From the NCBI GenBank assembly GCA_022787165.1, contig JALFVL010000026.1:1-64000 (forward strand): DNA of 64,000 bases. The letters run 5' to 3'. Every line of letters begins with the position of its first letter. The stretch's first letter is position 1. A program made the translations under genes and the position numbers. Below are positions 1-64,000 of this stretch, in pieces. This DNA is from Clostridiales bacterium (GTDB lineage Bacteria > Bacillota > Clostridia > Christensenellales > Aristaeellaceae). A model generated the notes under the pieces. It did not search any database. It was given only the letters and a program-made list of their open reading frames with translations, and was not told the origin of the DNA.

Positions 1-10
1 TTTACAGGAT

Positions 11-45
11 AAAGAAAAAAGAACCGCCGGAAACCTCCGGCGGTT
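11..45 (-). terminator. rplS intrinsic terminator
   Basis: A perfect 9-bp stem (arms 22-30 and 37-45, 6-nt loop) is followed on the minus strand by a T-rich tract (20 down to 11). It lies 10 bases past the rplS stop, so it ends that transcript. Confidence 0.85.
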
Positions 46-55
46 ATTCGCACAA

Positions 56-397
56 TTACCTCTCGCGAATCTTGGCGGCCTTGCCGGACAGATTACGCAG
101 ATAGTACAGCTTCGCACGGCGAACCTTGCCGCGGCGGAGCACCGTAATCTTGTCAAGACGCGGGGAATGCAGCGGGAAGGTACGCTCCACGCCGATGCCG
201 TAGGAAACACGGCGGAGGGTGAAGGTCTCGCGGACGCTGCCGTTGCGCTTTGCGATGCAGATGCCCTCGAACGCCTGAAGACGCTCGCGCTCGCCCTCAA
301 CGACCTTCACCATCACGCGGAGGGTATCGCCGACGTTGAACTTGGGAAGATCCTTCTTGAGCTGCTCGCTTTCGATCGCACGGATGATCTCACTCAT
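56..397 (-). CDS. rplS: 50S ribosomal protein L19
   Basis: This is ribosomal protein L19 of the large subunit, located at the 30S-50S interface. The 113-aa product is of normal length and carries the family blocks [30 protein letters not shown] and [14 protein letters not shown] start at the ATG at 397 (MSEIIRAIE) because a GGAGA ribosome site sits 8 bases upstream; an in-frame ATG at 430 would add 11 residues with no ribosome site. It is monocistronic here, with its own promoter and terminator, and lacks the usual rpsP-rimM-trmD neighbours within view. Confidence 0.97.
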
Positions 398-479
398 GTG
401 TCGATTTCTCCTTTCCTCATAGACGTTCATGACCGGCGCGACTTTGCCGACAGCGGAACGCCCGTTTCATACGGGGTCT

Positions 480-509
480 ATTATAGCATTGACCCGTGCC
501 GTTTGGCAA
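480..509 (-). promoter_or_regulatory. rplS promoter
   Basis: Minus-strand -35 TTGCCA (509-504), 18-bp spacer, -10 TATAAT (485-480) with an extended TG motif. It lies about 80 bases upstream of the rplS start. A small CCCGT/ACGGG hairpin follows at the predicted transcript start. Confidence 0.75.
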
Positions 510-575
510 GAGAAATTTTTGGTTTTTTCATGGGTTTCGGGCAGCTTTTTGTCCCTTTCTCCGCCGCATATCCGC

Positions 576-1643
576 TCAGGACGCCTTTTCCTGCGTCCCG
601 GCGCGCTTTACGGCGAAGACCGCGTCATCCAGCTCGCCCGTGCGGCGGGCCACAATCGCCGCGGCGATGGCGGCGGAGGAAACGTTGGTCAGCGTGCGCA
701 TCATGTCGGAGATCGTGTTGATGGGCACCAGCAGCACGACCGCGCCGATGGGCAGGCCCACCGTGCCAAAGAGCGCGATGGCGGATACGACCGCGATGCC
801 CGGCACGCCGGCGCTGCCCACGGAGAGGAACCACGCCGTAAGCGCGAGCACGGCATACTGCTGGGGGCCCCACGAAAGCCCTGCGGCGTTTACATAGAAG
901 ACCGCCAGCAGCACGGGCCAGACTGCCGTGCAGCCGGGCATGCCGATGGTTGTGCCCAGCGAGGCCGTGAAGTCCGCGACGCGGTCGCTGACGCCCACGC
1001 GCTCGCGCAGGGCGGATATCGTCACAGGCAGCGTGCCGACGCTCGCCTGCGTCGTGAACGCCGTCACCTGCGCCGGGAAGATCTTGCGGAAGAAGCGCAC
1101 GGGGCTCAGCCTGGCCTGCGTGGCGACCAGCAGCGCCCCAAGCCCGTAGGTGAACACAAAGCAGACGCCGTAGATCACGGCGACCAGCAGCAGAAGCTGC
1201 CTGAGCGCCTCCCGGCTCGTCAGCAGGCTGCTTGCCGAGCCCGCGATCAGCGCGAGCACGGCATAGGGCGTCAGCTCCATGAAGAAATCCGTGACCGCGA
1301 AGACGATCTTGCGAAGCGCCTCCACGCCCCGGCAGAACGGCGCGACGGCCTCCGCCCCCTCCTGACGCTCGACAGCGAGGCAGGCGATGGACAGGGCCAG
1401 CGCGATGAGGATGATGCCCGGCACGTTGTTGCTCACGATGTCGCCCAGCACGTTGGACGGGAAGAGTCCGCGCAGGACCTCTGTGAACGGGCGCGTCGTC
1501 CCGGCATAGGCGGAGAGCGTGCTCTCCTCCAGCGTGTCAATCTGCGCAAAGACCGAGGAGGCCGTGTCGCCCAGGTGCATGCCAAGGCCCACGGCCAGGC
1601 TCAGCAGCACGGCCAGCGCCAGAATGATCTGTAGTTTCATCAT
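576..1643 (-). CDS. Cystine-type (TcyP-like) dicarboxylate/amino acid:cation symporter, N-terminally short
   Basis: This is a membrane symporter of the DAACS family, closest by recalled motifs to the L-cystine carrier TcyP. The blocks TTQASVGTLPVTI, SLGTTIGMPGCTAVWP, GLPIGAVVLLVP and NTISDMMRTLTNVS match the TcyP hairpin and substrate-binding segments. The product is about 355 aa, while TcyP is about 460 aa. The first hydrophobic segment aligns with TM3, so TM1-TM2 of the scaffold domain appear to be missing. The start is the ATG at 1643 or 1640, with GAGGG 5-8 bases upstream. It is the last gene of the unit with the secreted protein at 1712-2221 and the Cys/Met leader at 2478. The family is clear; the substrate is inferred. 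Confidence 0.8.
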   Translation of the reverse strand: MMKLQIILALAVLLSLAVGLGMHLGDTASSVFAQIDTLEESTLSAYAGTTRPFTEVLRGLFPSNVLGDIVSNNVPGIILIALALSIACLAVERQEGAEAVAPFCRGVEALRKIVFAVTDFFMELTPYAVLALIAGSASSLLTSREALRQLLLLVAVIYGVCFVFTYGLGALLVATQARLSPVRFFRKIFPAQVTAFTTQASVGTLPVTISALRERVGVSDRVADFTASLGTTIGMPGCTAVWPVLLAVFYVNAAGLSWGPQQYAVLALTAWFLSVGSAGVPGIAVVSAIALFGTVGLPIGAVVLLVPINTISDMMRTLTNVSSAAIAAAIVARRTGELDDAVFAVKRAGTQEKAS

Positions 1644-1711
1644 GAAAGCCCTCTTTTCTGTCAATCGCGGGCGGCGCAGCTCACACCATCCGTTTCAAAT
1701 CATCGTGTGTT

Positions 1712-2221
1712 TCAGCACAGCGGAACGACAACCGTTCCCTGTCCGCTCTCCGGCTCGGCCTTCGCGGGAGCGCTTTCCTCCGACGGCGCATAGCGCAGCT
1801 CGAGCCAGACCAGATCCTCGTCATTGGGCAGCTGCTCAAGCTTGTCGCCCGGGAAATAGGCATCCGCCGCGGCACGGGCGTCGGCGATCTTCTGACGGAT
1901 CTCCTCGTCCGTGATTCCGTCCGCCGTCCTGCGCTGGTTGGCGACCACCGCCGTCTTGATCGCAAGACGCACATATTCCGCCTTGGCGCTCTCCAGCTCA
2001 TCGAGATTTTCCACGCGGCTCTCCAGGTTCAGGTTGGGATCAAGCCTCGCCACGGCGGCATCCGCCTCGTCAAGGGCGGCGCGGCTCTCTTCGTCATAGC
2101 GCACCTGGCCGATCGCCTCGATGCTCGCCGAAGCGGTGCGGACTGCATAGGCCGCAGAGGCCGCGCTCAGGCCGGCAAGCGCCGCGGCGGCGGATAGCAG
2201 GATGATCGTCAGCTTCTTCAC
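1712..2221 (-). CDS. Secreted protein with a single surface-type helical module
   Basis: The 169-aa product starts at GTG (2221) with AAGGAGG 7 bases upstream. Residues 1-25 are a signal peptide with an Ala-rich cleavage region. Residues about 33-90 (from SIEAIGQVRYDEESRAALD) resemble the IG-x-V-x-Y-x-x-x-S helical modules found in repeats of clostridial surface proteins; that resemblance is by memory, not by search. The C-terminus is acidic and proline-rich and ends in a cysteine. It lies 69 bases upstream of the TcyP-like symporter and 200 bases downstream of the leader terminator, so it is probably co-transcribed with the symporter. The molecular function is unknown. Confidence 0.75.
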   Translation of the reverse strand: MKKLTIILLSAAAALAGLSAASAAYAVRTASASIEAIGQVRYDEESRAALDEADAAVARLDPNLNLESRVENLDELESAKAEYVRLAIKTAVVANQRRTADGITDEEIRQKIADARAAADAYFPGDKLEQLPNDEDLVWLELRYAPSEESAPAKAEPESGQGTVVVPLC

Positions 2222-2418
2222 AGAAATTCCTCCTTGTGTGCATCAAACGGAAGCGGAATCGGTGTCTCCGCCCGACAGCGGTCCGTCGCCCGAGTCGCAC
2301 CGGCGTGTCTCATCTGGCTTTCCTTCTTTCTTGAATCCGCCGGCATGACGCCGGCCTCATTTGTGTCCGTCCTTCCTGCCGTGCCGCGCAAAAGACGCTG
2401 CCCCGCAGGAAGATTTCC

Positions 2419-2461
2419 ATAAGAAAACGGGACGAAGTGCTTTGCATCGCCTCGTCCCGTT
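2419..2461 (-). terminator. Leader terminator (candidate attenuator)
   Basis: A perfect 10-bp stem (arms 2426-2435 and 2452-2461, 16-nt loop) is followed on the minus strand by TTTTCTTAT. It begins 17 bases after the stop codon of the 36-codon leader ORF and precedes the secreted protein and symporter genes. That is the arrangement of a transcription attenuator. Confidence 0.8.
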
Positions 2462-2477
2462 CTTCTCTCTTCAACGC

Positions 2478-2588
2478 TTATGCGCGTATGCCGCAGCGCA
2501 AAAAGACCTTCGGCAAAGACGGGAACCGAAAGCTGCACATACACATACACATACACATACACAGGGCCTTGTACGCCATCGCAGTCAT
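2478..2588 (-). CDS. 36-aa leader peptide with tandem Cys-Met codons
   Basis: This short ORF starts at ATG 2588 with GGGAGG nine bases upstream and encodes 36 residues beginning MTAMAYKAL. Codons 10-18 read Cys-Met-Cys-Met-Cys-Met-Cys-Met-Cys (TGT ATG four times, then TGC), and Cys32 follows near the end. It lies between a consensus promoter (2638-2665) and a strong terminator (2426-2461). The next genes are a secreted protein and a cystine-type symporter. I infer that ribosome stalling at the Cys/Met run governs termination. Leader peptides of this design are known for amino-acid operons; this one I do not recognise. Another reading is a standalone small protein or an sRNA. Confidence 0.65.
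   Translation of the reverse strand: MTAMAYKALCMCMCMCMCSFRFPSLPKVFLRCGIRA
2537..2563. repeat. Hexanucleotide tandem repeat inside the leader ORF
   Basis: Four and a half perfect copies of TGTATG (minus strand) form the Cys-Met codon run. The unit is six bases, so copy-number change would alter the number of Cys-Met pairs without changing frame. Confidence 0.9.
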
Positions 2589-2637
2589 GGTTTTCGTCCT
2601 CCCATCTTCGTTTATTTTTCCTATCGGATTTATAGGT

Positions 2638-2665
2638 ATTATAGTACACCAGACGCCGTTGTCAA
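2638..2665 (-). promoter_or_regulatory. Consensus promoter of the leader/symporter unit
   Basis: Minus-strand -35 TTGACA (2665-2660), 16-bp spacer, -10 TATAAT (2643-2638). Both boxes are perfect consensus. The predicted start is near 2631, about 43 bases before the leader ATG. Confidence 0.85.
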
Positions 2666-2702
2666 GTGCCAATTTCCAAATGCTTCTAAAAAGTCTCTGC
2701 GC

Positions 2703-2746
2703 GGCGCCGCCAGTCCGCGGGCGGCGCCAAAGGGGCCCAAGCCCCT
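2703..2746 (-). terminator. Paired GC-rich hairpins downstream of the orphan binding protein
   Basis: There are two hairpins: a 6-bp stem (2731-2746) and a 9-bp stem (2703-2711 with 2720-2728). A TTTTT run follows on the minus strand about nine bases later. It may be a weak terminator. The sequence also recalls part of repeat family A. Confidence 0.4.
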
Positions 2747-2784
2747 CTGGCCGCGACCTGCGCCGCTTTTCCGCCCGTCCCTGT

Positions 2785-3948
2785 TTACCTTGCCGCCTCC
2801 ATCATCCCCTCCAGCCCCGCGACGGCCGCCTGCGGGCTCTGTGCTCCGTCCAGCACGCGCCCCGCCGCCCCAGCGAAGAGGACGCGCAGCGTACCGCCGC
2901 CATCCATGAGCGGGAGCGCCGGGAGCCAGAAGGCGTCGTCCCGGTAGATGCCGCGTCCGCCCATGGCGAGCTGCGCCCCCGCGTCCCCGGCGAGAAAGCG
3001 CAGCGCGCTGAGCGCCAGCACGGTCTGCGCGCTGCGCTCGCTTTTGAAGACCGCCGCGCCGGTCAACTCGAATGCGTGAACGGGCACGCCCAGCGGCGTC
3101 GGGTAGGAGACCATCCGCAGCTCAAGCCCCGCGTCCGACACGGCCTGCGCGCTGCGTATTTCCTCCTCCGGCGTCCAGTCGATGAACAGCGCCGTCTCCC
3201 CGGCGAGGAAGCGGGAACGCGCCTCCTCCCGGCTGCCCGCGATGCTGATGAGCCCTCCCTGCGCCATGTCGCGCAGCCAGACAAGCCCCGTCAGCGCCGC
3301 TCCCGGGTCAAACGCACCGTCGCCTTGCAGCATCGCGCCGCCTCCGACCGCCTGCAAGAACGCCTCCAGCGCCGCGCCGTCATCCTCCAGCCAGATGTCC
3401 ACGGCGGTCTGATCGTGAATCGCGAATTCCTCCAGCAGCTGATTGAGCTCCGACGGATACCAGACCGGGTGCGCAACCGGGTCGAGCAGGTAGCCAAAGC
3501 CATGCGCGTTGACCAGCTCCGCGTTGACGGCCATCTCCCGGCAGCGGGCCGTGAGCGGCAGCATGAAGAGCGTCTCCTCCAAAACGCAGGTGTCCGTCAC
3601 CTCCGGCTCAATGCGCGCAAGCTCTTCCGTCTGTCCATCCAGCGCGAGCAGCAGCCCCTCCTGTGCCCAGGGCCTCGCCTCCTGCGGGGCGCAGATCGCC
3701 AGCTGCGGCGCGCGGTCATCGAGCACGAGCGCGCGCAGGTCGCCCTCCTCCCCGGCGTAAACGGCCGTCCAGTTCCCCTGCGGGAACGCCTCCTGAAGCA
3801 GCGCCACGATGCGCTCCGCCGTGTGACGCTCAAGCGCGTCCTGCGCGATGTACACGCGCATCTCCTCCTGCGCTGCCGCGCCGCTGAGCAGCGCCGTCAT
3901 CAGCAGCGCGGCAAGCGCCGCCATCCACGCAGCCATCCCTTTTTTCAC
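2785..3948 (-). CDS. Extracellular solute-binding protein, family-1 type (orphan)
   Basis: The 387-aa product starts at GTG 3948 with AGGAGGG upstream. An N-terminal signal peptide (residues 1-26, ending GAAAQ) has no lipobox cysteine. The body resembles ABC sugar-type binding proteins: an early RVYIAQDALERHTAERIVAL strand-helix, a central YPSELNQLLEEFA segment, and SRFLAGETALFIDWTPE, typical of the 'G-A-F' hinge region of this family. No permease or ATPase gene accompanies it, and the adjacent ABC operon belongs to a different (amino acid) class. It may serve a transporter encoded elsewhere or act as a sensor. The substrate is unknown. Confidence 0.7.
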   Translation of the reverse strand: MKKGMAAWMAALAALLMTALLSGAAAQEEMRVYIAQDALERHTAERIVALLQEAFPQGNWTAVYAGEEGDLRALVLDDRAPQLAICAPQEARPWAQEGLLLALDGQTEELARIEPEVTDTCVLEETLFMLPLTARCREMAVNAELVNAHGFGYLLDPVAHPVWYPSELNQLLEEFAIHDQTAVDIWLEDDGAALEAFLQAVGGGAMLQGDGAFDPGAALTGLVWLRDMAQGGLISIAGSREEARSRFLAGETALFIDWTPEEEIRSAQAVSDAGLELRMVSYPTPLGVPVHAFELTGAAVFKSERSAQTVLALSALRFLAGDAGAQLAMGGRGIYRDDAFWLPALPLMDGGGTLRVLFAGAAGRVLDGAQSPQAAVAGLEGMMEAAR

Positions 3949-4060
3949 GTCCCTGTCCCTCCTTCTCCTCGTGCTCCATATATATATGCGGAGCTGTCCC
4001 TTTCATGCGGGCAAACCGCATTTCTCCGCATCCGCAAAAGCGCCGCTTCACGACGGACAG

Positions 4061-4100
4061 GAAAACCGGCATTTCACCGATGATCCGCGTGAAATGCCGG
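4061..4100 (-). terminator. Terminator of the amino-acid ABC operon
   Basis: A perfect 12-bp stem (arms 4066-4077 and 4089-4100, 11-nt loop) is followed on the minus strand by TTTTCCTGT. It sits 28 bases past the ATPase stop. Confidence 0.85.
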
Positions 4101-4127
4101 TCAGGTCTGTTGTCGATTTCGGGGGAA

Positions 4128-4859
4128 TCAGAGCATGCTGCTCAGGAAGCTTTTCAGCCGCGCGGATTTCGGCGCGCCCAGCACCTCCTGCGGCGTGCCC
4201 TGCTCGCAGATCACGCCGCCGTCCATGAAGACGACCTGATGAGCGACCGCGCGGGCAAAGCCCATCTCGTGCGTGACGACGAGCATCGTCAGGCCCTCCT
4301 GCGCGAGGTTCTGCATGACGGCGAGCACCTCGCCAACCATCTCCGGGTCAAGCGCGCTCGTCGGCTCGTCAAAGAGAATGACCTCCGGATCCATCGCCAG
4401 CGCGCGGGCAATCGCGACGCGCTGCTTCTGTCCGCCGGAGAGCTGGCGCGGCATGGCGCTGACATAGGCGTCCATGCCGACCTTCTTAAGGTACTTGAGC
4501 GCGCTGCGCTCGCTCTCCTCGCGCGAACGCCTCAAGACCTTCATCTGCCCGGCCACGCAGTTGCCCAGCACATCCATGTTGCCAAAGAGATTGAACTGCT
4601 GAAACACCATGCCGACCCTGGCGTGGTAGCGCGGCAGGTTGACCCGGCCCTTGAGAATGTCCTCGCCGTGGTAGAGGATTTCGCCCGCGTCAGGCGTCTC
4701 CAGCAGGTTGATGCAGCGCAGCAGCGTCGATTTGCCCGAGCCGGAGGAGCCAATGATGCAGGTCACCTCGCCCTTCTTCGCGGCAAAATCGATGTCCCGC
4801 AGCACCTCGTGGCTGCCAAACGCCTTGCGCAAACCGCGAACCTCGATCACGCTTTCCAC
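4128..4859 (-). CDS. Polar amino-acid ABC transporter ATP-binding protein (GlnQ/HisP type)
   Basis: This cytoplasmic ATPase powers amino-acid uptake. The 243 aa include Walker [10 protein letters not shown] (about residue 37), the Q-loop [12 protein letters not shown] typical of the GlnQ/HisP branch, signature [15 protein letters not shown], Walker [15 protein letters not shown] and the H-loop VVTHEMGFA. It starts at GTG 4859 with AGGAGGAGGTGA upstream and overlaps the end of the permease gene by 13 bases, so the two are translationally coupled. It is the third gene of the binding protein-permease-ATPase operon. Confidence 0.93.
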
Positions 4860-5689
4860 GACCGGCTCACCTCCTCCTCGTTTTCCCGGCTGACAACGAT
4901 CTCCGCGCGGCTGTCGCTCTGCGAGCCGTGAATGACGTAGTTGTCCGGACCGTCCATCCTGCGCTCCACCCAGCGCAGCACGCGGCTGACCGTCAGCGTC
5001 AGAATCAGGTAGATCACCGCGATGATGAAATAGACCTCAAAGTAGCGATAGTACGCGCCCGCCGCGCTCTTGGCCTGGAAGAACAGCTCCGAGACGGAGA
5101 TGACGTTGAGCACGGAGGAATCCTTGATGTTGACGATCAGCTCATTGCCCACGGAGGGCAGGATGTTGCGGATCGCCTGCGGCAGCACGACCGCCGTCAT
5201 CGTCTGCCAGTGGGTCATGCCGATGGCGTGCGCGGCCTCAAACTGGCCCTTGTCAATCGAGATGATGCCGCCGCGGATGATCTCCGCCATGTACGCGCCG
5301 GTGTTGATGGAGATGATGAAGATTGCGGCAAACGTCGTATCCATGTACATGCCCGCGTACTGCGCGCCGTAGTAGATGACGACCGCCTGCACGATCATCG
5401 GCGTGCCGCGGAAGACCTGGATATACGCGCCCAGCAGCATCTGCGCCAGATGCAGCAGCGTGCCGCGCGCGGCGCAGAGCGCGCCCTCCAGCGCGCCGTG
5501 GTGGCCGGGGCGCTCCGGCGCGGGCGAAAACGAGCGCACGATGGCGACCAGCAGTCCGATGACAAAGCCGAAGAGCGTGCCCGTCAGCGCGATGAGCAGG
5601 GTCATGCCCGTGCCGCGCAGGAAGAGCGTGCCATACTTCTGCAGCAGGAAGGCAACCCAGCCGAAGAAGGAAGTGCTTGCTGTTGGCAT
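4847..5689 (-). CDS. Polar amino-acid ABC transporter permease (HisM/GlnP type)
   Basis: This membrane subunit forms the transport channel. The N-terminal TM ([20 protein letters not shown]) is followed by [29 protein letters not shown] and the EAA loop [28 protein letters not shown] (quoted in parts: [14 protein letters not shown]), all diagnostic of the HisM/GlnP family. A hydrophilic insertion rich in Pro, Gly and His (about residues 50-80) after TM1 is longer than in most homologues. It overlaps the ATPase gene by 13 bases and follows the binding protein by 137 bases. Confidence 0.92.
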
Positions 5690-5790
5690 GTGATCTCCTC
5701 TCTCTTGGTGAAGAAAGGGCTGCCGGAGAGATTCCGACAGTCCGTAGGGAATCCTGAGTTGTGCAGAGCCTCCGGTTCGGCGGATTCAAA

Positions 5791-5813
5791 CCCGTCCGGA
5801 AGCGGAAGACGGG
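5791..5813 (-). terminator. Weak hairpin between binding protein and permease
   Basis: A 6-bp stem (5791-5796 with 5808-5813) is followed on the minus strand by TTTG only. It could cause partial termination or protect the 3' end of the binding-protein mRNA, favouring its excess over the permease. This is inference from position. Confidence 0.3.
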
Positions 5814-5826
5814 CTCACCGCGCCGG

Positions 5827-6627
5827 TTATTCGCTCAGCGGCTGCGCGGCAACCGCCGCGTCCATGATCGCGTTGCGCTCCTCGCTGGTGATTCCGGCGA
5901 GAATTTCGTTGATCTTCTCCTTGAGCTCGCTGCCCTGACGGATACCCACGGCGATTTCCGCGTCCTCCGGGGCAACCTCAAAGCCTTCGCCCTCAGCGAA
6001 GCTCAGGAAGGTCAGGTCGGGGTTCGAGCTCGTCGCGGAGACGGCGCCCGGCCGGTCGGCGATGTATCCGTCAATCGCGCCGGAGCTGACGGCGACGATC
6101 ATCGTCGGGAACGTATCCTGCGCGGGCATCTTGACGACGCCCGGAATCTGGTCGATCATCTCATAGTGGAACGTGCTCATCTGGCCGGTGATCTTCGCGC
6201 CCGCCAGGTCGGCAAGGCTCGTCGCCGCGGCAAACGGGCTGTCCTTGCGCACGACGACGGTCAGCTCCGTGACGTAGTAGGCATCGGTAAAGTCGATGGT
6301 CAGCTTGCGCTCCGCAGTCGGGCTCATGCCCGCGATGATCACGTCGATGTTGCCCGAGAGCAGGGCCGGGGTCAGACCATCCCACTCCGTCTTCACGATC
6401 TCCAGATCCATGCCCAGCCTGTCCGCGATGATTTTCGCGATGCGCACGTCATAGCCGTCCGCATAGCCGCCCGCGGCGATTGCCACGGCATCCTCGCTCG
6501 CCTCGCTCTGCGTCCAGTTGTAGGGCGCATAGTTGCATTCCATACCCACGCGAAGGGTCTGCGCCGCGCCCAGCGACGCCATGCAAGCCAGCGCAAGCGC
6601 CAGCAGAATCGTCATGAGTTTCTTCAT
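5827..6627 (-). CDS. Amino-acid ABC transporter substrate-binding protein (SBP_bac_3)
   Basis: This exported receptor captures an amino acid for the ABC transporter below it. The 266 aa begin with a signal peptide (residues 1-22), followed by LRVGMECNYAPYNWTQ, the classic family-3 opening strand, and YDVRIAKIIADRLGMDLEIV. NIDVIIAGMSPTAERKLTID is the hallmark 'D-x-I-x-A-G-M-x-x-T-x-x-R' block. Cys15 lies in ALAC, a poor lipobox, so anchoring is uncertain. The gene starts at ATG 6627 with AAAGGAGG upstream and is the first gene of the operon. The specific amino acid cannot be read from sequence. Confidence 0.93.
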   Translation of the reverse strand: MKKLMTILLALALACMASLGAAQTLRVGMECNYAPYNWTQSEASEDAVAIAAGGYADGYDVRIAKIIADRLGMDLEIVKTEWDGLTPALLSGNIDVIIAGMSPTAERKLTIDFTDAYYVTELTVVVRKDSPFAAATSLADLAGAKITGQMSTFHYEMIDQIPGVVKMPAQDTFPTMIVAVSSGAIDGYIADRPGAVSATSSNPDLTFLSFAEGEGFEVAPEDAEIAVGIRQGSELKEKINEILAGITSEERNAIMDAAVAAQPLSE

Positions 6628-6683
6628 GGGGAAATTCCTCCTTTGATGAGCGGCCCTGCCGCTCTCTTCTTTTGAACGCGATT

Positions 6684-6712
6684 ATCATACGCTCGAGCGG
6701 CGCGCAAGTCAA
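6684..6712 (-). promoter_or_regulatory. Promoter of the amino-acid ABC operon
   Basis: Minus-strand -35 TTGACT (6712-6707), 17-bp spacer, -10 TATGAT (6689-6684), about 57 bases upstream of the binding-protein start. Confidence 0.75.
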
Positions 6713-6793
6713 CAATAATTCAAAAATACAAATCAAATCCTCCATTTTTGTACAGGATCCAAATTACGCCTCCAAACTGCGCAGTTTGTCCCC

Positions 6794-6822
6794 TTGTCGG
6801 GGCGGGGAAAAAGGTGTATGAT
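6794..6822 (+). promoter_or_regulatory. Promoter of the amidohydrolase gene
   Basis: -35 TTGTCG (6794-6799), 17-bp spacer, -10 TATGAT (6817-6822), 35 bases before the start codon. It diverges from the ABC operon promoter. Confidence 0.6.
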
Positions 6823-6857
6823 TGAAAAAAACACAACACTCACAGGAGGTCATTTCG

Positions 6858-8033
6858 ATGAACGCAGTGCTTCTTCGCGGCGGCATGATCCATGACGCCG
6901 TTCACAGCGAACCCTTTGACGCGGATATTCTCTGCGAGGATGGCAAAATTGCCGCCATTGGTCTGGGCCTTTCCGTGCCCGATGGCTGCGAGATCGTGGA
7001 TGTCTCAGGCCTGCGCGTCTACCCCGGCTTTGTCGAGGCGCACGGCCATATCGGTCTGGACGGCTACGGCATCGGCTATGAGGGCCAGGACTACAACGAA
7101 TATGGCGACATTCTGACCCCGCAGCTGCGCGCGATCGACGGCATCAAGCCGGGCGACTACGCCTTTGCCGAGGCCGCCGCTGCCGGCGTCACCTGCGTGT
7201 GCACCGGCCCGGGCAGCTCGAACGTCCTGGGCGGCACGTTCGCAGCGATCAAGACGACAGGCCGGCGCGTGGAGGAGATGCTCGTGCGCGCGGATGTGGC
7301 GATGAAGTGCGCGTTCGGCGAGAATCCCAAGCGCTGCTATCGCGAGAAGGGCAACTCCTCGCGCATGTCCACCGCCGCGAAGCTGCGCGAGATGCTCTTC
7401 AAGGCGAAGGAATACGACCGCAAGCTCCGCGCCGCTGGCGACGACGAGAGCAAGCTGCCGCCGTTTGACATGAAGCTGAACGCCCTTCTGCCCGTCATCC
7501 GCGGCGAGATCCCGCTCAAGGCGCACGCGCATCAGGCGGACGACATGTTCACCGCCATCCGCATCGCGAAGGAATTCGGCGTCAGGCTGACGCTGGAGCA
7601 CTGCACCGAGGGCCATCTCGTCGCCGACCTGCTCGCCGCGGAGCATATCCCGATGGCCGTCGGCCCGACCTTCGGCAATGCGTCCAAGTACGAGCTGCGC
7701 AAGAAGACCTGGGAGACCCCGGCGATTCTGGACAAGGCGGGCTGCACGATCAGCATCATCACCGACGCGCCGGTCACGCCGCTGAAGTATCTGCCGCTGT
7801 GCGCGGGCTTCGCCGTCCACGCGGGGCTTGATCCGTTCCACGCGCTGCAGGCCATCACGATCAACCCTGCCAGGCACATCGGCATCGAGGATCGCGTCGG
7901 CTCCATCGAGGTCGGCAAGGACGCCGACCTGGTCGTCATGGACGGCAGCTGCTTTGAGATCAGCACAAGCGTCGCGCATGTGTACATCAACGGCGTCGCC
8001 CAGCCGGTCAACGTGCATTTCGAGGAAGCCTGA
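6858..8033 (+). CDS. Amidohydrolase family metal-dependent hydrolase
   Basis: This is a cytoplasmic TIM-barrel amidohydrolase of the imidazolonepropionase/enamidase-like branch. The 391-aa product has the opening β-sandwich, then the metal-binding VEAHGHIGL (HxH), later HAHQADD and LEHCTEGH (His ligands), SIITDAP (catalytic Asp) and the closing NPARHIGIEDRVGSIEVGKD block typical of the superfamily. The start is ATG 6858 because AGGAGGT lies 7 bases upstream; the upstream in-frame ATG at 6822 lacks a ribosome site. It is transcribed away from an amino-acid ABC operon, so its substrate might be an imported amino-acid derivative. That is inference only. Confidence 0.88.
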   Translation: MNAVLLRGGMIHDAVHSEPFDADILCEDGKIAAIGLGLSVPDGCEIVDVSGLRVYPGFVEAHGHIGLDGYGIGYEGQDYNEYGDILTPQLRAIDGIKPGDYAFAEAAAAGVTCVCTGPGSSNVLGGTFAAIKTTGRRVEEMLVRADVAMKCAFGENPKRCYREKGNSSRMSTAAKLREMLFKAKEYDRKLRAAGDDESKLPPFDMKLNALLPVIRGEIPLKAHAHQADDMFTAIRIAKEFGVRLTLEHCTEGHLVADLLAAEHIPMAVGPTFGNASKYELRKKTWETPAILDKAGCTISIITDAPVTPLKYLPLCAGFAVHAGLDPFHALQAITINPARHIGIEDRVGSIEVGKDADLVVMDGSCFEISTSVAHVYINGVAQPVNVHFEEA

Positions 8034-8052
8034 TTTCATCCACACAAAAAAG

Positions 8053-8086
8053 GGAGCCTGATGGGAAAAACCGTCAGGCTCCTTTT
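8053..8086 (+). terminator. Amidohydrolase terminator
   Basis: A 9-bp stem (8053-8061 with 8074-8082) is followed by TTTT. An A-run on the other side would also let it act on the minus strand. Confidence 0.85.
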
Positions 8087-8151
8087 GGCTTTGTGCTCTT
8101 TCGGCGCTTCCGCAGCGCTTTCATACTGGTTGATTTCTGCATCCACGCTTT

Positions 8152-8212
8152 GAGAATCACACCCGTCTCAATCGTAGGCTGCTGCGCAGCCTGCTCTGAG
8201 ACTGCGTTTTCT
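8152..8212. repeat. Dispersed repeat family B, copy 1
   Basis: It shares the core AATCACACCCGTCTCAATCG, then AGGCTGC...GCAGCCTG, with copies at 31492 and 39264. It contains a small GGCTGC/GCAGCC hairpin and abuts a family-A element. Confidence 0.75.
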
Positions 8213-8331
8213 TTTGAATATCAGGGCTGCCGCCCTAAAACCTGCCCGGGACGCTGCCCCGGACCCCGCAAGGGGCTTCGCCCCTTGACCCTCCTTCGCT
8301 TCGCGCCGATGAAAGCGTTTGGAGGCTGAAT
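8213..8331. repeat. Dispersed repeat family A, copy 1
   Basis: A GC-rich multi-hairpin element: AGGGCTGCCGCCCT, then CCGGGACGCTGCCCCGG, then CAAGGGGCTTCGCCCCTTG, then TTCGCTTCGCG. It is nearly identical to the inverted copy at 27785-27907 and related to 39311-39410. It fills the space between the amidohydrolase terminator and the GH13 stop codon. Confidence 0.8.
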
Positions 8332-8336
8332 CCGGA

Positions 8337-9983
8337 TCATTCTGTCAAATCGATCCTGCATTCCCACGCCCGCAGCGTGTCCGCCTCGCCCGCGCTGCGA
8401 TAATTGCCCAGCAGCCGCTTCCCGCGCGAGGCCGCCTGCGCGTCGAGCCTTGCCGGCGCATCCGAAAAGTTGCAGGCGACCAGCAGCGTGTGCCTGCCGT
8501 CGCAGCGCGTGTAGGCAAAGACCTGCTCGTCCTCTGGCATCAGCAGCGTGAAGTCGCCGTCGATGACGACGGGGTTCTCCCGACGCAGCCGGATGAGTGC
8601 CTTGTAAAAGGAGAGCACGGAATCCGGATCGTTCTCCTGACGCGCGGCATTGATGGTCACGTAGTTCGGGTTGACGGGCATCCAGGGCTGCGCAGCCGTG
8701 AAGCCGGCGTTTGCTTCCGCCGACCATTGCATCGGCGTGCGCGCGTTGTCGCGGCCCTTGCTGCGGATGGCCTCCATCATCTCCTGCGGCGTGAGCAGGT
8801 GCATCTCCTCCACCAGCTCGTGCCAGGCGTTGATCGCCTCGACGTCCCGGCTCTCCTCGATGGAGCGCATCGGGTAGTTCGTCATGCCCAGCTCCTCGCC
8901 CTGATAGATGTAGGGCGTGCCCTGCATCATGTGCAGGCAGGCGGCGAGCATCTTCGCGCTGCGCACGCGGCTGGTCTCGTCCCGGTCGCTGCCAAAGCGG
9001 GAAACGCAGCGCGCTTGGTCGTGGTTGTCCCAGTAAAGGCTGTTCCAGGCTTTGCCGTGCAGCGCGGTCTGCCAGCGTGCGAGCACGGCCTTGAGCCTGG
9101 GCAGGCTCGCCCGGTTCGTGCTCCACTTGCCGAAGCGCCCGCCGTCGACCTCCATGTGCTCAAACTGGAAGATCATGTTCAGCTCGCTGCCGTCGAGGCT
9201 CGCGTAACGCAGCGCCTCCTCAGGCGGCGTGCCCGCCGTCTCGCCGACGGTCATGATGTCGTAGCGGCTGAGCACCTCCCGATTCATCTCGCGGATGTAC
9301 TCATGCTCCCTCGGGCCATTGCAGATATCCATTCCCGCGCGTCCGTCCGCGATGAGCGCCTCCTCGGGCTTGCCGATCATGTTGATCACGTCCATGCGGA
9401 AGCCGTCGATGCCCTTGTCAAGCCACCAGCGCATCATGTCGTAGACGCCCTCGCGCACGCGCGGCTCATGCCAGTTGAGGTCAGCCTGTTCGTTGGCGAA
9501 CATGTGCAGGTAGTATTCGCCGGTCGCCTCGTCCTTCCTCCAGGCGGAGCCGGAGAAGGCGCTGCGCAGCCGGTTGGGCGCGCCGCCCTCAAACGGCGCG
9601 CGCCAGACGTAGAAGCTGCGCTTGTCGTTTGTCTTGTCCCGCCGGGACTCGCGGAACCACGCGTGCTCCGTCGAGGTGTGGTTGACCACCAGATCCATGA
9701 CGATGCGCAGCCCGCGCGCATGCGCCGCCTCGAGCAGCGCGTCAAAGTCCTCCATCGTGCCGAATTCCGGCGCGATTCTGCGGTAGTCGCTGATGTCGTA
9801 GCCCCCGTCCACGCCGGAATTCTCGTAGACCGGGTTGAGCCAAATCACGTTGGCCCCCAGCGCCTTGATGTAGTCGAGCCGCTGCATGACGCCGCGCAGA
9901 TCGCCCATGCCGTCCCCGTTGCCGTCCTGAAAGCTCTTGGGATAGACCTGATAGACGACTGCCTGTTTGAACCAATCACTCAT
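8337..9983 (-). CDS. GH13 alpha-glucosidase (oligo-1,6-glucosidase-like)
   Basis: This enzyme hydrolyses terminal alpha-glucosidic bonds of short oligosaccharides in the cytoplasm. The 548-aa product has the usual GH13 A/B/C-domain length. Visible motifs are VVYQVYPKSF, conserved region I DLVVNH (about 97-102), region II GFRMDVINMI with nucleophile Asp198, region III VGETAG with acid/base Glu248, and region IV WDNHDQ with Asp322. MDVINMI resembles MalL/oligo-1,6-glucosidase more than trehalose-6-phosphate hydrolase. It starts inside dnaX (8-base overlap), an unusual operon partner. No signal peptide and no sugar transporter lie next to it. Confidence 0.93.
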   Translation of the reverse strand: MSDWFKQAVVYQVYPKSFQDGNGDGMGDLRGVMQRLDYIKALGANVIWLNPVYENSGVDGGYDISDYRRIAPEFGTMEDFDALLEAAHARGLRIVMDLVVNHTSTEHAWFRESRRDKTNDKRSFYVWRAPFEGGAPNRLRSAFSGSAWRKDEATGEYYLHMFANEQADLNWHEPRVREGVYDMMRWWLDKGIDGFRMDVINMIGKPEEALIADGRAGMDICNGPREHEYIREMNREVLSRYDIMTVGETAGTPPEEALRYASLDGSELNMIFQFEHMEVDGGRFGKWSTNRASLPRLKAVLARWQTALHGKAWNSLYWDNHDQARCVSRFGSDRDETSRVRSAKMLAACLHMMQGTPYIYQGEELGMTNYPMRSIEESRDVEAINAWHELVEEMHLLTPQEMMEAIRSKGRDNARTPMQWSAEANAGFTAAQPWMPVNPNYVTINAARQENDPDSVLSFYKALIRLRRENPVVIDGDFTLLMPEDEQVFAYTRCDGRHTLLVACNFSDAPARLDAQAASRGKRLLGNYRSAGEADTLRAWECRIDLTE

Positions 9984-11628
9984 CCAAAACCCTCACATTC
10001 TCCCGCCCGAAGGCGTCAAATACCCGATTGAGATTGCTCTGCGCCTGTTCCTTCGCCGCCTGCTGCGCGGCAAGCATGTTCTTGTCCGACTCGGCGACCG
10101 TGCCCTCGATCGCCGCTCGGAAGGTGCAGGGGTAGCCCGCCGCCGCCGTGAGCGCCTCGGCGACCTGCGCATTCTTGTCCTCCATGCTCAGCAGCTTGAC
10201 GGCCATTGCGCCCGAGCCCTGCGGGAAGACGACCGTGAAGCAGCCGTTTTCCGCCGTCGCCAGCCGCCCCTGCTTCACAAAGGCAAAGATCATCGGCTTT
10301 TGCCGGATTTGCCGCACGGCCTCCTGCCAGATGCGCTCCGCCTCGGGCGCGGGCCCCTGCGGCGCCTTTGCAGCGGGCGTCGCGGCCGCCTGCGGGGCGG
10401 CGCTTTCAGGCGCAGGCCTGTCGTCAGCCTTCGCCTTCCTGGCCGGCGCGGCCGCGACGACGCCCTCGCGCAGCTTGCGCTCCAGCTCGCCCACACGCGC
10501 GGCCAGCGCCTCGACCTGCACGCTCTCCTCCGGCGCGCAGGCGCGGATGGCCGCCGTCTCCAGCGCAAAGCGCGGCTGCGCGGCCCACTTCATGTCCGTC
10601 TCTCCCGCCAGGAAGAGGTCGAGCATGCGCATGAGCCGCTCGTGCGAGGCGCGCCCCGCCTGCGCGGCGTAGGCCGCCGCGTCCTCGCGCGTCGTGTCCA
10701 GCAGCTCGGCCGCCTGCTCCTCGCCGCAGATTTGGGCGAGCATCAGCGCGCGCAGGTGGGCGCTGACGTCGCGCACGAAGACCTGCACCTCGCGCCCTGA
10801 GCGCATCATTTCGTCGATCATCGCGAGCGCGCCGGGCGCGTCCGAGTCGATGAGCCTGTCCGCGAATTCAAAGAGGAAGCTCCTGTCCGCCGCGCCGAGC
10901 ACGCGCAGCACGAGTGCCTCCGTCAGCCCCTGCCCATCCTCCTGCGCGTAGGAGAGGCACATGTCCAGAATCGACCAGGCGTCGCGCATGCCGCCCTCCG
11001 CCGCGCGGGCGATGCGCGTGAGCGCCGCCTCCTCGGCCGCGATTTGCCCCTCCTCAAGCGCCACGCGCAGCCGCGCGATGATCTGCCCCGAGGGAATGCG
11101 CCCGAAGTCAAAGCGCTGGCAGCGGGAGAGGATCGTCGCCGGGAGCTTTTGCGGCTCCGTCGTCGCGAGGATGAAGACGACGTAGGCCGGCGGCTCCTCC
11201 AGCGTCTTGAGCAGCGCGTTGAACGCGCCCTGGGAGAGCATGTGGACCTCGTCGATGATGTAGACGCGGTAGCGGCCCGTCTGCGGCGGATACTTGACCT
11301 TCTCGCGCAGGTCGCGAATCTCGTCGACGCCGTTGTTGCTCGCCGCGTCAATCTCCAGAATGTCGAGACTGCTCTCCGCCGAGAGCGCGCGGCAGGTCGG
11401 GCAGACGCCGCAGGGCTCGCCGCGCTCAGGCTGCTCGCAGTTGACCGCGCGCGCGAAGACCTTCGCCGTGGAGGTCTTGCCCGTGCCGCGCGTGCCGCAA
11501 AAGAGATAGGCGTGCGCGATACGCCCGCTCATCACCTGGCTGCGCAGCGTTTTGATGACAGCCTCCTGCCCCACGAAATCGTCAAACCGCGCCGGGCGGT
11601 AGCGGCGATACAACGCCTGATAGCTCAT
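9976..11628 (-). CDS. dnaX: DNA polymerase III subunit gamma/tau
   Basis: This is the clamp-loader ATPase of the replisome. The 550-aa product starts at MSYQALYRRYRPARFDD (ATG 11628, GGAGGA 6 bases upstream). Walker A GTRGTGKTS, the Zn-binding cysteines around CGVCPTC, Walker B YIIDEVHMLS and the SRC sensor region LSRCQRFDF are all present. The C-terminal third has an Ala/Pro-rich linker and a tau-like domain. Homologues are usually followed by the YbaB nucleoid protein gene and recR. Here the stop overlaps the start of a GH13 glucosidase instead. Confidence 0.96.
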   Translation of the reverse strand: MSYQALYRRYRPARFDDFVGQEAVIKTLRSQVMSGRIAHAYLFCGTRGTGKTSTAKVFARAVNCEQPERGEPCGVCPTCRALSAESSLDILEIDAASNNGVDEIRDLREKVKYPPQTGRYRVYIIDEVHMLSQGAFNALLKTLEEPPAYVVFILATTEPQKLPATILSRCQRFDFGRIPSGQIIARLRVALEEGQIAAEEAALTRIARAAEGGMRDAWSILDMCLSYAQEDGQGLTEALVLRVLGAADRSFLFEFADRLIDSDAPGALAMIDEMMRSGREVQVFVRDVSAHLRALMLAQICGEEQAAELLDTTREDAAAYAAQAGRASHERLMRMLDLFLAGETDMKWAAQPRFALETAAIRACAPEESVQVEALAARVGELERKLREGVVAAAPARKAKADDRPAPESAAPQAAATPAAKAPQGPAPEAERIWQEAVRQIRQKPMIFAFVKQGRLATAENGCFTVVFPQGSGAMAVKLLSMEDKNAQVAEALTAAAGYPCTFRAAIEGTVAESDKNMLAAQQAAKEQAQSNLNRVFDAFGRENVRVLDE

Positions 11629-11658
11629 GATTTTCCTCCACAATCCCGATTTACCTTT

Positions 11659-11687
11659 AGCATAGCACAAAACCGGCGGGTTTACAA
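11659..11687 (-). promoter_or_regulatory. dnaX promoter
   Basis: Minus-strand -35 TTGTAA (11687-11682), 17-bp spacer, -10 TATGCT (11664-11659) with an extended TG, 30 bases upstream of the ATG. Confidence 0.65.
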
Positions 11688-11810
11688 GGCTCGCCCCTCA
11701 GCTCTGCAGGGCCGGAAAAGCGCAGGATTCCACCAACCTTTTCAAAGGCTTCTCCGCCGCCCTGCCCCCGCCCGCCGCGGCGGAAAGGCGCTTCAAAGGG
11801 CTCCCTCCCC

Positions 11811-11839
11811 TTTCAAAATCCCGCGCGGTTTGCTATAAT
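11811..11839 (+). promoter_or_regulatory. pepT promoter
   Basis: Extended -10 TGCTATAAT (TATAAT 11834-11839) with a weak -35 TTTCAA (11811-11816) at 17-bp spacing, 55 bases before pepT. Confidence 0.6.
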
Positions 11840-11894
11840 AAGGCAGCCCCCTTGACTCAACCTGCACCCATACGATCAAAGGAGATGTTTTTTG

Positions 11895-13109
11895 ATGCGC
11901 GCCTGCGAACGCTTTTTGAAGTACGTTCAGGTCCATACGACCTCCGACCCCGATTCCACCGCCGTGCCCAGCTCTGCGCGCCAGCTCGACCTGGCCCGGA
12001 TGCTCGAAGCGGAAATGAAGGCCCTCGGCCTTGAGCGCGTCCATGTCGATCCATACGGCATCGTCTACGGCTGGCTATCCGCGACGCCGGGCCTTGAGGA
12101 TGTGCCCGCCCTCGGCTTTATCGCCCACATGGACACCGCGCCGGACTTTTCCGGCGAAAACGTGAAGCCGCAAATCATCGAGCGCTATGACGGCGGCGAC
12201 GTGCTCCTCGCGGGCAGCGGCGACGTGCTCAGCGTCGCAGCCTTTCCGTCCCTCAAAAAGCTCGAGGGCATGACGCTCATCACCACCGACGGCACGACGC
12301 TTCTGGGCGCGGACGACAAGGCCGGCATCGCGGAGATTCTCACGGCCGTCGAGGCCGTCCTCGCCTCCGGCGCGCCGCACGGCAGGCTCTGCATCGCCTT
12401 CACCCCGGACGAGGAGATCGGCGCCGGCGTCGACCACTTTGACGTGGAAAAATTCGGCGCGGCGGCGGCCTATACCCTCGACGGCGGCGAGGAGGGCGAG
12501 ATCGCCTATGAGACCTTCAACGCCGCGGACGTCAAAGTAGCCTTCCGCGGCCTGAGCGTCCATCCCGGCTCCTCGAAGGATACGATGATCAACGCCTCGC
12601 TCGCCGCCATGGAGTTCAATGCCCTGCTGCCCGCCAGCGAGACGCCGCGCCTGACCGAGGGCTACGAGGGCTTCTACCACCTGCACAACATGGAGGGCGA
12701 TGTCGAGCAGGCCACGCTGCATTACATCCTCCGCGACCACGACCGCGCCTCCTTCGAGTGCCGCAAGCAGACGATGCGCCACGCCGTCAAGACGATCAAC
12801 GAGCGCTATGGCCGCGAGGTCGCCGCCCTGACGATCCGCGATACCTACTACAACATGGCCGACAAGCTCACCGAGCACATGGAGCTGATCGAGAACGCGA
12901 AGCGCGCCGCCGCGCTGGCCGGGATGAAGCCCTTCACGGCGCCCGTGCGCGGCGGCACGGACGGCTGCCGCCTGTCCTATATGGGCCTGCCGACGCCCGA
13001 CCTGTGCACCGGCGGCTTCGCGTATCACGGCAAATTCGAGCATATCGCGATGGAGAGCATGGATCGCTGCGCGAAGATGGTCGAGCTGCTCATGACGAGC
13101 ATTCGTTAA
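11895..13109 (+). CDS. pepT: Peptidase T (tripeptidase)
   Basis: This is a cytoplasmic zinc aminopeptidase releasing the N-terminal residue of tripeptides (M20 family). The 404-aa length is normal. Motifs are FIAHMDTAPDFSG (metal His and Asp), TTDGTTLLGADDKAGIAEIL (bridging Asp), AFTPDEEIGAG (catalytic Glu and metal Glu) and VRGGTDGCRLSYMGLPTPDL near the C-terminus. It starts at ATG 11895 after AAGGAGA; a TTG directly before the ATG is a possible alternative. It is monocistronic. Confidence 0.95.
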   Translation: MRACERFLKYVQVHTTSDPDSTAVPSSARQLDLARMLEAEMKALGLERVHVDPYGIVYGWLSATPGLEDVPALGFIAHMDTAPDFSGENVKPQIIERYDGGDVLLAGSGDVLSVAAFPSLKKLEGMTLITTDGTTLLGADDKAGIAEILTAVEAVLASGAPHGRLCIAFTPDEEIGAGVDHFDVEKFGAAAAYTLDGGEEGEIAYETFNAADVKVAFRGLSVHPGSSKDTMINASLAAMEFNALLPASETPRLTEGYEGFYHLHNMEGDVEQATLHYILRDHDRASFECRKQTMRHAVKTINERYGREVAALTIRDTYYNMADKLTEHMELIENAKRAAALAGMKPFTAPVRGGTDGCRLSYMGLPTPDLCTGGFAYHGKFEHIAMESMDRCAKMVELLMTSIR

Positions 13110-13129
13110 GCCTTCAGTTTTGTTCGTCT

Positions 13130-13176
13130 GGCACAAAGAAGCCGTTAAATCTTTGTGCCGGGTAACATGTACAAAG
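13130..13176 (+). promoter_or_regulatory. Inverted repeat with repeated ACAAAG half-sites upstream of the glycerate cassette
   Basis: A perfect 10-bp inverted repeat (13130-13139 with 13150-13159) is followed by a third half-site, ACAAAG (13171-13176). It lies 80-125 bases before the GntP permease gene. It may be the pepT terminator, although no T-run follows, or a binding site for the CdaR-type regulator of the cassette. The second reading is inference. Confidence 0.4.
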
Positions 13177-13256
13177 CCGACTGACGGACAGTAAAATAGA
13201 GTCATTCTTCCCGGAGGGGCTGTTTTCCGGGAAATCACAAAAGGAGGGACTCGTTT

Positions 13257-14615
13257 ATGTCCGGTCTCGCTCTCATCATCGTGTTCCTGCTGGCCGTCGT
13301 CGTCATGATCGTGGCGATCAGCAAGTACAAGGTCCATCCGTTCCTGGCGATCATGGGCATCTCGCTCATCCTCGCGCTGCTGGCGGGCATTCCGCTGACC
13401 AAGATTGCCGACGTGATCGGCTCCGGCTTCTCCGGAACCTTCACCTCCATCGGCATCGTCATCATCCTCGGCGCGCTGATCGGCACGATTCTGGAAAAGA
13501 CCGGCGCCGCCCTCAAGCTGGCCGACCTCGTCGTGCGCATCGTGGGCCAGAAGAATCCGGAGCTGGCCGTCGAGCTGATGGGCTGGATCGTCTCCATCCC
13601 CGTCTTCTGCGACAGTGGCTTCGTCATCCTCAACCCGATCCGCAAGGCCATCGTCAAGCGCACCGCGACGTCCTCGGTCGCCATGACGGTCGCGCTCTCC
13701 GCTGGCTTGTACATCTCCCACGTCTTCATCCCGCCGACGCCGGGCCCGATCGCCGCGGCCAGCACGCTGGGCATCGGCGACAACCTGCTGCTCGTCATGG
13801 GCCTGGGCGTCGTCTGCTCCATCATCCCGCTGATCGCAGGCCTCATCTACGCCAAGGCCATCGGCAAGCGCGTCAAGAGCGCCGATGAGACCGCCGGCAA
13901 GGACGAGGTCGTCAAGACCTATGAGCAGCTCGTCGCCGAGTATGGCAAGCTGCCGGGCGGCGCGAACGCGCTTGCTCCGCTGGTCGTCCCGATCATCCTG
14001 ATGGCCCTCGCCTCCATCTCCTCCATGGCCGGCTGGACCGGCTTTGGCGCCGACCTGCTGACCTTCTTGGGCAAGCCGGTTATCGCGCTGACCGTCGGCA
14101 CGCTCTGCGCCATCGCGCAGCTCGCCACCGCCGACAAGCTCGACGGCCTCTACGCCATCACCAACGACACCCTCAAGACCGTTGGCCCGATCCTCTTTGT
14201 GACTGCTGCGGGCGGCGTGCTGGGCAAGGTCATCGCCTCCTCCTCCATGGTCACCTACATCACCGACCACGCTGCCGCGCTGCAGACGATCGGCATCTTC
14301 TTCCCGTTCATCCTCGCCGCGATCCTCAAGAGCGCGCAGGGCTCCTCCACCGTCGCCATCACAACGACGGCGGGCATCGTCGCTCCGCTGCTCGAGGTGC
14401 TGGGCTTTGCCTCTCCGGCGCGCGCTGCGCTGGTCGTCATGGCCATCGGCGCCGGCGCGATGACGGTCTCGCATGCCAACGACTCCTACTTCTGGGTGGT
14501 CACCAACTTTGGCGACATGACGCCGGAGCAGGGCTACAAGACGCAGACCGCGATGACCCTCGTGCTGGGCGTCGCCTCCATGGTCGGCATCTTCATCCTC
14601 TCCCTCGTCCTGTGA
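13257..14615 (+). CDS. GntP-family permease (probable D-glycerate/gluconate transporter)
   Basis: This membrane symporter imports gluconate-like hydroxy acids. The 452-aa product is almost entirely hydrophobic with about 12 TM segments. Family blocks include GIVIILGALIGTILEKTGAA, IPVFCDSGFVILNPI, HVFIPPTPGPIAAAS, ALLKSAQGSSTVA-like KSAQGSSTVAITTTAGI and SHANDSYFWVV. It starts at ATG 13257 with AAAGGAGGG upstream. A glycerate 2-kinase and a CdaR-type regulator follow, which points to D-glycerate as substrate; that part is inferred from context. Confidence 0.93.
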   Translation: MSGLALIIVFLLAVVVMIVAISKYKVHPFLAIMGISLILALLAGIPLTKIADVIGSGFSGTFTSIGIVIILGALIGTILEKTGAALKLADLVVRIVGQKNPELAVELMGWIVSIPVFCDSGFVILNPIRKAIVKRTATSSVAMTVALSAGLYISHVFIPPTPGPIAAASTLGIGDNLLLVMGLGVVCSIIPLIAGLIYAKAIGKRVKSADETAGKDEVVKTYEQLVAEYGKLPGGANALAPLVVPIILMALASISSMAGWTGFGADLLTFLGKPVIALTVGTLCAIAQLATADKLDGLYAITNDTLKTVGPILFVTAAGGVLGKVIASSSMVTYITDHAAALQTIGIFFPFILAAILKSAQGSSTVAITTTAGIVAPLLEVLGFASPARAALVVMAIGAGAMTVSHANDSYFWVVTNFGDMTPEQGYKTQTAMTLVLGVASMVGIFILSLVL

Positions 14616-14640
14616 CCGGCTGACAACGATATCCGCCCGA

Positions 14641-14684
14641 CGGGATCGCTTGCGGGAAACGCCTTTCCCGCGGCGATCCCTTTT
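14641..14684 (+). terminator. Terminator between permease and glycerate kinase
   Basis: A stacked stem (14641-14648 with 14672-14679, and inner 14651-14658 with 14663-14670) is followed by TTTTT. It may reduce but not abolish readthrough into the kinase gene, which has no obvious promoter of its own. Confidence 0.8.
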
Positions 14685-14718
14685 TCATTCCTCAATCACT
14701 GCAAAGGGAGGCTGCTTC

Positions 14719-15954
14719 ATGAACAAAGCGCTTCGTCAGGATGCTGACGAGATCATCAAAAGCGCGCTGCGCGCCGTCCGCCCGGACGAGGCCGTGACGC
14801 GCGCCCTCCGGGATATCGCGCCGCGCGGCCGCGTGCGGCTCGTCGCCGCAGGCAAGGCTGCCTGGCAGATGGCCAAAACCGCCCGGGACTGCCTCGGCAG
14901 CCGCATCGAGCGCGGCGTCGTCGTCACCAAATACGGCCATGTGATGGGCCCCATCGAGGGCGTCGACTGCTACGAGGCCGGCCATCCCGTGCCGGACGAA
15001 AACTCCTTCCTCGGCACGCAGGCGGCGCTCGACCTCGTGCAGGGGCTCACGGCGGAGGACACCGTGCTCTTTCTGCTCTCCGGCGGCGGCAGCGCGCTGT
15101 TTGAAAAGCCGCTCGTCTCCGGCGCGGAGCTTCAGGACATCACGGGCCAGCTGCTCGCCTGCGGCGCGAACATCGTCGAGATCAACACCATCCGCAAGCG
15201 GCTCTCCGCCGTCAAGGGCGGCCGCTTCGCGCAGCTCTGCGCCCCGGCGCAGGTCTTTGCCGTCGTCCTCTCCGACATTCTGGGCGATCCGCTCGACATG
15301 ATTGCCTCCGGCCCGGCCTGCCCGGACTCGAGCACCTGTGCCCAGGCGCTCTCCATCGTGCAGAAGTACGGCCTGCGCCTCTCGCAGGAGGCGCTCGCGC
15401 TGCTGCACAAAGAGACGCCCAAGGCGCTTTCCAACGTGACGACGCAGATCACCGGCTCCGTGCGCGAGCTCTGCCGCGCCGCCGGGGAAACCTGCCGCGC
15501 GCTGGGCTATGAGCCCGTGCTGCTGACCGACCTGCTCGCCTGCCAGGCGAAGGAGGCCGGCAGCTTCCTCGCCTCCATGCTCAGGACGCACGCGGGCAGC
15601 GGCAAACGCCTCGCCTTCATCGCGGGCGGCGAGACCGTCGTCGTGCTGACCGGCAAGGGCAAGGGCGGGCGCAACCAGGAGCTCGCGCTCGCCGCGGCGG
15701 AGGGCATCGACGGCCTTGACGGCGCGGCCGTCTTCAGCGTCGGCAGCGACGGCACGGACGGGCCGACCGACGCCGCCGGCGGCTACGCGGACGGCTCCAC
15801 CGCGCAGACCCTGCGCGAGCAGGGCATTTCGATCAGCCAGACGCTGCGCGACAACGACGCCTACCACGCACTTGAGGCCTGCGGCGGGCTGATCATCACC
15901 GGCCCGACCGGCACGAACGTCAACGACGTCGCCGTCGCCCTGCTGCGTCCATGA
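14719..15954 (+). CDS. Glycerate 2-kinase (MOFRL/GckA family)
   Basis: This enzyme phosphorylates D-glycerate at C2, delivering 2-phosphoglycerate to glycolysis. The 411-aa product has the N-terminal DUF4147 domain with GHPVPDENS, LFLLSGGGSALF and NTIRKRLSAVKGGRFA, then the C-terminal MOFRL domain with GGETVV, GKGGRNQELAL and SVGSDGTDGPTDAAGG. The start is ATG 14719 with AAGGGAGG 8 bases upstream. It lies between the GntP permease and the CdaR-type regulator, the same set of functions as the E. coli garK/cdaR system. Confidence 0.94.
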   Translation: MNKALRQDADEIIKSALRAVRPDEAVTRALRDIAPRGRVRLVAAGKAAWQMAKTARDCLGSRIERGVVVTKYGHVMGPIEGVDCYEAGHPVPDENSFLGTQAALDLVQGLTAEDTVLFLLSGGGSALFEKPLVSGAELQDITGQLLACGANIVEINTIRKRLSAVKGGRFAQLCAPAQVFAVVLSDILGDPLDMIASGPACPDSSTCAQALSIVQKYGLRLSQEALALLHKETPKALSNVTTQITGSVRELCRAAGETCRALGYEPVLLTDLLACQAKEAGSFLASMLRTHAGSGKRLAFIAGGETVVVLTGKGKGGRNQELALAAAEGIDGLDGAAVFSVGSDGTDGPTDAAGGYADGSTAQTLREQGISISQTLRDNDAYHALEACGGLIITGPTGTNVNDVAVALLRP

Positions 15955-15985
15955 CCCACCCTTCCACGACGGAGAACGACAGACC

Positions 15986-17125
15986 ATGAAGATTTCAGCA
16001 ACGCTTGCCCAGAACATCATCGACGGCCTCGCCAGCGTTTTGCAGCAGCAGCTCAACTTCTTTGACGAGAATGGCACCATCATCGCCAGCACGTCGCCCG
16101 GCCGCATCGGCAATTACCACGGCGGCGCGGCAAAGCTGCTGCGCGAGGGGCTCAGCCAGCTCTTCGTCCATGAGGATGGCGAATACGAGGGCGCGCTGCG
16201 CGGCTGCAACTACTCGCTGGATATCGACGGGAAGACCGTCGGCGCCATCGGCATCACGGGCGACAGCGAGGAGGTCGACCGCTACGGCAAGATCATCAAG
16301 CGGATGACGGAGATTCAGCTCGCGGAAAACGACGCGCATGAAAAGAAAAAGATCGCGGACAGGATCCGCGACCGCTTCTTTGACGACTGGATTCTCACGG
16401 AGATCAACGTCTCCGAGCCGGACTTCGTGCGCCGCGCCGGGATTCAGCGCGTCGATCTGCACGTCCGCCGCCGCGTCGTCGTCTTCCAGCTGCGCAAGCT
16501 GCATATCTACCGCGACACGCCGGACGGCCAGCAGCTCATCGACGCGATCAACCGCTGCCTGCGCCAGCTGACGGGCGACATCCCGGACGCCGTCTTCAGC
16601 AAGACGCCCTCGCAGATGATCTGCCTGCTCCCCTTCATGGAGGACGAGCGCCTGCGCGCGTTCATCCGCGCCGCCTTTTCCGCCGTCGAGGCGGAGTTCG
16701 GCGAGGAGCTCATCGCCGGCGCCGACAGCCTCAAGGACTTCGGCCGCGTCAGCATGCATCAGGCCTATGAGAAGGCGAGCCGCGCGCTCAGCTCCTGCGA
16801 GCAGACGCTCCAGCGCGTGCTCTTCTACGACGAGGCGACCTACGAGCTGCTCATCAGCGAGATCTCCGGGCAGTCGCGGGAGGATTTCGTCCGCCGGGTG
16901 TTCAACGCCTGCTCGCCCGAGGAGATCGAGGATTTCAGCGCGCTGATCCTCGCCCTCTACAAAAACGACGGCTCCATCCAGCAGACGGCGGCCCAGCTCT
17001 TCCTGCACAAGAACACCGTGCTCTACAAGCTCAACCGCATCACGGAGATCACCGGCCTCAACCCGCGCCACTGGCTCAATATCCCGCTGTTCTATCTGGC
17101 GATCCTGTTCCACAGCGGGAAATAA
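15986..17125 (+). CDS. CdaR-type transcriptional regulator (sugar diacid/glycerate)
   Basis: The 379-aa product has an N-terminal diacid-recognition domain (about residues 1-130, starting ISATLAQNIIDGLASVLQQQ) and a C-terminal PucR-type HTH (about 325-375) ending LFLHKNTVLYKLNRITEITG. Relatives activate glycerate, glucarate or galactarate genes when bound to glycerate or a diacid. It starts at ATG 15986, 31 bases after the glycerate kinase stop, with only a weak ACGGAGAACG site upstream. It most likely controls the permease-kinase genes it follows. Confidence 0.93.
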   Translation: MKISATLAQNIIDGLASVLQQQLNFFDENGTIIASTSPGRIGNYHGGAAKLLREGLSQLFVHEDGEYEGALRGCNYSLDIDGKTVGAIGITGDSEEVDRYGKIIKRMTEIQLAENDAHEKKKIADRIRDRFFDDWILTEINVSEPDFVRRAGIQRVDLHVRRRVVVFQLRKLHIYRDTPDGQQLIDAINRCLRQLTGDIPDAVFSKTPSQMICLLPFMEDERLRAFIRAAFSAVEAEFGEELIAGADSLKDFGRVSMHQAYEKASRALSSCEQTLQRVLFYDEATYELLISEISGQSREDFVRRVFNACSPEEIEDFSALILALYKNDGSIQQTAAQLFLHKNTVLYKLNRITEITGLNPRHWLNIPLFYLAILFHSGK

Positions 17126-17172
17126 GACGGAAGGGCTTTCATCCCGTTTTCTGTCCATCCTCGCCGTGTTTG

Positions 17173-17212
17173 AAAAAAGCCCGCTCCCGGATAGTCCGGA
17201 AGCGGGCTTTTT
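17173..17212. terminator. Bidirectional terminator between CdaR-type regulator and nfnB
   Basis: A 12-bp stem (17174-17185 with 17201-17212) with A-run and T-run flanks serves the two convergent genes. Confidence 0.9.
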
Positions 17213-17223
17213 CTTACGCCGGA

Positions 17224-18627
17224 TCAGGCGTTCTTGCTCTTGATGTACTCGTCGATGGCCTTGGCGGCATGCTTGCCCGCGCCCATCGCGAGGATGACGG
17301 TCGCCGCGCCGGTGACCGCGTCGCCGCCGGCGTAGACGCCCTCGCGGCTGGTCAGGCCGTCATCGCCGTTGGTGATGATGCAGCCGTGCTTGTTGGTCTC
17401 CAGGCCCGGGGTGGTGGAGCGGATGAGCGGGTTCGGGCTCGTACCGATGGACATGATCATCGTGTCGACGTCGAGGACGAACTCGCTGCCCTCCTTGACG
17501 ACCGGGCGGCGGCGTCCGGAGGCATCCGGCTCGCCAAGCTCCATCTCGACGCACTTCATGCCGCAGACCATGCCGTTCTCGTCGCCGAGCACCTCGACCG
17601 GGTTGGTCAGGGTCTTGAAGATGATGCCCTCCTCCTCGGCATGCTCGACCTCCTCCTTACGGGCGGGGAGCTCCTCCATGCCGCGGCGGTAGACGATGTA
17701 GACCTCCTCGGCGCCCAGACGCTTCGCGGAGCGCGCCGCGTCCATCGCGACGTTGCCGCCGCCGACGACGGCGACCTTGCGGCTATGCTTGATCGGGGTC
17801 TTGCTGTCCTTCTTGTAGGCCTTCATGAGGTTGATGCGGGTCAGATACTCGTTGGCGGAGTAGACGCCCTTGAGGCTCTCGCCCGGGATGCCCATGAAGC
17901 GCGGCAGGCCCGCGCCAGAGGCGACATAAACCGCCTCGAAGCCCATCTCAAAGAGCTCGTCGATGGTCAGCACCTTGCCGATGACCATGTTGCACTCGAT
18001 GTCCACGCCCATCTGCTTGAGGCCGTCGATCTCCTTTTGCACAATGGCCTTCGGAAGACGGAACTCCGGAATGCCGTAGACCAACACGCCGCCGGCCAGG
18101 TGCAGCGCCTCATAAATGGTGACCTTGTAGCCCAGCTTCGCCAGATCGCCCGCGGCGGTCAGGCCGGACGGGCCCGCGCCGATGACGGCGACTTTGTGGC
18201 CGTTGCTCTCGGGCACGACCGGCGTCTCGTCGGAGTGCTCACGGTGCCAGTCGGCGACGAAGCGCTCCAGGCGGCCGATGCCGACCGGCTCGCCCTTGAC
18301 GCCGCGCACGCACTTGCCCTCGCACTGGGTCTCCTGCGGGCAGACGCGGCCGCAGACCGCCGGCAGCGCGGAGGAGGCGGAGAGCACCTTGTAGGCGCCC
18401 TCGAGATCCTCGTTGGCGACGCAGGCGATGAACGCCGGGATGTCAATCTGCACGGGGCAGGCGCTCTGGCAGGGCTTCTTGGGGCAGTTCAGGCAGCGCC
18501 TGGCCTCGTTGATGGCCATTTCGTAGGTATAGCCGAGGGCGACCTCGTCAAAGTTCTTGTTGCGGACATTGGGATCCTGGGACGGCATCGGGCACTTCTT
18601 CGGATCCATATTACGCTTCACGGCCAT
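17224..18627 (-). CDS. nfnB: NfnB: NADPH-binding subunit of ferredoxin:NADP+ transhydrogenase (GltA-like)
   Basis: This is the large subunit of electron-bifurcating NfnAB, which couples NADPH, NAD+ and ferredoxin. The 467-aa product has N-terminal cysteine clusters CLNCPKKPCQSACP and CGRVCPQETQCEGKC for two [4Fe-4S] centres, an FAD fold (VIGAGPSGLTAAGDLAKLG) and an NADPH fold (VAVVGGGNVAMDAARSAKRLG). Homologues are often annotated as glutamate synthase small subunit. The adjacent NfnA partner, one base upstream, makes NfnB the better name. Its ribosome site AAGGAGG lies inside nfnA. Confidence 0.92.
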   Translation of the reverse strand: MAVKRNMDPKKCPMPSQDPNVRNKNFDEVALGYTYEMAINEARRCLNCPKKPCQSACPVQIDIPAFIACVANEDLEGAYKVLSASSALPAVCGRVCPQETQCEGKCVRGVKGEPVGIGRLERFVADWHREHSDETPVVPESNGHKVAVIGAGPSGLTAAGDLAKLGYKVTIYEALHLAGGVLVYGIPEFRLPKAIVQKEIDGLKQMGVDIECNMVIGKVLTIDELFEMGFEAVYVASGAGLPRFMGIPGESLKGVYSANEYLTRINLMKAYKKDSKTPIKHSRKVAVVGGGNVAMDAARSAKRLGAEEVYIVYRRGMEELPARKEEVEHAEEEGIIFKTLTNPVEVLGDENGMVCGMKCVEMELGEPDASGRRRPVVKEGSEFVLDVDTMIMSIGTSPNPLIRSTTPGLETNKHGCIITNGDDGLTSREGVYAGGDAVTGAATVILAMGAGKHAAKAIDEYIKSKNA

Positions 18628-18628
18628 G

Positions 18629-19471
18629 TTATTTGACCTCCTTGTTCATCAGGTTGCAGTTGGCTTCGCGGGCATGCTGTTCAAAGTCGCGATACATGCT
18701 GCCGCGCTTCATGGCCTCGTCGAAATCCACAAGGTGGCCGTCGAAGTCCGGGCCGTCGACGCAGGCGAACTTGGTCTCGCCGCCGACGGTCAGGCGGCAG
18801 CCGCCGCACATGCCGGTGCCGTCGATCATGATCGGGTTCATGGAGACGACGGTCTTGACGCCATACTTCTTGGTGACGGCGCAGACGAACTTCATCATGA
18901 CGAGCGGGCCGATGGCGATGACCTCGTCATACTGGTTGCCCTCCTGAATGAGGCGCTCGAGCGCGGCGGTAACCAGGCCCTTCTCGCCGTGGCTGCCGTC
19001 GTCGGTCATCATGATCATCTTGTCCGAGGCAGCCTTGAACTCGTCCTCCAGGATGACAAGATCCTTGTTGCGGAAGCCGACAACCGCGTGCACCTCGCAG
19101 CCCTGCTCATGCAGCTTCTGGGTCACGGGCAGCGCGATGGCGCAGCCGACGCCGCCGCCGACCACGGCCACCTTCTTGAGGCCGTCGGTATGGGTCGCAA
19201 CGCCCAGCGGGCCGACGAAGTCATTCAGGTACTGGCCCTCCTCCATCTGGTCAAGCTCCATCGTCGCGCCGCCGACGATCTGGTAGATGATCGTGACGGT
19301 GCCCGCCTCGCGGTCGTAGCCGGCGATGGTCAGCGGGACGCGCTCGCTGTCCTCATGGGTGCGGAAGATGATGAACTGGCCGGGCTGCGCCTTCCTGGCG
19401 ATGAACGGCGCATCGATCACCATTTTCGAGACCGTCGGATTCAGACGCTCTTTCTTGACGATTTTAAACAT
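18629..19471 (-). CDS. nfnA: NfnA: NADH-binding FAD/[2Fe-2S] subunit of ferredoxin:NADP+ transhydrogenase
   Basis: This is the small Nfn subunit. The 280-aa product has an FAD domain (RVPLTIAGYDREAGTVTII), the NAD(H)-binding VAVVGGGVGCAIALPVTQ and the C-terminal [2Fe-2S] ligands CGGCRLTVGGETKFAC. It belongs to the sulfide/dihydroorotate dehydrogenase-like family. It starts at ATG 19471 with AGGAGG upstream and is followed after one base by nfnB. With the NADP-linked metabolism implied by the neighbouring alcohol dehydrogenase, it probably balances NADH, NADPH and ferredoxin during fermentation. Confidence 0.93.
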   Translation of the reverse strand: MFKIVKKERLNPTVSKMVIDAPFIARKAQPGQFIIFRTHEDSERVPLTIAGYDREAGTVTIIYQIVGGATMELDQMEEGQYLNDFVGPLGVATHTDGLKKVAVVGGGVGCAIALPVTQKLHEQGCEVHAVVGFRNKDLVILEDEFKAASDKMIMMTDDGSHGEKGLVTAALERLIQEGNQYDEVIAIGPLVMMKFVCAVTKKYGVKTVVSMNPIMIDGTGMCGGCRLTVGGETKFACVDGPDFDGHLVDFDEAMKRGSMYRDFEQHAREANCNLMNKEVK

Positions 19472-19640
19472 ACTTGTCCTCCTGCTTCAGCATTCCCGGC
19501 ACCGCCGGCGTTCCGGCTTGTCCCCCGGGCATATTTCAATATGTAATTCGACGTAAACCGACGCAAACCTGCTGCAATCCACATGTTTTTTTGCCGATGT
19601 GCGAAAAAAATTTCACAAACAGGCGTTTTTTCACCCCAGC

Positions 19641-19671
19641 AAGATAAAGGGACGCCGCAGCGCGGCGTCCC
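19641..19671 (-). terminator. Terminator of the alcohol dehydrogenase gene
   Basis: A perfect 10-bp GC-rich stem (19649-19658 with 19662-19671, 3-nt loop) is followed on the minus strand by TTTATCTT. Confidence 0.85.
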
Positions 19672-19686
19672 CCATGACAGTGACGC

Positions 19687-20904
19687 TTAGAAGTCGACCT
19701 CAGTGTCGTAGTAGCAGCACTTGAGCAGCTTCTCCATCTCCTCCTGGCTCGGCTGGCGCGGGTTGGAGCCGGTGCAGGCGTCGCCGATGGCGTTCTTGGC
19801 GATCTCCGGCAGGCGCTCAAGGAAGACCTCCTCCGGCACGAAGCCCTGCTCGCAGGGATAGCTGTCCGCGCCGTAGAACTTGATGCCGTGCGGGATGTTC
19901 AGGTCATCGTTCATCTTGCGCAGGTAGGCGATCAGCAGCGCGACCTTCTCGTCGTCGTCCTTGCCGCCCAGGTGCATGTAGTCGGCGATGACGCCATAGC
20001 GCTTCTTCGCCGTCTCGTCCTTCGCGTTGAAGGCGATGACCTTGGGCAGATACATGGCGTTCGCCGCGCCGTGGATGATGTGCGCGCCGTAGTCGGCAAA
20101 CGCCGCGCCGGTCTTGTGCGCCATGGAGTGGACGATGCCCAGCAGCGCGTTGGAGAAGGCCATGCCGGCCAAGCACTGCGCGTTGTGCATGCGGTCACGG
20201 GCGGCCATGTCGCCGTTGTAGGACGGCACAAGGTCATTCATGATCATCTCGATGGCGTGGATCGCCAGCGGATCGGTGAAGTCGCAGTTCGCGGTGGAGA
20301 CATAGGCCTCGACGGCGTGGGTCATCGCGTCCATGCCGGTGTGGGCGACGAGCTTCTTGGGCATGGTCTCCGCCAGATCCGGGTCGACGATGGCAACGTC
20401 CGGGGTGATCTCGAAGTCGGCAATCGGGTACTTGATGCCCTTGGAGTAATCGGTGATGATGGAGAAGGCCGTGACCTCGGTCGCGGTGCCGGAGGTCGAG
20501 GAGATGGCGCAGAACTTCGCCTTGTGGCGCAGCTCCGGGATGCCGAAGACCTTGCACATATCCTCAAACGTGCAGTCCGGATACTCATACTTGATCCACA
20601 TCGCCTTCGCGGCATCGATCGGAGAGCCGCCGCCCATCGCGATGATCCAGTCCGGCTTGAAGGCGAGCATGGCGTCCGCGCCCTTCATGACGGTCTCCAC
20701 GGACGGGTCGGGCTCGATGCCCTCGAAGAGCTGCACCTCCATGCCAGCTTCCTTCAGATAAGCCACGGCTTTGTCAAGGAAGCCGAAGCGCTTCATGGCG
20801 CCGCCGCCAACGCAGATCATCGCGCGCTCGCCCTTGAAGGATTTGAGCGCCTCAATCGCGCCCTTGCCATGATACAGATCGCGGGGAAGCGTAAAACGTG
20901 CCAT
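19687..20904 (-). CDS. Iron-containing alcohol dehydrogenase
   Basis: This is a group III NAD(P)H-dependent alcohol dehydrogenase. The 405-aa product has the cofactor motif AMGGGSPIDAAKAM, ISSTSGTATEVTAFSIIT, and metal-ligand blocks VDPDLAETMP (Asp), HTGMDAMTHAVEAY and GIVHSMAHKTGA...HGAANAMYLP (His). Such enzymes act on ethanol, butanol or longer alcohols; substrate and cofactor preference cannot be told. It starts at ATG 20904 with AGGAGG upstream and is monocistronic, with a strong promoter and an inverted repeat in the 5' leader. Confidence 0.94.
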   Translation of the reverse strand: MARFTLPRDLYHGKGAIEALKSFKGERAMICVGGGAMKRFGFLDKAVAYLKEAGMEVQLFEGIEPDPSVETVMKGADAMLAFKPDWIIAMGGGSPIDAAKAMWIKYEYPDCTFEDMCKVFGIPELRHKAKFCAISSTSGTATEVTAFSIITDYSKGIKYPIADFEITPDVAIVDPDLAETMPKKLVAHTGMDAMTHAVEAYVSTANCDFTDPLAIHAIEMIMNDLVPSYNGDMAARDRMHNAQCLAGMAFSNALLGIVHSMAHKTGAAFADYGAHIIHGAANAMYLPKVIAFNAKDETAKKRYGVIADYMHLGGKDDDEKVALLIAYLRKMNDDLNIPHGIKFYGADSYPCEQGFVPEEVFLERLPEIAKNAIGDACTGSNPRQPSQEEMEKLLKCCYYDTEVDF

Positions 20905-20947
20905 AATGAGATTCCTCCTGTACGTTCATTGCTGTCACTTTGTCCCG

Positions 20948-20971
20948 AGATTGACTTCTATTTGTCAATCT
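20948..20971 (-). promoter_or_regulatory. Inverted repeat in the alcohol dehydrogenase leader
   Basis: A perfect 8-bp inverted repeat, AGATTGAC and GTCAATCT (20948-20955 with 20964-20971), begins nine bases past the -10 box. Its position suits a repressor operator or an mRNA hairpin. It does not match a Rex site. Confidence 0.5.
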
Positions 20972-20979
20972 CTGCGCAC

Positions 20980-21008
20980 ATTATACGCCGCCGTTCCGGT
21001 TTTGTAAA
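20980..21008 (-). promoter_or_regulatory. Alcohol dehydrogenase promoter
   Basis: Minus-strand -35 TTTACA (21008-21003), 17-bp spacer, -10 TATAAT (20985-20980). Confidence 0.8.
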
Positions 21009-21069
21009 GCAAATTATTCACAATCTTTGACAATTATTTTTGTATTTTTCTGTAATCACGCAGGCCGCC

Positions 21070-21777
21070 TCAGTCTCCCTCGATCATCCGGTAGCCGACG
21101 CCGACCTCGGTGAAGATATACTGCGGCTCAGCGGGGTTTTTCTCGATTTTGCGGCGAATGTTCGCCATGTTCACCCGCAGAATCTGGTTGTCGCAGGCCT
21201 TGTTGGGCCCCCAGATCTCGCGGATCAGATAGTCGTAGGTCAGCACGCGCCCGGCGTAGCGGCCCAGCAGCGCGACGAGCTTGAATTCGTTTTGCGTCAG
21301 GCAGGCGTCCTTCCCGTCGATATAGACGCGGTATTTGCCGTAGTCGATCGTCAGCCCCCGGGCGGTGAAGCGGTTGTCCCGGGCGATGGCCTCGTTGGCG
21401 CTGGTCGTGCGCGTGTGGCGGATGGCCGTGCGGATGCGCGCGAGCAGCTCGGAGGTGCCAAACGGCTTGGTGATGTAATCGTCCGCGCCCGCATCGAGCG
21501 CGCGCACCTTCTCGCGCTCGTCCGTGCGCGCCGAAACGACGACCACGGGCATCAGCGACCATCTGCGCAGGCTTTTGAGCACGTCCATGCCGTCCATATC
21601 CGGCAGGCCGAGATCCAGCAGCACGACGTCCGGACAGTGCGACGCCATCAGGCTGATGGCCTCCCGCCCCGTGCTGACGATCACGGCCTCATAGCCGTTG
21701 GCCTCCAGCACGCGCCGGATAAAGCTGCAAATCGCGCGGTCATCCTCCACAATGAGCACCTTTCCTTTGACCGCCAT
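21070..21777 (-). CDS. Response regulator, OmpR/KdpE family
   Basis: The 235-aa product has an N-terminal receiver domain (phospho-acceptor Asp in VVLLDLGLPDMDG, lysine in DYITKPFG) and a C-terminal winged-helix DNA-binding domain (LTQNEFKLVALLGRYAGRVL; VNMANIRRKIE). It resembles KdpE. It follows the sensor kinase gene by 4 bases on the same strand. No kdpFABC potassium pump genes are in the window, so its targets are unknown. Confidence 0.93.
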   Translation of the reverse strand: MAVKGKVLIVEDDRAICSFIRRVLEANGYEAVIVSTGREAISLMASHCPDVVLLDLGLPDMDGMDVLKSLRRWSLMPVVVVSARTDEREKVRALDAGADDYITKPFGTSELLARIRTAIRHTRTTSANEAIARDNRFTARGLTIDYGKYRVYIDGKDACLTQNEFKLVALLGRYAGRVLTYDYLIREIWGPNKACDNQILRVNMANIRRKIEKNPAEPQYIFTEVGVGYRMIEGD

Positions 21778-21781
21778 ACAC

Positions 21782-22915
21782 TCACTCCTCTCCCATGGGC
21801 AGCGTGAAGGCTACGCGCGCGCCGCCCGAAGGCAGGTTGCCCGCGGACATGGTTCCGCCGTGCGCGCGCACGATGCTCATGCACACGGACAGCCCGATTC
21901 CCAGGTTCCGCCGCCCGTCGCCGCGAAGCTCCTGCGCGTGCGGAAACATCTCCTCAAACAGCAGCGGCAGCACCCTGGGGTCGATGCCCGCGCCGTTGTC
22001 CTCCACGGCGAACTCCGCCAGCGCACCCTGCCGGCGGATGCGCAGGACGATCTCCGTCGCCGTCTGCGCGTGCAGCACGACGTTCTCCATCAGGTTGATG
22101 AGCACCTGCTCGATCAGCGTCGCGTCCACCGGCACCATCAGCAGCTCGTCGGGCACGCTCACGCGCACCGTCACGCCCTCAAAGCGCTTTTTGAATTTGG
22201 CAACCGCCTCGGCGGCGATCTCCTCGGCGGCCTCGCTCTGCTTGGTGATCTGCACGACGCCCTCCTTGATCCGCGTGATCGAGAGGATGTTCTCCACCAG
22301 CCGCACCAGCCATTGCGCGTCGTCGCGCACATGCCCGATCAGGTCGCGCTTGACGTCGTCGCTGAAGGCGTCGTAGTTTTCCAGCACGGCGTTGGTGGAG
22401 CCGATGATCGTCGTCAGCGGCGTGCGCAGGTCGTGCGATACGGCGCGCAGCAGGTTCGCCTGCATCCGCTGCTTCTCGGCCTCCGCCTCAATGCGCCCCT
22501 GCCGCTTGACCTGCTCGGTCAGCATGCCGACGACCAGCGACACGGCCAGCATCGTCAGAAACGTGAGCGGATAGCCGGTGATCGTGAAATCGACCTCGAA
22601 GTACGGATAGGTGAACGCGAAGTTGACGCCGATGACGGAGATAATCGAGGCGACGAAGCTGTAAACGTAACCGTCCGTCAGCCGCGCGATGACGAGCACG
22701 GCAAGCACAAAGACCAACGGCACGGCGCTGTCGCTGTTGCCGATCGAATTCATCATCAGCAGGCACACGCCCGATGCCGCGCCCAGCAGCAGCAGCGTGA
22801 GGCCCAGATTGCGCAGGATCTGCCGCCCACTCTGCCGGCGCGGCACCATGAGCTCCCGCATCCGGGAGAGCCGGTGTCCGGGAGCGCTTTTCGGATTTTC
22901 CAGTCGATGAGGCAT
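21782..22915 (-). CDS. KdpD-like sensor histidine kinase lacking the N-terminal KdpD domain
   Basis: The 377-aa product has DUF4118-type membrane segments (about residues 36-133), a HisKA domain with phospho-His161 in AVSHDLRTPL, and a HATPase with NLMENVVLHAQ (N box), VEDNGAGID and NLGIGLSVC (G boxes). Full KdpD proteins carry about 350 extra N-terminal residues (KdpD and USP domains), which are absent. The start is ATG 22915 with GGAGGA 9 bases upstream; an in-frame ATG at 22954 has no such site. It pairs with the KdpE-like regulator and may sense ions or turgor, which is inference. Confidence 0.92.
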   Translation of the reverse strand: MPHRLENPKSAPGHRLSRMRELMVPRRQSGRQILRNLGLTLLLLGAASGVCLLMMNSIGNSDSAVPLVFVLAVLVIARLTDGYVYSFVASIISVIGVNFAFTYPYFEVDFTITGYPLTFLTMLAVSLVVGMLTEQVKRQGRIEAEAEKQRMQANLLRAVSHDLRTPLTTIIGSTNAVLENYDAFSDDVKRDLIGHVRDDAQWLVRLVENILSITRIKEGVVQITKQSEAAEEIAAEAVAKFKKRFEGVTVRVSVPDELLMVPVDATLIEQVLINLMENVVLHAQTATEIVLRIRRQGALAEFAVEDNGAGIDPRVLPLLFEEMFPHAQELRGDGRRNLGIGLSVCMSIVRAHGGTMSAGNLPSGGARVAFTLPMGEE

Positions 22916-22971
22916 CTGTCCGTCTCCTCCCCCGCGCGGCGCATGCCGCCGCAAGCTCTGGCCTTTCGGGT

Positions 22972-22977
22972 ATTATA
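22972..22977 (-). promoter_or_regulatory. Extended -10 promoter of the two-component system
   Basis: TGCTATAAT on the minus strand lies 57 bases upstream of the kinase start. A TTGACA is present but only 11 bases away, so the extended -10 probably carries recognition. Confidence 0.5.
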
Positions 22978-23080
22978 GCATGCAGCCGTGTCAAAAACCC
23001 GTTAAGATTCAAAGGCCTGTCGCCGAAAGAGTTTACTGATTTGTAATACTTTTTCTCTACCCTTTCGTTCCGATTCGTGA

Positions 23081-23086
23081 TATAAT
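23081..23086 (+). promoter_or_regulatory. Extended -10 promoter of the 54-aa gene
   Basis: TGATATAAT forms an extended -10. The -35 is poor. A GCAG/CTGC-GGCC hairpin lies in the leader before the start codon at 23202. Confidence 0.45.
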
Positions 23087-23201
23087 CTCCCTCGTTTCTC
23101 CGCAGACGGCCTTTGGGCCGCTCTGCAAACGCAGAAAAAAACGCCGCCCGGCGCCCAAATGCCCCCGGTCGCGGTTCATTGCAAAGGAGCATCCTTCCTC
23201 T

Positions 23202-23366
23202 ATGCCGCTTGTCCTTGTCACCGTCTTTTTCGTCCTCCTGTTTGCCGGCGAAGGCTTCTGGCATCTCGCCAGCGTCGCCGAGGAGGAGCGCAGGCTTGAC
23301 CGTTACCAGTCCGTCGAGCATCCCGATCATCATACCACCGATCATTACCTCGACATTCTCTGCTGA
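23202..23366 (+). CDS. 54-aa membrane protein with His/Asp-rich tail
   Basis: ATG 23202 has AAAGGAGC 11 bases upstream and opens a 54-codon frame. Residues 2-16 are strongly hydrophobic (PLVLVTVFFVLLFAG), giving one TM helix. The cytoplasmic or external tail is charged and ends with HPDHHTTDHYLD, a potential metal-binding cluster. It has its own -10 box and is divergent from the KdpDE-like genes. I do not recognise a family. It is too short to be certain. Confidence 0.55.
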   Translation: MPLVLVTVFFVLLFAGEGFWHLASVAEEERRLDRYQSVEHPDHHTTDHYLDILC

Positions 23367-23390
23367 CCGACGGCAATTTGCGGCCCGCGC

Positions 23391-23419
23391 TTGACTTTGT
23401 CCTCAAAATCCGATATACT
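23391..23419 (+). promoter_or_regulatory. tRNA-Leu promoter
   Basis: -35 TTGACT (23391-23396), 17-bp spacer, -10 TATACT (23414-23419), 27 bases before the tRNA. Confidence 0.8.
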
Positions 23420-23446
23420 GTGTGAGGTTCTTCCTGTCATTCCCCT

Positions 23447-23533
23447 GCCGGCGTGGTGGAATTGGCAGACGCCCGGGATTCAAAATCCCGTGTCCGCGAG
23501 GACGTGCGGGTTCGACCCCCGCCGCCGGCACCA
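23447..23533 (+). tRNA. tRNA-Leu (anticodon CAA)
   Basis: A full class II cloverleaf: acceptor GCCGGCG/CGCCGGC, anticodon loop TTCAAAA giving anticodon CAA (reads UUG), a long variable arm (GTCCGCGAGGAC), T-arm GCGGG-TTCGACC-CCCGC, and an encoded CCA end. It stands alone with its own promoter and terminator. Confidence 0.96.
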
Positions 23534-23538
23534 GACTC

Positions 23539-23563
23539 GCCCAGCACATGCTGGGCTTTTTCT
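23539..23563 (+). terminator. tRNA-Leu terminator
   Basis: GCCCAGC/GCTGGGC stem (23539-23556) followed by TTTTTC. Confidence 0.9.
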
Positions 23564-23629
23564 TTTGCCTCCATTCTCCGCGCAAAAGCCCTCGCCCCGA
23601 TGAATCCGCCGCCTTTGTCTGGCAGGGGC

Positions 23630-24493
23630 TTACCCTTTGCTTAGCCCCTTTCTGTAAGCCGAGGGCGAGAGCAGAAAGCTCTTCTTGAACTGGCTGCTGA
23701 AATAATATGGGTTATACCCAATAGCCGCTGCGATCTCGCCGATGTTCAGATCGGGATTGCGCAGCAGCGTCCGCGCATGGCCCAGCTTGTAACGGGTGAT
23801 GACCTGGCTGGGCGAGCAGTCCATGACGCTTCGGCAGCACCGATACAGAAACGTCTGCGAGACAGACAGGGCCCCGCATACGTCCTCCACGCGCACCTCT
23901 TCATTTAAGTGCTCATCAAGGTACGCAAAGAGCCGCTCGACGACCGATTGCGCGCGCGGGCTGACGCCGCTGGCAGAAATCTGTGTCTGCCTGCTGCGAA
24001 TCATCCGCACGAGCAGCAGCTCCAGCAGCGCACCGAGCTGCGCATGGCTGCCCTCGCGATGCGTCTGAGCAGCTTCGTAGCAATCGCCAAGCAGCAAAGC
24101 GTCTACCGGGAGGATCAGCCCGGGGATGTGAAGTGTGCTCGTAAAGCCGAGCTGATGGAGAAATTCCTGCTCTCGTGTGATCGGATAGACGTTGAAGAAG
24201 AGCTCATAGGAGCAGACCTGCTCATGCGTGCGCGCGCTGTATACGGCATAGGGCGGCACAAGCACGCAATCGCCCGGCCCGAGCGTAAAATGTGAATCCC
24301 GCGAGTCAATCTCCGAGACGCCCGAGGTCTGCAAAATCAGCTTGATATAGGTGCTGACAAGGTTGCTGAGCGTCTTGTGGTCCTGCTGGGGCCAGCAGGT
24401 AAAATAATCGATTTGAAATCGAAAGCTGTTCAGAAAGGCTGACGTCTGGTCAACCGGCGTTTTATAACACAAAAGACGGCTTGATATCTTCAT
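23630..24493 (-). CDS. AraC-family transcriptional regulator
   Basis: The 287-aa product has an N-terminal cupin-like sensor part with FTLGPGDCVLVPPYAVYSA (about residues 85-105) and a C-terminal pair of HTH motifs: VEDVCGALSVSQTFLYRCC, then LNIGEIAAAIGYNPYYFSSQF and FKKSFLLSPSAYRK. The start is ATG 24493 because GGAGGA lies 6 bases upstream. It is divergent from the exported reductase gene at 24645, which it probably regulates in response to the reductase's substrate or a related compound. Confidence 0.92.
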   Translation of the reverse strand: MKISSRLLCYKTPVDQTSAFLNSFRFQIDYFTCWPQQDHKTLSNLVSTYIKLILQTSGVSEIDSRDSHFTLGPGDCVLVPPYAVYSARTHEQVCSYELFFNVYPITREQEFLHQLGFTSTLHIPGLILPVDALLLGDCYEAAQTHREGSHAQLGALLELLLVRMIRSRQTQISASGVSPRAQSVVERLFAYLDEHLNEEVRVEDVCGALSVSQTFLYRCCRSVMDCSPSQVITRYKLGHARTLLRNPDLNIGEIAAAIGYNPYYFSSQFKKSFLLSPSAYRKGLSKG

Positions 24494-24596
24494 CCGGTTT
24501 CCTCCGATAGACTGATTTTCGCAAAAAAAGAATGGGAAAGGTATATGCATCGGTTTGTAAAAATTATATCATAAAGGCAGGGGATGGGAGAATGAT

Positions 24597-24606
24597 TGTT
24601 GCAACA
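24597..24606. promoter_or_regulatory. Palindrome in the AraC/reductase intergenic region
   Basis: TGTTGCAACA is a perfect 10-bp palindrome, 39 bases before the reductase start. It is short, so chance is possible. Its place between regulator and target makes it a candidate operator. Confidence 0.3.
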
Positions 24607-24644
24607 TTTTCTCAAAAAAGAAGATCCGAAGGAGGAAGTTCCCG

Positions 24645-26453
24645 ATGAAACCAAAGACCGTTTTCTCCAAAACCATCAGCCTGGTGCTCTCGCTCGCGCT
24701 GCTCTGGGTCGCCCTGCTAGCCCCAGCCGCGGCTGAGGCAGCGCTGCCTGCCGACGGTGTCTACACCGGCACGGCCAACGGCATGGGCGGCGCGCTCGAG
24801 GTGAGCGTCAGCGTCGAGGGCGGCAAAATCGCCTCCATCGAGGTCGGCAGTCACAGCGAAACGCCGGGCATCAGCGACCCGGCCATCGAGCAGATTCCCG
24901 CGGCAATCGTCGCGGCGCAGTCAACGCAGGTCGACGCCGTTGCCAACGCGACCGTCACCTCCGAGGCCATCAAGGCGGCCGTCGCAGCTGCGCTCAGCGG
25001 CGAGGGCGAGACCGAGGCAGCCGCGCTGGAAATTCTCATTGAACCGGACGTGATCGTCGTCGGCGCGGGCATGGCGGGTCTCGTAGCGAGCGTGCGTGCC
25101 TGCGAGCTGGGCGCCAATGTGCTCGTTCTTGAGCAGAACTACCGCGTGGGCGGCTCCGCAAACACCGCCGGCGGCTCCATCAGCGGTGCGGGCTACAACA
25201 TTCAGATCGCCGCCGGCATCGAGGACAGCGCCGAGGCGTTCTATCAGGACTTCGTAACGATGGGCGGCGGCGAGCAGAACCTGAATCCGGAGATTGCAAA
25301 GGTGCATGCCGAGCGCTCTGCCGGCGCGATCAACTGGCTTCAGGATTATGTCGGCGTCGAGTTCTCTGACCAGGTCGACAGCGGCGGATATCTGACCATG
25401 AACACCAACCGCGTCACCTACACTGCGGGCGGCCCGGCCTCCGGCGGCGGCTCCTACTTCGTCCGGGCGCTGTGCGACAAGCTTCAGGGCTTCATCGACG
25501 CGGGACAGGCGCAGCTGTGCCTTGACACGCTCGTGACCGACGTGATGCTCGACGGAGAGGGCAATGTGGTCGGGGTGAAGGTCGGCGACATGGAGATCGC
25601 CTCGCCCTCCACGATCATCGCGACCGGCGGCTATGGCTACTGCGAGCGCTGGCTCAAGGAGTTCAACTTCACCAACATCACCTCCAATGACCCGAACACG
25701 GCGATCGGCAGCGGCTACGACTTTGCGCGCACCGCCGGCGCTGCGTTTGACAACATGGATTACTGTTCCTGCTACGGCGGTTCCGTACCGGTCAGCGGCT
25801 TCCAGGCCTCCCTGCGCTGCAGCATCAACTATAACGGCGCGATCTGGGTCAACACGAGCGGCGACCGTGTCTTTAACGAGCCGGCCGCAACCTCGATGGA
25901 CAAGCGCACGATCTGGCGCACAAATGACCAGAACATCATTTACGTCGTTCTGGCAGAAAACATGATCAGTGAGGATAAGCCGCTGTTCACCGGCATGATG
26001 AGCAATTCCGCAGCCTTTACCAATGAGGAGAAGATTGCCGAGCTGCTCGAGGGCGGCTATATGTTCAAGGCGGATACCATCGAAGAGCTCGCCGAAAAGC
26101 TCGGCACGCCGAACCTCCCTCAGACTGTCGCCGTCTACAACGAGGATGTCAAGGCCGGTGCGGACAGCGTCTTCGGCCGCACAGACAATCTGCTTGCCTT
26201 TGAAGAGGGCCCGTTCTACGCCGTCTACACTGTGCCCTATCTGATGATGACCGCGGGCGGCCCGCGCATCAACGGCGAAGCGCAGCTCATGCGCGAGGAT
26301 GGCAGTGCCGTGGGCAACGTCTATCTGGCGGGCGAAATCATCGGCTCTGCGAATATCGCGGGCCACAACACCATTGGCGGCATCGGCCACGGCCTGTGCG
26401 CAACGTGGGGCACCATTGCGGCAGAGAGCGCCGTGAAGAACGCCGGCAAGTGA
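24645..26453 (+). CDS. Exported FMN-binding/FAD-dependent reductase (fumarate/urocanate reductase-like)
   Basis: This is an extracytoplasmic flavoprotein that probably reduces an alkene-type acid as an electron acceptor. The 602 aa comprise a signal peptide (1-32), an FMN_bind domain (about 36-118) with DAVANAT (97-103), a variant of the Dxx(S/T)GAT flavinylation motif with Thr103 as acceptor, then an FAD_binding_2 domain from VIVVGAGMAG (136-145). The C-terminal AGEIIGSANIAGHNTIGGIG is typical of fumarate-reductase-like enzymes. No haem motif is seen. It starts at ATG 24645 with GGAGGA upstream. The substrate (fumarate, urocanate, cinnamate-like or other) cannot be told. Confidence 0.9.
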   Translation: MKPKTVFSKTISLVLSLALLWVALLAPAAAEAALPADGVYTGTANGMGGALEVSVSVEGGKIASIEVGSHSETPGISDPAIEQIPAAIVAAQSTQVDAVANATVTSEAIKAAVAAALSGEGETEAAALEILIEPDVIVVGAGMAGLVASVRACELGANVLVLEQNYRVGGSANTAGGSISGAGYNIQIAAGIEDSAEAFYQDFVTMGGGEQNLNPEIAKVHAERSAGAINWLQDYVGVEFSDQVDSGGYLTMNTNRVTYTAGGPASGGGSYFVRALCDKLQGFIDAGQAQLCLDTLVTDVMLDGEGNVVGVKVGDMEIASPSTIIATGGYGYCERWLKEFNFTNITSNDPNTAIGSGYDFARTAGAAFDNMDYCSCYGGSVPVSGFQASLRCSINYNGAIWVNTSGDRVFNEPAATSMDKRTIWRTNDQNIIYVVLAENMISEDKPLFTGMMSNSAAFTNEEKIAELLEGGYMFKADTIEELAEKLGTPNLPQTVAVYNEDVKAGADSVFGRTDNLLAFEEGPFYAVYTVPYLMMTAGGPRINGEAQLMREDGSAVGNVYLAGEIIGSANIAGHNTIGGIGHGLCATWGTIAAESAVKNAGK

Positions 26454-26534
26454 TGGCCGGCCCAAACGTGATTCCCGTCCCCGGGAATGCCTGAAAACCT
26501 GTTCCGTGCCTCTTTCAGGCCCGGCAAAACCATC

Positions 26535-26576
26535 GCGCTGCCGCATGGGAGCCTCCCGTGCGGCAGCGCCGTTTTT
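26535..26576 (+). terminator. Reductase terminator
   Basis: An 11-bp outer stem (26535-26545 with 26559-26569) with an inner GGGA/TCCC stem is followed by GTTTTTG. Confidence 0.85.
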
Positions 26577-26740
26577 GTTCCGCCGCAGCCCAGGGCACGC
26601 AGCGGCGCTCCTGACGAACCCAAGCTTCAAAAATCCTTCAAAAACGCTTCACAAACGCGCCGCACTTTCCGCGTAAAATTCCCTGTGAGGCCTGCCTCCC
26701 ACAGCGAGGAATGGGCCCAGGAAACAGGAGGATATCCATC

Positions 26741-27769
26741 ATGAAACGTTTGTTTGCGCTGCTTCTGGCGCTGACGCTTGCGCTCTGCGCCCTCTCTGCC
26801 ATGGCGGAGGAGGCGGCCGCGCCCGAAGGCACGGCCATGCCGGAGCGCGGCCAGAGGCCGGAAGGCTTGGGTGGGCCGGGCGACGGATTGGAGCGCGGCG
26901 GAGCCGGTGGACGCCAGGGTGGCGGCATGGCCGCCAGCAGCGAGCCCGACGAGGCGCTCCAGGCGATCCTTGACGAGGTGCAGGACAAGTATGAGCTGCT
27001 CAGCTTCACGGACGAGGCAAGCGGCATCACGCTGCAATACCAACTCTTCAGGCCCGAGGGCTATGCGGACGGCGGCGAATATCCGCTGCTGATGTTCATT
27101 CCCGACTCCCGTGCGCCGGGGCGCGACCCCTCCTATGTGCTCTCGATCGGCTGGGGCGGCGTCGTCTGGGCGACCGCCGAGGAGCAGGCGAAGCATCCCT
27201 GCTTCGTGATGATCCCCGTGTTCACAGAGACGGTCGTCGACGATAACTTCAACACCTCCGATCAGATCGACGTCGCGGTCAGGATCATCGAAAGCCTCTG
27301 TGAGACGTATCCGATCGACACCAGCCGCATCTACACGACCGGCCAGTCGATGGGCGGTATGACGTCCTTCCACCTGAACGTCGCCTATCCGGAGCTGTTC
27401 GCGGCGTCGCTGTTCGTCGGCAGCCAGTGGGACAACAGCCTCCTCGACGTGCTCGAGGAGGACAGCTTCTTCTATATCGTCTCCGCGGGCGACGACAAGG
27501 CCTCGACCGGGCAGACCGGCCTTAAGGCCGTCTTTGACGCGGACGGCGTCGCCTATGCCAGCGCCGAGTGGAGCGCGCAGGACGACATCGACGCGCAGAA
27601 CGCCGCCGTCGAGGCGCTCATCGCACAGGGCTGCAACGCGAATTTCGTCACCTTCACCAAGGGCACGACGCTCGCGGAGGGCCAGGGCGGCAGCGAGCAT
27701 CTGACGTCGTTTGACTACGCCTATAAGCTCGAGGCCGTGCGCGACTGGCTCTTTGAGCAGAGCAGGTAA
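26741..27769 (+). CDS. Secreted alpha/beta-hydrolase (esterase/PHB depolymerase-like)
   Basis: The 342-aa product has a signal peptide (1-22), a Gly/Pro/Glu-rich linker (about 24-66) and an alpha/beta-hydrolase domain. Nucleophile Ser203 sits in GQSMGG; the likely acid is Asp251/252 in SAGDDKAS and the base is the His in GGSEHLTSF near the C-terminus. The fold order YPLLMFIPDS, then GQSMGGMTSF, resembles feruloyl-esterase/PHB-depolymerase-like proteins. The start is ATG 26741 with AGGAGG upstream. It follows the exported reductase but sits beyond a strong terminator, so functional linkage is plausible, not shown. Confidence 0.85.
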   Translation: MKRLFALLLALTLALCALSAMAEEAAAPEGTAMPERGQRPEGLGGPGDGLERGGAGGRQGGGMAASSEPDEALQAILDEVQDKYELLSFTDEASGITLQYQLFRPEGYADGGEYPLLMFIPDSRAPGRDPSYVLSIGWGGVVWATAEEQAKHPCFVMIPVFTETVVDDNFNTSDQIDVAVRIIESLCETYPIDTSRIYTTGQSMGGMTSFHLNVAYPELFAASLFVGSQWDNSLLDVLEEDSFFYIVSAGDDKASTGQTGLKAVFDADGVAYASAEWSAQDDIDAQNAAVEALIAQGCNANFVTFTKGTTLAEGQGGSEHLTSFDYAYKLEAVRDWLFEQSR

Positions 27770-27784
27770 TCAGAATTCATGCTG

Positions 27785-27907
27785 ATTTCAGCCCAAATTG
27801 CTTTCATCAGCGCGAAGCGAAAAAGGGTCAAGGGGCTTAGCCCCTTGCGGGGTCTGGGGCGGCGCCCCAGGCAGGGTTTAGGGCTGCAGCCCTGATATTC
27901 AATAGAA
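27785..27907. repeat. Dispersed repeat family A, copy 2 (inverted)
   Basis: On the minus strand it reads TTGAATATCAGGGCTGCAGC, then CCCTAAACCCTGCC, CCCCGCAAGGGGCTAAGCCC and CTTCGCGCTGATGAAAGC. It aligns along its whole length with copy 1 at 8213-8331. Confidence 0.8.
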
Positions 27908-27953
27908 ATAAAGGCATCGCCGCCGCAGAGCGCTTGCTCCGCGGCGGCGATGC
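27905..27953 (-). terminator. Terminator of the MBL-hydrolase unit
   Basis: A perfect 13-bp stem (27914-27926 with 27941-27953) is followed on the minus strand by CCTTTATTTC. Confidence 0.85.
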
Positions 27954-27961
27954 TTTATCCG

Positions 27962-28846
27962 TCAGTATACATCCAGGTCATGCCCGTTGACGACCGTGCC
28001 GTCGTAGCCCGCCTCGCGGATCTCGCGCAGGATCGCGTCGCAGCGCCGGGCCATCTCGGCTTCGAGGTTTTTGCTGTTGTCCAGGATGTTCATGTGGTAG
28101 ATGCGGTGCGTCGTGACGAGGAGCTTCGGCCGCGCCTTGGCCGCGACACCGGCCAGATCGACGCTCAGCGTGTGCACGGCGCGATGATACGTCTGCCACT
28201 TCGGCTCCCGCGCGCTGATGCCGCCCGTGTATTCGACCTCGTGCAGCAGCACGTCGCAGCCCGCGGCCATTTCGGCCACGATGTCAAGCGGCGCGGTGTC
28301 TCCGCTGATGACGATGACACGGTCGGCCGTCGTGAAGCGGTAGCCGTAGCTCTCCAGCGTCCCGTGGCTGACCGGAAAGGCCTCGACCCGCACGCGATCG
28401 TCCTCATAGACGACGCCGGGCGAAATCTCCGTCGTCTCAACCCGGTAGCCGACCTCGTTGGCGCGCTCAAAGCCGTGCAGACGGAAGTCGATGTCCGTCC
28501 CGTAGGCGGCGAGGATGTGCTCCGTCATGGCGCGGATACCCTTCGGGCCAAAGACCTTGAGCGGCTGCGCGCGCTCGAGCACCCAGGGCGTAAAGATCAA
28601 ATCGGGATAGCCGGTCGTATGATCCGTGTGCAGATGGGTGCAGAACGCGTGGCAGAGCAGATCGGGGCGCAGCGCGTCGATGCCCGCAAAATAGGCCTTG
28701 GAGGCCTGGCGCACGACGCCGGGGCCAAAATCGACCAGATAGGCCCTGTCCCCGACGACCACGGCGCTGGCCGGGCCGCTGGCGTTCGGGCAGGCGTTGG
28801 GCGTGCCCGTGCCGAGCAGGACGAGCTTCGTTTCAAATTTCTCCAT
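27962..28846 (-). CDS. Metallo-beta-lactamase-fold hydrolase (RNase Z-like)
   Basis: The 294-aa product has the zinc signature THLHTDHTTGYPDL (HxHxDH), VEAFPVSHG and VISGDTAPLD, matching the RNase Z/arylsulfatase-like branch of the MBL superfamily. The exosite arm of true tRNase Z is not clear. It starts at ATG 28846, one base after the antiporter stop, so it is co-transcribed with nhaC. That coupling argues for a small-molecule hydrolase linked to the transported compound rather than a tRNA-processing enzyme, but this is inference. Confidence 0.85.
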   Translation of the reverse strand: MEKFETKLVLLGTGTPNACPNASGPASAVVVGDRAYLVDFGPGVVRQASKAYFAGIDALRPDLLCHAFCTHLHTDHTTGYPDLIFTPWVLERAQPLKVFGPKGIRAMTEHILAAYGTDIDFRLHGFERANEVGYRVETTEISPGVVYEDDRVRVEAFPVSHGTLESYGYRFTTADRVIVISGDTAPLDIVAEMAAGCDVLLHEVEYTGGISAREPKWQTYHRAVHTLSVDLAGVAAKARPKLLVTTHRIYHMNILDNSKNLEAEMARRCDAILREIREAGYDGTVVNGHDLDVY

Positions 28847-28847
28847 A

Positions 28848-30251
28848 TCAGGCGTTTTCCCCTTCCGGCTTGACGTGCTTGATGGAAATGCCGGTGAAGC
28901 CGTAGAAGATGCTGAACACAGGCGTCAGATACAGCAGGAACAGGTACGGGAAGAACGCCGCCCAGGCGACGCCCAGCGTGCCGGACATGTAGACGCAGTA
29001 GCCGTGCCAGGGGATCATCGGGCCGGCAAGCGTGCCCGCGTCCTCCAGGCTGCGGGAGAGGATCTCCGGCGCGATGCCGCGCTCCTTGAACAGCGGGGCC
29101 ATCAGGCGGCCGGTCAGCACGTGCGCCATCGGCTGGGAGCAGCTGATGATGCTGGTGACATAGCCAACGACCAGTGTCGCCGTGATCAGCGCGCCGTCGC
29201 TGCCAATGCGCCGGGTGATCGCGCGCAGGATGATGTCCAGCACGCCCAGCTTGTCGAGCATGCCGCCCATGCCGACGGCAAAGCTGATGATCGCGACGTA
29301 CTGCATCATGCTGCTCATGCCGCCGCGGTTGAGGATGGATTTGAGCAAGCCGACATCGATGCCGGTGGTGTAGCCGTTGTAGGCGACGCGGATGACGTTG
29401 GCCAGGCTGACATGCTGCACGAGCATCGAGACGGCGCCGGCGCAGACGGCGGAGAGGCCGAGCGCGACGACTGCCGGCACGCGCAGCAGCAGCAGCACGA
29501 TGATGACGACGGCCGGGATCAGCGCGAGGAAGCCGATGGAGAATTCGCCCTCGAGCGCCGCGATATAGCCGCTCACGTCGCTCATCTCATAGGCGCCCGA
29601 GGTCTGCTGAATGCCCAGGATTGTAAAGAGCACCAGACTGACGGCAAACGCCGGGATCGTCGTGTAGAGCATGGAGCGGACGTGGTCGCCGAGCTTCGCG
29701 CCCGCGACAGCCGGGGCGAGGTTGGTCGTGTCGGAGAGCGGGCTGAGCTTGTCGCCGAACATCGCGCCGCAGATGACCGCGCCGGCGACCATGCCGGGGT
29801 TGATGCCCATCGCGTTGCCGATGGCCATCATGGCGACGCCTGCGCTGCCGACGGAGCCGTAGCTCGTACCGGTCACGAGGCTCAGCGCCGCGCAGAACAG
29901 CAGCGTCAGCGGAAGCAGCCAGGTCGGGTTGATCAGCTTGAGGCCGCCCACGATGATCGTGGCGATGGTGCCGCTTTGCAGCCAGGTGCCGATCATGACG
30001 CCGATGGCCATGAGCAGGCAGAGCGTCGGCACGACGACGCGGATGGCGTCATACGCGCCCGCAATGACCGCGCTGTAATCGATTTTCAGGACTTTGCAGA
30101 AGGCGTAGACCCACAGCCAGCTGGCGAACAGGCCGATCATCGGGCCGCCGGTCTTGAGGCGGATGCATACCGCGACGGATGCGACGATCAGCAGCAGCAG
30201 CACGATGGACTGAAGGCCGTTGAGCGTCTTCTTTTCTGCTTTCTTTTGCAT
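28848..30251 (-). CDS. NhaC-family Na+/H+ antiporter
   Basis: This polytopic membrane antiporter exchanges Na+ for H+, or in some relatives malate/lactate. The 467-aa product has about 11 hydrophobic segments and the family motifs SLVTGTSYGSVGSAGVAMM, GAVICGAMFGDKLSPLSDTTN and MIPWHGYCVYMSGTLGV. The start is ATG 30251 with GGGAGG upstream; upstream in-frame ATGs lack ribosome sites. The stop lies one base before the MBL-fold hydrolase start. Confidence 0.93.
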   Translation of the reverse strand: MQKKAEKKTLNGLQSIVLLLLIVASVAVCIRLKTGGPMIGLFASWLWVYAFCKVLKIDYSAVIAGAYDAIRVVVPTLCLLMAIGVMIGTWLQSGTIATIIVGGLKLINPTWLLPLTLLFCAALSLVTGTSYGSVGSAGVAMMAIGNAMGINPGMVAGAVICGAMFGDKLSPLSDTTNLAPAVAGAKLGDHVRSMLYTTIPAFAVSLVLFTILGIQQTSGAYEMSDVSGYIAALEGEFSIGFLALIPAVVIIVLLLLRVPAVVALGLSAVCAGAVSMLVQHVSLANVIRVAYNGYTTGIDVGLLKSILNRGGMSSMMQYVAIISFAVGMGGMLDKLGVLDIILRAITRRIGSDGALITATLVVGYVTSIISCSQPMAHVLTGRLMAPLFKERGIAPEILSRSLEDAGTLAGPMIPWHGYCVYMSGTLGVAWAAFFPYLFLLYLTPVFSIFYGFTGISIKHVKPEGENA

Positions 30252-30318
30252 GATGGTTCCTCCCAGTGCGTTAAAGATCTGCCCGGCGGATGCTCCCGCG
30301 CAGAGCAATGCTGCAATC

Positions 30319-30347
30319 ATTATACGCCTGCCCCTCTCAAAAAGCAA
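30319..30347 (-). promoter_or_regulatory. nhaC promoter
   Basis: Minus-strand -35 TTGCTT (30347-30342), 17-bp spacer, -10 TATAAT (30324-30319). Confidence 0.7.
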
Positions 30348-30485
30348 CAAATAATCAACCACTTTTTGCAGGGAGTTTGCACCCCAGCAGGGCAAAAGGA
30401 AAAAAGATCATATATACAAGGAAAATCCCATCGGGAGCTGCCCGTTTTTGCTTTGACGCATTGTCAATTGCACTAAAACGCCCGG

Positions 30486-30514
30486 TTGAAAAAAGCAGGC
30501 CGTCATGATATACT
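30486..30514 (+). promoter_or_regulatory. Glycosyltransferase promoter
   Basis: -35 TTGAAA (30486-30491), 17-bp spacer, -10 TATACT (30509-30514) with an extended TG. Confidence 0.7.
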
Positions 30515-30568
30515 CGATTGAACATGGGAAAGAAAGCAGCCCGAAGCGCGGGCGGAGGGAGGCGCGTC

Positions 30569-31444
30569 ATGCGCGTTTCGTTGATCATCCCCACCTGCAA
30601 CGGCGCGGCGGGAATCGCGCGTCTGCTTGCGGCCATACAGGCGCAGACCGTCCCGCCGCAGGAGATCCTCGTCATCGATTCCGCCTCGGAGGATGGCACG
30701 GCGCAGCTCGCCGCGTCCGTGCAGGGCGTGCGCGTGTGCTCCATCGAGAGGGGCGAATTCGATCATGGCGGCACGCGCGACCGGGCGCTGCGCGAGGCTC
30801 GAGGCGACGTCGTGCTCTTCATGACGCAGGACGCGCTGCCCGTAAACGACAGGCTCGTCGAGCAGCTGCTCGCGCCGTTTGCCGACCCGCGCGTCGCGGC
30901 CGTCGGCGCCCGGCAGATCGCCAGGCCGGATGCGCGGCCCTTTGAGCGGGCCGTGCGCGCCCACAGCTATCCCGCAAAAAGCCGCGTCGTTACGGCAGCA
31001 GACATCCCGTCGCTCGGCGTGCGCGCGTTCCTGATCTCCAACGTCTGCGCCGCGTACAGGCGGGAGGCCGCGCTCGCCGTCGGCGGCTTTGACCGGCCCG
31101 TGCTGACGAACGAGGACATGCTTATGGCGGAAAAGCTGCTCCATGCGGGCCATGCGCTGGCCTACTGCGGCGAGGCCGCCGTCCTTCATTCGCACAGGCT
31201 GTCGCTGCGCGCGCAGTTCCGGCGCAACCTGCTCATCGGCCGGACGATGAAGCGCTACGAGGCGCGCTTTGAGCACGTCAGGGAGCTGGGCGAGGGCGTC
31301 GCGCTCTTTCAGGATGTCGCGCTCCAGCTGCTTGGCGAGGGGCAGATCGGCGAGTGCTGCTGCTTTATGGCGGATTGCGCAGTGAGGCTGCTGGGCAACC
31401 GCGCGGGGCGGCTGATCGAGGGAATGCGACGCGCGAAGCGATAA
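30569..31444 (+). CDS. Family 2 glycosyltransferase
   Basis: The 291-aa product begins MRVSLIIPTCNGAAGIARLL, the GT-A fold opening, with VIDSASEDGT (nucleotide binding), FMTQDALPVND (DxD-like) and GGFDRPVLTNEDMLMAEKL (the ED acceptor motif). It resembles rhamnosyltransferases of cell-surface glycan synthesis. The start is ATG 30569 with GGAGGGAGG upstream. It stands alone with a promoter and a strong terminator. Sugar and acceptor are unknown. Confidence 0.92.
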   Translation: MRVSLIIPTCNGAAGIARLLAAIQAQTVPPQEILVIDSASEDGTAQLAASVQGVRVCSIERGEFDHGGTRDRALREARGDVVLFMTQDALPVNDRLVEQLLAPFADPRVAAVGARQIARPDARPFERAVRAHSYPAKSRVVTAADIPSLGVRAFLISNVCAAYRREAALAVGGFDRPVLTNEDMLMAEKLLHAGHALAYCGEAAVLHSHRLSLRAQFRRNLLIGRTMKRYEARFEHVRELGEGVALFQDVALQLLGEGQIGECCCFMADCAVRLLGNRAGRLIEGMRRAKR

Positions 31445-31450
31445 TACAGC

Positions 31451-31484
31451 GCCGCACCGGTTTGGAGCCGGTGCGGCTTTTTTT
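31451..31484 (+). terminator. Glycosyltransferase terminator
   Basis: GCCGCACCGG/CCGGTGCGGC 10-bp stem (31451-31477) followed by a run of seven T. Confidence 0.93.
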
Positions 31485-31491
31485 GTTTTGT

Positions 31492-31549
31492 TGCAGAATC
31501 AAACCTGTTTCAATCGTAGGCCGCTTTGCGGCCTGCCCTGAAACCTCCC
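31492..31549. repeat. Dispersed repeat family B, copy 2
   Basis: TGCAGAATCAAACCTGTTTC, AATCGTAGGCCGC and GCGGCCTGCCCTGAAAC, with an internal GGCCGC/GCGGCC hairpin. It sits between the glycosyltransferase terminator and the XRE regulator stop. Confidence 0.75.
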
Positions 31550-31551
31550 AA

Positions 31552-31767
31552 TCAGCGCTGCACCCCATCCTCCTCATACACGAGGATATCCCCCGGCTGG
31601 CAATCGAGTACCCTGCAGATGGCGTCCAGCGTCTCCAGCCGCACGGCCCTGGCGCGCCCATTCTTGAGGATGGACAGGTTCGCGATGGTGATGCCCACGC
31701 GCTGGGAGAGCTCCGTCAGGCTCATCTTGCGCCGGGCGAGCATCACGTCAAGATCGATCCGGATCAT
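31552..31767 (-). CDS. XRE-family (Cro/CI) small DNA-binding regulator
   Basis: The 71-aa product is a single helix-turn-helix domain: LTELSQRVGITIANLSILKN is the HTH and LETLDAICRVLDCQPGDIL the closing helices. It starts at ATG 31767 with AGGAGG upstream, 14 bases after the DUF2975 gene. DUF2975 membrane proteins paired with such a regulator are a known conserved couple (YoaS/YozG type). It probably binds the palindrome upstream of its own operon promoter. Confidence 0.92.
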   Translation of the reverse strand: MIRIDLDVMLARRKMSLTELSQRVGITIANLSILKNGRARAVRLETLDAICRVLDCQPGDILVYEEDGVQR

Positions 31768-31781
31768 GCGTCTCCACCTCC

Positions 31782-32294
31782 TCAGATCGTCAGCTCGCTC
31801 TCCTGCTGCAGCGCCGCCGCGCGCTCCGTGAGCACGCCGAGCGCCTCGCACAGCAGCGCAGCGCCCAGGCAAATCAGCACGAGCAGCAGCAGATAAATCA
31901 TGGGCAGGAGCATCCCGCCCATGATCACGGTCAGCCCTGCGACGGTGATGGTCAGCGCCGCGCCCGCTCCCAGGAAGCAGCGCGCGATGCGCCGCATCGC
32001 CGCGACGTTCTGCGCCGTGAACGCGCTGCCCCGTGCCAGTCGGCCGCACAGCCGCAAGAAGATCGTCAGCGCCGCATAGGCGCAGACGCTCACGGCGGCG
32101 ACTGCCGCCAGCCCAACGATGGAGGCCGCTGTCCAGCAGGGGATATTCTCCTCCAGGCCCGCCCTCAGCACGTCGATGCCGATGGCCGCCAGAAAGAGGG
32201 CCAGCGCCGTGCCCAGGAGGCCGGAAACCACCGTCGCCGCACGCAGCACGGGGAAGACCGTCTGTGCCGTCAGGAATCTGCGTTCATGCTTCAT
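31782..32294 (-). CDS. DUF2975 integral membrane protein
   Basis: The 170-aa product has four hydrophobic helices (about residues 17-42, 58-83, 105-128 and 130-152) and the DUF2975 feature GSAFTAQNVAAMRRIARCF between TM2 and TM3. It starts at ATG 32294 with GAGGTGA upstream and is first in the two-gene operon with the XRE regulator. The pair is widespread in Firmicutes but its physiological role is not known to me. Confidence 0.9.
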   Translation of the reverse strand: MKHERRFLTAQTVFPVLRAATVVSGLLGTALALFLAAIGIDVLRAGLEENIPCWTAASIVGLAAVAAVSVCAYAALTIFLRLCGRLARGSAFTAQNVAAMRRIARCFLGAGAALTITVAGLTVIMGGMLLPMIYLLLLVLICLGAALLCEALGVLTERAAALQQESELTI

Positions 32295-32313
32295 TTTCTC
32301 TCACCTCGGGAGA

Positions 32314-32342
32314 ATGATACCATGTTGCAGATCGTTTGTCAA
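32314..32342 (-). promoter_or_regulatory. DUF2975-XRE promoter
   Basis: Minus-strand -35 TTGACA (32342-32337), 17-bp spacer, -10 TATCAT (32319-32314), about 20 bases upstream of the start. Confidence 0.8.
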
Positions 32343-32348
32343 TGAATT

Positions 32349-32367
32349 TTTATCGATTTTCGATAAA
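32349..32367. promoter_or_regulatory. Palindromic candidate operator of the XRE regulator
   Basis: TTTATCGA-TTT-TCGATAAA, a perfect 8-bp inverted repeat with 3-base centre, begins six bases upstream of the -35 box. Confidence 0.6.
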
Positions 32368-32388
32368 TACCGTCTGCAAAACAGCAAG

Positions 32389-32419
32389 AGCCCCCGGAGC
32401 GCTTCATGCTCCGGGGGCT
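32389..32419 (-). terminator. Terminator of the Ig-like secreted protein gene
   Basis: A perfect 12-bp stem (32389-32400 with 32408-32419), followed on the minus strand by CTTGCTGTTTTG. The T-tract is broken. Confidence 0.7.
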
Positions 32420-32435
32420 GCTTTGCAAAAAGGGC

Positions 32436-34001
32436 TTATTTGGCCTCCGTGACGAGGAAGGCGCGGGCGACGGGCGCCTCGATCTCCTTCCCCTCCTCGG
32501 TATAGCGGCCGTCTGCCGGGAGGGTCGTCCCCTCCGAGATGATGTAGAAGGTCAGGATGCTCTCCTCGGCGATCTCCTCCGTGCCATCGAGCACGACCCA
32601 GATCGGGTCGTACCAGACGCCGGCGGAGGCGTTGTTTGCGCAGACGAGCGCGCAGGGGCTGCCGTCATAATCGGTGAACTCCATGACCTTGCCGCGAATC
32701 TTGAACTGTTTGCCCTCGAAGCGGGCGGGGTCCTTGAGGATGCTCGCGTAGTCAAAGTCGATCATCTTGACGCGGAACGCGGTCAGACGCTCGCGGTCGG
32801 TCAGCTCGCGCGTCAGCGTCACGGTCGTCTCGGTCTCCTGATAGCCCTTGAGCGCCGCGCGGAGGCTGAAGGTCTGCGTGCCCGCGTCCTTGAAGTTGAC
32901 GCGAATGCTGTATACGCCGTTCTTGTTCGCCTTGACGTTGGTGCTCACGCCCGTGCCCTTGAGGTAGACCGTCGCCTCGGGCGCGGTGACGCCCTTGATC
33001 GTCACGGTATCGCCCGTGAAGACCGGCTCGGCGGGATCCGTGACCGTCAGCGGCACGGACGGCATCTCGTAGCGCAGGGCAAGCATTTGCTCGGCATCAT
33101 CCGTCATCACGGCGAGCACGAGGTCGCCCGCCTCGGGCAGGGAAACGGTCAGCGAGAAGGTGCCGTCCTTGCGGGAGGTCGTGCGTCCAAGCATCGCGCC
33201 GTCCACGGCGGCGCGAACCTCGACGGAGGCCGCGGTCTTGCCGGTGAGGGTCAGCGAGGCGCTGTTCGTGTAGGCCGGCACACCCTCGACCGTCAGTTCG
33301 CCCTCCGAGGCGATCACCTGCGCGACGCCGGGCGTCGGCTCGGGCGTCGGCTCAGGCGTCGGGGTGGGCGCGAGCGTCGGCTCGGGCGTCGGCTCCGTGC
33401 GGGACTGCAGCAGCTTCATGCCGCCCAGCACCTGCGCGACACGCGCGTCATCGCCCTCGTCGGGCGCGCGTCCGACGACCGTCTGCGTCAGCAGGTAGAG
33501 CTGACCCAGGTGCAGCGTCGCGTAGCGCAGCGTATACACGGGCATCGAGGCGACCATCGCCGAGGAGGTCATGCGCACGCAAACGGGCTCCGTCTGCGTC
33601 AGCGCGCAGGTTTCATACAGCCCGCTGTTCTCAAACTGCGCCGCGAAGGCGGAGAGGCGCTCGTCGCTCAGCTCGGCCATGTCCTGCACGTCGGCAAACG
33701 CGCCTGCGCTCACGACGCTGACGGCGATCTGTCCGCCGTCCTCGGGGATGACCTCCATCACGATGCCGGAGGCAATGTAGCTCGCCAGCACGGCCTCCTT
33801 CGTCGTGCCCAGCGAGGCGAGCAGGTCCGCGTGATCGTCCAGGTTGGTCTGGGTGAGGACGGTCTCATCCTCCTGCTGCGTGTAGCGGAAGCCCTCATAG
33901 GGGAAGACATAGGTCGTCTGCTGGGCCAGCGCGCCCGCAGGCATCGCCAGCGCCGCGCACAGCAGGGCCGCGCACAGCGGCGCAAGCGTCGGATGGTTCA
34001 T
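32436..34001 (-). CDS. Secreted multidomain protein with Pro/Thr linker and Ig-like domains
   Basis: The 521-aa product has a signal peptide (1-26), an N-terminal alpha/beta domain (about 30-195), a Pro/Thr/Glu linker (about 203-223, TPEPTLAPTPTPEPTPEPTP), two consecutive Ig-like beta domains (about 228-315 and 318-405), and a C-terminal domain with YASILKDPARFEGKQFKIRGK (about 420-520). The last segment resembles the 'D/N-P-x-x-Y/F-x-G-K-x-V-x-x-x-G-K-V' domain of several Firmicute lipoproteins. The start is ATG 34001 with GGGAGGA upstream. No anchoring motif is visible; the function is unknown. Confidence 0.8.
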   Translation of the reverse strand: MNHPTLAPLCAALLCAALAMPAGALAQQTTYVFPYEGFRYTQQEDETVLTQTNLDDHADLLASLGTTKEAVLASYIASGIVMEVIPEDGGQIAVSVVSAGAFADVQDMAELSDERLSAFAAQFENSGLYETCALTQTEPVCVRMTSSAMVASMPVYTLRYATLHLGQLYLLTQTVVGRAPDEGDDARVAQVLGGMKLLQSRTEPTPEPTLAPTPTPEPTPEPTPGVAQVIASEGELTVEGVPAYTNSASLTLTGKTAASVEVRAAVDGAMLGRTTSRKDGTFSLTVSLPEAGDLVLAVMTDDAEQMLALRYEMPSVPLTVTDPAEPVFTGDTVTIKGVTAPEATVYLKGTGVSTNVKANKNGVYSIRVNFKDAGTQTFSLRAALKGYQETETTVTLTRELTDRERLTAFRVKMIDFDYASILKDPARFEGKQFKIRGKVMEFTDYDGSPCALVCANNASAGVWYDPIWVVLDGTEEIAEESILTFYIISEGTTLPADGRYTEEGKEIEAPVARAFLVTEAK

Positions 34002-34050
34002 TCAAAATCCTCCCTTCGGAGTTACAACGTGCGAAATTCATGATAAGGGA

Positions 34051-34080
34051 ATTATACCACAAAGCCCGTCTCTTTTACAA
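34051..34080 (-). promoter_or_regulatory. Promoter of the Ig-like protein gene
   Basis: Minus-strand -35 TTGTAA (34080-34075), 18-bp spacer, -10 TATAAT (34056-34051). The -35 overlaps the stop codon of the upstream ligase gene. Confidence 0.65.
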
Positions 34081-35562
34081 GGCGGGCGCCTCTTCCTCCT
34101 GCGGCGCGGCGAGGATGCCCAGCGCGAAGAAGAGCACGACGTTCATCGACGTCAGCTCGCCCAGCGGCGCGCTCTCCATCAGGCCCGTGATGAGGATGGC
34201 GACGACGGCCATGCCCATCGACAGCCGGCCGTCAGGACGCCGGCCCGCGTCAAAGAACGCGCGCAGGCAGGGCACAAGGATCGTCAGGAAGAACACGCAC
34301 AGCAGCCCAAAGCCAATGAGGCCGAAATCTGCGATAAACTGGAGATAGGTGTTGTGCATCGTGATGCTGCCCAGATACTGCGCAAACGTGCCGTCGACGA
34401 TCATGCTGCCCGTGCGGCCCACACCGTTGCCGATGAGCATCACCTTGGGATTCTCCCTCCAGAAGGCGAAAAGGCTCTTCCAGATCGTCACGCGCCCGTT
34501 GAAGGAGGTATCCGTCGCCTTGCGCGCGGTGAGCTCGAGCGGTGTCGCCTCAGGCGTGGGCTGCGCTTCGGGCGTGGGCTGCGCCGCCTGCGCGCCCCCC
34601 TCCTCGGCCGCGGCCACGGCCACAAGCGCCGGGCGGCTCTCCTTCGGCTGCTCCATGGCCACGCCCGCGCGCGCGTTCTCCACGCGCATGTAGTGCTCAA
34701 GCGCCGCGTCGCTGAGCAGCGACGTGCCCGCGTAGCAGATGACGGCTGTCAGCGCGGCGGCGAGCAGCCCGCCGAGCAGGCGCATTGGCAGTCGGGCGCG
34801 AATGCGGCCTGCCGCGACGCTCAGCGCGCCCGCAGAGAGCGCGGCGATCATCGCGTAGCGCGCCGTGCGGCTCTGCGTGAGCACGACGACGGCCGCCATC
34901 ATCAGCGCGGCAAGCAGATGCACGAGCTTCGCGGGCGCATGCCTTCTGCGCGCCGCGCCGGAGAGGGCCATGAACAGCGCGGAGAGAGCGACCATCGCCG
35001 TCGTGTTGTAGTGGATGCCGCCGCAGAGGAACATGTTCTTGTAAAAGCCGAAGCCGTAATCGCCCTGGTCGGCGGCGAAGGTCTGCACGGTGACGGCGCA
35101 GTAGAGCAGCGCGGCGCCATAGAGCAGCGAGAACACGCAAAAGGCGCCGCTGGCCCAGTCGAGCATGCGGCCTCGCCGCTCGGGCGTATCCTCCCGCAGC
35201 AGCGCGTAAATGCCAAAGAAGACGATTGCGTAGCCGCACCAGCTGTTGATGTTGTTGTATACCAGGCCGAAGCGGTAGGCAAACGGCACGACGATCCACA
35301 CAAGCAGCGCGAACAGCGCGCGGATATCCGTCCCCGCAGGCCCGGGACGCTGCTGGCGGCGAATGAGCCGAAGCAGACACAGCCCCATGCCCCAGGGGAT
35401 GAGGATAAAGCTGAAATAGTTTTCCACCTGATCCTGAACCCAGCGCAGGGGGCTCGTGATCAGCACGCCCATAAACAGGAAGGCGGCCAGGGCGTAGAGG
35501 CCGACGTTGGAAGCCAGGCTCAGAAAAACGGCCCGGATCCGGCGCTCCATTCGTTCCATCAT
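34075..35562 (-). CDS. O-antigen ligase/polymerase-like membrane protein (Wzy_C family)
   Basis: The 495-aa product has about ten TM helices and a large extracytoplasmic loop before the conserved MLIGNGVGRTGS...HNTYLQFIADFGLIGFGL block typical of the Wzy_C/O-antigen ligase family. Such proteins join or polymerise glycans on the outer face of the membrane. The loop contains a Pro/Thr/Glu tract (TPEAQPTPEATP) unusual for the family. The start is ATG 35562 with AAAGGA 6 bases upstream. It follows khpB beyond a terminator hairpin. The glycan substrate is unknown. Confidence 0.85.
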   Translation of the reverse strand: MMERMERRIRAVFLSLASNVGLYALAAFLFMGVLITSPLRWVQDQVENYFSFILIPWGMGLCLLRLIRRQQRPGPAGTDIRALFALLVWIVVPFAYRFGLVYNNINSWCGYAIVFFGIYALLREDTPERRGRMLDWASGAFCVFSLLYGAALLYCAVTVQTFAADQGDYGFGFYKNMFLCGGIHYNTTAMVALSALFMALSGAARRRHAPAKLVHLLAALMMAAVVVLTQSRTARYAMIAALSAGALSVAAGRIRARLPMRLLGGLLAAALTAVICYAGTSLLSDAALEHYMRVENARAGVAMEQPKESRPALVAVAAAEEGGAQAAQPTPEAQPTPEATPLELTARKATDTSFNGRVTIWKSLFAFWRENPKVMLIGNGVGRTGSMIVDGTFAQYLGSITMHNTYLQFIADFGLIGFGLLCVFFLTILVPCLRAFFDAGRRPDGRLSMGMAVVAILITGLMESAPLGELTSMNVVLFFALGILAAPQEEEAPAL

Positions 35563-35593
35563 TTGGGATCCTTTCTCCTCCGGCGGACAGGGA

Positions 35594-35630
35594 TAAAAGC
35601 GGGGCAGGGAGCGCCCAAGCTCCCTGCCCC
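35594..35630 (-). terminator. khpB operon terminator
   Basis: A perfect 12-bp stem (35601-35612 with 35619-35630), followed on the minus strand by GCTTTTATC. Confidence 0.75.
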
Positions 35631-35665
35631 GGATTGCTGCATCTGGCTCCCCGGACGGGGAAGGC

Positions 35666-36991
35666 TCAGGCCTCTTCACCCGCCGGCTGCGGCGCGGCCT
35701 GCTGCGGCGCGGTCTCCTGCGGCGCGTTCAGGGCTTCCTGAGCCTGTGCGGCCGTCCCGGCAGCGGGGCCGCGCCTTCTGCCGCGGCGGCTCCTGCTCTT
35801 GCGCGCGCCGGCGGGCTTGTCGCCCTTGCCCTCTGCGGCGATCTTGCCGCCCTGCGCGGCGCGTTCGGGCTGACTGCGCAGCATGATGACCACGCGGCGG
35901 TTCGGCTCCTCGCCCTCGGAATGGGTCGTTACAGCCGGATGATTCTGCAGCGCAGTATGCAGTACACGGCGCTCGTAGGGGTTCATCGGCTCAAGCACGA
36001 CGCTGCGGCCGGTCTTCTGCGCGCGGTTGGCCATGCGTTGCGCGAGACGGCGCAGGCTGTCCTCGCGCTTGGCGCGGTAGTTCTCGGTATCCAGCGTCAC
36101 GCGGATATAGCCCTCGCGGCCCTTGTTGACCTGCAGGCTCGTCAGGTACTGCAGCGCGTCGAGCGTCTCGCCGCGGCGGCCGATGAGGATGCCGAGCGTG
36201 TCGCCGATCATGTGGATGTAGAGGCTGTCCTCCCGGCTCGCGTCGACGTAGACGTCGACCTTGACGCCCATGCGCGCGGTAACATCCATCAGGAAGCGCT
36301 GCGCACGGCCCGCAGGCGTGCTCTCGTCATGCATGACAGGCGGCTCCGTCGGCTCAAACGGCTGCGCCGGGATCACCGGCGCGCTCTCGCGCTCCTCGAT
36401 GGCCTGCTCGAGTGTCTCGGCGGCCTCCCGGGGCTGCGCCTCCGCCTTGGGCGCGCGCGGCTTGGGCGGGCGCGGCGGGCGCGGATTTCTGGGCTTGGGC
36501 GCGGCGGTCGCCTGCGCTGCCGGCTCGGCGGCGGGCTGTGCCTCCGCCTCGGGCGCGGGCTTTGCCTCGGCCTTGGGCGCGCTCTTCGTCTCCGTCTTGG
36601 GCGCGGGCTTGATCTCTGCCTTGGGCGCGCTCTGCGTTTCCGCCTTCGGCTCGGGCTTCGCCTCCGCCTTGGGCGCGGGCTTGACCTCCGCCTTCGGCGC
36701 GGGCTTGACCTCAGCCTTCGGCGCGGGGCGCTGCTGCGGCTTCTTGCGCGGCTGCGTGTCGCCCAGGCTGAAGCTGCCCAGCAGGTCGCTCAGGCCGTGG
36801 TCGTCCTCGCGCTCGTCCTCCATGACAGTCAGGCGGACGCGCGCGGGCTTGCTGCCAAAGAGCCCGAAGAGGCCCTTCGCGCCCTCCTGCAGCACGTCCA
36901 CATGGACGTCCGCGATGGTGACGCCCAGCGCGGCGAGGCCGGCGTCAATGGCTTCCTGCGTGGTTTTTCCGGTGAATTCCTGGCTCCTCAT
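35666..36991 (-). CDS. khpB: KhpB/Jag RNA-binding protein with extended Lys-Pro-Ala-Glu linker
   Basis: This cytoplasmic RNA-binding protein is linked to cell elongation and division; its gene is conserved next to yidC. The 441-aa product has a Jag_N domain (1-55), a long low-complexity linker (about 83-190) of repeated KAE-KPAP units, a KH domain with GILIGRRGETLDALQYL (267-283), and an R3H domain with MNPYERRVLHTALQ (336-349) and a Ser/Gly patch near 358-366. A basic, then Ala/Gln-rich tail follows. Typical homologues are 200-260 aa, so the linker and tail are exceptional. It shares one base with the yidC stop. Confidence 0.95.
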   Translation of the reverse strand: MRSQEFTGKTTQEAIDAGLAALGVTIADVHVDVLQEGAKGLFGLFGSKPARVRLTVMEDEREDDHGLSDLLGSFSLGDTQPRKKPQQRPAPKAEVKPAPKAEVKPAPKAEAKPEPKAETQSAPKAEIKPAPKTETKSAPKAEAKPAPEAEAQPAAEPAAQATAAPKPRNPRPPRPPKPRAPKAEAQPREAAETLEQAIEERESAPVIPAQPFEPTEPPVMHDESTPAGRAQRFLMDVTARMGVKVDVYVDASREDSLYIHMIGDTLGILIGRRGETLDALQYLTSLQVNKGREGYIRVTLDTENYRAKREDSLRRLAQRMANRAQKTGRSVVLEPMNPYERRVLHTALQNHPAVTTHSEGEEPNRRVVIMLRSQPERAAQGGKIAAEGKGDKPAGARKSRSRRGRRRGPAAGTAAQAQEALNAPQETAPQQAAPQPAGEEA

Positions 36992-37989
36992 CAGATGCCA
37001 ACCTCCTCTGCTTTGGCGGCCTTGCGATCCTGCAGTTCAAAATACCTGTTGAAGCCGATCTGCTCGGCGATGGCGTAAATGTTGGAAGCGACCCAGTAAA
37101 GCGCGAACGCGGAGTTGTAGCTGGCGCAGAAGTAAAGGGACATGAAGGTCATCACCCAGAGCATGGTCTTCTGGGAGCCGGCCTGAGAGGGGTCCATCGG
37201 CTGGGCCTTCATCGTCAGCTTCTGCATGAAGATCTGGGAGACGACGGAGAGGATCGGCAGGATGAACCAGCCGTTGCCCTCCTTGTAGATGGAGAAGCGG
37301 AACAGGCCAAGCAGGCTCAGGTTGCCCAGGCCGGTGACGGGCGCGATATACGGCGCGTAGGCCTCGGAGGAGATGAACGGGGTGACGACGTCGGTGATAT
37401 AGGCCATCATCGCGTTGCGGTCGGCGAAGGAGAGCGCCTCCGGAATCGTGCCGGCGGCGGCGAGCCTCGCGCTCACGTCGTTCCAGACCTGATAATCCAC
37501 AAGCTGGAGCGAGGAGACGTCCGGCAAGAACGTGGCGAACGGGCTGTCCGGCATCCAGAGGTTGCGGATCCAGAAGAAGGAATCCGTCAGCGTGCGCGGG
37601 TCCATATCCGGATGATGGTAGAAGGTGAGGAACTGCGTGACGAGCTGCTCATTGGCGAACGTGCGCAGCGCATAGAACATCGCAAACAGAATGACCATCG
37701 AGATGATCATCGGCAGACAGCCGCCCATCGGGCTGACGCCCTCCTTGCGGTAGAGCTCCTGGAGCTTCTGGTTGAGCTTTTCCTGGTCGTCCTTGTACTT
37801 TTCCTGGAGCGCCTGCATCTTGGGCTGAACGCTCGCCATGCGCATGGTCGAGCGGCGGCTCTTCAGGTTGAGCGGCATGACCACCAGCTTGATGAGGATG
37901 GTGAAGACGATGATCGTCAGCGCGTAATTGTTGATGAACGAATGCAGCGCCCTCATGATGGTCAGCAGCAGCGAATTGAGAAAACTCAT
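36991..37989 (-). CDS. yidC: Membrane protein insertase YidC (OxaA/SpoIIIJ type)
   Basis: This enzyme inserts and folds inner-membrane proteins, alone or with SecYEG. The 332-aa product contains TM segments starting YALTIIVFTILIKLVVMPL, the MQALQEKYKDDQEKLNQKLQ cytoplasmic hairpin, GGCLPMIISMVILFAMFYAL and MLWVMTFMSLYFCASYNSAF near the C-terminus. It has no large periplasmic domain, as usual in Gram-positives, though a loop of roughly 110 residues after TM2 is longer than average. No lipobox cysteine precedes TM1. It starts at ATG 37989 with AAGGAGG 11 bases upstream. Confidence 0.95.
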   Translation of the reverse strand: MSFLNSLLLTIMRALHSFINNYALTIIVFTILIKLVVMPLNLKSRRSTMRMASVQPKMQALQEKYKDDQEKLNQKLQELYRKEGVSPMGGCLPMIISMVILFAMFYALRTFANEQLVTQFLTFYHHPDMDPRTLTDSFFWIRNLWMPDSPFATFLPDVSSLQLVDYQVWNDVSARLAAAGTIPEALSFADRNAMMAYITDVVTPFISSEAYAPYIAPVTGLGNLSLLGLFRFSIYKEGNGWFILPILSVVSQIFMQKLTMKAQPMDPSQAGSQKTMLWVMTFMSLYFCASYNSAFALYWVASNIYAIAEQIGFNRYFELQDRKAAKAEEVGI

Positions 37990-38085
37990 GGACCCGGCGT
38001 CCTCCTTATTCGTTTTGGGAATGCTCTTGTTTCATCCGCCCTCGCGGCGGATTCCGATCAGCCGCCCGCGCACCCGGCGCTAGGG

Positions 38086-38301
38086 TCAGGGTACGGGGTC
38101 ATAGGGGTCTCCCTTGTAGAAGGGATGGCAGCGCAGAATGCGCCGCACGGCGAGATAGCCGCCCTTGAGCGCGCCGTATTTGGTGATCGCCTCAAGCGCG
38201 TACTGGGAGCAGGTCGGCGTAAAACGGCAGCAGGGCGCGTGCATCGGGCTGATGCAGCGCTGATAAAACCTGATCATGGCGAGAAAGAGGCGCTTGATCA
38301 T
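38086..38301 (-). CDS. yidD: Membrane protein insertion efficiency factor
   Basis: The 71-aa product is typical YidD, with an amphipathic N-terminus ([18 protein letters not shown]) and the conserved [15 protein letters not shown]...[19 protein letters not shown] block. It assists YidC-dependent insertion. It starts at ATG 38301, overlapping the rnpA stop as ATGA, so translation is coupled. Confidence 0.96.
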
Positions 38302-38663
38302 TGCGGCGCGCCTTCTTCCCTTTCTCGCGGTTCCGCCTTCTGCAAAAGGTTTTGCCTGCGCAGCAGACTCTGCATGGAACGGCACAGCCTGTCAAAATCA
38401 GCCTGTGCAGCCGGCTGGCGGGCAATAAAGACATACAGCCCCTGCTTCATCCGGGGCAGCAGGGGGGCGACCGCCGCGCGAAGGCGGCGTTTGACGCGGT
38501 TGCGCTCGACGGCGCAGCCGATCTTTTTGCCCACGGAAAACCCCACCTTGAGGGTATTGGCGCGCACATACAGCAGCACGAGCTCATGCGAGCCGCCCGA
38601 GGTGCCGCGCCGGTGGACATATTTGAACTGCGCGTTCTTTTTGAGGCTGTACCTTCTCTGCAA
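38298..38663 (-). CDS. rnpA: Ribonuclease P protein component
   Basis: This is the protein subunit of RNase P, which trims tRNA 5' leaders. The 121-aa product includes [40 protein letters not shown] (quoted part: [11 protein letters not shown], the RNR motif) and the closing helix. It starts at TTG 38663 with GGGGAG 10 bases upstream; no ATG fits better. Its C-terminal tail is somewhat longer than average. Confidence 0.95.
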
Positions 38664-38686
38664 GACGAAATCGCTCCCCTTAAGCT

Positions 38687-38721
38687 AAAGAAAAAGGCCC
38701 GCTCCCGGTCTTTGCCGGGCC
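38687..38721 (-). terminator. Hairpin between rpmH and rnpA
   Basis: A GGCCCG/CGGGCC stem (38696-38701 with 38716-38721, alternative inner CCCGG/CCGGG) is followed on the minus strand by TTTTTCTTT. It would partly terminate rpmH transcripts and lower rnpA expression relative to L34. Confidence 0.65.
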
Positions 38722-38819
38722 GGACCGAACGCCCTTCCCCGCACGCTGGGAGGAAGGGCGGGTTCCGCCGGATTGGCGGAGACTGACGCCTGCGCCGGGG
38801 CAAGCCCCCGGGCCGGTCA

Positions 38820-38975
38820 TCAGACCGGATTGGAAACGGTCAGCTTCGCGCGGCCGCGGGCGCGGCGGCGGGCAAGGACCTTGCGGCCGTTCTTGGTGGC
38901 CATGCGGGCGCGGAAGCCATGCACCTTCGCGCGCTGGCGCTTCTTGGGCTGATACGTTCTGACAGACGATGCCAT
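38820..38975 (-). CDS. rpmH: 50S ribosomal protein L34
   Basis: The 51-aa product contains the invariant L34 core [20 protein letters not shown] and [20 protein letters not shown], with four extra N-terminal and four extra C-terminal residues compared with the usual 44. It starts at ATG 38975 with AAGGAG upstream. It leads the rpmH-rnpA-yidD-yidC-khpB block. Confidence 0.97.
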
Positions 38976-39073
38976 TGTGAACACACTCCTTATGATGAAA
39001 GATTGAAAATTGATGTGAGCCCCTGCGGGCTGCGCCGCCTGCGCGGCGCATTGTTCCATGCGAAAGCGATTAT

Positions 39074-39103
39074 AGTATACTTCACAGTCAATGATGAAGT
39101 CAA
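39074..39103 (-). promoter_or_regulatory. rpmH promoter
   Basis: Minus-strand -35 TTGACT (39103-39098), 18-bp spacer, -10 TATACT (39079-39074). A second TATAAT overlaps directly downstream. Confidence 0.7.
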
Positions 39104-39153
39104 GTACATTTTCCCTCCAAAGCGCCAAAAAGCGGAGGACTTATGTGCTATGC

Positions 39154-39255
39154 CTGCCAAACCGGCATGATGCCGGTTGCATTTCCGACGAAGTGATGGT
39201 TGTCCAGTTGCTTTGTGCCCGAGACCGGAGCCTTACAGATGAACTTACAGAGTAA
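39154..39255. repeat. Dispersed repeat family C, copy 1
   Basis: It begins with the hairpin AACCGGCATGATGCCGGTT and continues TTCCGACGAAG...TTTGTGCCCGAGACCGGAGC. It aligns with the reverse complements of 57902-58009 and 41834-41932. Confidence 0.75.
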
Positions 39256-39263
39256 AACCCTGC

Positions 39264-39303
39264 TTGCAGAATCAAACCCGTCTCAATCGCAGGCTGCTTT
39301 TTT
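39264..39303. repeat. Dispersed repeat family B, copy 3
   Basis: TGCAGAATCAAACCCGTCTC followed by AATCGCAGGCTGC. The second half of the B hairpin is missing, and a family-A copy follows at once. Confidence 0.7.
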
Positions 39304-39310
39304 ATGCTTG

Positions 39311-39410
39311 AGTCCGATAGGGCTGCCGCCCTGTCACCTGCCCGAGGGACAAATGTCCCTCGGACTCCCTTCTTCGCTTCGCGCGCTTGAAGGCAATTTG
39401 AAGCAGATCC
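39311..39410. repeat. Dispersed repeat family A, copy 3 (diverged)
   Basis: AGGGCTGCCGCCCT, GAGGGACAAATGTCCCTC and TTCTTCGCTTCGCGCG follow the same order as in copy 1, with one hairpin replaced. Confidence 0.65.
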
Positions 39411-39476
39411 GTACAACCCAAAAATTCCCTGCGGCCGTTTTTCCCTTCCGCCGGGGAATGCCTTGCGTTTCCCTTT

Positions 39477-40484
39477 TTACTGCCAGGCCTGGTCGAGCGT
39501 CACGCCGGCGAAGTAGTGCGTCACGATCTCCTCCGCGCTGCTCCCGCCCCTGGCCATCGCATAGGCGCCCCACTGGCTCATGCCTACGCCGTGGCCGTAG
39601 CCCTTGCCGCTCATGACGACCTGGCCGTCGCTGAGCTTCAGGCTCTCAATCAGACAGGAGCGCATCTTCGTCGACCCGATGGCAATGCGGAAGGCTGGAG
39701 CGGAGACCTCCTTGCCGGAGATCATCAGCGTCGTCGCGCGCCCGGATTCGCCGCGCTGGCCGATGGAGATATCCGTCAGCGCTTCAATCGCGCCGCCGCC
39801 CGCGTCGCGCGCTGCGGCGAGCACCTCCTCCGCCGTAAAGACGGCCTCCCAGCTCGCCGCCTCGGCGGGCGCCTCGTCGTTTTCCATGCCCTTGACGCAC
39901 TGCGTGTAGCCGGGCTCCTCCTTCTCGTAGTCAAGCCCCTCCTTGGCGCGCGCCGTCAGTCCGCCCGAATGCGCGTGGAACCAGGCGTAGGGCAGCTCGC
40001 CGCCGGCGTTGAGCACGATGCCGCGCGTCTCGCTGACGGCCTGGCGGATGCGCTCGTTGACGCCCGATGCGTCATAGGCCTGCGCTTCCTTGATGTCCGT
40101 GGAGATATCCGCGCCCTCGTACATCGATTCCTTCTGCGAGACGAATTGCAGCACAAACGTCCGCGCGAGGATCGCCTGTGCCTTGAGCGCCTCCAGCGGC
40201 CAGTCGCCGGCCATCTCCCCCGCGAGCACGGCGGGCAGATAATCCTCGACGGAAAGCGCCTCGACGCGCCCGTTTTCCGTGTCATACACGCGCAGCACGG
40301 GCACGCCCTGCGCGTTTCTTTCAAGCCTGTCCGGCACGAGCTCCGCCGCCGTCTTTCCCTGCGTCTTCGCAGGCGTGTTTTCCGGCTGGGGCAGGGCGGG
40401 CTTGTCCGCCTGCGTGCCGCGCGAGGCGCAGCCCGTACACAGCAGCAAAGCCACAAGCGCCGGCACGATCGGTTTCAAATTCAT
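39477..40484 (-). CDS. SpoIID/LytB-domain lipoprotein
   Basis: The 335-aa product belongs to the SpoIID family of peptidoglycan lytic enzymes and activators used in spore engulfment or wall remodelling. A lipobox LLCTGC (about residues 14-19) indicates a lipoprotein. Family motifs are VEDYLPAVLAGEMAGDWPLEALKAQAILART (quoted part: LPAVLAGEMAGDWPLEALKA), AWFHAHSGG and GKGYGHGVGMSQWGAYAMA. The start is ATG 40484 because GGAGGG lies 7 bases upstream; ATG 40490 abuts the ribosome site. No other sporulation genes are in the window. Confidence 0.92.
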   Translation of the reverse strand: MNLKPIVPALVALLLCTGCASRGTQADKPALPQPENTPAKTQGKTAAELVPDRLERNAQGVPVLRVYDTENGRVEALSVEDYLPAVLAGEMAGDWPLEALKAQAILARTFVLQFVSQKESMYEGADISTDIKEAQAYDASGVNERIRQAVSETRGIVLNAGGELPYAWFHAHSGGLTARAKEGLDYEKEEPGYTQCVKGMENDEAPAEAASWEAVFTAEEVLAAARDAGGGAIEALTDISIGQRGESGRATTLMISGKEVSAPAFRIAIGSTKMRSCLIESLKLSDGQVVMSGKGYGHGVGMSQWGAYAMARGGSSAEEIVTHYFAGVTLDQAWQ

Positions 40485-40531
40485 CGTCATCCCTCCGGCA
40501 CATAGTATGCGCGGATGGAGGGAGGGCATGC

Positions 40532-40558
40532 AAAAAGCGGCGCAAAGGACGCGCCGCT
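40532..40558 (-). terminator. Terminator of the SH3-domain gene
   Basis: An 8-bp stem (40536-40543 with 40551-40558), followed on the minus strand by TTTTTGC. Confidence 0.85.
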
Positions 40559-40575
40559 CAGAGCACAGAAAACAT

Positions 40576-41820
40576 TCAATAATTCACATTCCAGGTCGAG
40601 ACATAGGCCACGCCGCTGTCGATGAGGATCATGCAGACGCTCTCGCCGTAGCTGAGAATCGTCATCGGCGTCGCCGGCGGATAGCTCGCCTTGAGCGAGG
40701 TGAGCGTCGAGTCGTTGTAGACGCTCACCATCGTCTCGCTGCTGCCCGCGCGCACGGCGAGCGTGCCTCTCGTGCCCGCTGTGGGCACGGAGGAGACCGG
40801 CGTCTGCGCCGGCACGGGCGTGATCACCTGAACCAGCGGCGACGGCGTGGGCGTCACATAGACGTAGACCGGCGTGCTCGCGCTCGCGGGCGGCAGGTAG
40901 CTGCCGTTAAAGCTCAGGTAGCGCGTCATCATGTAGCCGTGCTTCGTGCCGACATAGACCTCGCACCAGGTCGCGCCGTAGCCGACGACCTTGACCTGCG
41001 TGCCGTTGCGGTATTGGCCGATGGAGCGCGCGCTCTGCGAGGGCGTCTCGCGCAGGTTGAGCACCTGCGTGCTCTTCGGGTTGTTGACGTAGGCCGTCTG
41101 CGAGGCCGTCGCGCCGGAGCCCGTGTTGCTGCCGACCGTGCTGCCCGTGCCGGAGAGATAGGAGGTGGACATGAAGCCCGTCAGGCCGTTCGCCGAGATC
41201 TGATACCAGCCGCTGCCCTTGAGCAGCACGGAGACCTTCGTGCCCGAGGCCAGCGTGCCGACGCTCCCAAAGGAGGAGGACGGGCCGCTGCGCACGTTGA
41301 CGCGCCCGCCGTTTCTCGTCGTCACGGTCGCGCTCGTCTGCGAGGAGCTGATGAAGGAGTCGTGCATATAGCCGTAGACCGGCGTGCCGTTCATCATCAC
41401 ATAGATATAATTCCACTCGTAGCTGCTGTCGACGATGTAGACGCTCGTGCCGCAGGTCACGCGCATGATGACGCTGGTCTCCAGCGACGGGCCGCTGCGC
41501 AGGTTCACATAGCCGCCGTTGGCGTATTTGACGGTTCCCTGGTTGGCCGTCCCGGCCAGCGTCAGGTAGCGCTCGGCCATGTAGCCCGTCCTGCCATCCA
41601 GCGTTTTGACGCGCCAGAAGCCCGCGTCCGAGCTCTCCAGGAGCCGCACCCAGGTGCCGGAGGCGTATTTTCCCAGGCTGCGGCTGCTCGTGCTCGCGTA
41701 TTCGCGCAGGTTGAGCCTGCCGCCCGTGACAACGGCAAACTGATCGGCCAGCGCCATCGCCGGCAACAAAGCCGCCAGCAGCAGCGCGGCCGCCAGCGCC
41801 TTTCTCTTGATGCCCTTCAT
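40576..41820 (-). CDS. Secreted protein with four bacterial SH3 repeats
   Basis: The 414-aa product has a signal peptide (1-25) and four SH3b domains, each opening with a LNLRE or VNLRSGPS/VNVRSGPS-type strand (near residues 35, 105, 172 and 257). A Pro/Thr/Ser linker follows (about 308-345), then a C-terminal beta domain ending STWNVNY. SH3b repeats usually bind peptidoglycan stem peptides, so it is probably wall-associated. The start is ATG 41820 with GGGGGA upstream. It lies upstream of the SpoIID-like gene but has its own terminator. Confidence 0.88.
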   Translation of the reverse strand: MKGIKRKALAAALLLAALLPAMALADQFAVVTGGRLNLREYASTSSRSLGKYASGTWVRLLESSDAGFWRVKTLDGRTGYMAERYLTLAGTANQGTVKYANGGYVNLRSGPSLETSVIMRVTCGTSVYIVDSSYEWNYIYVMMNGTPVYGYMHDSFISSSQTSATVTTRNGGRVNVRSGPSSSFGSVGTLASGTKVSVLLKGSGWYQISANGLTGFMSTSYLSGTGSTVGSNTGSGATASQTAYVNNPKSTQVLNLRETPSQSARSIGQYRNGTQVKVVGYGATWCEVYVGTKHGYMMTRYLSFNGSYLPPASASTPVYVYVTPTPSPLVQVITPVPAQTPVSSVPTAGTRGTLAVRAGSSETMVSVYNDSTLTSLKASYPPATPMTILSYGESVCMILIDSGVAYVSTWNVNY

Positions 41821-41833
41821 CGTGATCCCCCAC

Positions 41834-41932
41834 TTTTGTTATGGAAATCTTTCTCCCAAGGCCCGGCCCCGGGCGCAGAACAACGGCATTTGCATCCCTT
41901 CGCCGGAGATGCAGCACGCCGGTTTCCTCTGT
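41834..41932. repeat. Dispersed repeat family C, copy 2
   Basis: It begins TTTTGTTATGGAAATCTTTC and continues AAGGCCCGGCCCCGGGCGCAG and TTCGCCGGAGATGCAGCACG. It is diverged from, but collinear with, copy 3. Confidence 0.65.
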
Positions 41933-41999
41933 CCATTCGACGAACGGGCGCTCCCATTTCTTCCCTCCGCTGCCCGTTTTTGCGAATTTTGCCGAAACC

Positions 42000-42005
42000 A
42001 GTATA
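42000..42005 (-). promoter_or_regulatory. Extended -10 promoter of the SH3-domain gene
   Basis: TGGTATACT on the minus strand, with no good -35. It is back to back with the rarA promoter. Confidence 0.4.
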
Positions 42006-42037
42006 CCACATTGCCCCGCCCAACGCCAGTCCTCCGT

Positions 42038-42066
42038 TTGCTTTCCCGCCCGGTCTGTACTATAAT
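42038..42066 (+). promoter_or_regulatory. rarA promoter
   Basis: -35 TTGCTT (42038-42043), 17-bp spacer, -10 TATAAT (42061-42066), 24 bases before the start. Confidence 0.75.
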
Positions 42067-42090
42067 CAGGGCATAGAGGGAGGAATGACG

Positions 42091-43422
42091 ATGGAACAGA
42101 CCACGCTCTTTGACGCCTCCGCCGCGGAGCCGCTCGCGGCGCGTCTGCGCCCGCGCACGCTCGACGAATTTGCCGGCCAGCAGCATCTGCTCGGCCCGGG
42201 GAAGGTGCTTCGCCGCCTGATCGAGAGCGACCAAATCAGCTCGATGATCTTCTGGGGCCCGCCGGGCGTCGGGAAGACGACGCTCGCGCGCATCATCGCG
42301 GGGCGCACCAAAGCCGCCTTTGTCGATTTTTCCGCCGTCACCAGCGGCATCCGGGAGATCCGCGCGGTCATGGAGAAGGCCGAGCGCGCCCGGGTCTTCG
42401 GCGAGCGGACGATCGTCTTCGTCGACGAGATTCATCGCTTCAACAAGGCGCAGCAGGATGCCTTTTTGCCCTTCGTGGAAAAGGGGAGCATCATCCTCAT
42501 CGGCGCGACGACGGAAAACCCCTCCTTCGAGGTCAACGGCGCGCTGCTCTCCCGCTGCAAGGTCTTCGTCCTGCAGGCCCTGAGCGAGGAGGACCTGACC
42601 AGCCTGCTCGCCCGCGCGCTGACGGATCCGCGCGGCTTCGGCAGCCAAAAGGTCGACTGTCCGCCGGAGCTGCTGCGCGCGATCGCGGTCTTCGCAAATG
42701 GCGACGCCCGCAGCGCGCTCTCCACGCTCGAGATGGCCGTGCTCAACGCGCCCGAGGAGGGCGGCATGACCCGCGTCACCCGCGAGACGCTCGAGCAGTG
42801 CATCTCCAAAAAGACCCTGCTGTATGACAAGCAGGGTGAGGAGCATTACAACCTGATCTCCGCGCTGCACAAATCCATGCGCAATTCCGACCCGGACGCG
42901 GCGGTTTACTGGCTGGCGCGCATGCTCGAGGCCGGGGAGGATCCGCTCTACGTCGCCCGGCGCGTCATCCGCTTCGCCAGCGAGGACGTCGGCCTGGCCG
43001 ATCCCCGCGCGCTGGAGATCGCCGTCGCCGCCTATCAGGCCTGCCACTTTCTGGGCATGCCCGAATGCACGGTGCATCTGACGCAGGCGGTCGTCTACAT
43101 GGCCCTCGCGCCCAAGTCGAACGCGCTCTACACGGCCTATGAGCAGGCGAAATCAGACGCGCAGAGCCGCATGGCCGAGCCCGTCCCGCTCGTCATCCGC
43201 AACGCGCCGACCAGGCTCATGACCCAGCTGCACTACGGCGAGGGCTATCAATACGCGCATGACGCGCAGGAAAAGCTGACCAGCATGCAGTGCCTGCCCG
43301 ACTCGCTGCGCGGCCGTGTCTACTACGAGCCGACCACCCAGGGGCTTGAGGCCAAATTCAAGGCGCGTCTGGAGGAAATCAAGGCGTGGAAGGCCGCCCA
43401 CAGCGATCCGCAATCGCCATGA
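42091..43422 (+). CDS. rarA: Replication-associated recombination protein A (AAA+ ATPase)
   Basis: RarA/MgsA is a clamp-loader-like AAA+ ATPase acting at stalled replication forks. The 443-aa product has FAGQQHLLGPGKVLRRLIES, Walker A WGPPGVGKTTLARII, Walker B VFVDEIHRFNKAQQDAFLP, sensor 1 LIGATTENPSFEVN and the arginine finger LLSRCKVF. The C-terminal helical domain has RMLEAGEDPLYVARRVIRFA and LAPKSNALYTAY. The start is ATG 42091 with AGGGAGGA upstream; ATG 42085 abuts the ribosome site. It is monocistronic. Confidence 0.95.
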   Translation: MEQTTLFDASAAEPLAARLRPRTLDEFAGQQHLLGPGKVLRRLIESDQISSMIFWGPPGVGKTTLARIIAGRTKAAFVDFSAVTSGIREIRAVMEKAERARVFGERTIVFVDEIHRFNKAQQDAFLPFVEKGSIILIGATTENPSFEVNGALLSRCKVFVLQALSEEDLTSLLARALTDPRGFGSQKVDCPPELLRAIAVFANGDARSALSTLEMAVLNAPEEGGMTRVTRETLEQCISKKTLLYDKQGEEHYNLISALHKSMRNSDPDAAVYWLARMLEAGEDPLYVARRVIRFASEDVGLADPRALEIAVAAYQACHFLGMPECTVHLTQAVVYMALAPKSNALYTAYEQAKSDAQSRMAEPVPLVIRNAPTRLMTQLHYGEGYQYAHDAQEKLTSMQCLPDSLRGRVYYEPTTQGLEAKFKARLEEIKAWKAAHSDPQSP

Positions 43423-43430
43423 TCGGACAA

Positions 43431-43458
43431 TCGCCCGGGCGCAGTCTGTCCCGGGCGA
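43431..43458. terminator. Hairpin between convergent rarA and DUF896 gene
   Basis: A perfect 9-bp stem, TCGCCCGGG/CCCGGGCGA (43431-43439 with 43450-43458). No T-run follows on either side, so it may act as a mRNA end protector. Confidence 0.5.
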
Positions 43459-43471
43459 GCATCTTGCTCTG

Positions 43472-43684
43472 TCAGTTCTTTTTGTCCTTTTTGACGAGCG
43501 GCTTGTAGGTGCCGTCCGCCTGCTCCACGCGCACGCGGCTGAGCGTATCCTCCATGTTGGCGCGGAATTCCTTCAGGTATTGCGCGCGCAGCGCGGCCTG
43601 CTCCTCCAGCTCCTGCGCCGTCAGGCCGACGGTCTTCTTCTTGCGCGCCAGCTCGTTGATGCGCTCGATCTGTGCGTGATCCAT
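43472..43684 (-). CDS. DUF896 protein (YnzC-like)
   Basis: The 70-aa cytoplasmic protein is a two-helix DUF896 member: IERINELARKKKTVGLTAQE followed by RAQYLKEFRANMEDTLSRVR (quoted contiguous part up to 20). The basic tail ends KKDKKN. Starts at ATG 43684 with AGGAGAG upstream. DUF896 proteins such as YnzC are associated with the SOS regulon in Bacillus; no LexA box is visible here. Function unknown. Confidence 0.93.
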   Translation of the reverse strand: MDHAQIERINELARKKKTVGLTAQELEEQAALRAQYLKEFRANMEDTLSRVRVEQADGTYKPLVKKDKKN

Positions 43685-43760
43685 GCTGTCTCTCCTCTTT
43701 CCCCGTTCATGCAGTCTGTCTGCCCCGTATCATACAGGATTTTGCCCCGCGCGTCAAGCA

Positions 43761-43800
43761 TGGCAAAGGGAGGAAGCCGCATGCAGGCGGTTTCCTCCCT
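43761..43800 (-). terminator. nagBA terminator or DUF896 leader hairpin
   Basis: A 9-bp stem, AGGGAGGAA/TTCCTCCCT (43767-43775 with 43792-43800), plus an inner GCCGC/GGCGG pairing, just past the nagA stop. On the minus strand TTTGCC follows. Confidence 0.65.
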
Positions 43801-43810
43801 CATTTCTCTT

Positions 43811-44923
43811 TTATCCCACAACGCCGCAGAGGTTCCATCCCGCGTCCATCAGCGCCAGCACGCCGGCGGCGCCGGGCTCGATGCGCCCGTAGCCCTTCGC
43901 GCCGATCGAGTCGGCGGGCGTGCTCGTCGCCATCGGAATGACCGTCTCCGGCGGGATGCGCGCCAGCGTGATCATGTTGCGCACGGCCTGATGCAGCTTG
44001 AGCGTCGATCCGGCCAGCACGCCGTTTTGCAGCCGCGCCGCGCCGTCTTTGACGAAGACCGCCTGTCCGCCCAGGTCGTACTGCCCATCCGGCAGGCCCG
44101 CCGCCTCCATCGAGTCGGAGATCAGCGCCATGCCCTTTGCGCCCTTGCAAAGCGCCGCGATGCGCAGCACGTCCGGATGCAAATGGATGCCGTCCGCGAT
44201 GACCTGCACGAGGATGCGCTCGTCCGCCAGGCCCGCGCCCGGCACGCCCGGCTCGCGGTGGTGCAGCGGCGTCTGCGCGTTGAACAGATGCGTGATCTGC
44301 GTCAGGCCGGCATTCGCCGCCTCATGGATGTCCGCGGCCGTCGCGCCGGAATGCGCCGCGCAGGTCACGACGCCCAGCCCCTTGAGGTAGGCGATCAGGT
44401 TGAGCGCGCCCGGCAGCTCCGGCGCCAGCGTCATCATTTTTACGCAGGAAAGCCCCCGAACCATCTCCATGTAGGCCTCCACCGACGGGCTGCGCAGGCA
44501 TTCGCCCAGCTGCGCGCCCTTGTAGGCGGGGCTCAGGAAGGGCGCCTCCATGTGCGCGCCCAGCACGGCCGCGCCGCGCGGCTCGGGCCTCTCCATGACA
44601 GCCTGAATGCCGCGGAGCGCCTCGTAGGTCTCCCCCGGCCAGGCGCTCATCGTCGTGGGCACAAACGCCGCCACGCCGGTATCCAGCAGCGCGCAGCTCA
44701 TCCTGCGCACGTTCTCCTCGCCGCGCATGCAGTCCGCGCCGGCAAAGGCGTGAATGTGGATGTCCACAAAGCCGGGGAGCACATAGCATCCGGACGCGTC
44801 GCGGACGTCCTCTCCCGGCCCTGCGCTCAGCGCGCCGGCCTCGGCGATGCGTCCGCCCACCACGCGCACGTCCGCTTTAACCAGCCTGCCGTCCACAAAC
44901 GCCGTTCCGTTTTGAATCAGCAA
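43811..44923 (-). CDS. nagA: N-acetylglucosamine-6-phosphate deacetylase
   Basis: This enzyme converts GlcNAc-6-phosphate to glucosamine-6-phosphate and acetate. The 370-aa product has the metal-binding VDIHIHAFAGADCM, LGAHMEAPFLSPAYKGAQ, the AAHSGATAADIHEA and THLFNAQTPLHHREPG histidines, and the catalytic ISDSMEAAG. I start at TTG 44923 (LLIQNGTAFVDG) because GGAGG lies 7 bases upstream and homologues begin at this point; an in-frame TTG at 44944 lacks a ribosome site. It follows nagB in one operon. Confidence 0.95.
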   Translation of the reverse strand: MLIQNGTAFVDGRLVKADVRVVGGRIAEAGALSAGPGEDVRDASGCYVLPGFVDIHIHAFAGADCMRGEENVRRMSCALLDTGVAAFVPTTMSAWPGETYEALRGIQAVMERPEPRGAAVLGAHMEAPFLSPAYKGAQLGECLRSPSVEAYMEMVRGLSCVKMMTLAPELPGALNLIAYLKGLGVVTCAAHSGATAADIHEAANAGLTQITHLFNAQTPLHHREPGVPGAGLADERILVQVIADGIHLHPDVLRIAALCKGAKGMALISDSMEAAGLPDGQYDLGGQAVFVKDGAARLQNGVLAGSTLKLHQAVRNMITLARIPPETVIPMATSTPADSIGAKGYGRIEPGAAGVLALMDAGWNLCGVVG

Positions 44924-44969
44924 AGGAAACGCCTCCGATCTCAAGCCGCTGCGCCCCGCGGGGCGCGCG

Positions 44970-45701
44970 TCATCTGCTCTCGCGCTCGACCAGCGCGCCC
45001 GCCTCGTGATCCGCCAGAATCACGCAGCAGGGGTGCAGCTGGAGGATGGAAGCCGGAACCTGCGGGGTGATCGGGCCGCAGAGCGTCTTATAGACGGCGT
45101 CGGCCTTGTCCGCGCCCGTCGCGACGAGCACGACGCACTTCGCCGCCATGATGTTTCCGATGCCCATGGAGATTGCCTGGCGCGGCACATCGTCCGGGCT
45201 CTTGAAGAAGCGGGCGTTCGCCTCGATGGTGTCCTGCGTCAGCGTGACGACGTGGGTGCCAAAGGTGAAGTCCTTTGCCGGCTCGTTGAAGCCGATATGG
45301 CCGTTGCGGCCGATGCCCAGCAGCTGGATGTCGATGCCGCCTGCCTCGTGAATCGCGCGGTCATACCTCAGGCCCGCCTCGGCCGAATGGCCGCTGGGCA
45401 GATGCGTGTTCTCCGGGCGCAGGTTGACCTTGCTGAACAGATGCTCCTGCATGAAGGCATGGTAGCTCAGCGGATTCTTGTGGTCGATGCCGACATATTC
45501 GTCAAGGTTGAACGTGCGGACGCGGTCAAAGTCGATGACGCCGCGCTCATACCACTGCACAAGCATCTCATACGCGGGGATCGGGGTGGAACCGGTGGCA
45601 AGGCCCAGCACGCTGTCGCCCTTGCGGGTCACTTGGGCGGCGATCAGAACACCCGCCGCCTCGCAGGCCGCCCTGGCGCTTTCGTAGACATGAAATTCCA
45701 T
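44970..45701 (-). CDS. nagB: Glucosamine-6-phosphate deaminase
   Basis: It converts glucosamine-6-phosphate to fructose-6-phosphate and ammonia, feeding amino sugars into glycolysis. The 243-aa product has LGLATGSTPIPAYEML, TFNLDEYVGI (catalytic Asp), QLLGIGRNGHIGFNEP and the lid region THVVTLTQDTIEANARFF. It starts at ATG 45701 with AGGAGGG upstream, is first in the nagBA operon, and has an extended -10 promoter. Confidence 0.96.
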   Translation of the reverse strand: MEFHVYESARAACEAAGVLIAAQVTRKGDSVLGLATGSTPIPAYEMLVQWYERGVIDFDRVRTFNLDEYVGIDHKNPLSYHAFMQEHLFSKVNLRPENTHLPSGHSAEAGLRYDRAIHEAGGIDIQLLGIGRNGHIGFNEPAKDFTFGTHVVTLTQDTIEANARFFKSPDDVPRQAISMGIGNIMAAKCVVLVATGADKADAVYKTLCGPITPQVPASILQLHPCCVILADHEAGALVERESR

Positions 45702-45734
45702 AATATCCCTCCTGCAAGATTCATATCTGATTCT

Positions 45735-45740
45735 ATTATA
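45735..45740 (-). promoter_or_regulatory. Extended -10 promoter of nagBA
   Basis: TGATATAAT on the minus strand, 34 bases upstream of nagB. The -35 is poor. No clear NagR or CcpA site was seen. Confidence 0.55.
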
Positions 45741-45790
45741 TCATAGTTTCGTCAGATTGCACATGCTTTCCCCGATCGTTTTTTGCAATT

Positions 45791-47695
45791 TCAGGCAGAG
45801 ATCGACATTTCGGCCTTGCGCGCCATCTCCTCCAGCTGCCCGCCGAGCGTCCCGGAAAGGCTCTGGCACAGCCGCGCGGCAAAGCCGTTTGCCGGATCAG
45901 CCAGCGCGCGGATGATCTCCCGCTCGATGGCCGGGCGCTGGCGGTCGATGCCCTGTGCCACGGCAGCGGGCAGAACGACTTGGCGAAGGAGCACGGGCAG
46001 CCTTGCGCGGCGCAGCATCCTCTCCATGCCCGATTTGCCGAGCACGGCCAGCAGCACGCCCGCAGCCGCGCCCGCGATCATGCCCAGAGGCCCCGCGCTG
46101 ATGAGCGCGACGCCGCCTCCGCCGCAGACGCTCGCGCCCGTCGCCGCCAGCACGACGCCCAGCAGCCCGGAGAGCACGTCCATGCCCATCGCGTCCGTCA
46201 TCGACAGGCTGATGCCGCCGACGCCCGCGTCCAGCCGCGCGCCGCTCAGGCTCATCTGCTCCGGCGGCACGCCGCAGCGCAGGCAAAGCCCCGTCAGCTC
46301 GCCCTCCAACGCGCGCAGGAGCGCGTCCGTCCAGGCGCGCAGCGGCTCCTCCATGCGCGCGCGCACGGCCTCCCCGCCGGCCTCCTGCTCCATGCGCGCG
46401 GCGATCACCCGCTCCAGCTCGTCGATCGTCGCCACGCCGCCCTTTCTCCAGAGCGCGACGGCATCGAGCGCACTCTCCTTCGCCGTCTCAAAGAGCGCGG
46501 CGGCCAGCGGCTGGTAGAGCTCGTGGATGCTCGCGCTGACGGCGGCGCTGAGCCTGTCGCCCCGCGCGAGGGAGGCGACCTCCCGCCGAAACAGCGCCAG
46601 ATGCTCGTCGACCCGCCCGGCATAGGCAAGCCCGCGCGCGATGGAGCATTCCGGCTCCGGGCAGAGCACAATCAGGCTGCCGTCAAACGCCTCCCGGCAG
46701 GCCTCCCGGAAGAAGGCCATCCGCGACGCGCCGCCCGTCAGAATGACGGCCTGCGGCGGGCATGCCCGGCTGACCGTCTTCGCCGCGTTCAGCGCGTCGC
46801 GCAGGCAGGTCACAAAGCTGCGCCCGCCCAGCGCCGCCGCCGGTGTGCGGATGATCTCCTCCATCGCCCGGGCGTCGAGGGCAAGCTCGAGCATCAGCGT
46901 CTCGTCGTAGCAGACGACGACCGGCGCGCGCAGCGCGGTCTCCTGCCATTTCTCCTCGTCAAGGAAGTAGCGCTCCTTGAGCCTGCGCGCCTCCAGCTCG
47001 CAGTAGCTTCTCCAGGCCGGGCTCTGCGCCAGCACGCGCTCAAGCCCTGCCCTGTCCGGCGAGGCCTTGACACAGCGCGCAAGGATCAGCTCGTCGAGCA
47101 CGCCGCCGCCCAGGTTCGTGTCGCCAAAGAGCGAGAGGTTCTGCTGATGCCCGTCGACGATATACGCGAAGTCCGTCGTCGAGCTGCCGATGTCGATGAC
47201 GACGGCGCTGCGGCGCATCAGCGCGGGATCAATGCGCAGCCCGCGCGCGTGGCGCGCGTAAAGAAAGGCTGCGCGCGGCTCCGGCACGACGCTCACATTC
47301 GGAAAGCCCGCCGACTCCATCAGCGCGGCATACTGCTGCCGCCTGCCCTCGCCCCAGCCCGCCGGGCAGCCCACGACCGTGCGCGAGACCTCCGCCATCA
47401 GCGCAGGCTCCTCCCGCATCAGCGCCGCCATCACGCCCTGCGCAAACGCGCGCACGGCGGCATGCGCCTGCGGGTCGGTCAGGTAGCGCGACTTGAAGCG
47501 CACCTGCGCGTCCTGCGCGCCCGCCAGGACGCTCGCCTCCTCGCCCACGACGATGCGCCCCTCGCGCGTGCCAACCGCCGAGAGCAGGCTCGTGCGGCCC
47601 AGGAGCGGGAGCATGCGCGGCTCGACCGTCGAATCCGCGTCGAGCACGGCGACCGCGCTCTCGCCGTCGCCCAGATCAAAGCCGAGAATCTTCAT
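45791..47695 (-). CDS. Hsp70-like actin-fold ATPase with C-terminal glycine-rich membrane segment
   Basis: The 634-aa product has a DnaK-type nucleotide-binding domain: phosphate-1 motif LGFDLGDGESAVAV (4-17), phosphate-2 VVIDIGSSTTDFAYIV (165-180) and adenosine motif VILTGGASRMAFF (317-329). Instead of the DnaK substrate-binding domain it has a helical region (about 370-500), a hydrophobic glycine-rich segment (about 505-551) likely in the membrane, and a basic amphipathic tail. It starts at ATG 47695 with GGAGGGG upstream, 14 bases after a two-TM protein gene. It is not DnaK; its role is unknown. Confidence 0.8.
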   Translation of the reverse strand: MKILGFDLGDGESAVAVLDADSTVEPRMLPLLGRTSLLSAVGTREGRIVVGEEASVLAGAQDAQVRFKSRYLTDPQAHAAVRAFAQGVMAALMREEPALMAEVSRTVVGCPAGWGEGRRQQYAALMESAGFPNVSVVPEPRAAFLYARHARGLRIDPALMRRSAVVIDIGSSTTDFAYIVDGHQQNLSLFGDTNLGGGVLDELILARCVKASPDRAGLERVLAQSPAWRSYCELEARRLKERYFLDEEKWQETALRAPVVVCYDETLMLELALDARAMEEIIRTPAAALGGRSFVTCLRDALNAAKTVSRACPPQAVILTGGASRMAFFREACREAFDGSLIVLCPEPECSIARGLAYAGRVDEHLALFRREVASLARGDRLSAAVSASIHELYQPLAAALFETAKESALDAVALWRKGGVATIDELERVIAARMEQEAGGEAVRARMEEPLRAWTDALLRALEGELTGLCLRCGVPPEQMSLSGARLDAGVGGISLSMTDAMGMDVLSGLLGVVLAATGASVCGGGGVALISAGPLGMIAGAAAGVLLAVLGKSGMERMLRRARLPVLLRQVVLPAAVAQGIDRQRPAIEREIIRALADPANGFAARLCQSLSGTLGGQLEEMARKAEMSISA

Positions 47696-47709
47696 CGTCG
47701 TCCCCTCCT

Positions 47710-48552
47710 TCAGCGCGCCTGCACGGCCACCGCGCAGGCCGCCACGCCACGCCGGATCAGTCTGCCATCCTTCATCAGTGCGGGGCGAATCGTCCGCTCG
47801 CCGCTGAGCGTGGGCAGCAGATCGAACATCCGCGCGTTCTCCGCGTTCCCGCGCTCAAACCACACCGGCGTGACGCCCAGCCGCCTGAGATATGTCTCCG
47901 CCTGATCGAGGCTGCGCAGCGCGACATCCGCGCGCCCTGTCGCGCGCGCCTCCAGGAGCGAAACGAGCAGGTCGAGCATCGCCTCGTCCGCCTCCCCGCT
48001 CAGGCGCGCCGCCGCGCCGTCGCGCTCCAGCAGCGTCAGATCGCTCACACAGAGGTCTGCCGCGCGGCACAGCTCGCCCAGCGCGCGCAGCAGCGCGTCC
48101 GCGTCGACGGTGAGCGTCGCCTCCGCCCGCGCGCTCTGCGCCTGCGGGGCCTTTGCACCGCCCAGCGCCAGCAGCGCCGCGCCCGCGATTTGAAGCGCCG
48201 CAAAGAGCGGCCGCCCGTCGATGAGCTCAAAGAGCGCCAATGCGCCAAGCAGCAGCGCGCCCGCCGCCAGCAGACCCTTTCTAACGCCGCCGCCCTTCTC
48301 CTGCGCGCCGTCAAGGACGAGCCGCCCCTGTGCCTGCGGGGCGCGCAGCAGCATTGGCGCATGCCGCAGCGCCGCCAGCACGGCCTGCTGACGCTGGCGC
48401 GCCGTCTCGTCGCCCTCGTCCTGCGCCAGCTCCGCCGCGATCTGCTCCATCGCCATCGTCGCCGCAGTAACCGCCCCGGCGGGGTCCTTCGCCGCCAAAA
48501 GCCGCTCCCGGATGTCCGCCTGCCGCGCCTCAAACGCCGCGTATGCCTCCAT
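47710..48552 (-). CDS. Two-TM protein paired with the Hsp70-like ATPase
   Basis: The 280-aa product has an N-terminal helical domain (about 1-80, MEAYAAFEARQADIRERLLA), two adjacent TM helices (about 93-135) and a C-terminal cytoplasmic alpha/beta domain with VDADALLRALGELCRAADLC. I chose ATG 48552 (AGAGGC 7 bases upstream); ATG 48600 would add 16 residues. It is 14 bases upstream of the Hsp70-like gene and surely co-transcribed. I recognise no family. By position it could recruit or regulate the ATPase at the membrane, in the manner of a nucleotide-exchange or J-type partner; that is speculation. Confidence 0.7.
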   Translation of the reverse strand: MEAYAAFEARQADIRERLLAAKDPAGAVTAATMAMEQIAAELAQDEGDETARQRQQAVLAALRHAPMLLRAPQAQGRLVLDGAQEKGGGVRKGLLAAGALLLGALALFELIDGRPLFAALQIAGAALLALGGAKAPQAQSARAEATLTVDADALLRALGELCRAADLCVSDLTLLERDGAAARLSGEADEAMLDLLVSLLEARATGRADVALRSLDQAETYLRRLGVTPVWFERGNAENARMFDLLPTLSGERTIRPALMKDGRLIRRGVAACAVAVQAR

Positions 48553-48620
48553 GCTTGCGCCTCTTTTCCCCATCATTTCGATTTCATTGCTGACCTTCAT
48601 TGTAGCTTTCCGCCCGGGCT

Positions 48621-48650
48621 TTGTCAACTGACCCCACGCTGTGGTATAAT
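48621..48650 (+). promoter_or_regulatory. Promoter of the pseudouridine synthase gene
   Basis: -35 TTGTCA (48621-48626), 18-bp spacer, -10 TATAAT (48645-48650), 31 bases before the start. Confidence 0.75.
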
Positions 48651-48681
48651 GGGCTCACTTTCTGATGCGGAGGGTTTGATC

Positions 48682-49602
48682 ATGCGCATGCTCACCTACA
48701 CCGTCACGCCCGCGGACGAGGGGCGCGCCATCCGCTCCGTCGTGCCGCGGCGCTTTCAGCTCGGCGCGCATGCCTTCAGGCGGCTGAAGGTGCAGGGCGG
48801 CGTGCGGGTCAACGGCGAGCCTGCGCGCGCCAGCCGCATCCTCCACGCGGGCGACGTGGTCACGCTGCTGCTCCCCAGCGATGAAATCCTCCCTGGCGAT
48901 GAAACCGCCGCTTGCGATGCGGCCGCTCCTGGCGAGGAAGCGCTCCCGCCCTCCTTCATCCGCTATCTCGACGAGGACATGCTGGTCGCCGCCAAGGGCG
49001 CGCCGCTGGCGACGCTGCCCAGCGCCCATATCCGCACGGGGACGCTTCGCGAGCAGCTCATCGCGCTGCTGGGCGCGGATGCGCAGACCTTTCACTATCA
49101 CCCTGTCAACCGGCTCGACAAGGGCACCAGCGGCCTGCTCGTCGTCGCGCGCCACGCGCACGCTCAGCGCCTGCTGACCGCCCAGCTGCACAGCGACGCC
49201 TTCCTGCGCGAATACCTCGCCGTCACGCAGGGCGTCCCCGCGCAGGACAGCGGCGTCATCGACGCGCCCATCGCGCGTCTGGGTGCGGGCGCGCGGCGCT
49301 GCGTCGATCCCTCCGGCCGCCGGGCTGTGACGCATTACCGCGTCGAGTCGGTTCAAAACGGCCGCGCGCTCCTGCGCCTGCGCCTTGAGACGGGGCGCAC
49401 GCATCAGATCCGCGTCCATCTCGCCTCCATCGGCTGCCCGATCGTCGGGGACTATCTCTACGGGCAGGCGCAGCGCGCGCTCCCCGGCCGCTTCGCGCTG
49501 CACAGCGCGCACCTTTGCTGCACACAGCCCATCACGGGCGCGCGCATCGAGCTGCACGAGCCGCTGCCGCCCGAGCTCGCCGCGCTGCTGAGCGCACCAT
49601 AA
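48682..49602 (+). CDS. RluA-family pseudouridine synthase
   Basis: The 306-aa product isomerises uridine to pseudouridine in rRNA or tRNA. An N-terminal S4 domain (about 15-65: FRRLKVQGGVRVNGEPARAS) is followed by the catalytic domain with HPVNRLDKGTSGLLVVARHA, where the Asp of RLDKGTSG is catalytic, and RLETGRTHQIRVHLASIGCP. The start is ATG 48682 with GGAGGG upstream. The specific target position cannot be told from sequence. Confidence 0.94.
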   Translation: MRMLTYTVTPADEGRAIRSVVPRRFQLGAHAFRRLKVQGGVRVNGEPARASRILHAGDVVTLLLPSDEILPGDETAACDAAAPGEEALPPSFIRYLDEDMLVAAKGAPLATLPSAHIRTGTLREQLIALLGADAQTFHYHPVNRLDKGTSGLLVVARHAHAQRLLTAQLHSDAFLREYLAVTQGVPAQDSGVIDAPIARLGAGARRCVDPSGRRAVTHYRVESVQNGRALLRLRLETGRTHQIRVHLASIGCPIVGDYLYGQAQRALPGRFALHSAHLCCTQPITGARIELHEPLPPELAALLSAP

Positions 49603-49670
49603 TGTTTTCATGGAATCTTTTTCCTGTGTCAAACGCGTCGCCTCCGGCATTCTATAAAGGAGAAGACCAG

Positions 49671-49958
49671 ATGGGAGGCCACGCAATGAGCAGACAGGGA
49701 CAACGCCATACATCCGCTGCATGGCAATGGAATCCGCCCGCGCGTCAGGAAACCGCGGACGAATCCTTCCACACGCGCCGCAACGTGCAAAGCGCCACTG
49801 AATGCACCGGGCTGATGCAGCAGGTGCCGGAAAACGAGGGCGAGGCGCGCTCGCTCTCCCAGCTCTACGCCATTCACACGCTCAAGCCGCAGGGCAATGT
49901 CGGCAAGGACAATCCGAACAACGATCCCTCGGAGATCCGTTTCCACAGGGACGAATAA
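49671..49958 (+). CDS. Small conserved clostridial protein (unknown function)
   Basis: The 95-aa hydrophilic product starts at ATG 49671 with AAAGGAGA 7 bases upstream; a second ATG at 49686, with GGGAGG before it, is an alternative. The segment ATECTGLMQQVPENEGEARS followed by LSQLYAIHTLKP recalls a motif I associate with short proteins in clostridia, but I cannot name the family. No TM or signal peptide is seen. It lies 68 bases after the pseudouridine synthase and ends before a strong bidirectional terminator. Confidence 0.7.
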   Translation: MGGHAMSRQGQRHTSAAWQWNPPARQETADESFHTRRNVQSATECTGLMQQVPENEGEARSLSQLYAIHTLKPQGNVGKDNPNNDPSEIRFHRDE

Positions 49959-49961
49959 AAC

Positions 49962-50007
49962 CAAAAAGCGGGCCGCCCGGAGGAAACCACGTCCTCCGGG
50001 CGGCCCG
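49962..50007. terminator. Bidirectional terminator between small protein gene and rpoC
   Basis: A perfect 16-bp GC-rich stem (49969-49984 with 49992-50007, 7-nt loop). CTTTTTGG follows on the minus strand (rpoC end) and TTTGTTG on the plus strand. Confidence 0.93.
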
Positions 50008-50065
50008 TTTGTTGTATGGATTCAGTTGTATGGATTCAGATGATTCCGGGCCTTCGCCCCTGCGC

Positions 50066-53686
<3,621 letters not shown>

Positions 53687-53784
53687 AGGGGTACACTCCC
53701 TTCTTGCAGTTCAAGAGATAACCTGAATGCCGCCGCCGCGCCGGAATGCGCGGCGGGGCGTTGTTGCATACATACCGGCGACAA

Positions 53785-57615
<3,831 letters not shown>

Positions 57616-57689
57616 GAATGCCATCACCCCTAACTTGTTAAGCACTGCAAAGGACGTATGCACAAAATTGGGCGGCGCCCGAAACTGAC

Positions 57690-57721
57690 CATTGCCAAAC
57701 GGCGCAAACCGTTGTACAATG
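57690..57721 (-). promoter_or_regulatory. Hairpin in the rpoB leader
   Basis: On the minus strand, CATTG/CAATG (outer) and AACGG/CCGTT (inner) pair with a 3x3 internal loop. It lies in the ~160-base 5' leader. A regulatory role is unproven. Confidence 0.35.
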
Positions 57722-57782
57722 AGAGGGCGAGGAACTGCCCCCGGGCACATCATGCCTATTTTGCATACTGATGCAATATAGT

Positions 57783-57811
57783 ATTGTATTCCTTTTTTAA
57801 AGCCCTGTCAA
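57783..57811 (-). promoter_or_regulatory. rpoB promoter
   Basis: Minus-strand -35 TTGACA (57811-57806), 17-bp spacer, -10 TACAAT (57788-57783). It gives a leader of about 160 bases. Confidence 0.85.
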
Positions 57812-57901
57812 GCATTTCTGGACATTTTGCGTAAAATATTTTCGAAAAGTGTGAATTCCCGTAATATCCCCCCGCTCTGCTGGCTGCCGGTTGGGCGGTT
57901 T

Positions 57902-58009
57902 TTTGTTATGGAAATCTATTTGCAAGGCGTCGGCCTCGGGCACAGAGCCGTAGGATTTACGATATTTCGTCGGTGATGCCACCGGCAGCATGCCGGTTTG
58001 TTTTCCGGG
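57902..58009. repeat. Dispersed repeat family C, copy 3
   Basis: It begins TTTGTTATGGAAATCTATTT and continues AAGGCGTCGGCCTCGGGCAC, TTTCGTCGGTGATGCCACCG and GCAGCATGCCGGT. It is the best-preserved copy of the family. Its minus strand is open in one frame (MLPVASPTKY...VPEADALQIDFH). Confidence 0.75.
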
Positions 58010-58020
58010 ACATTTTTCCA

Positions 58021-58046
58021 AAAGAAAAGGCGGGGCTTTCCCCCGC
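58021..58046 (-). terminator. Terminator of the membrane-anchored protein gene
   Basis: GCGGGG/CCCCGC stem (58030-58035 with 58041-58046), followed on the minus strand by CTTTTCTTT. Confidence 0.85.
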
Positions 58047-58048
58047 TT

Positions 58049-58609
58049 TTACTCTTCCGGCGTCTCCAGTAACGCGCCCGCACCCAGCGCGTACATCGCC
58101 TGCTCCTGCGCCGTGGCCAAAATCAGGTAGATGAAGTCCCCATCGCGCGCGGCCAGCGCCGTCTCCTCCCCGCGCGTCTCGCAGACGGCGTCCATGCCGG
58201 CCACGATGAAGCCCGTGATGAGCTGCGGCGCAAAGCCTTCACGGGGGAGCCACTCCAGATATGCCGCCGGCGCCGCGCTGACGGCCCGGGCCAGCGTGCC
58301 ATCCTCCAGCTGATACGTCCGCGTGAGCACGCGGCAGGTCTGCCCGCCCACGCGCACATCCTCCGCCGCCTCATGGATCAGCGTGCCCCCGGAAAGCGCC
58401 AGCGCCGCGCCCGGGAACTGCGCGGCCGCGTCCGCTGTCCCCAGCGGCGCGGGGGTCTGCGTCAGGCGCGCGCCCTCCGCCGGCTGCTCGCCCGCATGCT
58501 GATAGACCATCGACCCGTAAAACAGCGCGCCCAGCACCAGCGCGCAGGCAAACCCCAGCACGGCCGTCAATCCGCCAAGCAGGCGGCTTCTTTTCTTCTT
58601 TGCGCTCAT
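58049..58609 (-). CDS. Membrane-anchored protein of unknown function
   Basis: The 186-aa product has a basic N-terminus (SAKKKRSRLLGG) and one TM helix (about 13-35, LTAVLGFACALVLGALFYGS). An extracytoplasmic domain follows, with QTCRVLTRTYQLEDGTLARA and a hydrophobic core LITGFIVAGMDAVCE. The start is ATG 58609 with GGGGAGG 4 bases upstream, a short spacing; no better start exists. It is monocistronic between rpoB and the DUF815 ATPase. I recognise no family. Confidence 0.7.
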   Translation of the reverse strand: MSAKKKRSRLLGGLTAVLGFACALVLGALFYGSMVYQHAGEQPAEGARLTQTPAPLGTADAAAQFPGAALALSGGTLIHEAAEDVRVGGQTCRVLTRTYQLEDGTLARAVSAAPAAYLEWLPREGFAPQLITGFIVAGMDAVCETRGEETALAARDGDFIYLILATAQEQAMYALGAGALLETPEE

Positions 58610-58928
58610 GGCTCCTCCCCGATTTGCGGCGCAACGGCCGTCCGCCGGGCTTTCCCGGCTCTTTCGCTTTAGTATACCACAGACCGCCGCCGCTTTGCCA
58701 TGCCTTTTGGGATCGGAGCGCCCCGACGGTCGCCCATGCCCTCTATTCATTCTCCACTTTTTTCTTTTTTCTGCCTCAAAATCAGCATTATCCACCCACT
58801 TTCATGTATTATTTCATGGTTTTCTGATTTTAACCTCCATTTTACCTCCACAAAACAGTATAAAGCCAGAAGAGAGGGCGTTCCCCCAGCCCAGGCGGAA
58901 CGCCCTCTCTTCTCTTTTTCGATTCCGG
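58610..58928. other. Intergenic region with the promoter of the membrane protein and a long hairpin
   Basis: These 319 bases hold an extended -10 (TGGTATACT on the minus strand, 58671-58676) for the membrane-protein gene and the 17-bp hairpin at 58868-58913. The middle is A/T-rich. No small gene with a ribosome site was found. Confidence 0.6.
58868..58913. terminator. 17-bp perfect hairpin, terminator of the DUF815 gene
   Basis: AGAAGAGAGGGCGTTCC pairs with GGAACGCCCTCTCTTCT (58868-58884 with 58897-58913, 12-nt loop). A CTTTTTC tract follows on the plus strand; on the minus strand only GGCTTTATAC. It lies 16 bases past the DUF815 stop. Confidence 0.75.
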
Positions 58929-60275
58929 TTACTCCGTTTGCTCCTGTGCCCCCGGCTCCTGCGCCTGCTGCGGCTCGCCCGCCTGCTCCCCCGCAACCAG
59001 GTCGGCAAACTGCCTGGCAATGCGCGGGGAACAGCCGCTGTGGCTGACCGTCCAGGCGCGCGCACGGGGCATGAGCGTCTCCCAGTCGTATTCGATGCCG
59101 CGCGCGTCGAGCAGCGCGCGCACGATGGTGAAGTATTCCTCCTGCGTCGGGGCCGAGAAGGTCAGGCGCAGGTCGAAGCGGTCGGCCAGGGAGTATTTCT
59201 CCTCGAGCGTGTCGCGCTCGTTGACGTCGTCCTGCCGCTCGGAGAAGCGCTGGCGCACGATGTTGCGCCGGTTGCTCGTCGCGTAAACGACGACGTTCGC
59301 CGGCCGCGCCTCCAGCCCGCCCTCGAGCACCGTCTTGAGCGCCGTGTATTCCGGGCAGGAGTCGTTGAACGCGAGGTCATCGACAAAGACGATGAACTTG
59401 CCCGGCTGCTCGCGCAGGATGGAAAAGATCGCCGGCAGGTTCGTCAGATGTGCCAGCGGCACCTCGACGATGCGCAGCCCCTCGAGCCAGAAGCTCGAAA
59501 GCAGCGCCTTGACCGTCGCGCTCTTGCCCGTGCCCTTGTCGCCGTAGAGCAGAATGTTGCAGGCCTGACGGCCGGAGAGCAGCCGCTGTGTGTTCTCCAC
59601 GAGGATGCCGCGCTCCTTCTCGTAGAGCACCATGTCCTCCAGCCGGATGGGGTCCGGCTCGCGCACGCCGCGCAGCCCCAGCGGATAGCGCTCGCTGACG
59701 CCAACCCAGGTGCTGCCCGGATACTGCGCGAACAGCCCGCTGCCGTGCCTGCGAAAGAACGCCGCCACGCGCCGCGCGCCCTCGCGGGTGAGCATCGCCC
59801 TGTCCATGCGCGGGTCAAGCGGCTCGGCGCTCATCGCCGGCTCCCACATCGGCAGCCGCGCCGCCGTCTTGCCCTCCATGCCCGCGCGCTCGCAGAGCAG
59901 CAGCAGCATGGCCGGCTCGATCGCCGTCAGCCGCCCCAGCGCCTCCAAATCGTGCGCCAGCGCGTTCATCAGGCTGTAAGGCAGCTCGGAAGCGTCCAGC
60001 CGCGCGCACAGCGCCGCCGCCGGGCTCTCGTCAAAGAGCACGGCCTCCAGCGCCTCGCGCGCAAAGCCGCCGCGTCCCTTCGCCGCCGCGCTGAGCCAGG
60101 CGTCGTAGACGTCGCAATAGCCCTGCGTCAGCGCGTCGGGATCCGCATCATCCTGCGCGCAGAGCTGCAGCAGCGCGTTGAGCGCCGCGATCGCCGGGTT
60201 GCGCATCACGTGGCGCAGCGCGGTCATGCAGTTGAGGTCGAGCATCAGCTCCCGCAGTTCATGAATGTCCATCAT
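58929..60275 (-). CDS. DUF815-family AAA+ ATPase
   Basis: The 448-aa product has an N-terminal helical domain (about 1-170) and a C-terminal AAA+ core: Walker A LYGDKGTGKSATVKALL (about 232-248), Walker B KFIVFVDDLAFND, and sensor YATSNRRNIVRQRFSER. DUF815 ATPases are cytoplasmic and poorly characterised. The start is ATG 60275 with AAGGAAG upstream. The C-terminal tail is Gln/Glu-rich. It lies 28 bases downstream of argS and is probably co-transcribed. Confidence 0.9.
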   Translation of the reverse strand: MMDIHELRELMLDLNCMTALRHVMRNPAIAALNALLQLCAQDDADPDALTQGYCDVYDAWLSAAAKGRGGFAREALEAVLFDESPAAALCARLDASELPYSLMNALAHDLEALGRLTAIEPAMLLLLCERAGMEGKTAARLPMWEPAMSAEPLDPRMDRAMLTREGARRVAAFFRRHGSGLFAQYPGSTWVGVSERYPLGLRGVREPDPIRLEDMVLYEKERGILVENTQRLLSGRQACNILLYGDKGTGKSATVKALLSSFWLEGLRIVEVPLAHLTNLPAIFSILREQPGKFIVFVDDLAFNDSCPEYTALKTVLEGGLEARPANVVVYATSNRRNIVRQRFSERQDDVNERDTLEEKYSLADRFDLRLTFSAPTQEEYFTIVRALLDARGIEYDWETLMPRARAWTVSHSGCSPRIARQFADLVAGEQAGEPQQAQEPGAQEQTE

Positions 60276-60303
60276 GCCGGCTTCCTTTCTTCCTCTGTGC
60301 AGC

Positions 60304-62016
60304 TTACATGCGCTCGGGAGCCTCGACGCCGATCAGGTAGAGGCCCGTTTTGATGACGTCGCGCACGGCGCTGGTCAGCGCGAGGCGCGCCGCCGTTCCC
60401 TGCGCATCGCCCTCCTCGACGATCCTGTGCTCGAAGTAGTATTTGTTGTAGGCCTGCGCCAGCTGCGTCGTGTGCCGGGTGATGAGCGAGGGCTCGCTCT
60501 GCTCCATCGCCTTGCGCACCGTCTCCGGGAAGCGGGAGAGCAGCATCAGCACGTCGCTCGCCTCGTCGTCGGTGAGCGCGGCATAGTCCGGCGCGGCGCT
60601 GACCTCGCCGGCCTTGCGCAGCACGGAGCAGCAGCGCGCATGCGTATACTGCACATACGGGCCGGTCTCGCCGTCGAAGTTGAGCGCGCGCTCCCAGCGG
60701 AAGTCGATGTCCTTGTTGCGGTCGTTGTGCAGGTCGAAGTAGACGACCGCGCCGACGCCGACCTGGCGCGCGACCTCGTCCTTGTTGGGCAGGTTCGGGC
60801 TCTTCTGCTCGATGATCTCCCGCGCCTTCTCGATCGCCTTGTTGAGCAGATCCTCGAGGTAGACGACGTAGCCCTCGCGCGTGGAGAGCGCGCGGCCCTC
60901 GTAGGAGACCATGCCGAAGGAAACGTGCTCCATGCCCTTGTACCAGTCATAGCCCATCAGCTCGATGATCTTGAAGAGCTGCTTGAAATGCAGGTTCTGC
61001 TGGTAGGCGACGACGTAGAGGCATTTGTCGAAGTGGTAGGTGTTCTGGCGGTAAAACGCCGCGGCGAGGTCGCGCGTGATGTAGAGCGTCGCGCCGTCGC
61101 TGCGCAGGACAAGCGCCGGCGGCATGCCGTAGTCCTCGAGCATGACGACCTCCGCGCCCTGCGACTTCGTCAGCAGCCCCTTTTCGCGCAGCTCGTCGAT
61201 CACCGGCTGCATCTTGTCGTTGTAGAAGCTCTCGCCCGCGTAGGAGTCAAACGTCACGCCCAGCAGGTCGTAAACGCGCTGGGTATCCTTGAGCGTGACC
61301 TCCTTGAACCAGGAGAAGATCTCCATCGCCTCAGGGTCGCCGTCCTCGATCTTCTTGAACCAGGCGCGGCCCTCGTCCTCGAGGGCGGGCTCCTTCTCCG
61401 CCTCCTGGTGGAAACGGACGTAGAGGTCGACCATCGCCTGAACGCCGCCGGCCTCGACTGCTTCGCGGCTGCCCCACTTCTTGTAGGCGCAGATCATCTT
61501 GCCGAACTGCGTACCCCAGTCGCCCAGATGGTTGATGCCCACGGTCGTATAGCCGTTGAAGTCGTAGATGCGCTTCAGGCTGTGGCCCAGCATCGTCGTG
61601 GACAGGTGGCCGATGTGGAAGCGCTTGGCGATGTTGATGGAGGAATAGTCAAGGCACACCGTCTTCCCCTTGCCGGCGTCGCTCGATCCCCAGCGGCCCG
61701 GCTGCTCGAGCACGGCCTCGACGATGCTGCGCGCCAGGAACGTCCGGCTCAGGAACACGTTCAGGTAGCCGCCCACGACCTCCACATGGTCGATCTCCTC
61801 GCACGCAAGGTGCTCCGAGAGCGCGGCGGCGATCATCGGCGGCGCCTTGCGCAGGGTCTTCGAGAGCCGAAAGCACGGCAGGGCAAAGTCGCCCAGCTTC
61901 TTCTCCGGCGGAATCTCAAGCATCGCGGCCAGCTCCTGTGCGGTGATCGCGCAGCCCTCAAAGCTGCGCTGCGCCGCGGAGGTGATGCGCTCGGCAATCC
62001 TCTTCTTCATATCCAT
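60304..62016 (-). CDS. argS: Arginyl-tRNA synthetase
   Basis: This class I synthetase charges tRNA-Arg. The 570-aa product has the Add1 N-terminal domain, then YSSINIAKRFHIGHLSTTML containing the HIGH motif (FHIGH), NHLGDWGTQFGKMI, the KMSKS-position segment GMVSYEGRALSTREG (degenerate, as usual in ArgRS), and the DALR anticodon-binding domain with a C-terminal LYLIGVEAPERM. The start is ATG 62016 with AGGAGAGA upstream; an in-frame ATG at 62052 is an alternative. No T-box leader is visible. Confidence 0.96.
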   Translation of the reverse strand: MDMKKRIAERITSAAQRSFEGCAITAQELAAMLEIPPEKKLGDFALPCFRLSKTLRKAPPMIAAALSEHLACEEIDHVEVVGGYLNVFLSRTFLARSIVEAVLEQPGRWGSSDAGKGKTVCLDYSSINIAKRFHIGHLSTTMLGHSLKRIYDFNGYTTVGINHLGDWGTQFGKMICAYKKWGSREAVEAGGVQAMVDLYVRFHQEAEKEPALEDEGRAWFKKIEDGDPEAMEIFSWFKEVTLKDTQRVYDLLGVTFDSYAGESFYNDKMQPVIDELREKGLLTKSQGAEVVMLEDYGMPPALVLRSDGATLYITRDLAAAFYRQNTYHFDKCLYVVAYQQNLHFKQLFKIIELMGYDWYKGMEHVSFGMVSYEGRALSTREGYVVYLEDLLNKAIEKAREIIEQKSPNLPNKDEVARQVGVGAVVYFDLHNDRNKDIDFRWERALNFDGETGPYVQYTHARCCSVLRKAGEVSAAPDYAALTDDEASDVLMLLSRFPETVRKAMEQSEPSLITRHTTQLAQAYNKYYFEHRIVEEGDAQGTAARLALTSAVRDVIKTGLYLIGVEAPERM

Positions 62017-62117
62017 AACAGGCAATCTCTCCTCGTCCGGTGGTTGGTTCATGGCGCCTCTTTCCCGCACCATCCCGCAGATGCGTGGGCGCAAAGGGAA
62101 AAAAAGCATTGCATTTT

Positions 62118-62146
62118 ATTGTAACAGAACCCGGGAAAAAACACAA
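62118..62146 (-). promoter_or_regulatory. argS promoter
   Basis: Minus-strand -35 TTGTGT (62146-62141), 17-bp spacer, -10 TACAAT (62123-62118), about 100 bases upstream of argS. Confidence 0.6.
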
Positions 62147-62179
62147 TCCCGGAAATGCGTTTGCCGCGCGGTGTCCCCA

Positions 62180-62211
62180 TTGTCAACCTCGCCGTTTTTT
62201 TAGGTTGACAA
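62180..62211 (+). promoter_or_regulatory. BirA operator (biotin box) of bioY
   Basis: A perfect inverted repeat TTGTCAACCT/AGGTTGACAA (62180-62189 with 62202-62211). The 9-base arms are 14 bases apart, as in the Firmicute BirA consensus TTGTTAACC-N14-GGTTAACAA. The right arm contains the -35 box, so bound BirA would block transcription when biotin is plentiful. Confidence 0.85.
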
Positions 62212-62233
62212 CATGCCGCCCTCATGCTATACT
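62205..62233 (+). promoter_or_regulatory. bioY promoter
   Basis: -35 TTGACA (62205-62210), 17-bp spacer, -10 TATACT (62228-62233), with the -35 inside the BirA operator. Confidence 0.85.
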
Positions 62234-62286
62234 CTCTGCGTCAACTTTAAAGGCATAATCAAGTTTACAAAAGGGAGTGTTCCTTC

Positions 62287-62835
62287 ATGTCCGCCCGTTC
62301 CGCGCTGACCCGCAACCTCGTCCTCGCGGCGCTCTTCGCCGCGCTGACCGCCGTCTGTTCCCAGATTCAGATTCCGCTGCCGATGGTGCCCATCAACCTC
62401 GCGCTCTTCGCCGTGCATCTGTGCGGCGCGCTGCTGGGCGCGAAGTGGGGCGCGCTGTCGATGTGCGCCTACGCGCTGCTGGGCGCGGTCGGCGTGCCGG
62501 TCTTCTCCGGCTTTGCCAGCGGCCCGGCCGTGCTCTTTGGCAAGACCGGCGGCTACATCCTGGGCTACATCCTCTGCGCGCTGCTCGTCGGCCTGCTCTC
62601 CCGCCGCCTCGGCTTCACCTTCCCGAAGCTCTGCCTGTCGATGGTCGTGGGCGTGGCCGTGTGCTATCTCTTCGGCACGATCTGGTTCATGGCCATCACG
62701 GGCATGAACCTGGTCACCAGCCTGACTTACTGCGTGATCCCGTTCCTGCCGGGCGACGCCGTCAAGATCCTGCTGGCCGCGCTTCTGGCGCTGCGCCTGC
62801 AAAAGCCGATGCGCTCGATGGGCTTTGCGCTCTGA
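62287..62835 (+). CDS. bioY: Biotin transporter substrate-binding subunit BioY
   Basis: This is the S component of an ECF biotin transporter. The 182-aa product has about six TM helices. Family segments are AVCSQIQIPLPMVPINLALF, GALLGAKWGALSMCAYALLG, GVPVFSGFASGPAVLFGKTG and YCVIPFLPGDAVKILLAALL. The start is ATG 62287 with AGGGAGTG upstream. No ecfA/T genes are nearby, so it either shares a housekeeping ECF module or works alone. A BirA box controls it. Confidence 0.96.
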   Translation: MSARSALTRNLVLAALFAALTAVCSQIQIPLPMVPINLALFAVHLCGALLGAKWGALSMCAYALLGAVGVPVFSGFASGPAVLFGKTGGYILGYILCALLVGLLSRRLGFTFPKLCLSMVVGVAVCYLFGTIWFMAITGMNLVTSLTYCVIPFLPGDAVKILLAALLALRLQKPMRSMGFAL

Positions 62836-62858
62836 TTGCGATTCCCCTTTCCCACGCT

Positions 62859-62895
62859 TGCGCGCTTCTCCTCGTCCGGGAGCGCGCAGTTTTTT
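62859..62895 (+). terminator. bioY terminator
   Basis: TGCGCGCT/AGCGCGCA stem (62859-62866 with 62881-62888), followed by GTTTTTT. Confidence 0.85.
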
Positions 62896-62904
62896 GATGT
62901 GCGC

Positions 62905-62937
62905 CAAAAAACAGGCGCCGGCATACGCCGGCGCCTG
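62905..62937 (-). terminator. Terminator of the 57-aa protein gene
   Basis: A perfect 11-bp stem (62912-62922 with 62927-62937, 4-nt loop), followed on the minus strand by TTTTTT. Confidence 0.9.
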
Positions 62938-62965
62938 CTGTGTCTGTCGTTCATGCTCCGCAAAA

Positions 62966-63139
62966 TCAGATGATCGGGTTCATTGCGGACTCGGTCTCCT
63001 TCTTGACGTCATAGCTCTTCTTGAACTCAACGCGGTAGAAATCGTCGATCTGGCGGGCGTCCTCCTCGCGATAGCTGTCATAAACGGAATACGCAATGTT
63101 CGCGGCAATCAGCGCGACGAAAACGAAGATAACAGTCAT
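62966..63139 (-). CDS. 57-aa single-pass membrane protein
   Basis: ATG 63139 has AAAGGAG nine bases upstream and opens a 57-codon frame. Residues 2-17 form a TM helix (TVIFVFVALIAANIAY), followed by a charged tail DSYREEDARQIDDFYRVEFK that looks helical. An extended -10 (TGCTATAAT, 63230-63225 on the minus strand) and a strong terminator frame the gene. No family is recognised. Confidence 0.65.
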   Translation of the reverse strand: MTVIFVFVALIAANIAYSVYDSYREEDARQIDDFYRVEFKKSYDVKKETESAMNPII

Positions 63140-63514
63140 CCTCAAGCACTCCTTTGAACCAAGCCGTCCTTCATTTGGTGCGGTTGTGGGGCTTGGGCCT
63201 TCCGTCCGCCCCTTTAGTACCCATATTATAGCATTTTCACGCGCGATTCGCACGTTTTTTCTGAGATATTCCCGAATAATCCCGCGGGTTCTCCGCCCTG
63301 CAAACCGTCCGTCCGCGCCCATTGACCCGCCTGAATTTTTCAAGGTTTTTGCATATCTTTGCTTTAGATTGTTCATTTTTCACCCATTTTTTGAATCCTT
63401 TGCGGGCCCGTCCAAAAAGTTTTTTTCTTGACCTTTGCTGACCTTCTTCCGTCATCCGGCGCAGCCCCAGCGCCGCCGCCCGTGTGTCCTTTTTTCCTGT
63501 CCGCGCCTTTGAAA

Positions 63515-63528
63515 GGAACACTTGTTCG
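63515..63528 (+). promoter_or_regulatory. LexA (DinR-type) SOS box of uvrB
   Basis: GGAACACTTGTTCG fits the Firmicute SOS box CGAAC-N4-GTTCG in 13 of its positions, with a perfect GAAC-N4-GTTC core. It overlaps the -35 box, so LexA would repress uvrB until DNA damage. Confidence 0.85.
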
Positions 63529-63550
63529 TATTTTTAATCTGTGCTATAAT
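63522..63550 (+). promoter_or_regulatory. uvrB promoter
   Basis: -35 TTGTTC (63522-63527), 17-bp spacer, -10 TATAAT (63545-63550) with an extended TG. Confidence 0.8.
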
Positions 63551-63591
63551 GGACAGACCTTGCGGGTTTTCCCCGCGGAAGGAGGCCTTTC

Positions 63592-64000
63592 ATGCAGGAC
63601 AGCCGCTTCGTTCTCAAATCCCCGTTCAAGCCTCAGGGCGATCAGCCGCAGGCCATCGAGGCGCTCGTCTCTGGCGCGCAGTCGGGCATGCCCTGCCAGG
63701 TGCTTCTGGGCGTCACGGGCTCCGGCAAGACCTATACGATGGCCTCCGTCATCGAGCGCCTTCAGCGCCCGACGCTCGTCATCGCGCACAACAAGACCTT
63801 GGCGGCACAGCTGTGCTCGGAGTTTCGCGAGTTCTTTCCGGACAGCGCCGTCGAGTATTTCGTTTCCTATTATGACTACTATCAGCCGGAGGCCTATATC
63901 GCCTCGACGGATACCTATATCGAGAAGGATTCTTCCGTCAATGAGGAGATCGAGCGCCTGCGCCACAGCGCGACGGCCGCGCTGCGCGAGCGCCGGGACG
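63592..64000 (+). CDS. uvrB: Excinuclease ABC subunit B (partial, runs off the window)
   Basis: UvrB is the damage-verifying helicase of nucleotide excision repair. The visible 136 residues include [17 protein letters not shown], Walker A GVTGSGKT (40-47), [12 protein letters not shown] and the beta-hairpin [14 protein letters not shown] that clamps DNA. It starts at ATG 63592 with GGAAGGAGG upstream. About four fifths of the gene lies beyond position 64000. An SOS box controls it. Confidence 0.96.

Follow-up and report, generated by a model that had tools for sequence, protein, structure and literature searches.

Does the short Cys/Met-rich ORF that precedes a putative cystine-type symporter gene in this DNA act as the leader of a transcription attenuator? 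We refer to the whole stretch that was analysed, 64,000 nucleotides in length, as the window. The elements on which the initial annotation had built this proposal, namely a promoter, the sequence GGGAGG, a 36-codon Cys/Met ORF, a terminator, a secreted-looking protein and a symporter, are all located on the minus strand as claimed, and the features of the locus are as follows.

2638..2665, minus strand: promoter TTGACA-16-TATAAT (TTGACA at 2665-2660, TATAAT at 2643-2638; 12/12 matches)
2620..2636, no strand assigned: 17-bp palindrome CCTATAAATCCGATAGG, immediately 3′ of the -10 box, with the pattern CCTAYNNNNNNNRTAGG
2598..2603, minus strand: Shine-Dalgarno (SD) sequence GGGAGG of the leader ORF, from sequence
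2478..2588, minus strand: predicted leader ORF of 36 codons and a stop, MTAMAYKALCMCMCMCMCSFRFPSLPKVFLRCGIRA, with counterparts in relatives
2535..2561, minus strand: putative regulatory codons 10-18, Cys-Met-Cys-Met-Cys-Met-Cys-Met-Cys, from sequence
2519..2537, minus strand: predicted antiterminator 5′ strand TGCAGCTTTCGGTTCCCGT, codons 18-24, from duplex calculation and fold
2443..2460, minus strand: predicted antiterminator 3′ strand ACGGGACGAGGCGATGCA, which is the 5′ arm and loop of the terminator, from duplex calculation and fold
2417..2461, minus strand: intrinsic terminator AACGGGACGA...TCGTCCCGTT, stem-loop 2461-2426, tail TTCTTATGG, from the fold
1712..2221, minus strand: 169-aa secreted-looking small protein, with a GTG start, a hydrophobic N-terminus and a C-terminal Cys
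576..1643, minus strand: TcyP-like SDF/DAACS symporter, N-terminally truncated, from profile match, ortholog alignment and tree

Shuffled versions of the scanned region contain a mean of 0.2 promoter sites of 12/12 quality. Codons 10-18 of the leader ORF comprise five Cys and four Met, with a sixth Cys at codon 32, and elsewhere in the window, among 608 further short ORFs, five Cys in nine codons occur in one and four in five more. Because the TGTATG run consists of 4.7 perfect copies of a 6-bp unit and could be a microsatellite, the window leader is weak evidence by itself; judged from the window alone this predicted leader stands weakly beyond chance, and it is conservation in relatives that makes it significant. 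The terminator has a predicted energy of -20.1 kcal/mol (z -4.98) and begins 16 nt past the leader stop, with TTCTT after the stem; a simple terminator scan did not list it, the loop probably being longer than that scan permits.

The symporter matches the SDF profile (387 positions) only from position 75 to 386 and starts near ortholog residue 107, with about 106 N-terminal residues absent relative to the orthologs. In a quick tree, several rows of which are partial, the 13 sequences of the symporter clade assembled below form a single clade (support 100) that shares a 31-row branch with TcyP (99), and GltP, DctA and SstT lie apart. The label TcyP-like given in the initial annotation is reasonable on this grouping, although identity to TcyP is only about 32%; that to plasmid-borne annotated L-cystine transporters is about 29%. 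Cystine is the presumed substrate. The 169-aa small protein has no above-cut-off match in Pfam or NCBIfam. We note that genes for polar amino-acid ABC transport, which resemble cystine, glutamine and arginine systems at scores below cut-off, lie near the symporter on the same strand (window positions 4128-6627).

Leaders at two kinds of transport gene

Within the genus the small protein was found in one of 29 genomes, the source genome alone, and the best match of the symporter among 40 other relatives has 32% identity. A scan of named genomes yielded 20 symporter loci, the close one of which (L036, 64% identity) belongs to an Oscillospiraceae MAG. Searches of genomes sampled from larger groups found orthologs in 2/396 genomes of the order (own genome counted), 4/46 of the G249 family (G249 counted) and 8/300 of the source genome's own family (own genome counted), giving 11 further orthologs which, with the window and L036 added, make the set of 13. 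A class-level search recovered matches in 8/391 genomes, at nine non-window places with 34-39% identity, all of them outside the clade.

Conservation in relatives, which the initial annotation had proposed as a check, is found throughout this sample: all 13 clade loci have an SD sequence and a leader ORF with 2-7 Cys and 1-6 Met codons, followed by a terminator that begins 16-50 nt past the leader stop (in L036 and L075 the terminator was chosen manually, the automatic search having picked larger hairpins). Examples of the predicted leader peptides are MKRTIKVEMCMMGEMCSYLR, MVTRIPMLLCMCQMCMRCPASMPSLRT and MNTCRCMCCRMGCFAQLCLCAHADG, and the 313 codons of the 13 leaders together include 47 for Cys and 49 for Met. 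Their Cys codons are TGT 36 times and TGC 11 times, compared with TGC 69 times and TGT nine times in window ORFs of at least 600 aa, an excess of TGT to which the AT-richness of four loci among the 13 (GC content 0.32-0.34, within a range of 0.32-0.65) contributes. The gene order is leader, symporter, small protein in 11/11 relatives with a long enough contig (L070, whose contig ends within the symporter, was left out), and is swapped in the window to leader, small protein, symporter. Two side observations concern individual relatives. L075 appears by eye to carry tandem leader modules (positions 1092-1486), one an intact Met/Cys leader and a second that looks decayed and has lost its start codon. 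Directly 3′ of the symporter and small-protein genes of L036 (6572-7990) is a gene for a protein with two GGSWCGNT motifs and a weak, below-cut-off match to Thioredoxin_9.

A search with the promoter palindrome led to a MetQ/NlpA-type lipoprotein gene preceded by a leader of its own (L089). When the MetQ-type protein was searched in 200 genomes of the family, 28 loci were found in 26 genomes, making 29 loci with the query. A Met/Cys leader followed by a terminator, for example MAKIARAMMMMRGMCMCMCSSFPCACRSL, is present at 20 of them, although in L109 the leader frame continues through the terminator and in L119 the terminator is weak; there is no Met/Cys leader at the other nine (L106, L108, L110, L113, L114, L117, L118, L120 and L133). 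Pooled over the 20 leaders, the 575 codons include 82 for Cys and 122 for Met, and we make no claim that metQ leaders differ from symporter leaders in Met content (p = 0.051). As the symporter and MetQ-type proteins are unrelated, the leader looks like a reusable device and not the inherited neighbour of one gene. By eye, a second short ORF or RNA element is also seen near metQ in L110, L113, L114, L117, L118, L123, L125, L127 and L130, persisting in loci that lack the Met/Cys leader. It ends in ..GGxxDRM or GGSRTRM (DNA such as GGCGGAAGCCG..CGAATG), has no Rfam match and is possibly another regulator.

A strict filter (SD sequence, 15-45 codons, at least two Cys, at least five Cys plus Met, and a terminator within 60 nt), devised after the leaders had been seen, passes 12/13 symporter loci, missing L070 under the 420-nt rule used for the controls, and 19/29 metQ loci, missing L109 and the nine leaderless ones. 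It passes 0/50 distant SDF loci, one of which (L025) has just 9 nt of upstream sequence, and 0/83 window ORFs of at least 150 aa, a mechanical, ATG-started set that excludes the GTG-started small-protein gene. A filter on Cys density flagged 8/50 distant SDF loci, of which the one examined (L063) looked leader-like, and missed four leaders of genus g63 with two Cys each. We note that in L063 a poly-Cys ORF (positions 1312-1443, ..MRCCCCIVWKK..) lies immediately 5′ of a distant symporter homologue (36% identity) and is without a clear terminator. Within the 13 symporter leaders, per-leader Cys counts are mostly not above those of composition-preserving shuffles; with dinucleotide shuffles, p is below 0.05 for Cys in 2/13 and for Met in 10/13. 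Judged by eye, an MCM-leader pattern matches the window leader and two seemingly unrelated places in the source genome, and many of its matches in the 29 genus genomes resemble coding sequence, several of them rubredoxin-like proteins. A distant symporter, the one match in viral contigs, has no short ORF with Cys codons in the 420 nt inspected.

Pairing between leader and terminator

In the window, codons 18-24 are predicted to form a duplex of -18.1 kcal/mol with positions 2443-2460, the 5′ arm and loop of the terminator. The pairing of TCCCGT with ACGGGA that had been suggested from inspection of the sequence recurs in the fold of a transcript stalled at Cys16, and within a longer helix. In the ribosome-free fold the SD region (2599-2610) pairs with 2514-2525 (codons 22-25), which in this model is the classical protector arrangement. 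Folds with the ribosome placed at the median Cys codon show, for 13/13 symporter leaders, the terminator 5′ arm paired to leader RNA that lies around the Cys/Met run or beyond it.

Leader strands pair better with their cognate terminator 5′ arms plus loops than in permuted combinations: with the strand starting at the first Cys in symporter leaders and mid-run in metQ leaders, permutation gave 0/5000 for all 33 leaders, 0/5000 for the symporter group and 4/5000 for the metQ group. The result for the 13 symporter leaders could come partly from their differing GC content (0.32-0.65), and nine related symporter leaders taken alone gave 278/5000. An earlier version using the last 45 nt of the leaders gave 0/5000 overall, 0/5000 for symporter leaders and 23/5000 for metQ leaders. 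The window ranks at 0.84 with the last-45-nt strand and at 0.28 with the redefined strand, the latter value needing care because the strand was redefined after the window fold had been seen. Compared with dinucleotide shuffles, the pairing is modestly better and individual leaders are rarely significant: Fisher p values are 3 × 10−5 for 13 leaders and 0.011 for six lineages with the stall at the first Cys, 2 × 10−4 and 0.018 respectively with the stall at the median Cys, and 0.0023 for the metQ leaders, of which 2/20 are below 0.05. The window leader alone gives 0.12 (first Cys) and 0.81 (median Cys).

In 13/13 leaders the 5′ arm is paired upstream more with the ribosome at the first Cys than with the ribosome at the stop, a difference that is partly built in because the stalled state frees more RNA, in a model that leaves out the RNA 5′ of the ribosome. 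The helix formed at this place varies between leaders, with GUGUG..CUGC/GCAG..CACAC in L107, AUGCG..UGCC/GGCA..CGCAU in L127 and L130, and GUGCG..UGCC/GGCA..CGCAC in L128. The leader stop lies between -14 and +24 nt of the end of the antiterminator strand in 31/33 leaders, at +41 in the window and at +63 in L089; in the window, therefore, a terminating ribosome would not cover the strand, unlike in most relatives. An antiterminator that competes with the terminator is predicted for the set of leaders, and is not individually significant in the window.

Proposed mechanism and alternative explanations

The layout of a trp-type attenuator, with an SD sequence, predicted leader ORF, regulatory codons and intrinsic terminator, is present at 13/13 symporter and 20/29 metQ loci. 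The initial annotation had interpreted the window leader as a ribosome-mediated attenuator of the trp/his type read with Cys and Met codons, and the conserved leader, codons and terminator, together with the proposed pairing in the folds, support this interpretation, which we regard as very probably correct. From the layout, its conservation, the cognate complementarity and the sulfur-gene context, all visible in the DNA, we infer translation of the leader, stalling and antitermination in response to tRNA charging. When charged Cys- and Met-tRNA are plentiful, a fast ribosome would let the terminator arms pair and RNA polymerase would stop before the transporter genes. If either tRNA were scarce, the ribosome would stall in the Cys/Met run, the alternative pairing with the ribosome-site region would be blocked, and codons 18-24, left unpaired, would base-pair with the 5′ arm of the terminator, with readthrough into the small-protein and symporter genes.

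It is possible that the class of attenuator is real and that the window copy is a decaying remnant, in an operon that has been rearranged and whose symporter has lost its N-terminal part; the copy may be decaying because the symporter is truncated and the gene order swapped, and its geometry is less favourable than that of most relatives. The N-terminal 114 aa of the L036 symporter have only weak matches elsewhere in the source genome (E-values 0.002 and 0.2), and the window symporter has a long branch (0.57) in the quick tree. Against this, the locus retains an intact promoter, leader and terminator, the symporter has an open reading frame in which the core residues are conserved in the ortholog alignment, and the antiterminator duplex is as stable as noted above. 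We consider decay of this copy unlikely, if the most serious of the alternatives, and the truncation and swapped order may stem from decay, from a genuine rearrangement or from faulty assembly.

Clusters of Met and Cys can bind metals, and a Met/Cys-rich nascent peptide might act in the exit tunnel in the manner of TnaC, arresting the ribosome in response to free Cys or Met, to redox state, or to copper or another thiophilic metal. In favour of this, 4/4 leaders of genus g63 have the motif EMC..M..MCSY in common. Between groups, however, the peptides differ almost wholly except in their Cys/Met content, a pattern more easily reconciled with the counting of codons than with a fixed peptide motif, and the identified downstream genes are for amino-acid transport and not for metals, so that we think such arrest improbable. 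A TGTATG microsatellite open in one frame by chance beside an ordinary terminator, with no attenuation, would explain the perfect repeat and the weak single-sequence statistics of the window, but is largely refuted by the relatives, whose Cys/Met leaders differ in sequence at the same place (13/13) and recur at a second gene type (20/29) with none among the filter controls (0/50 and 0/83), and we judge it very improbable indeed.

Under the preferred reading, attenuation through Cys and Met codons, some gut bacteria probably turn on sulfur amino-acid transporters via such a leader under shortage. Whether the interleaved Met and Cys codons form a dual, either-or sensor of tRNA-Met and tRNA-Cys charging, which would be the first ribosome-mediated attenuator counting Met codons as far as our searches show and would be reused at two or more types of transport gene, is in our estimate evenly balanced. 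Met is unusual in a leader sensor because AUG doubles as the start codon, and joint sensing, if true, would tie two interconvertible nutrients to one switch. Leader-peptide control is here found with sulfur amino acids, at transport genes of two kinds, and Met codons would form part of the sensor. The proposal offers a compact model, and its recognisable signature could be used to annotate uptake genes in uncultured gut bacteria.

Sulfur-gene context and known regulators

The promoter palindrome may be the operator for a sulfur repressor of the Rrf2 type (CymR/IscR-like), which would probably add control of initiation; in Bacillus subtilis, CymR represses cysK and tcyP (PMC3828012). In the window, as at three g63 loci, the pattern CCTAY-N7-RTAGG is found 3′ of the -10 box; in L072 and L073 it overlaps the -35 box. 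Six of the 13 orthologs have it exactly, with near-matches by eye in L036, L069, L075 and L076. There are 27 sites in seven genomes, and nine of the 12 loci examined are near sulfur, serine or Rrf2 genes: a cysK-type gene (L103, upstream of cysK in the source genome, with TIGR01139 above cut-off, and L102), a cysteine-desulfurase-type gene (L091 and L096), metY (L090), a metQ-type gene (L089), a serC-like gene (L097) and an Rrf2 gene (L095 and L101). L092 is ambiguous, with an amino-acid-binding-protein gene farther downstream, and the neighbours of L094 and L104 are unrelated to sulfur. Compared with a reversed control pattern the palindrome is rarer in six of seven genomes and commoner in G808 (6 versus 2), so that the argument for a sulfur regulon rests on placement. 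The gene preceding the leader in L074 encodes an O-acetylhomoserine/O-acetylserine sulfhydrylase (TIGR01326, above cut-off). We note also a Cys/Met-rich ORF (MMCSDLEAML...GRMCQPDAACTC) from L090:1584 onward that overlaps the metY start and is perhaps a translational version of the leader.

At the Rfam gathering score, no T-box, SAM or other riboswitch was found in the 13 symporter loci, window included, or in the 29 metQ loci, and a search of the window at E-values up to 10 gave sub-threshold matches only. Positions 2250-2360 appeared riboswitch-like by eye, but this candidate was dropped, having one sub-threshold opposite-strand match and two short DNA matches elsewhere. A literature search of open-licence papers recognised no methionine-codon or Met/Cys leader.

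Leader-peptide attenuation is a classical form of control. The leaders described here resemble attenuators of the trp/his/leu type in combining a short ORF that carries codons for the amino acid under control with alternative pairing, an intrinsic terminator and downstream genes for that amino acid, and differ in that Cys and Met codons are interleaved, ahead of sulfur amino-acid transport genes and in genomes that are probably Clostridia. Cys leaders of the kind found in Mycobacterium, Propionibacterium and Bifidobacterium are reportedly the subject of work by Canestrari in 2020. Such leaders have runs of Cys codons upstream of sulfur genes, as do those described here, which differ in having an intrinsic terminator and Met codons, the available part of the actinobacterial account reporting no conserved terminator and mentioning no Met codons (PMC1262725). 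By the usual description, T-boxes serve in Firmicutes where leader peptides serve in Proteobacteria (PMC2965389), although his leaders have been predicted in some Firmicutes (PMC2965389, PMC9413887). In Clostridium perfringens a Cys-specific T-box and an S-box likewise govern sulfur genes, including cyst(e)ine uptake, by premature termination; there, unlike here, the RNA itself senses tRNA or SAM and no leader ORF is involved (PMC2940859). The uORFC-8-2 motif, upstream of cysS in Rhodobacterales, likewise has a terminator after a leader ORF that contains Cys codons, and in the part of its description at hand has two tandem Cys codons with no mention of a Met run, in another phylum and at a tRNA-synthetase gene (PMC8632094); the window leader falls outside this motif, as gene and codon pattern both differ. 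Cys-only leaders have thus been published already, and the Met/Cys leader appears, as far as the literature searched shows, to be new.
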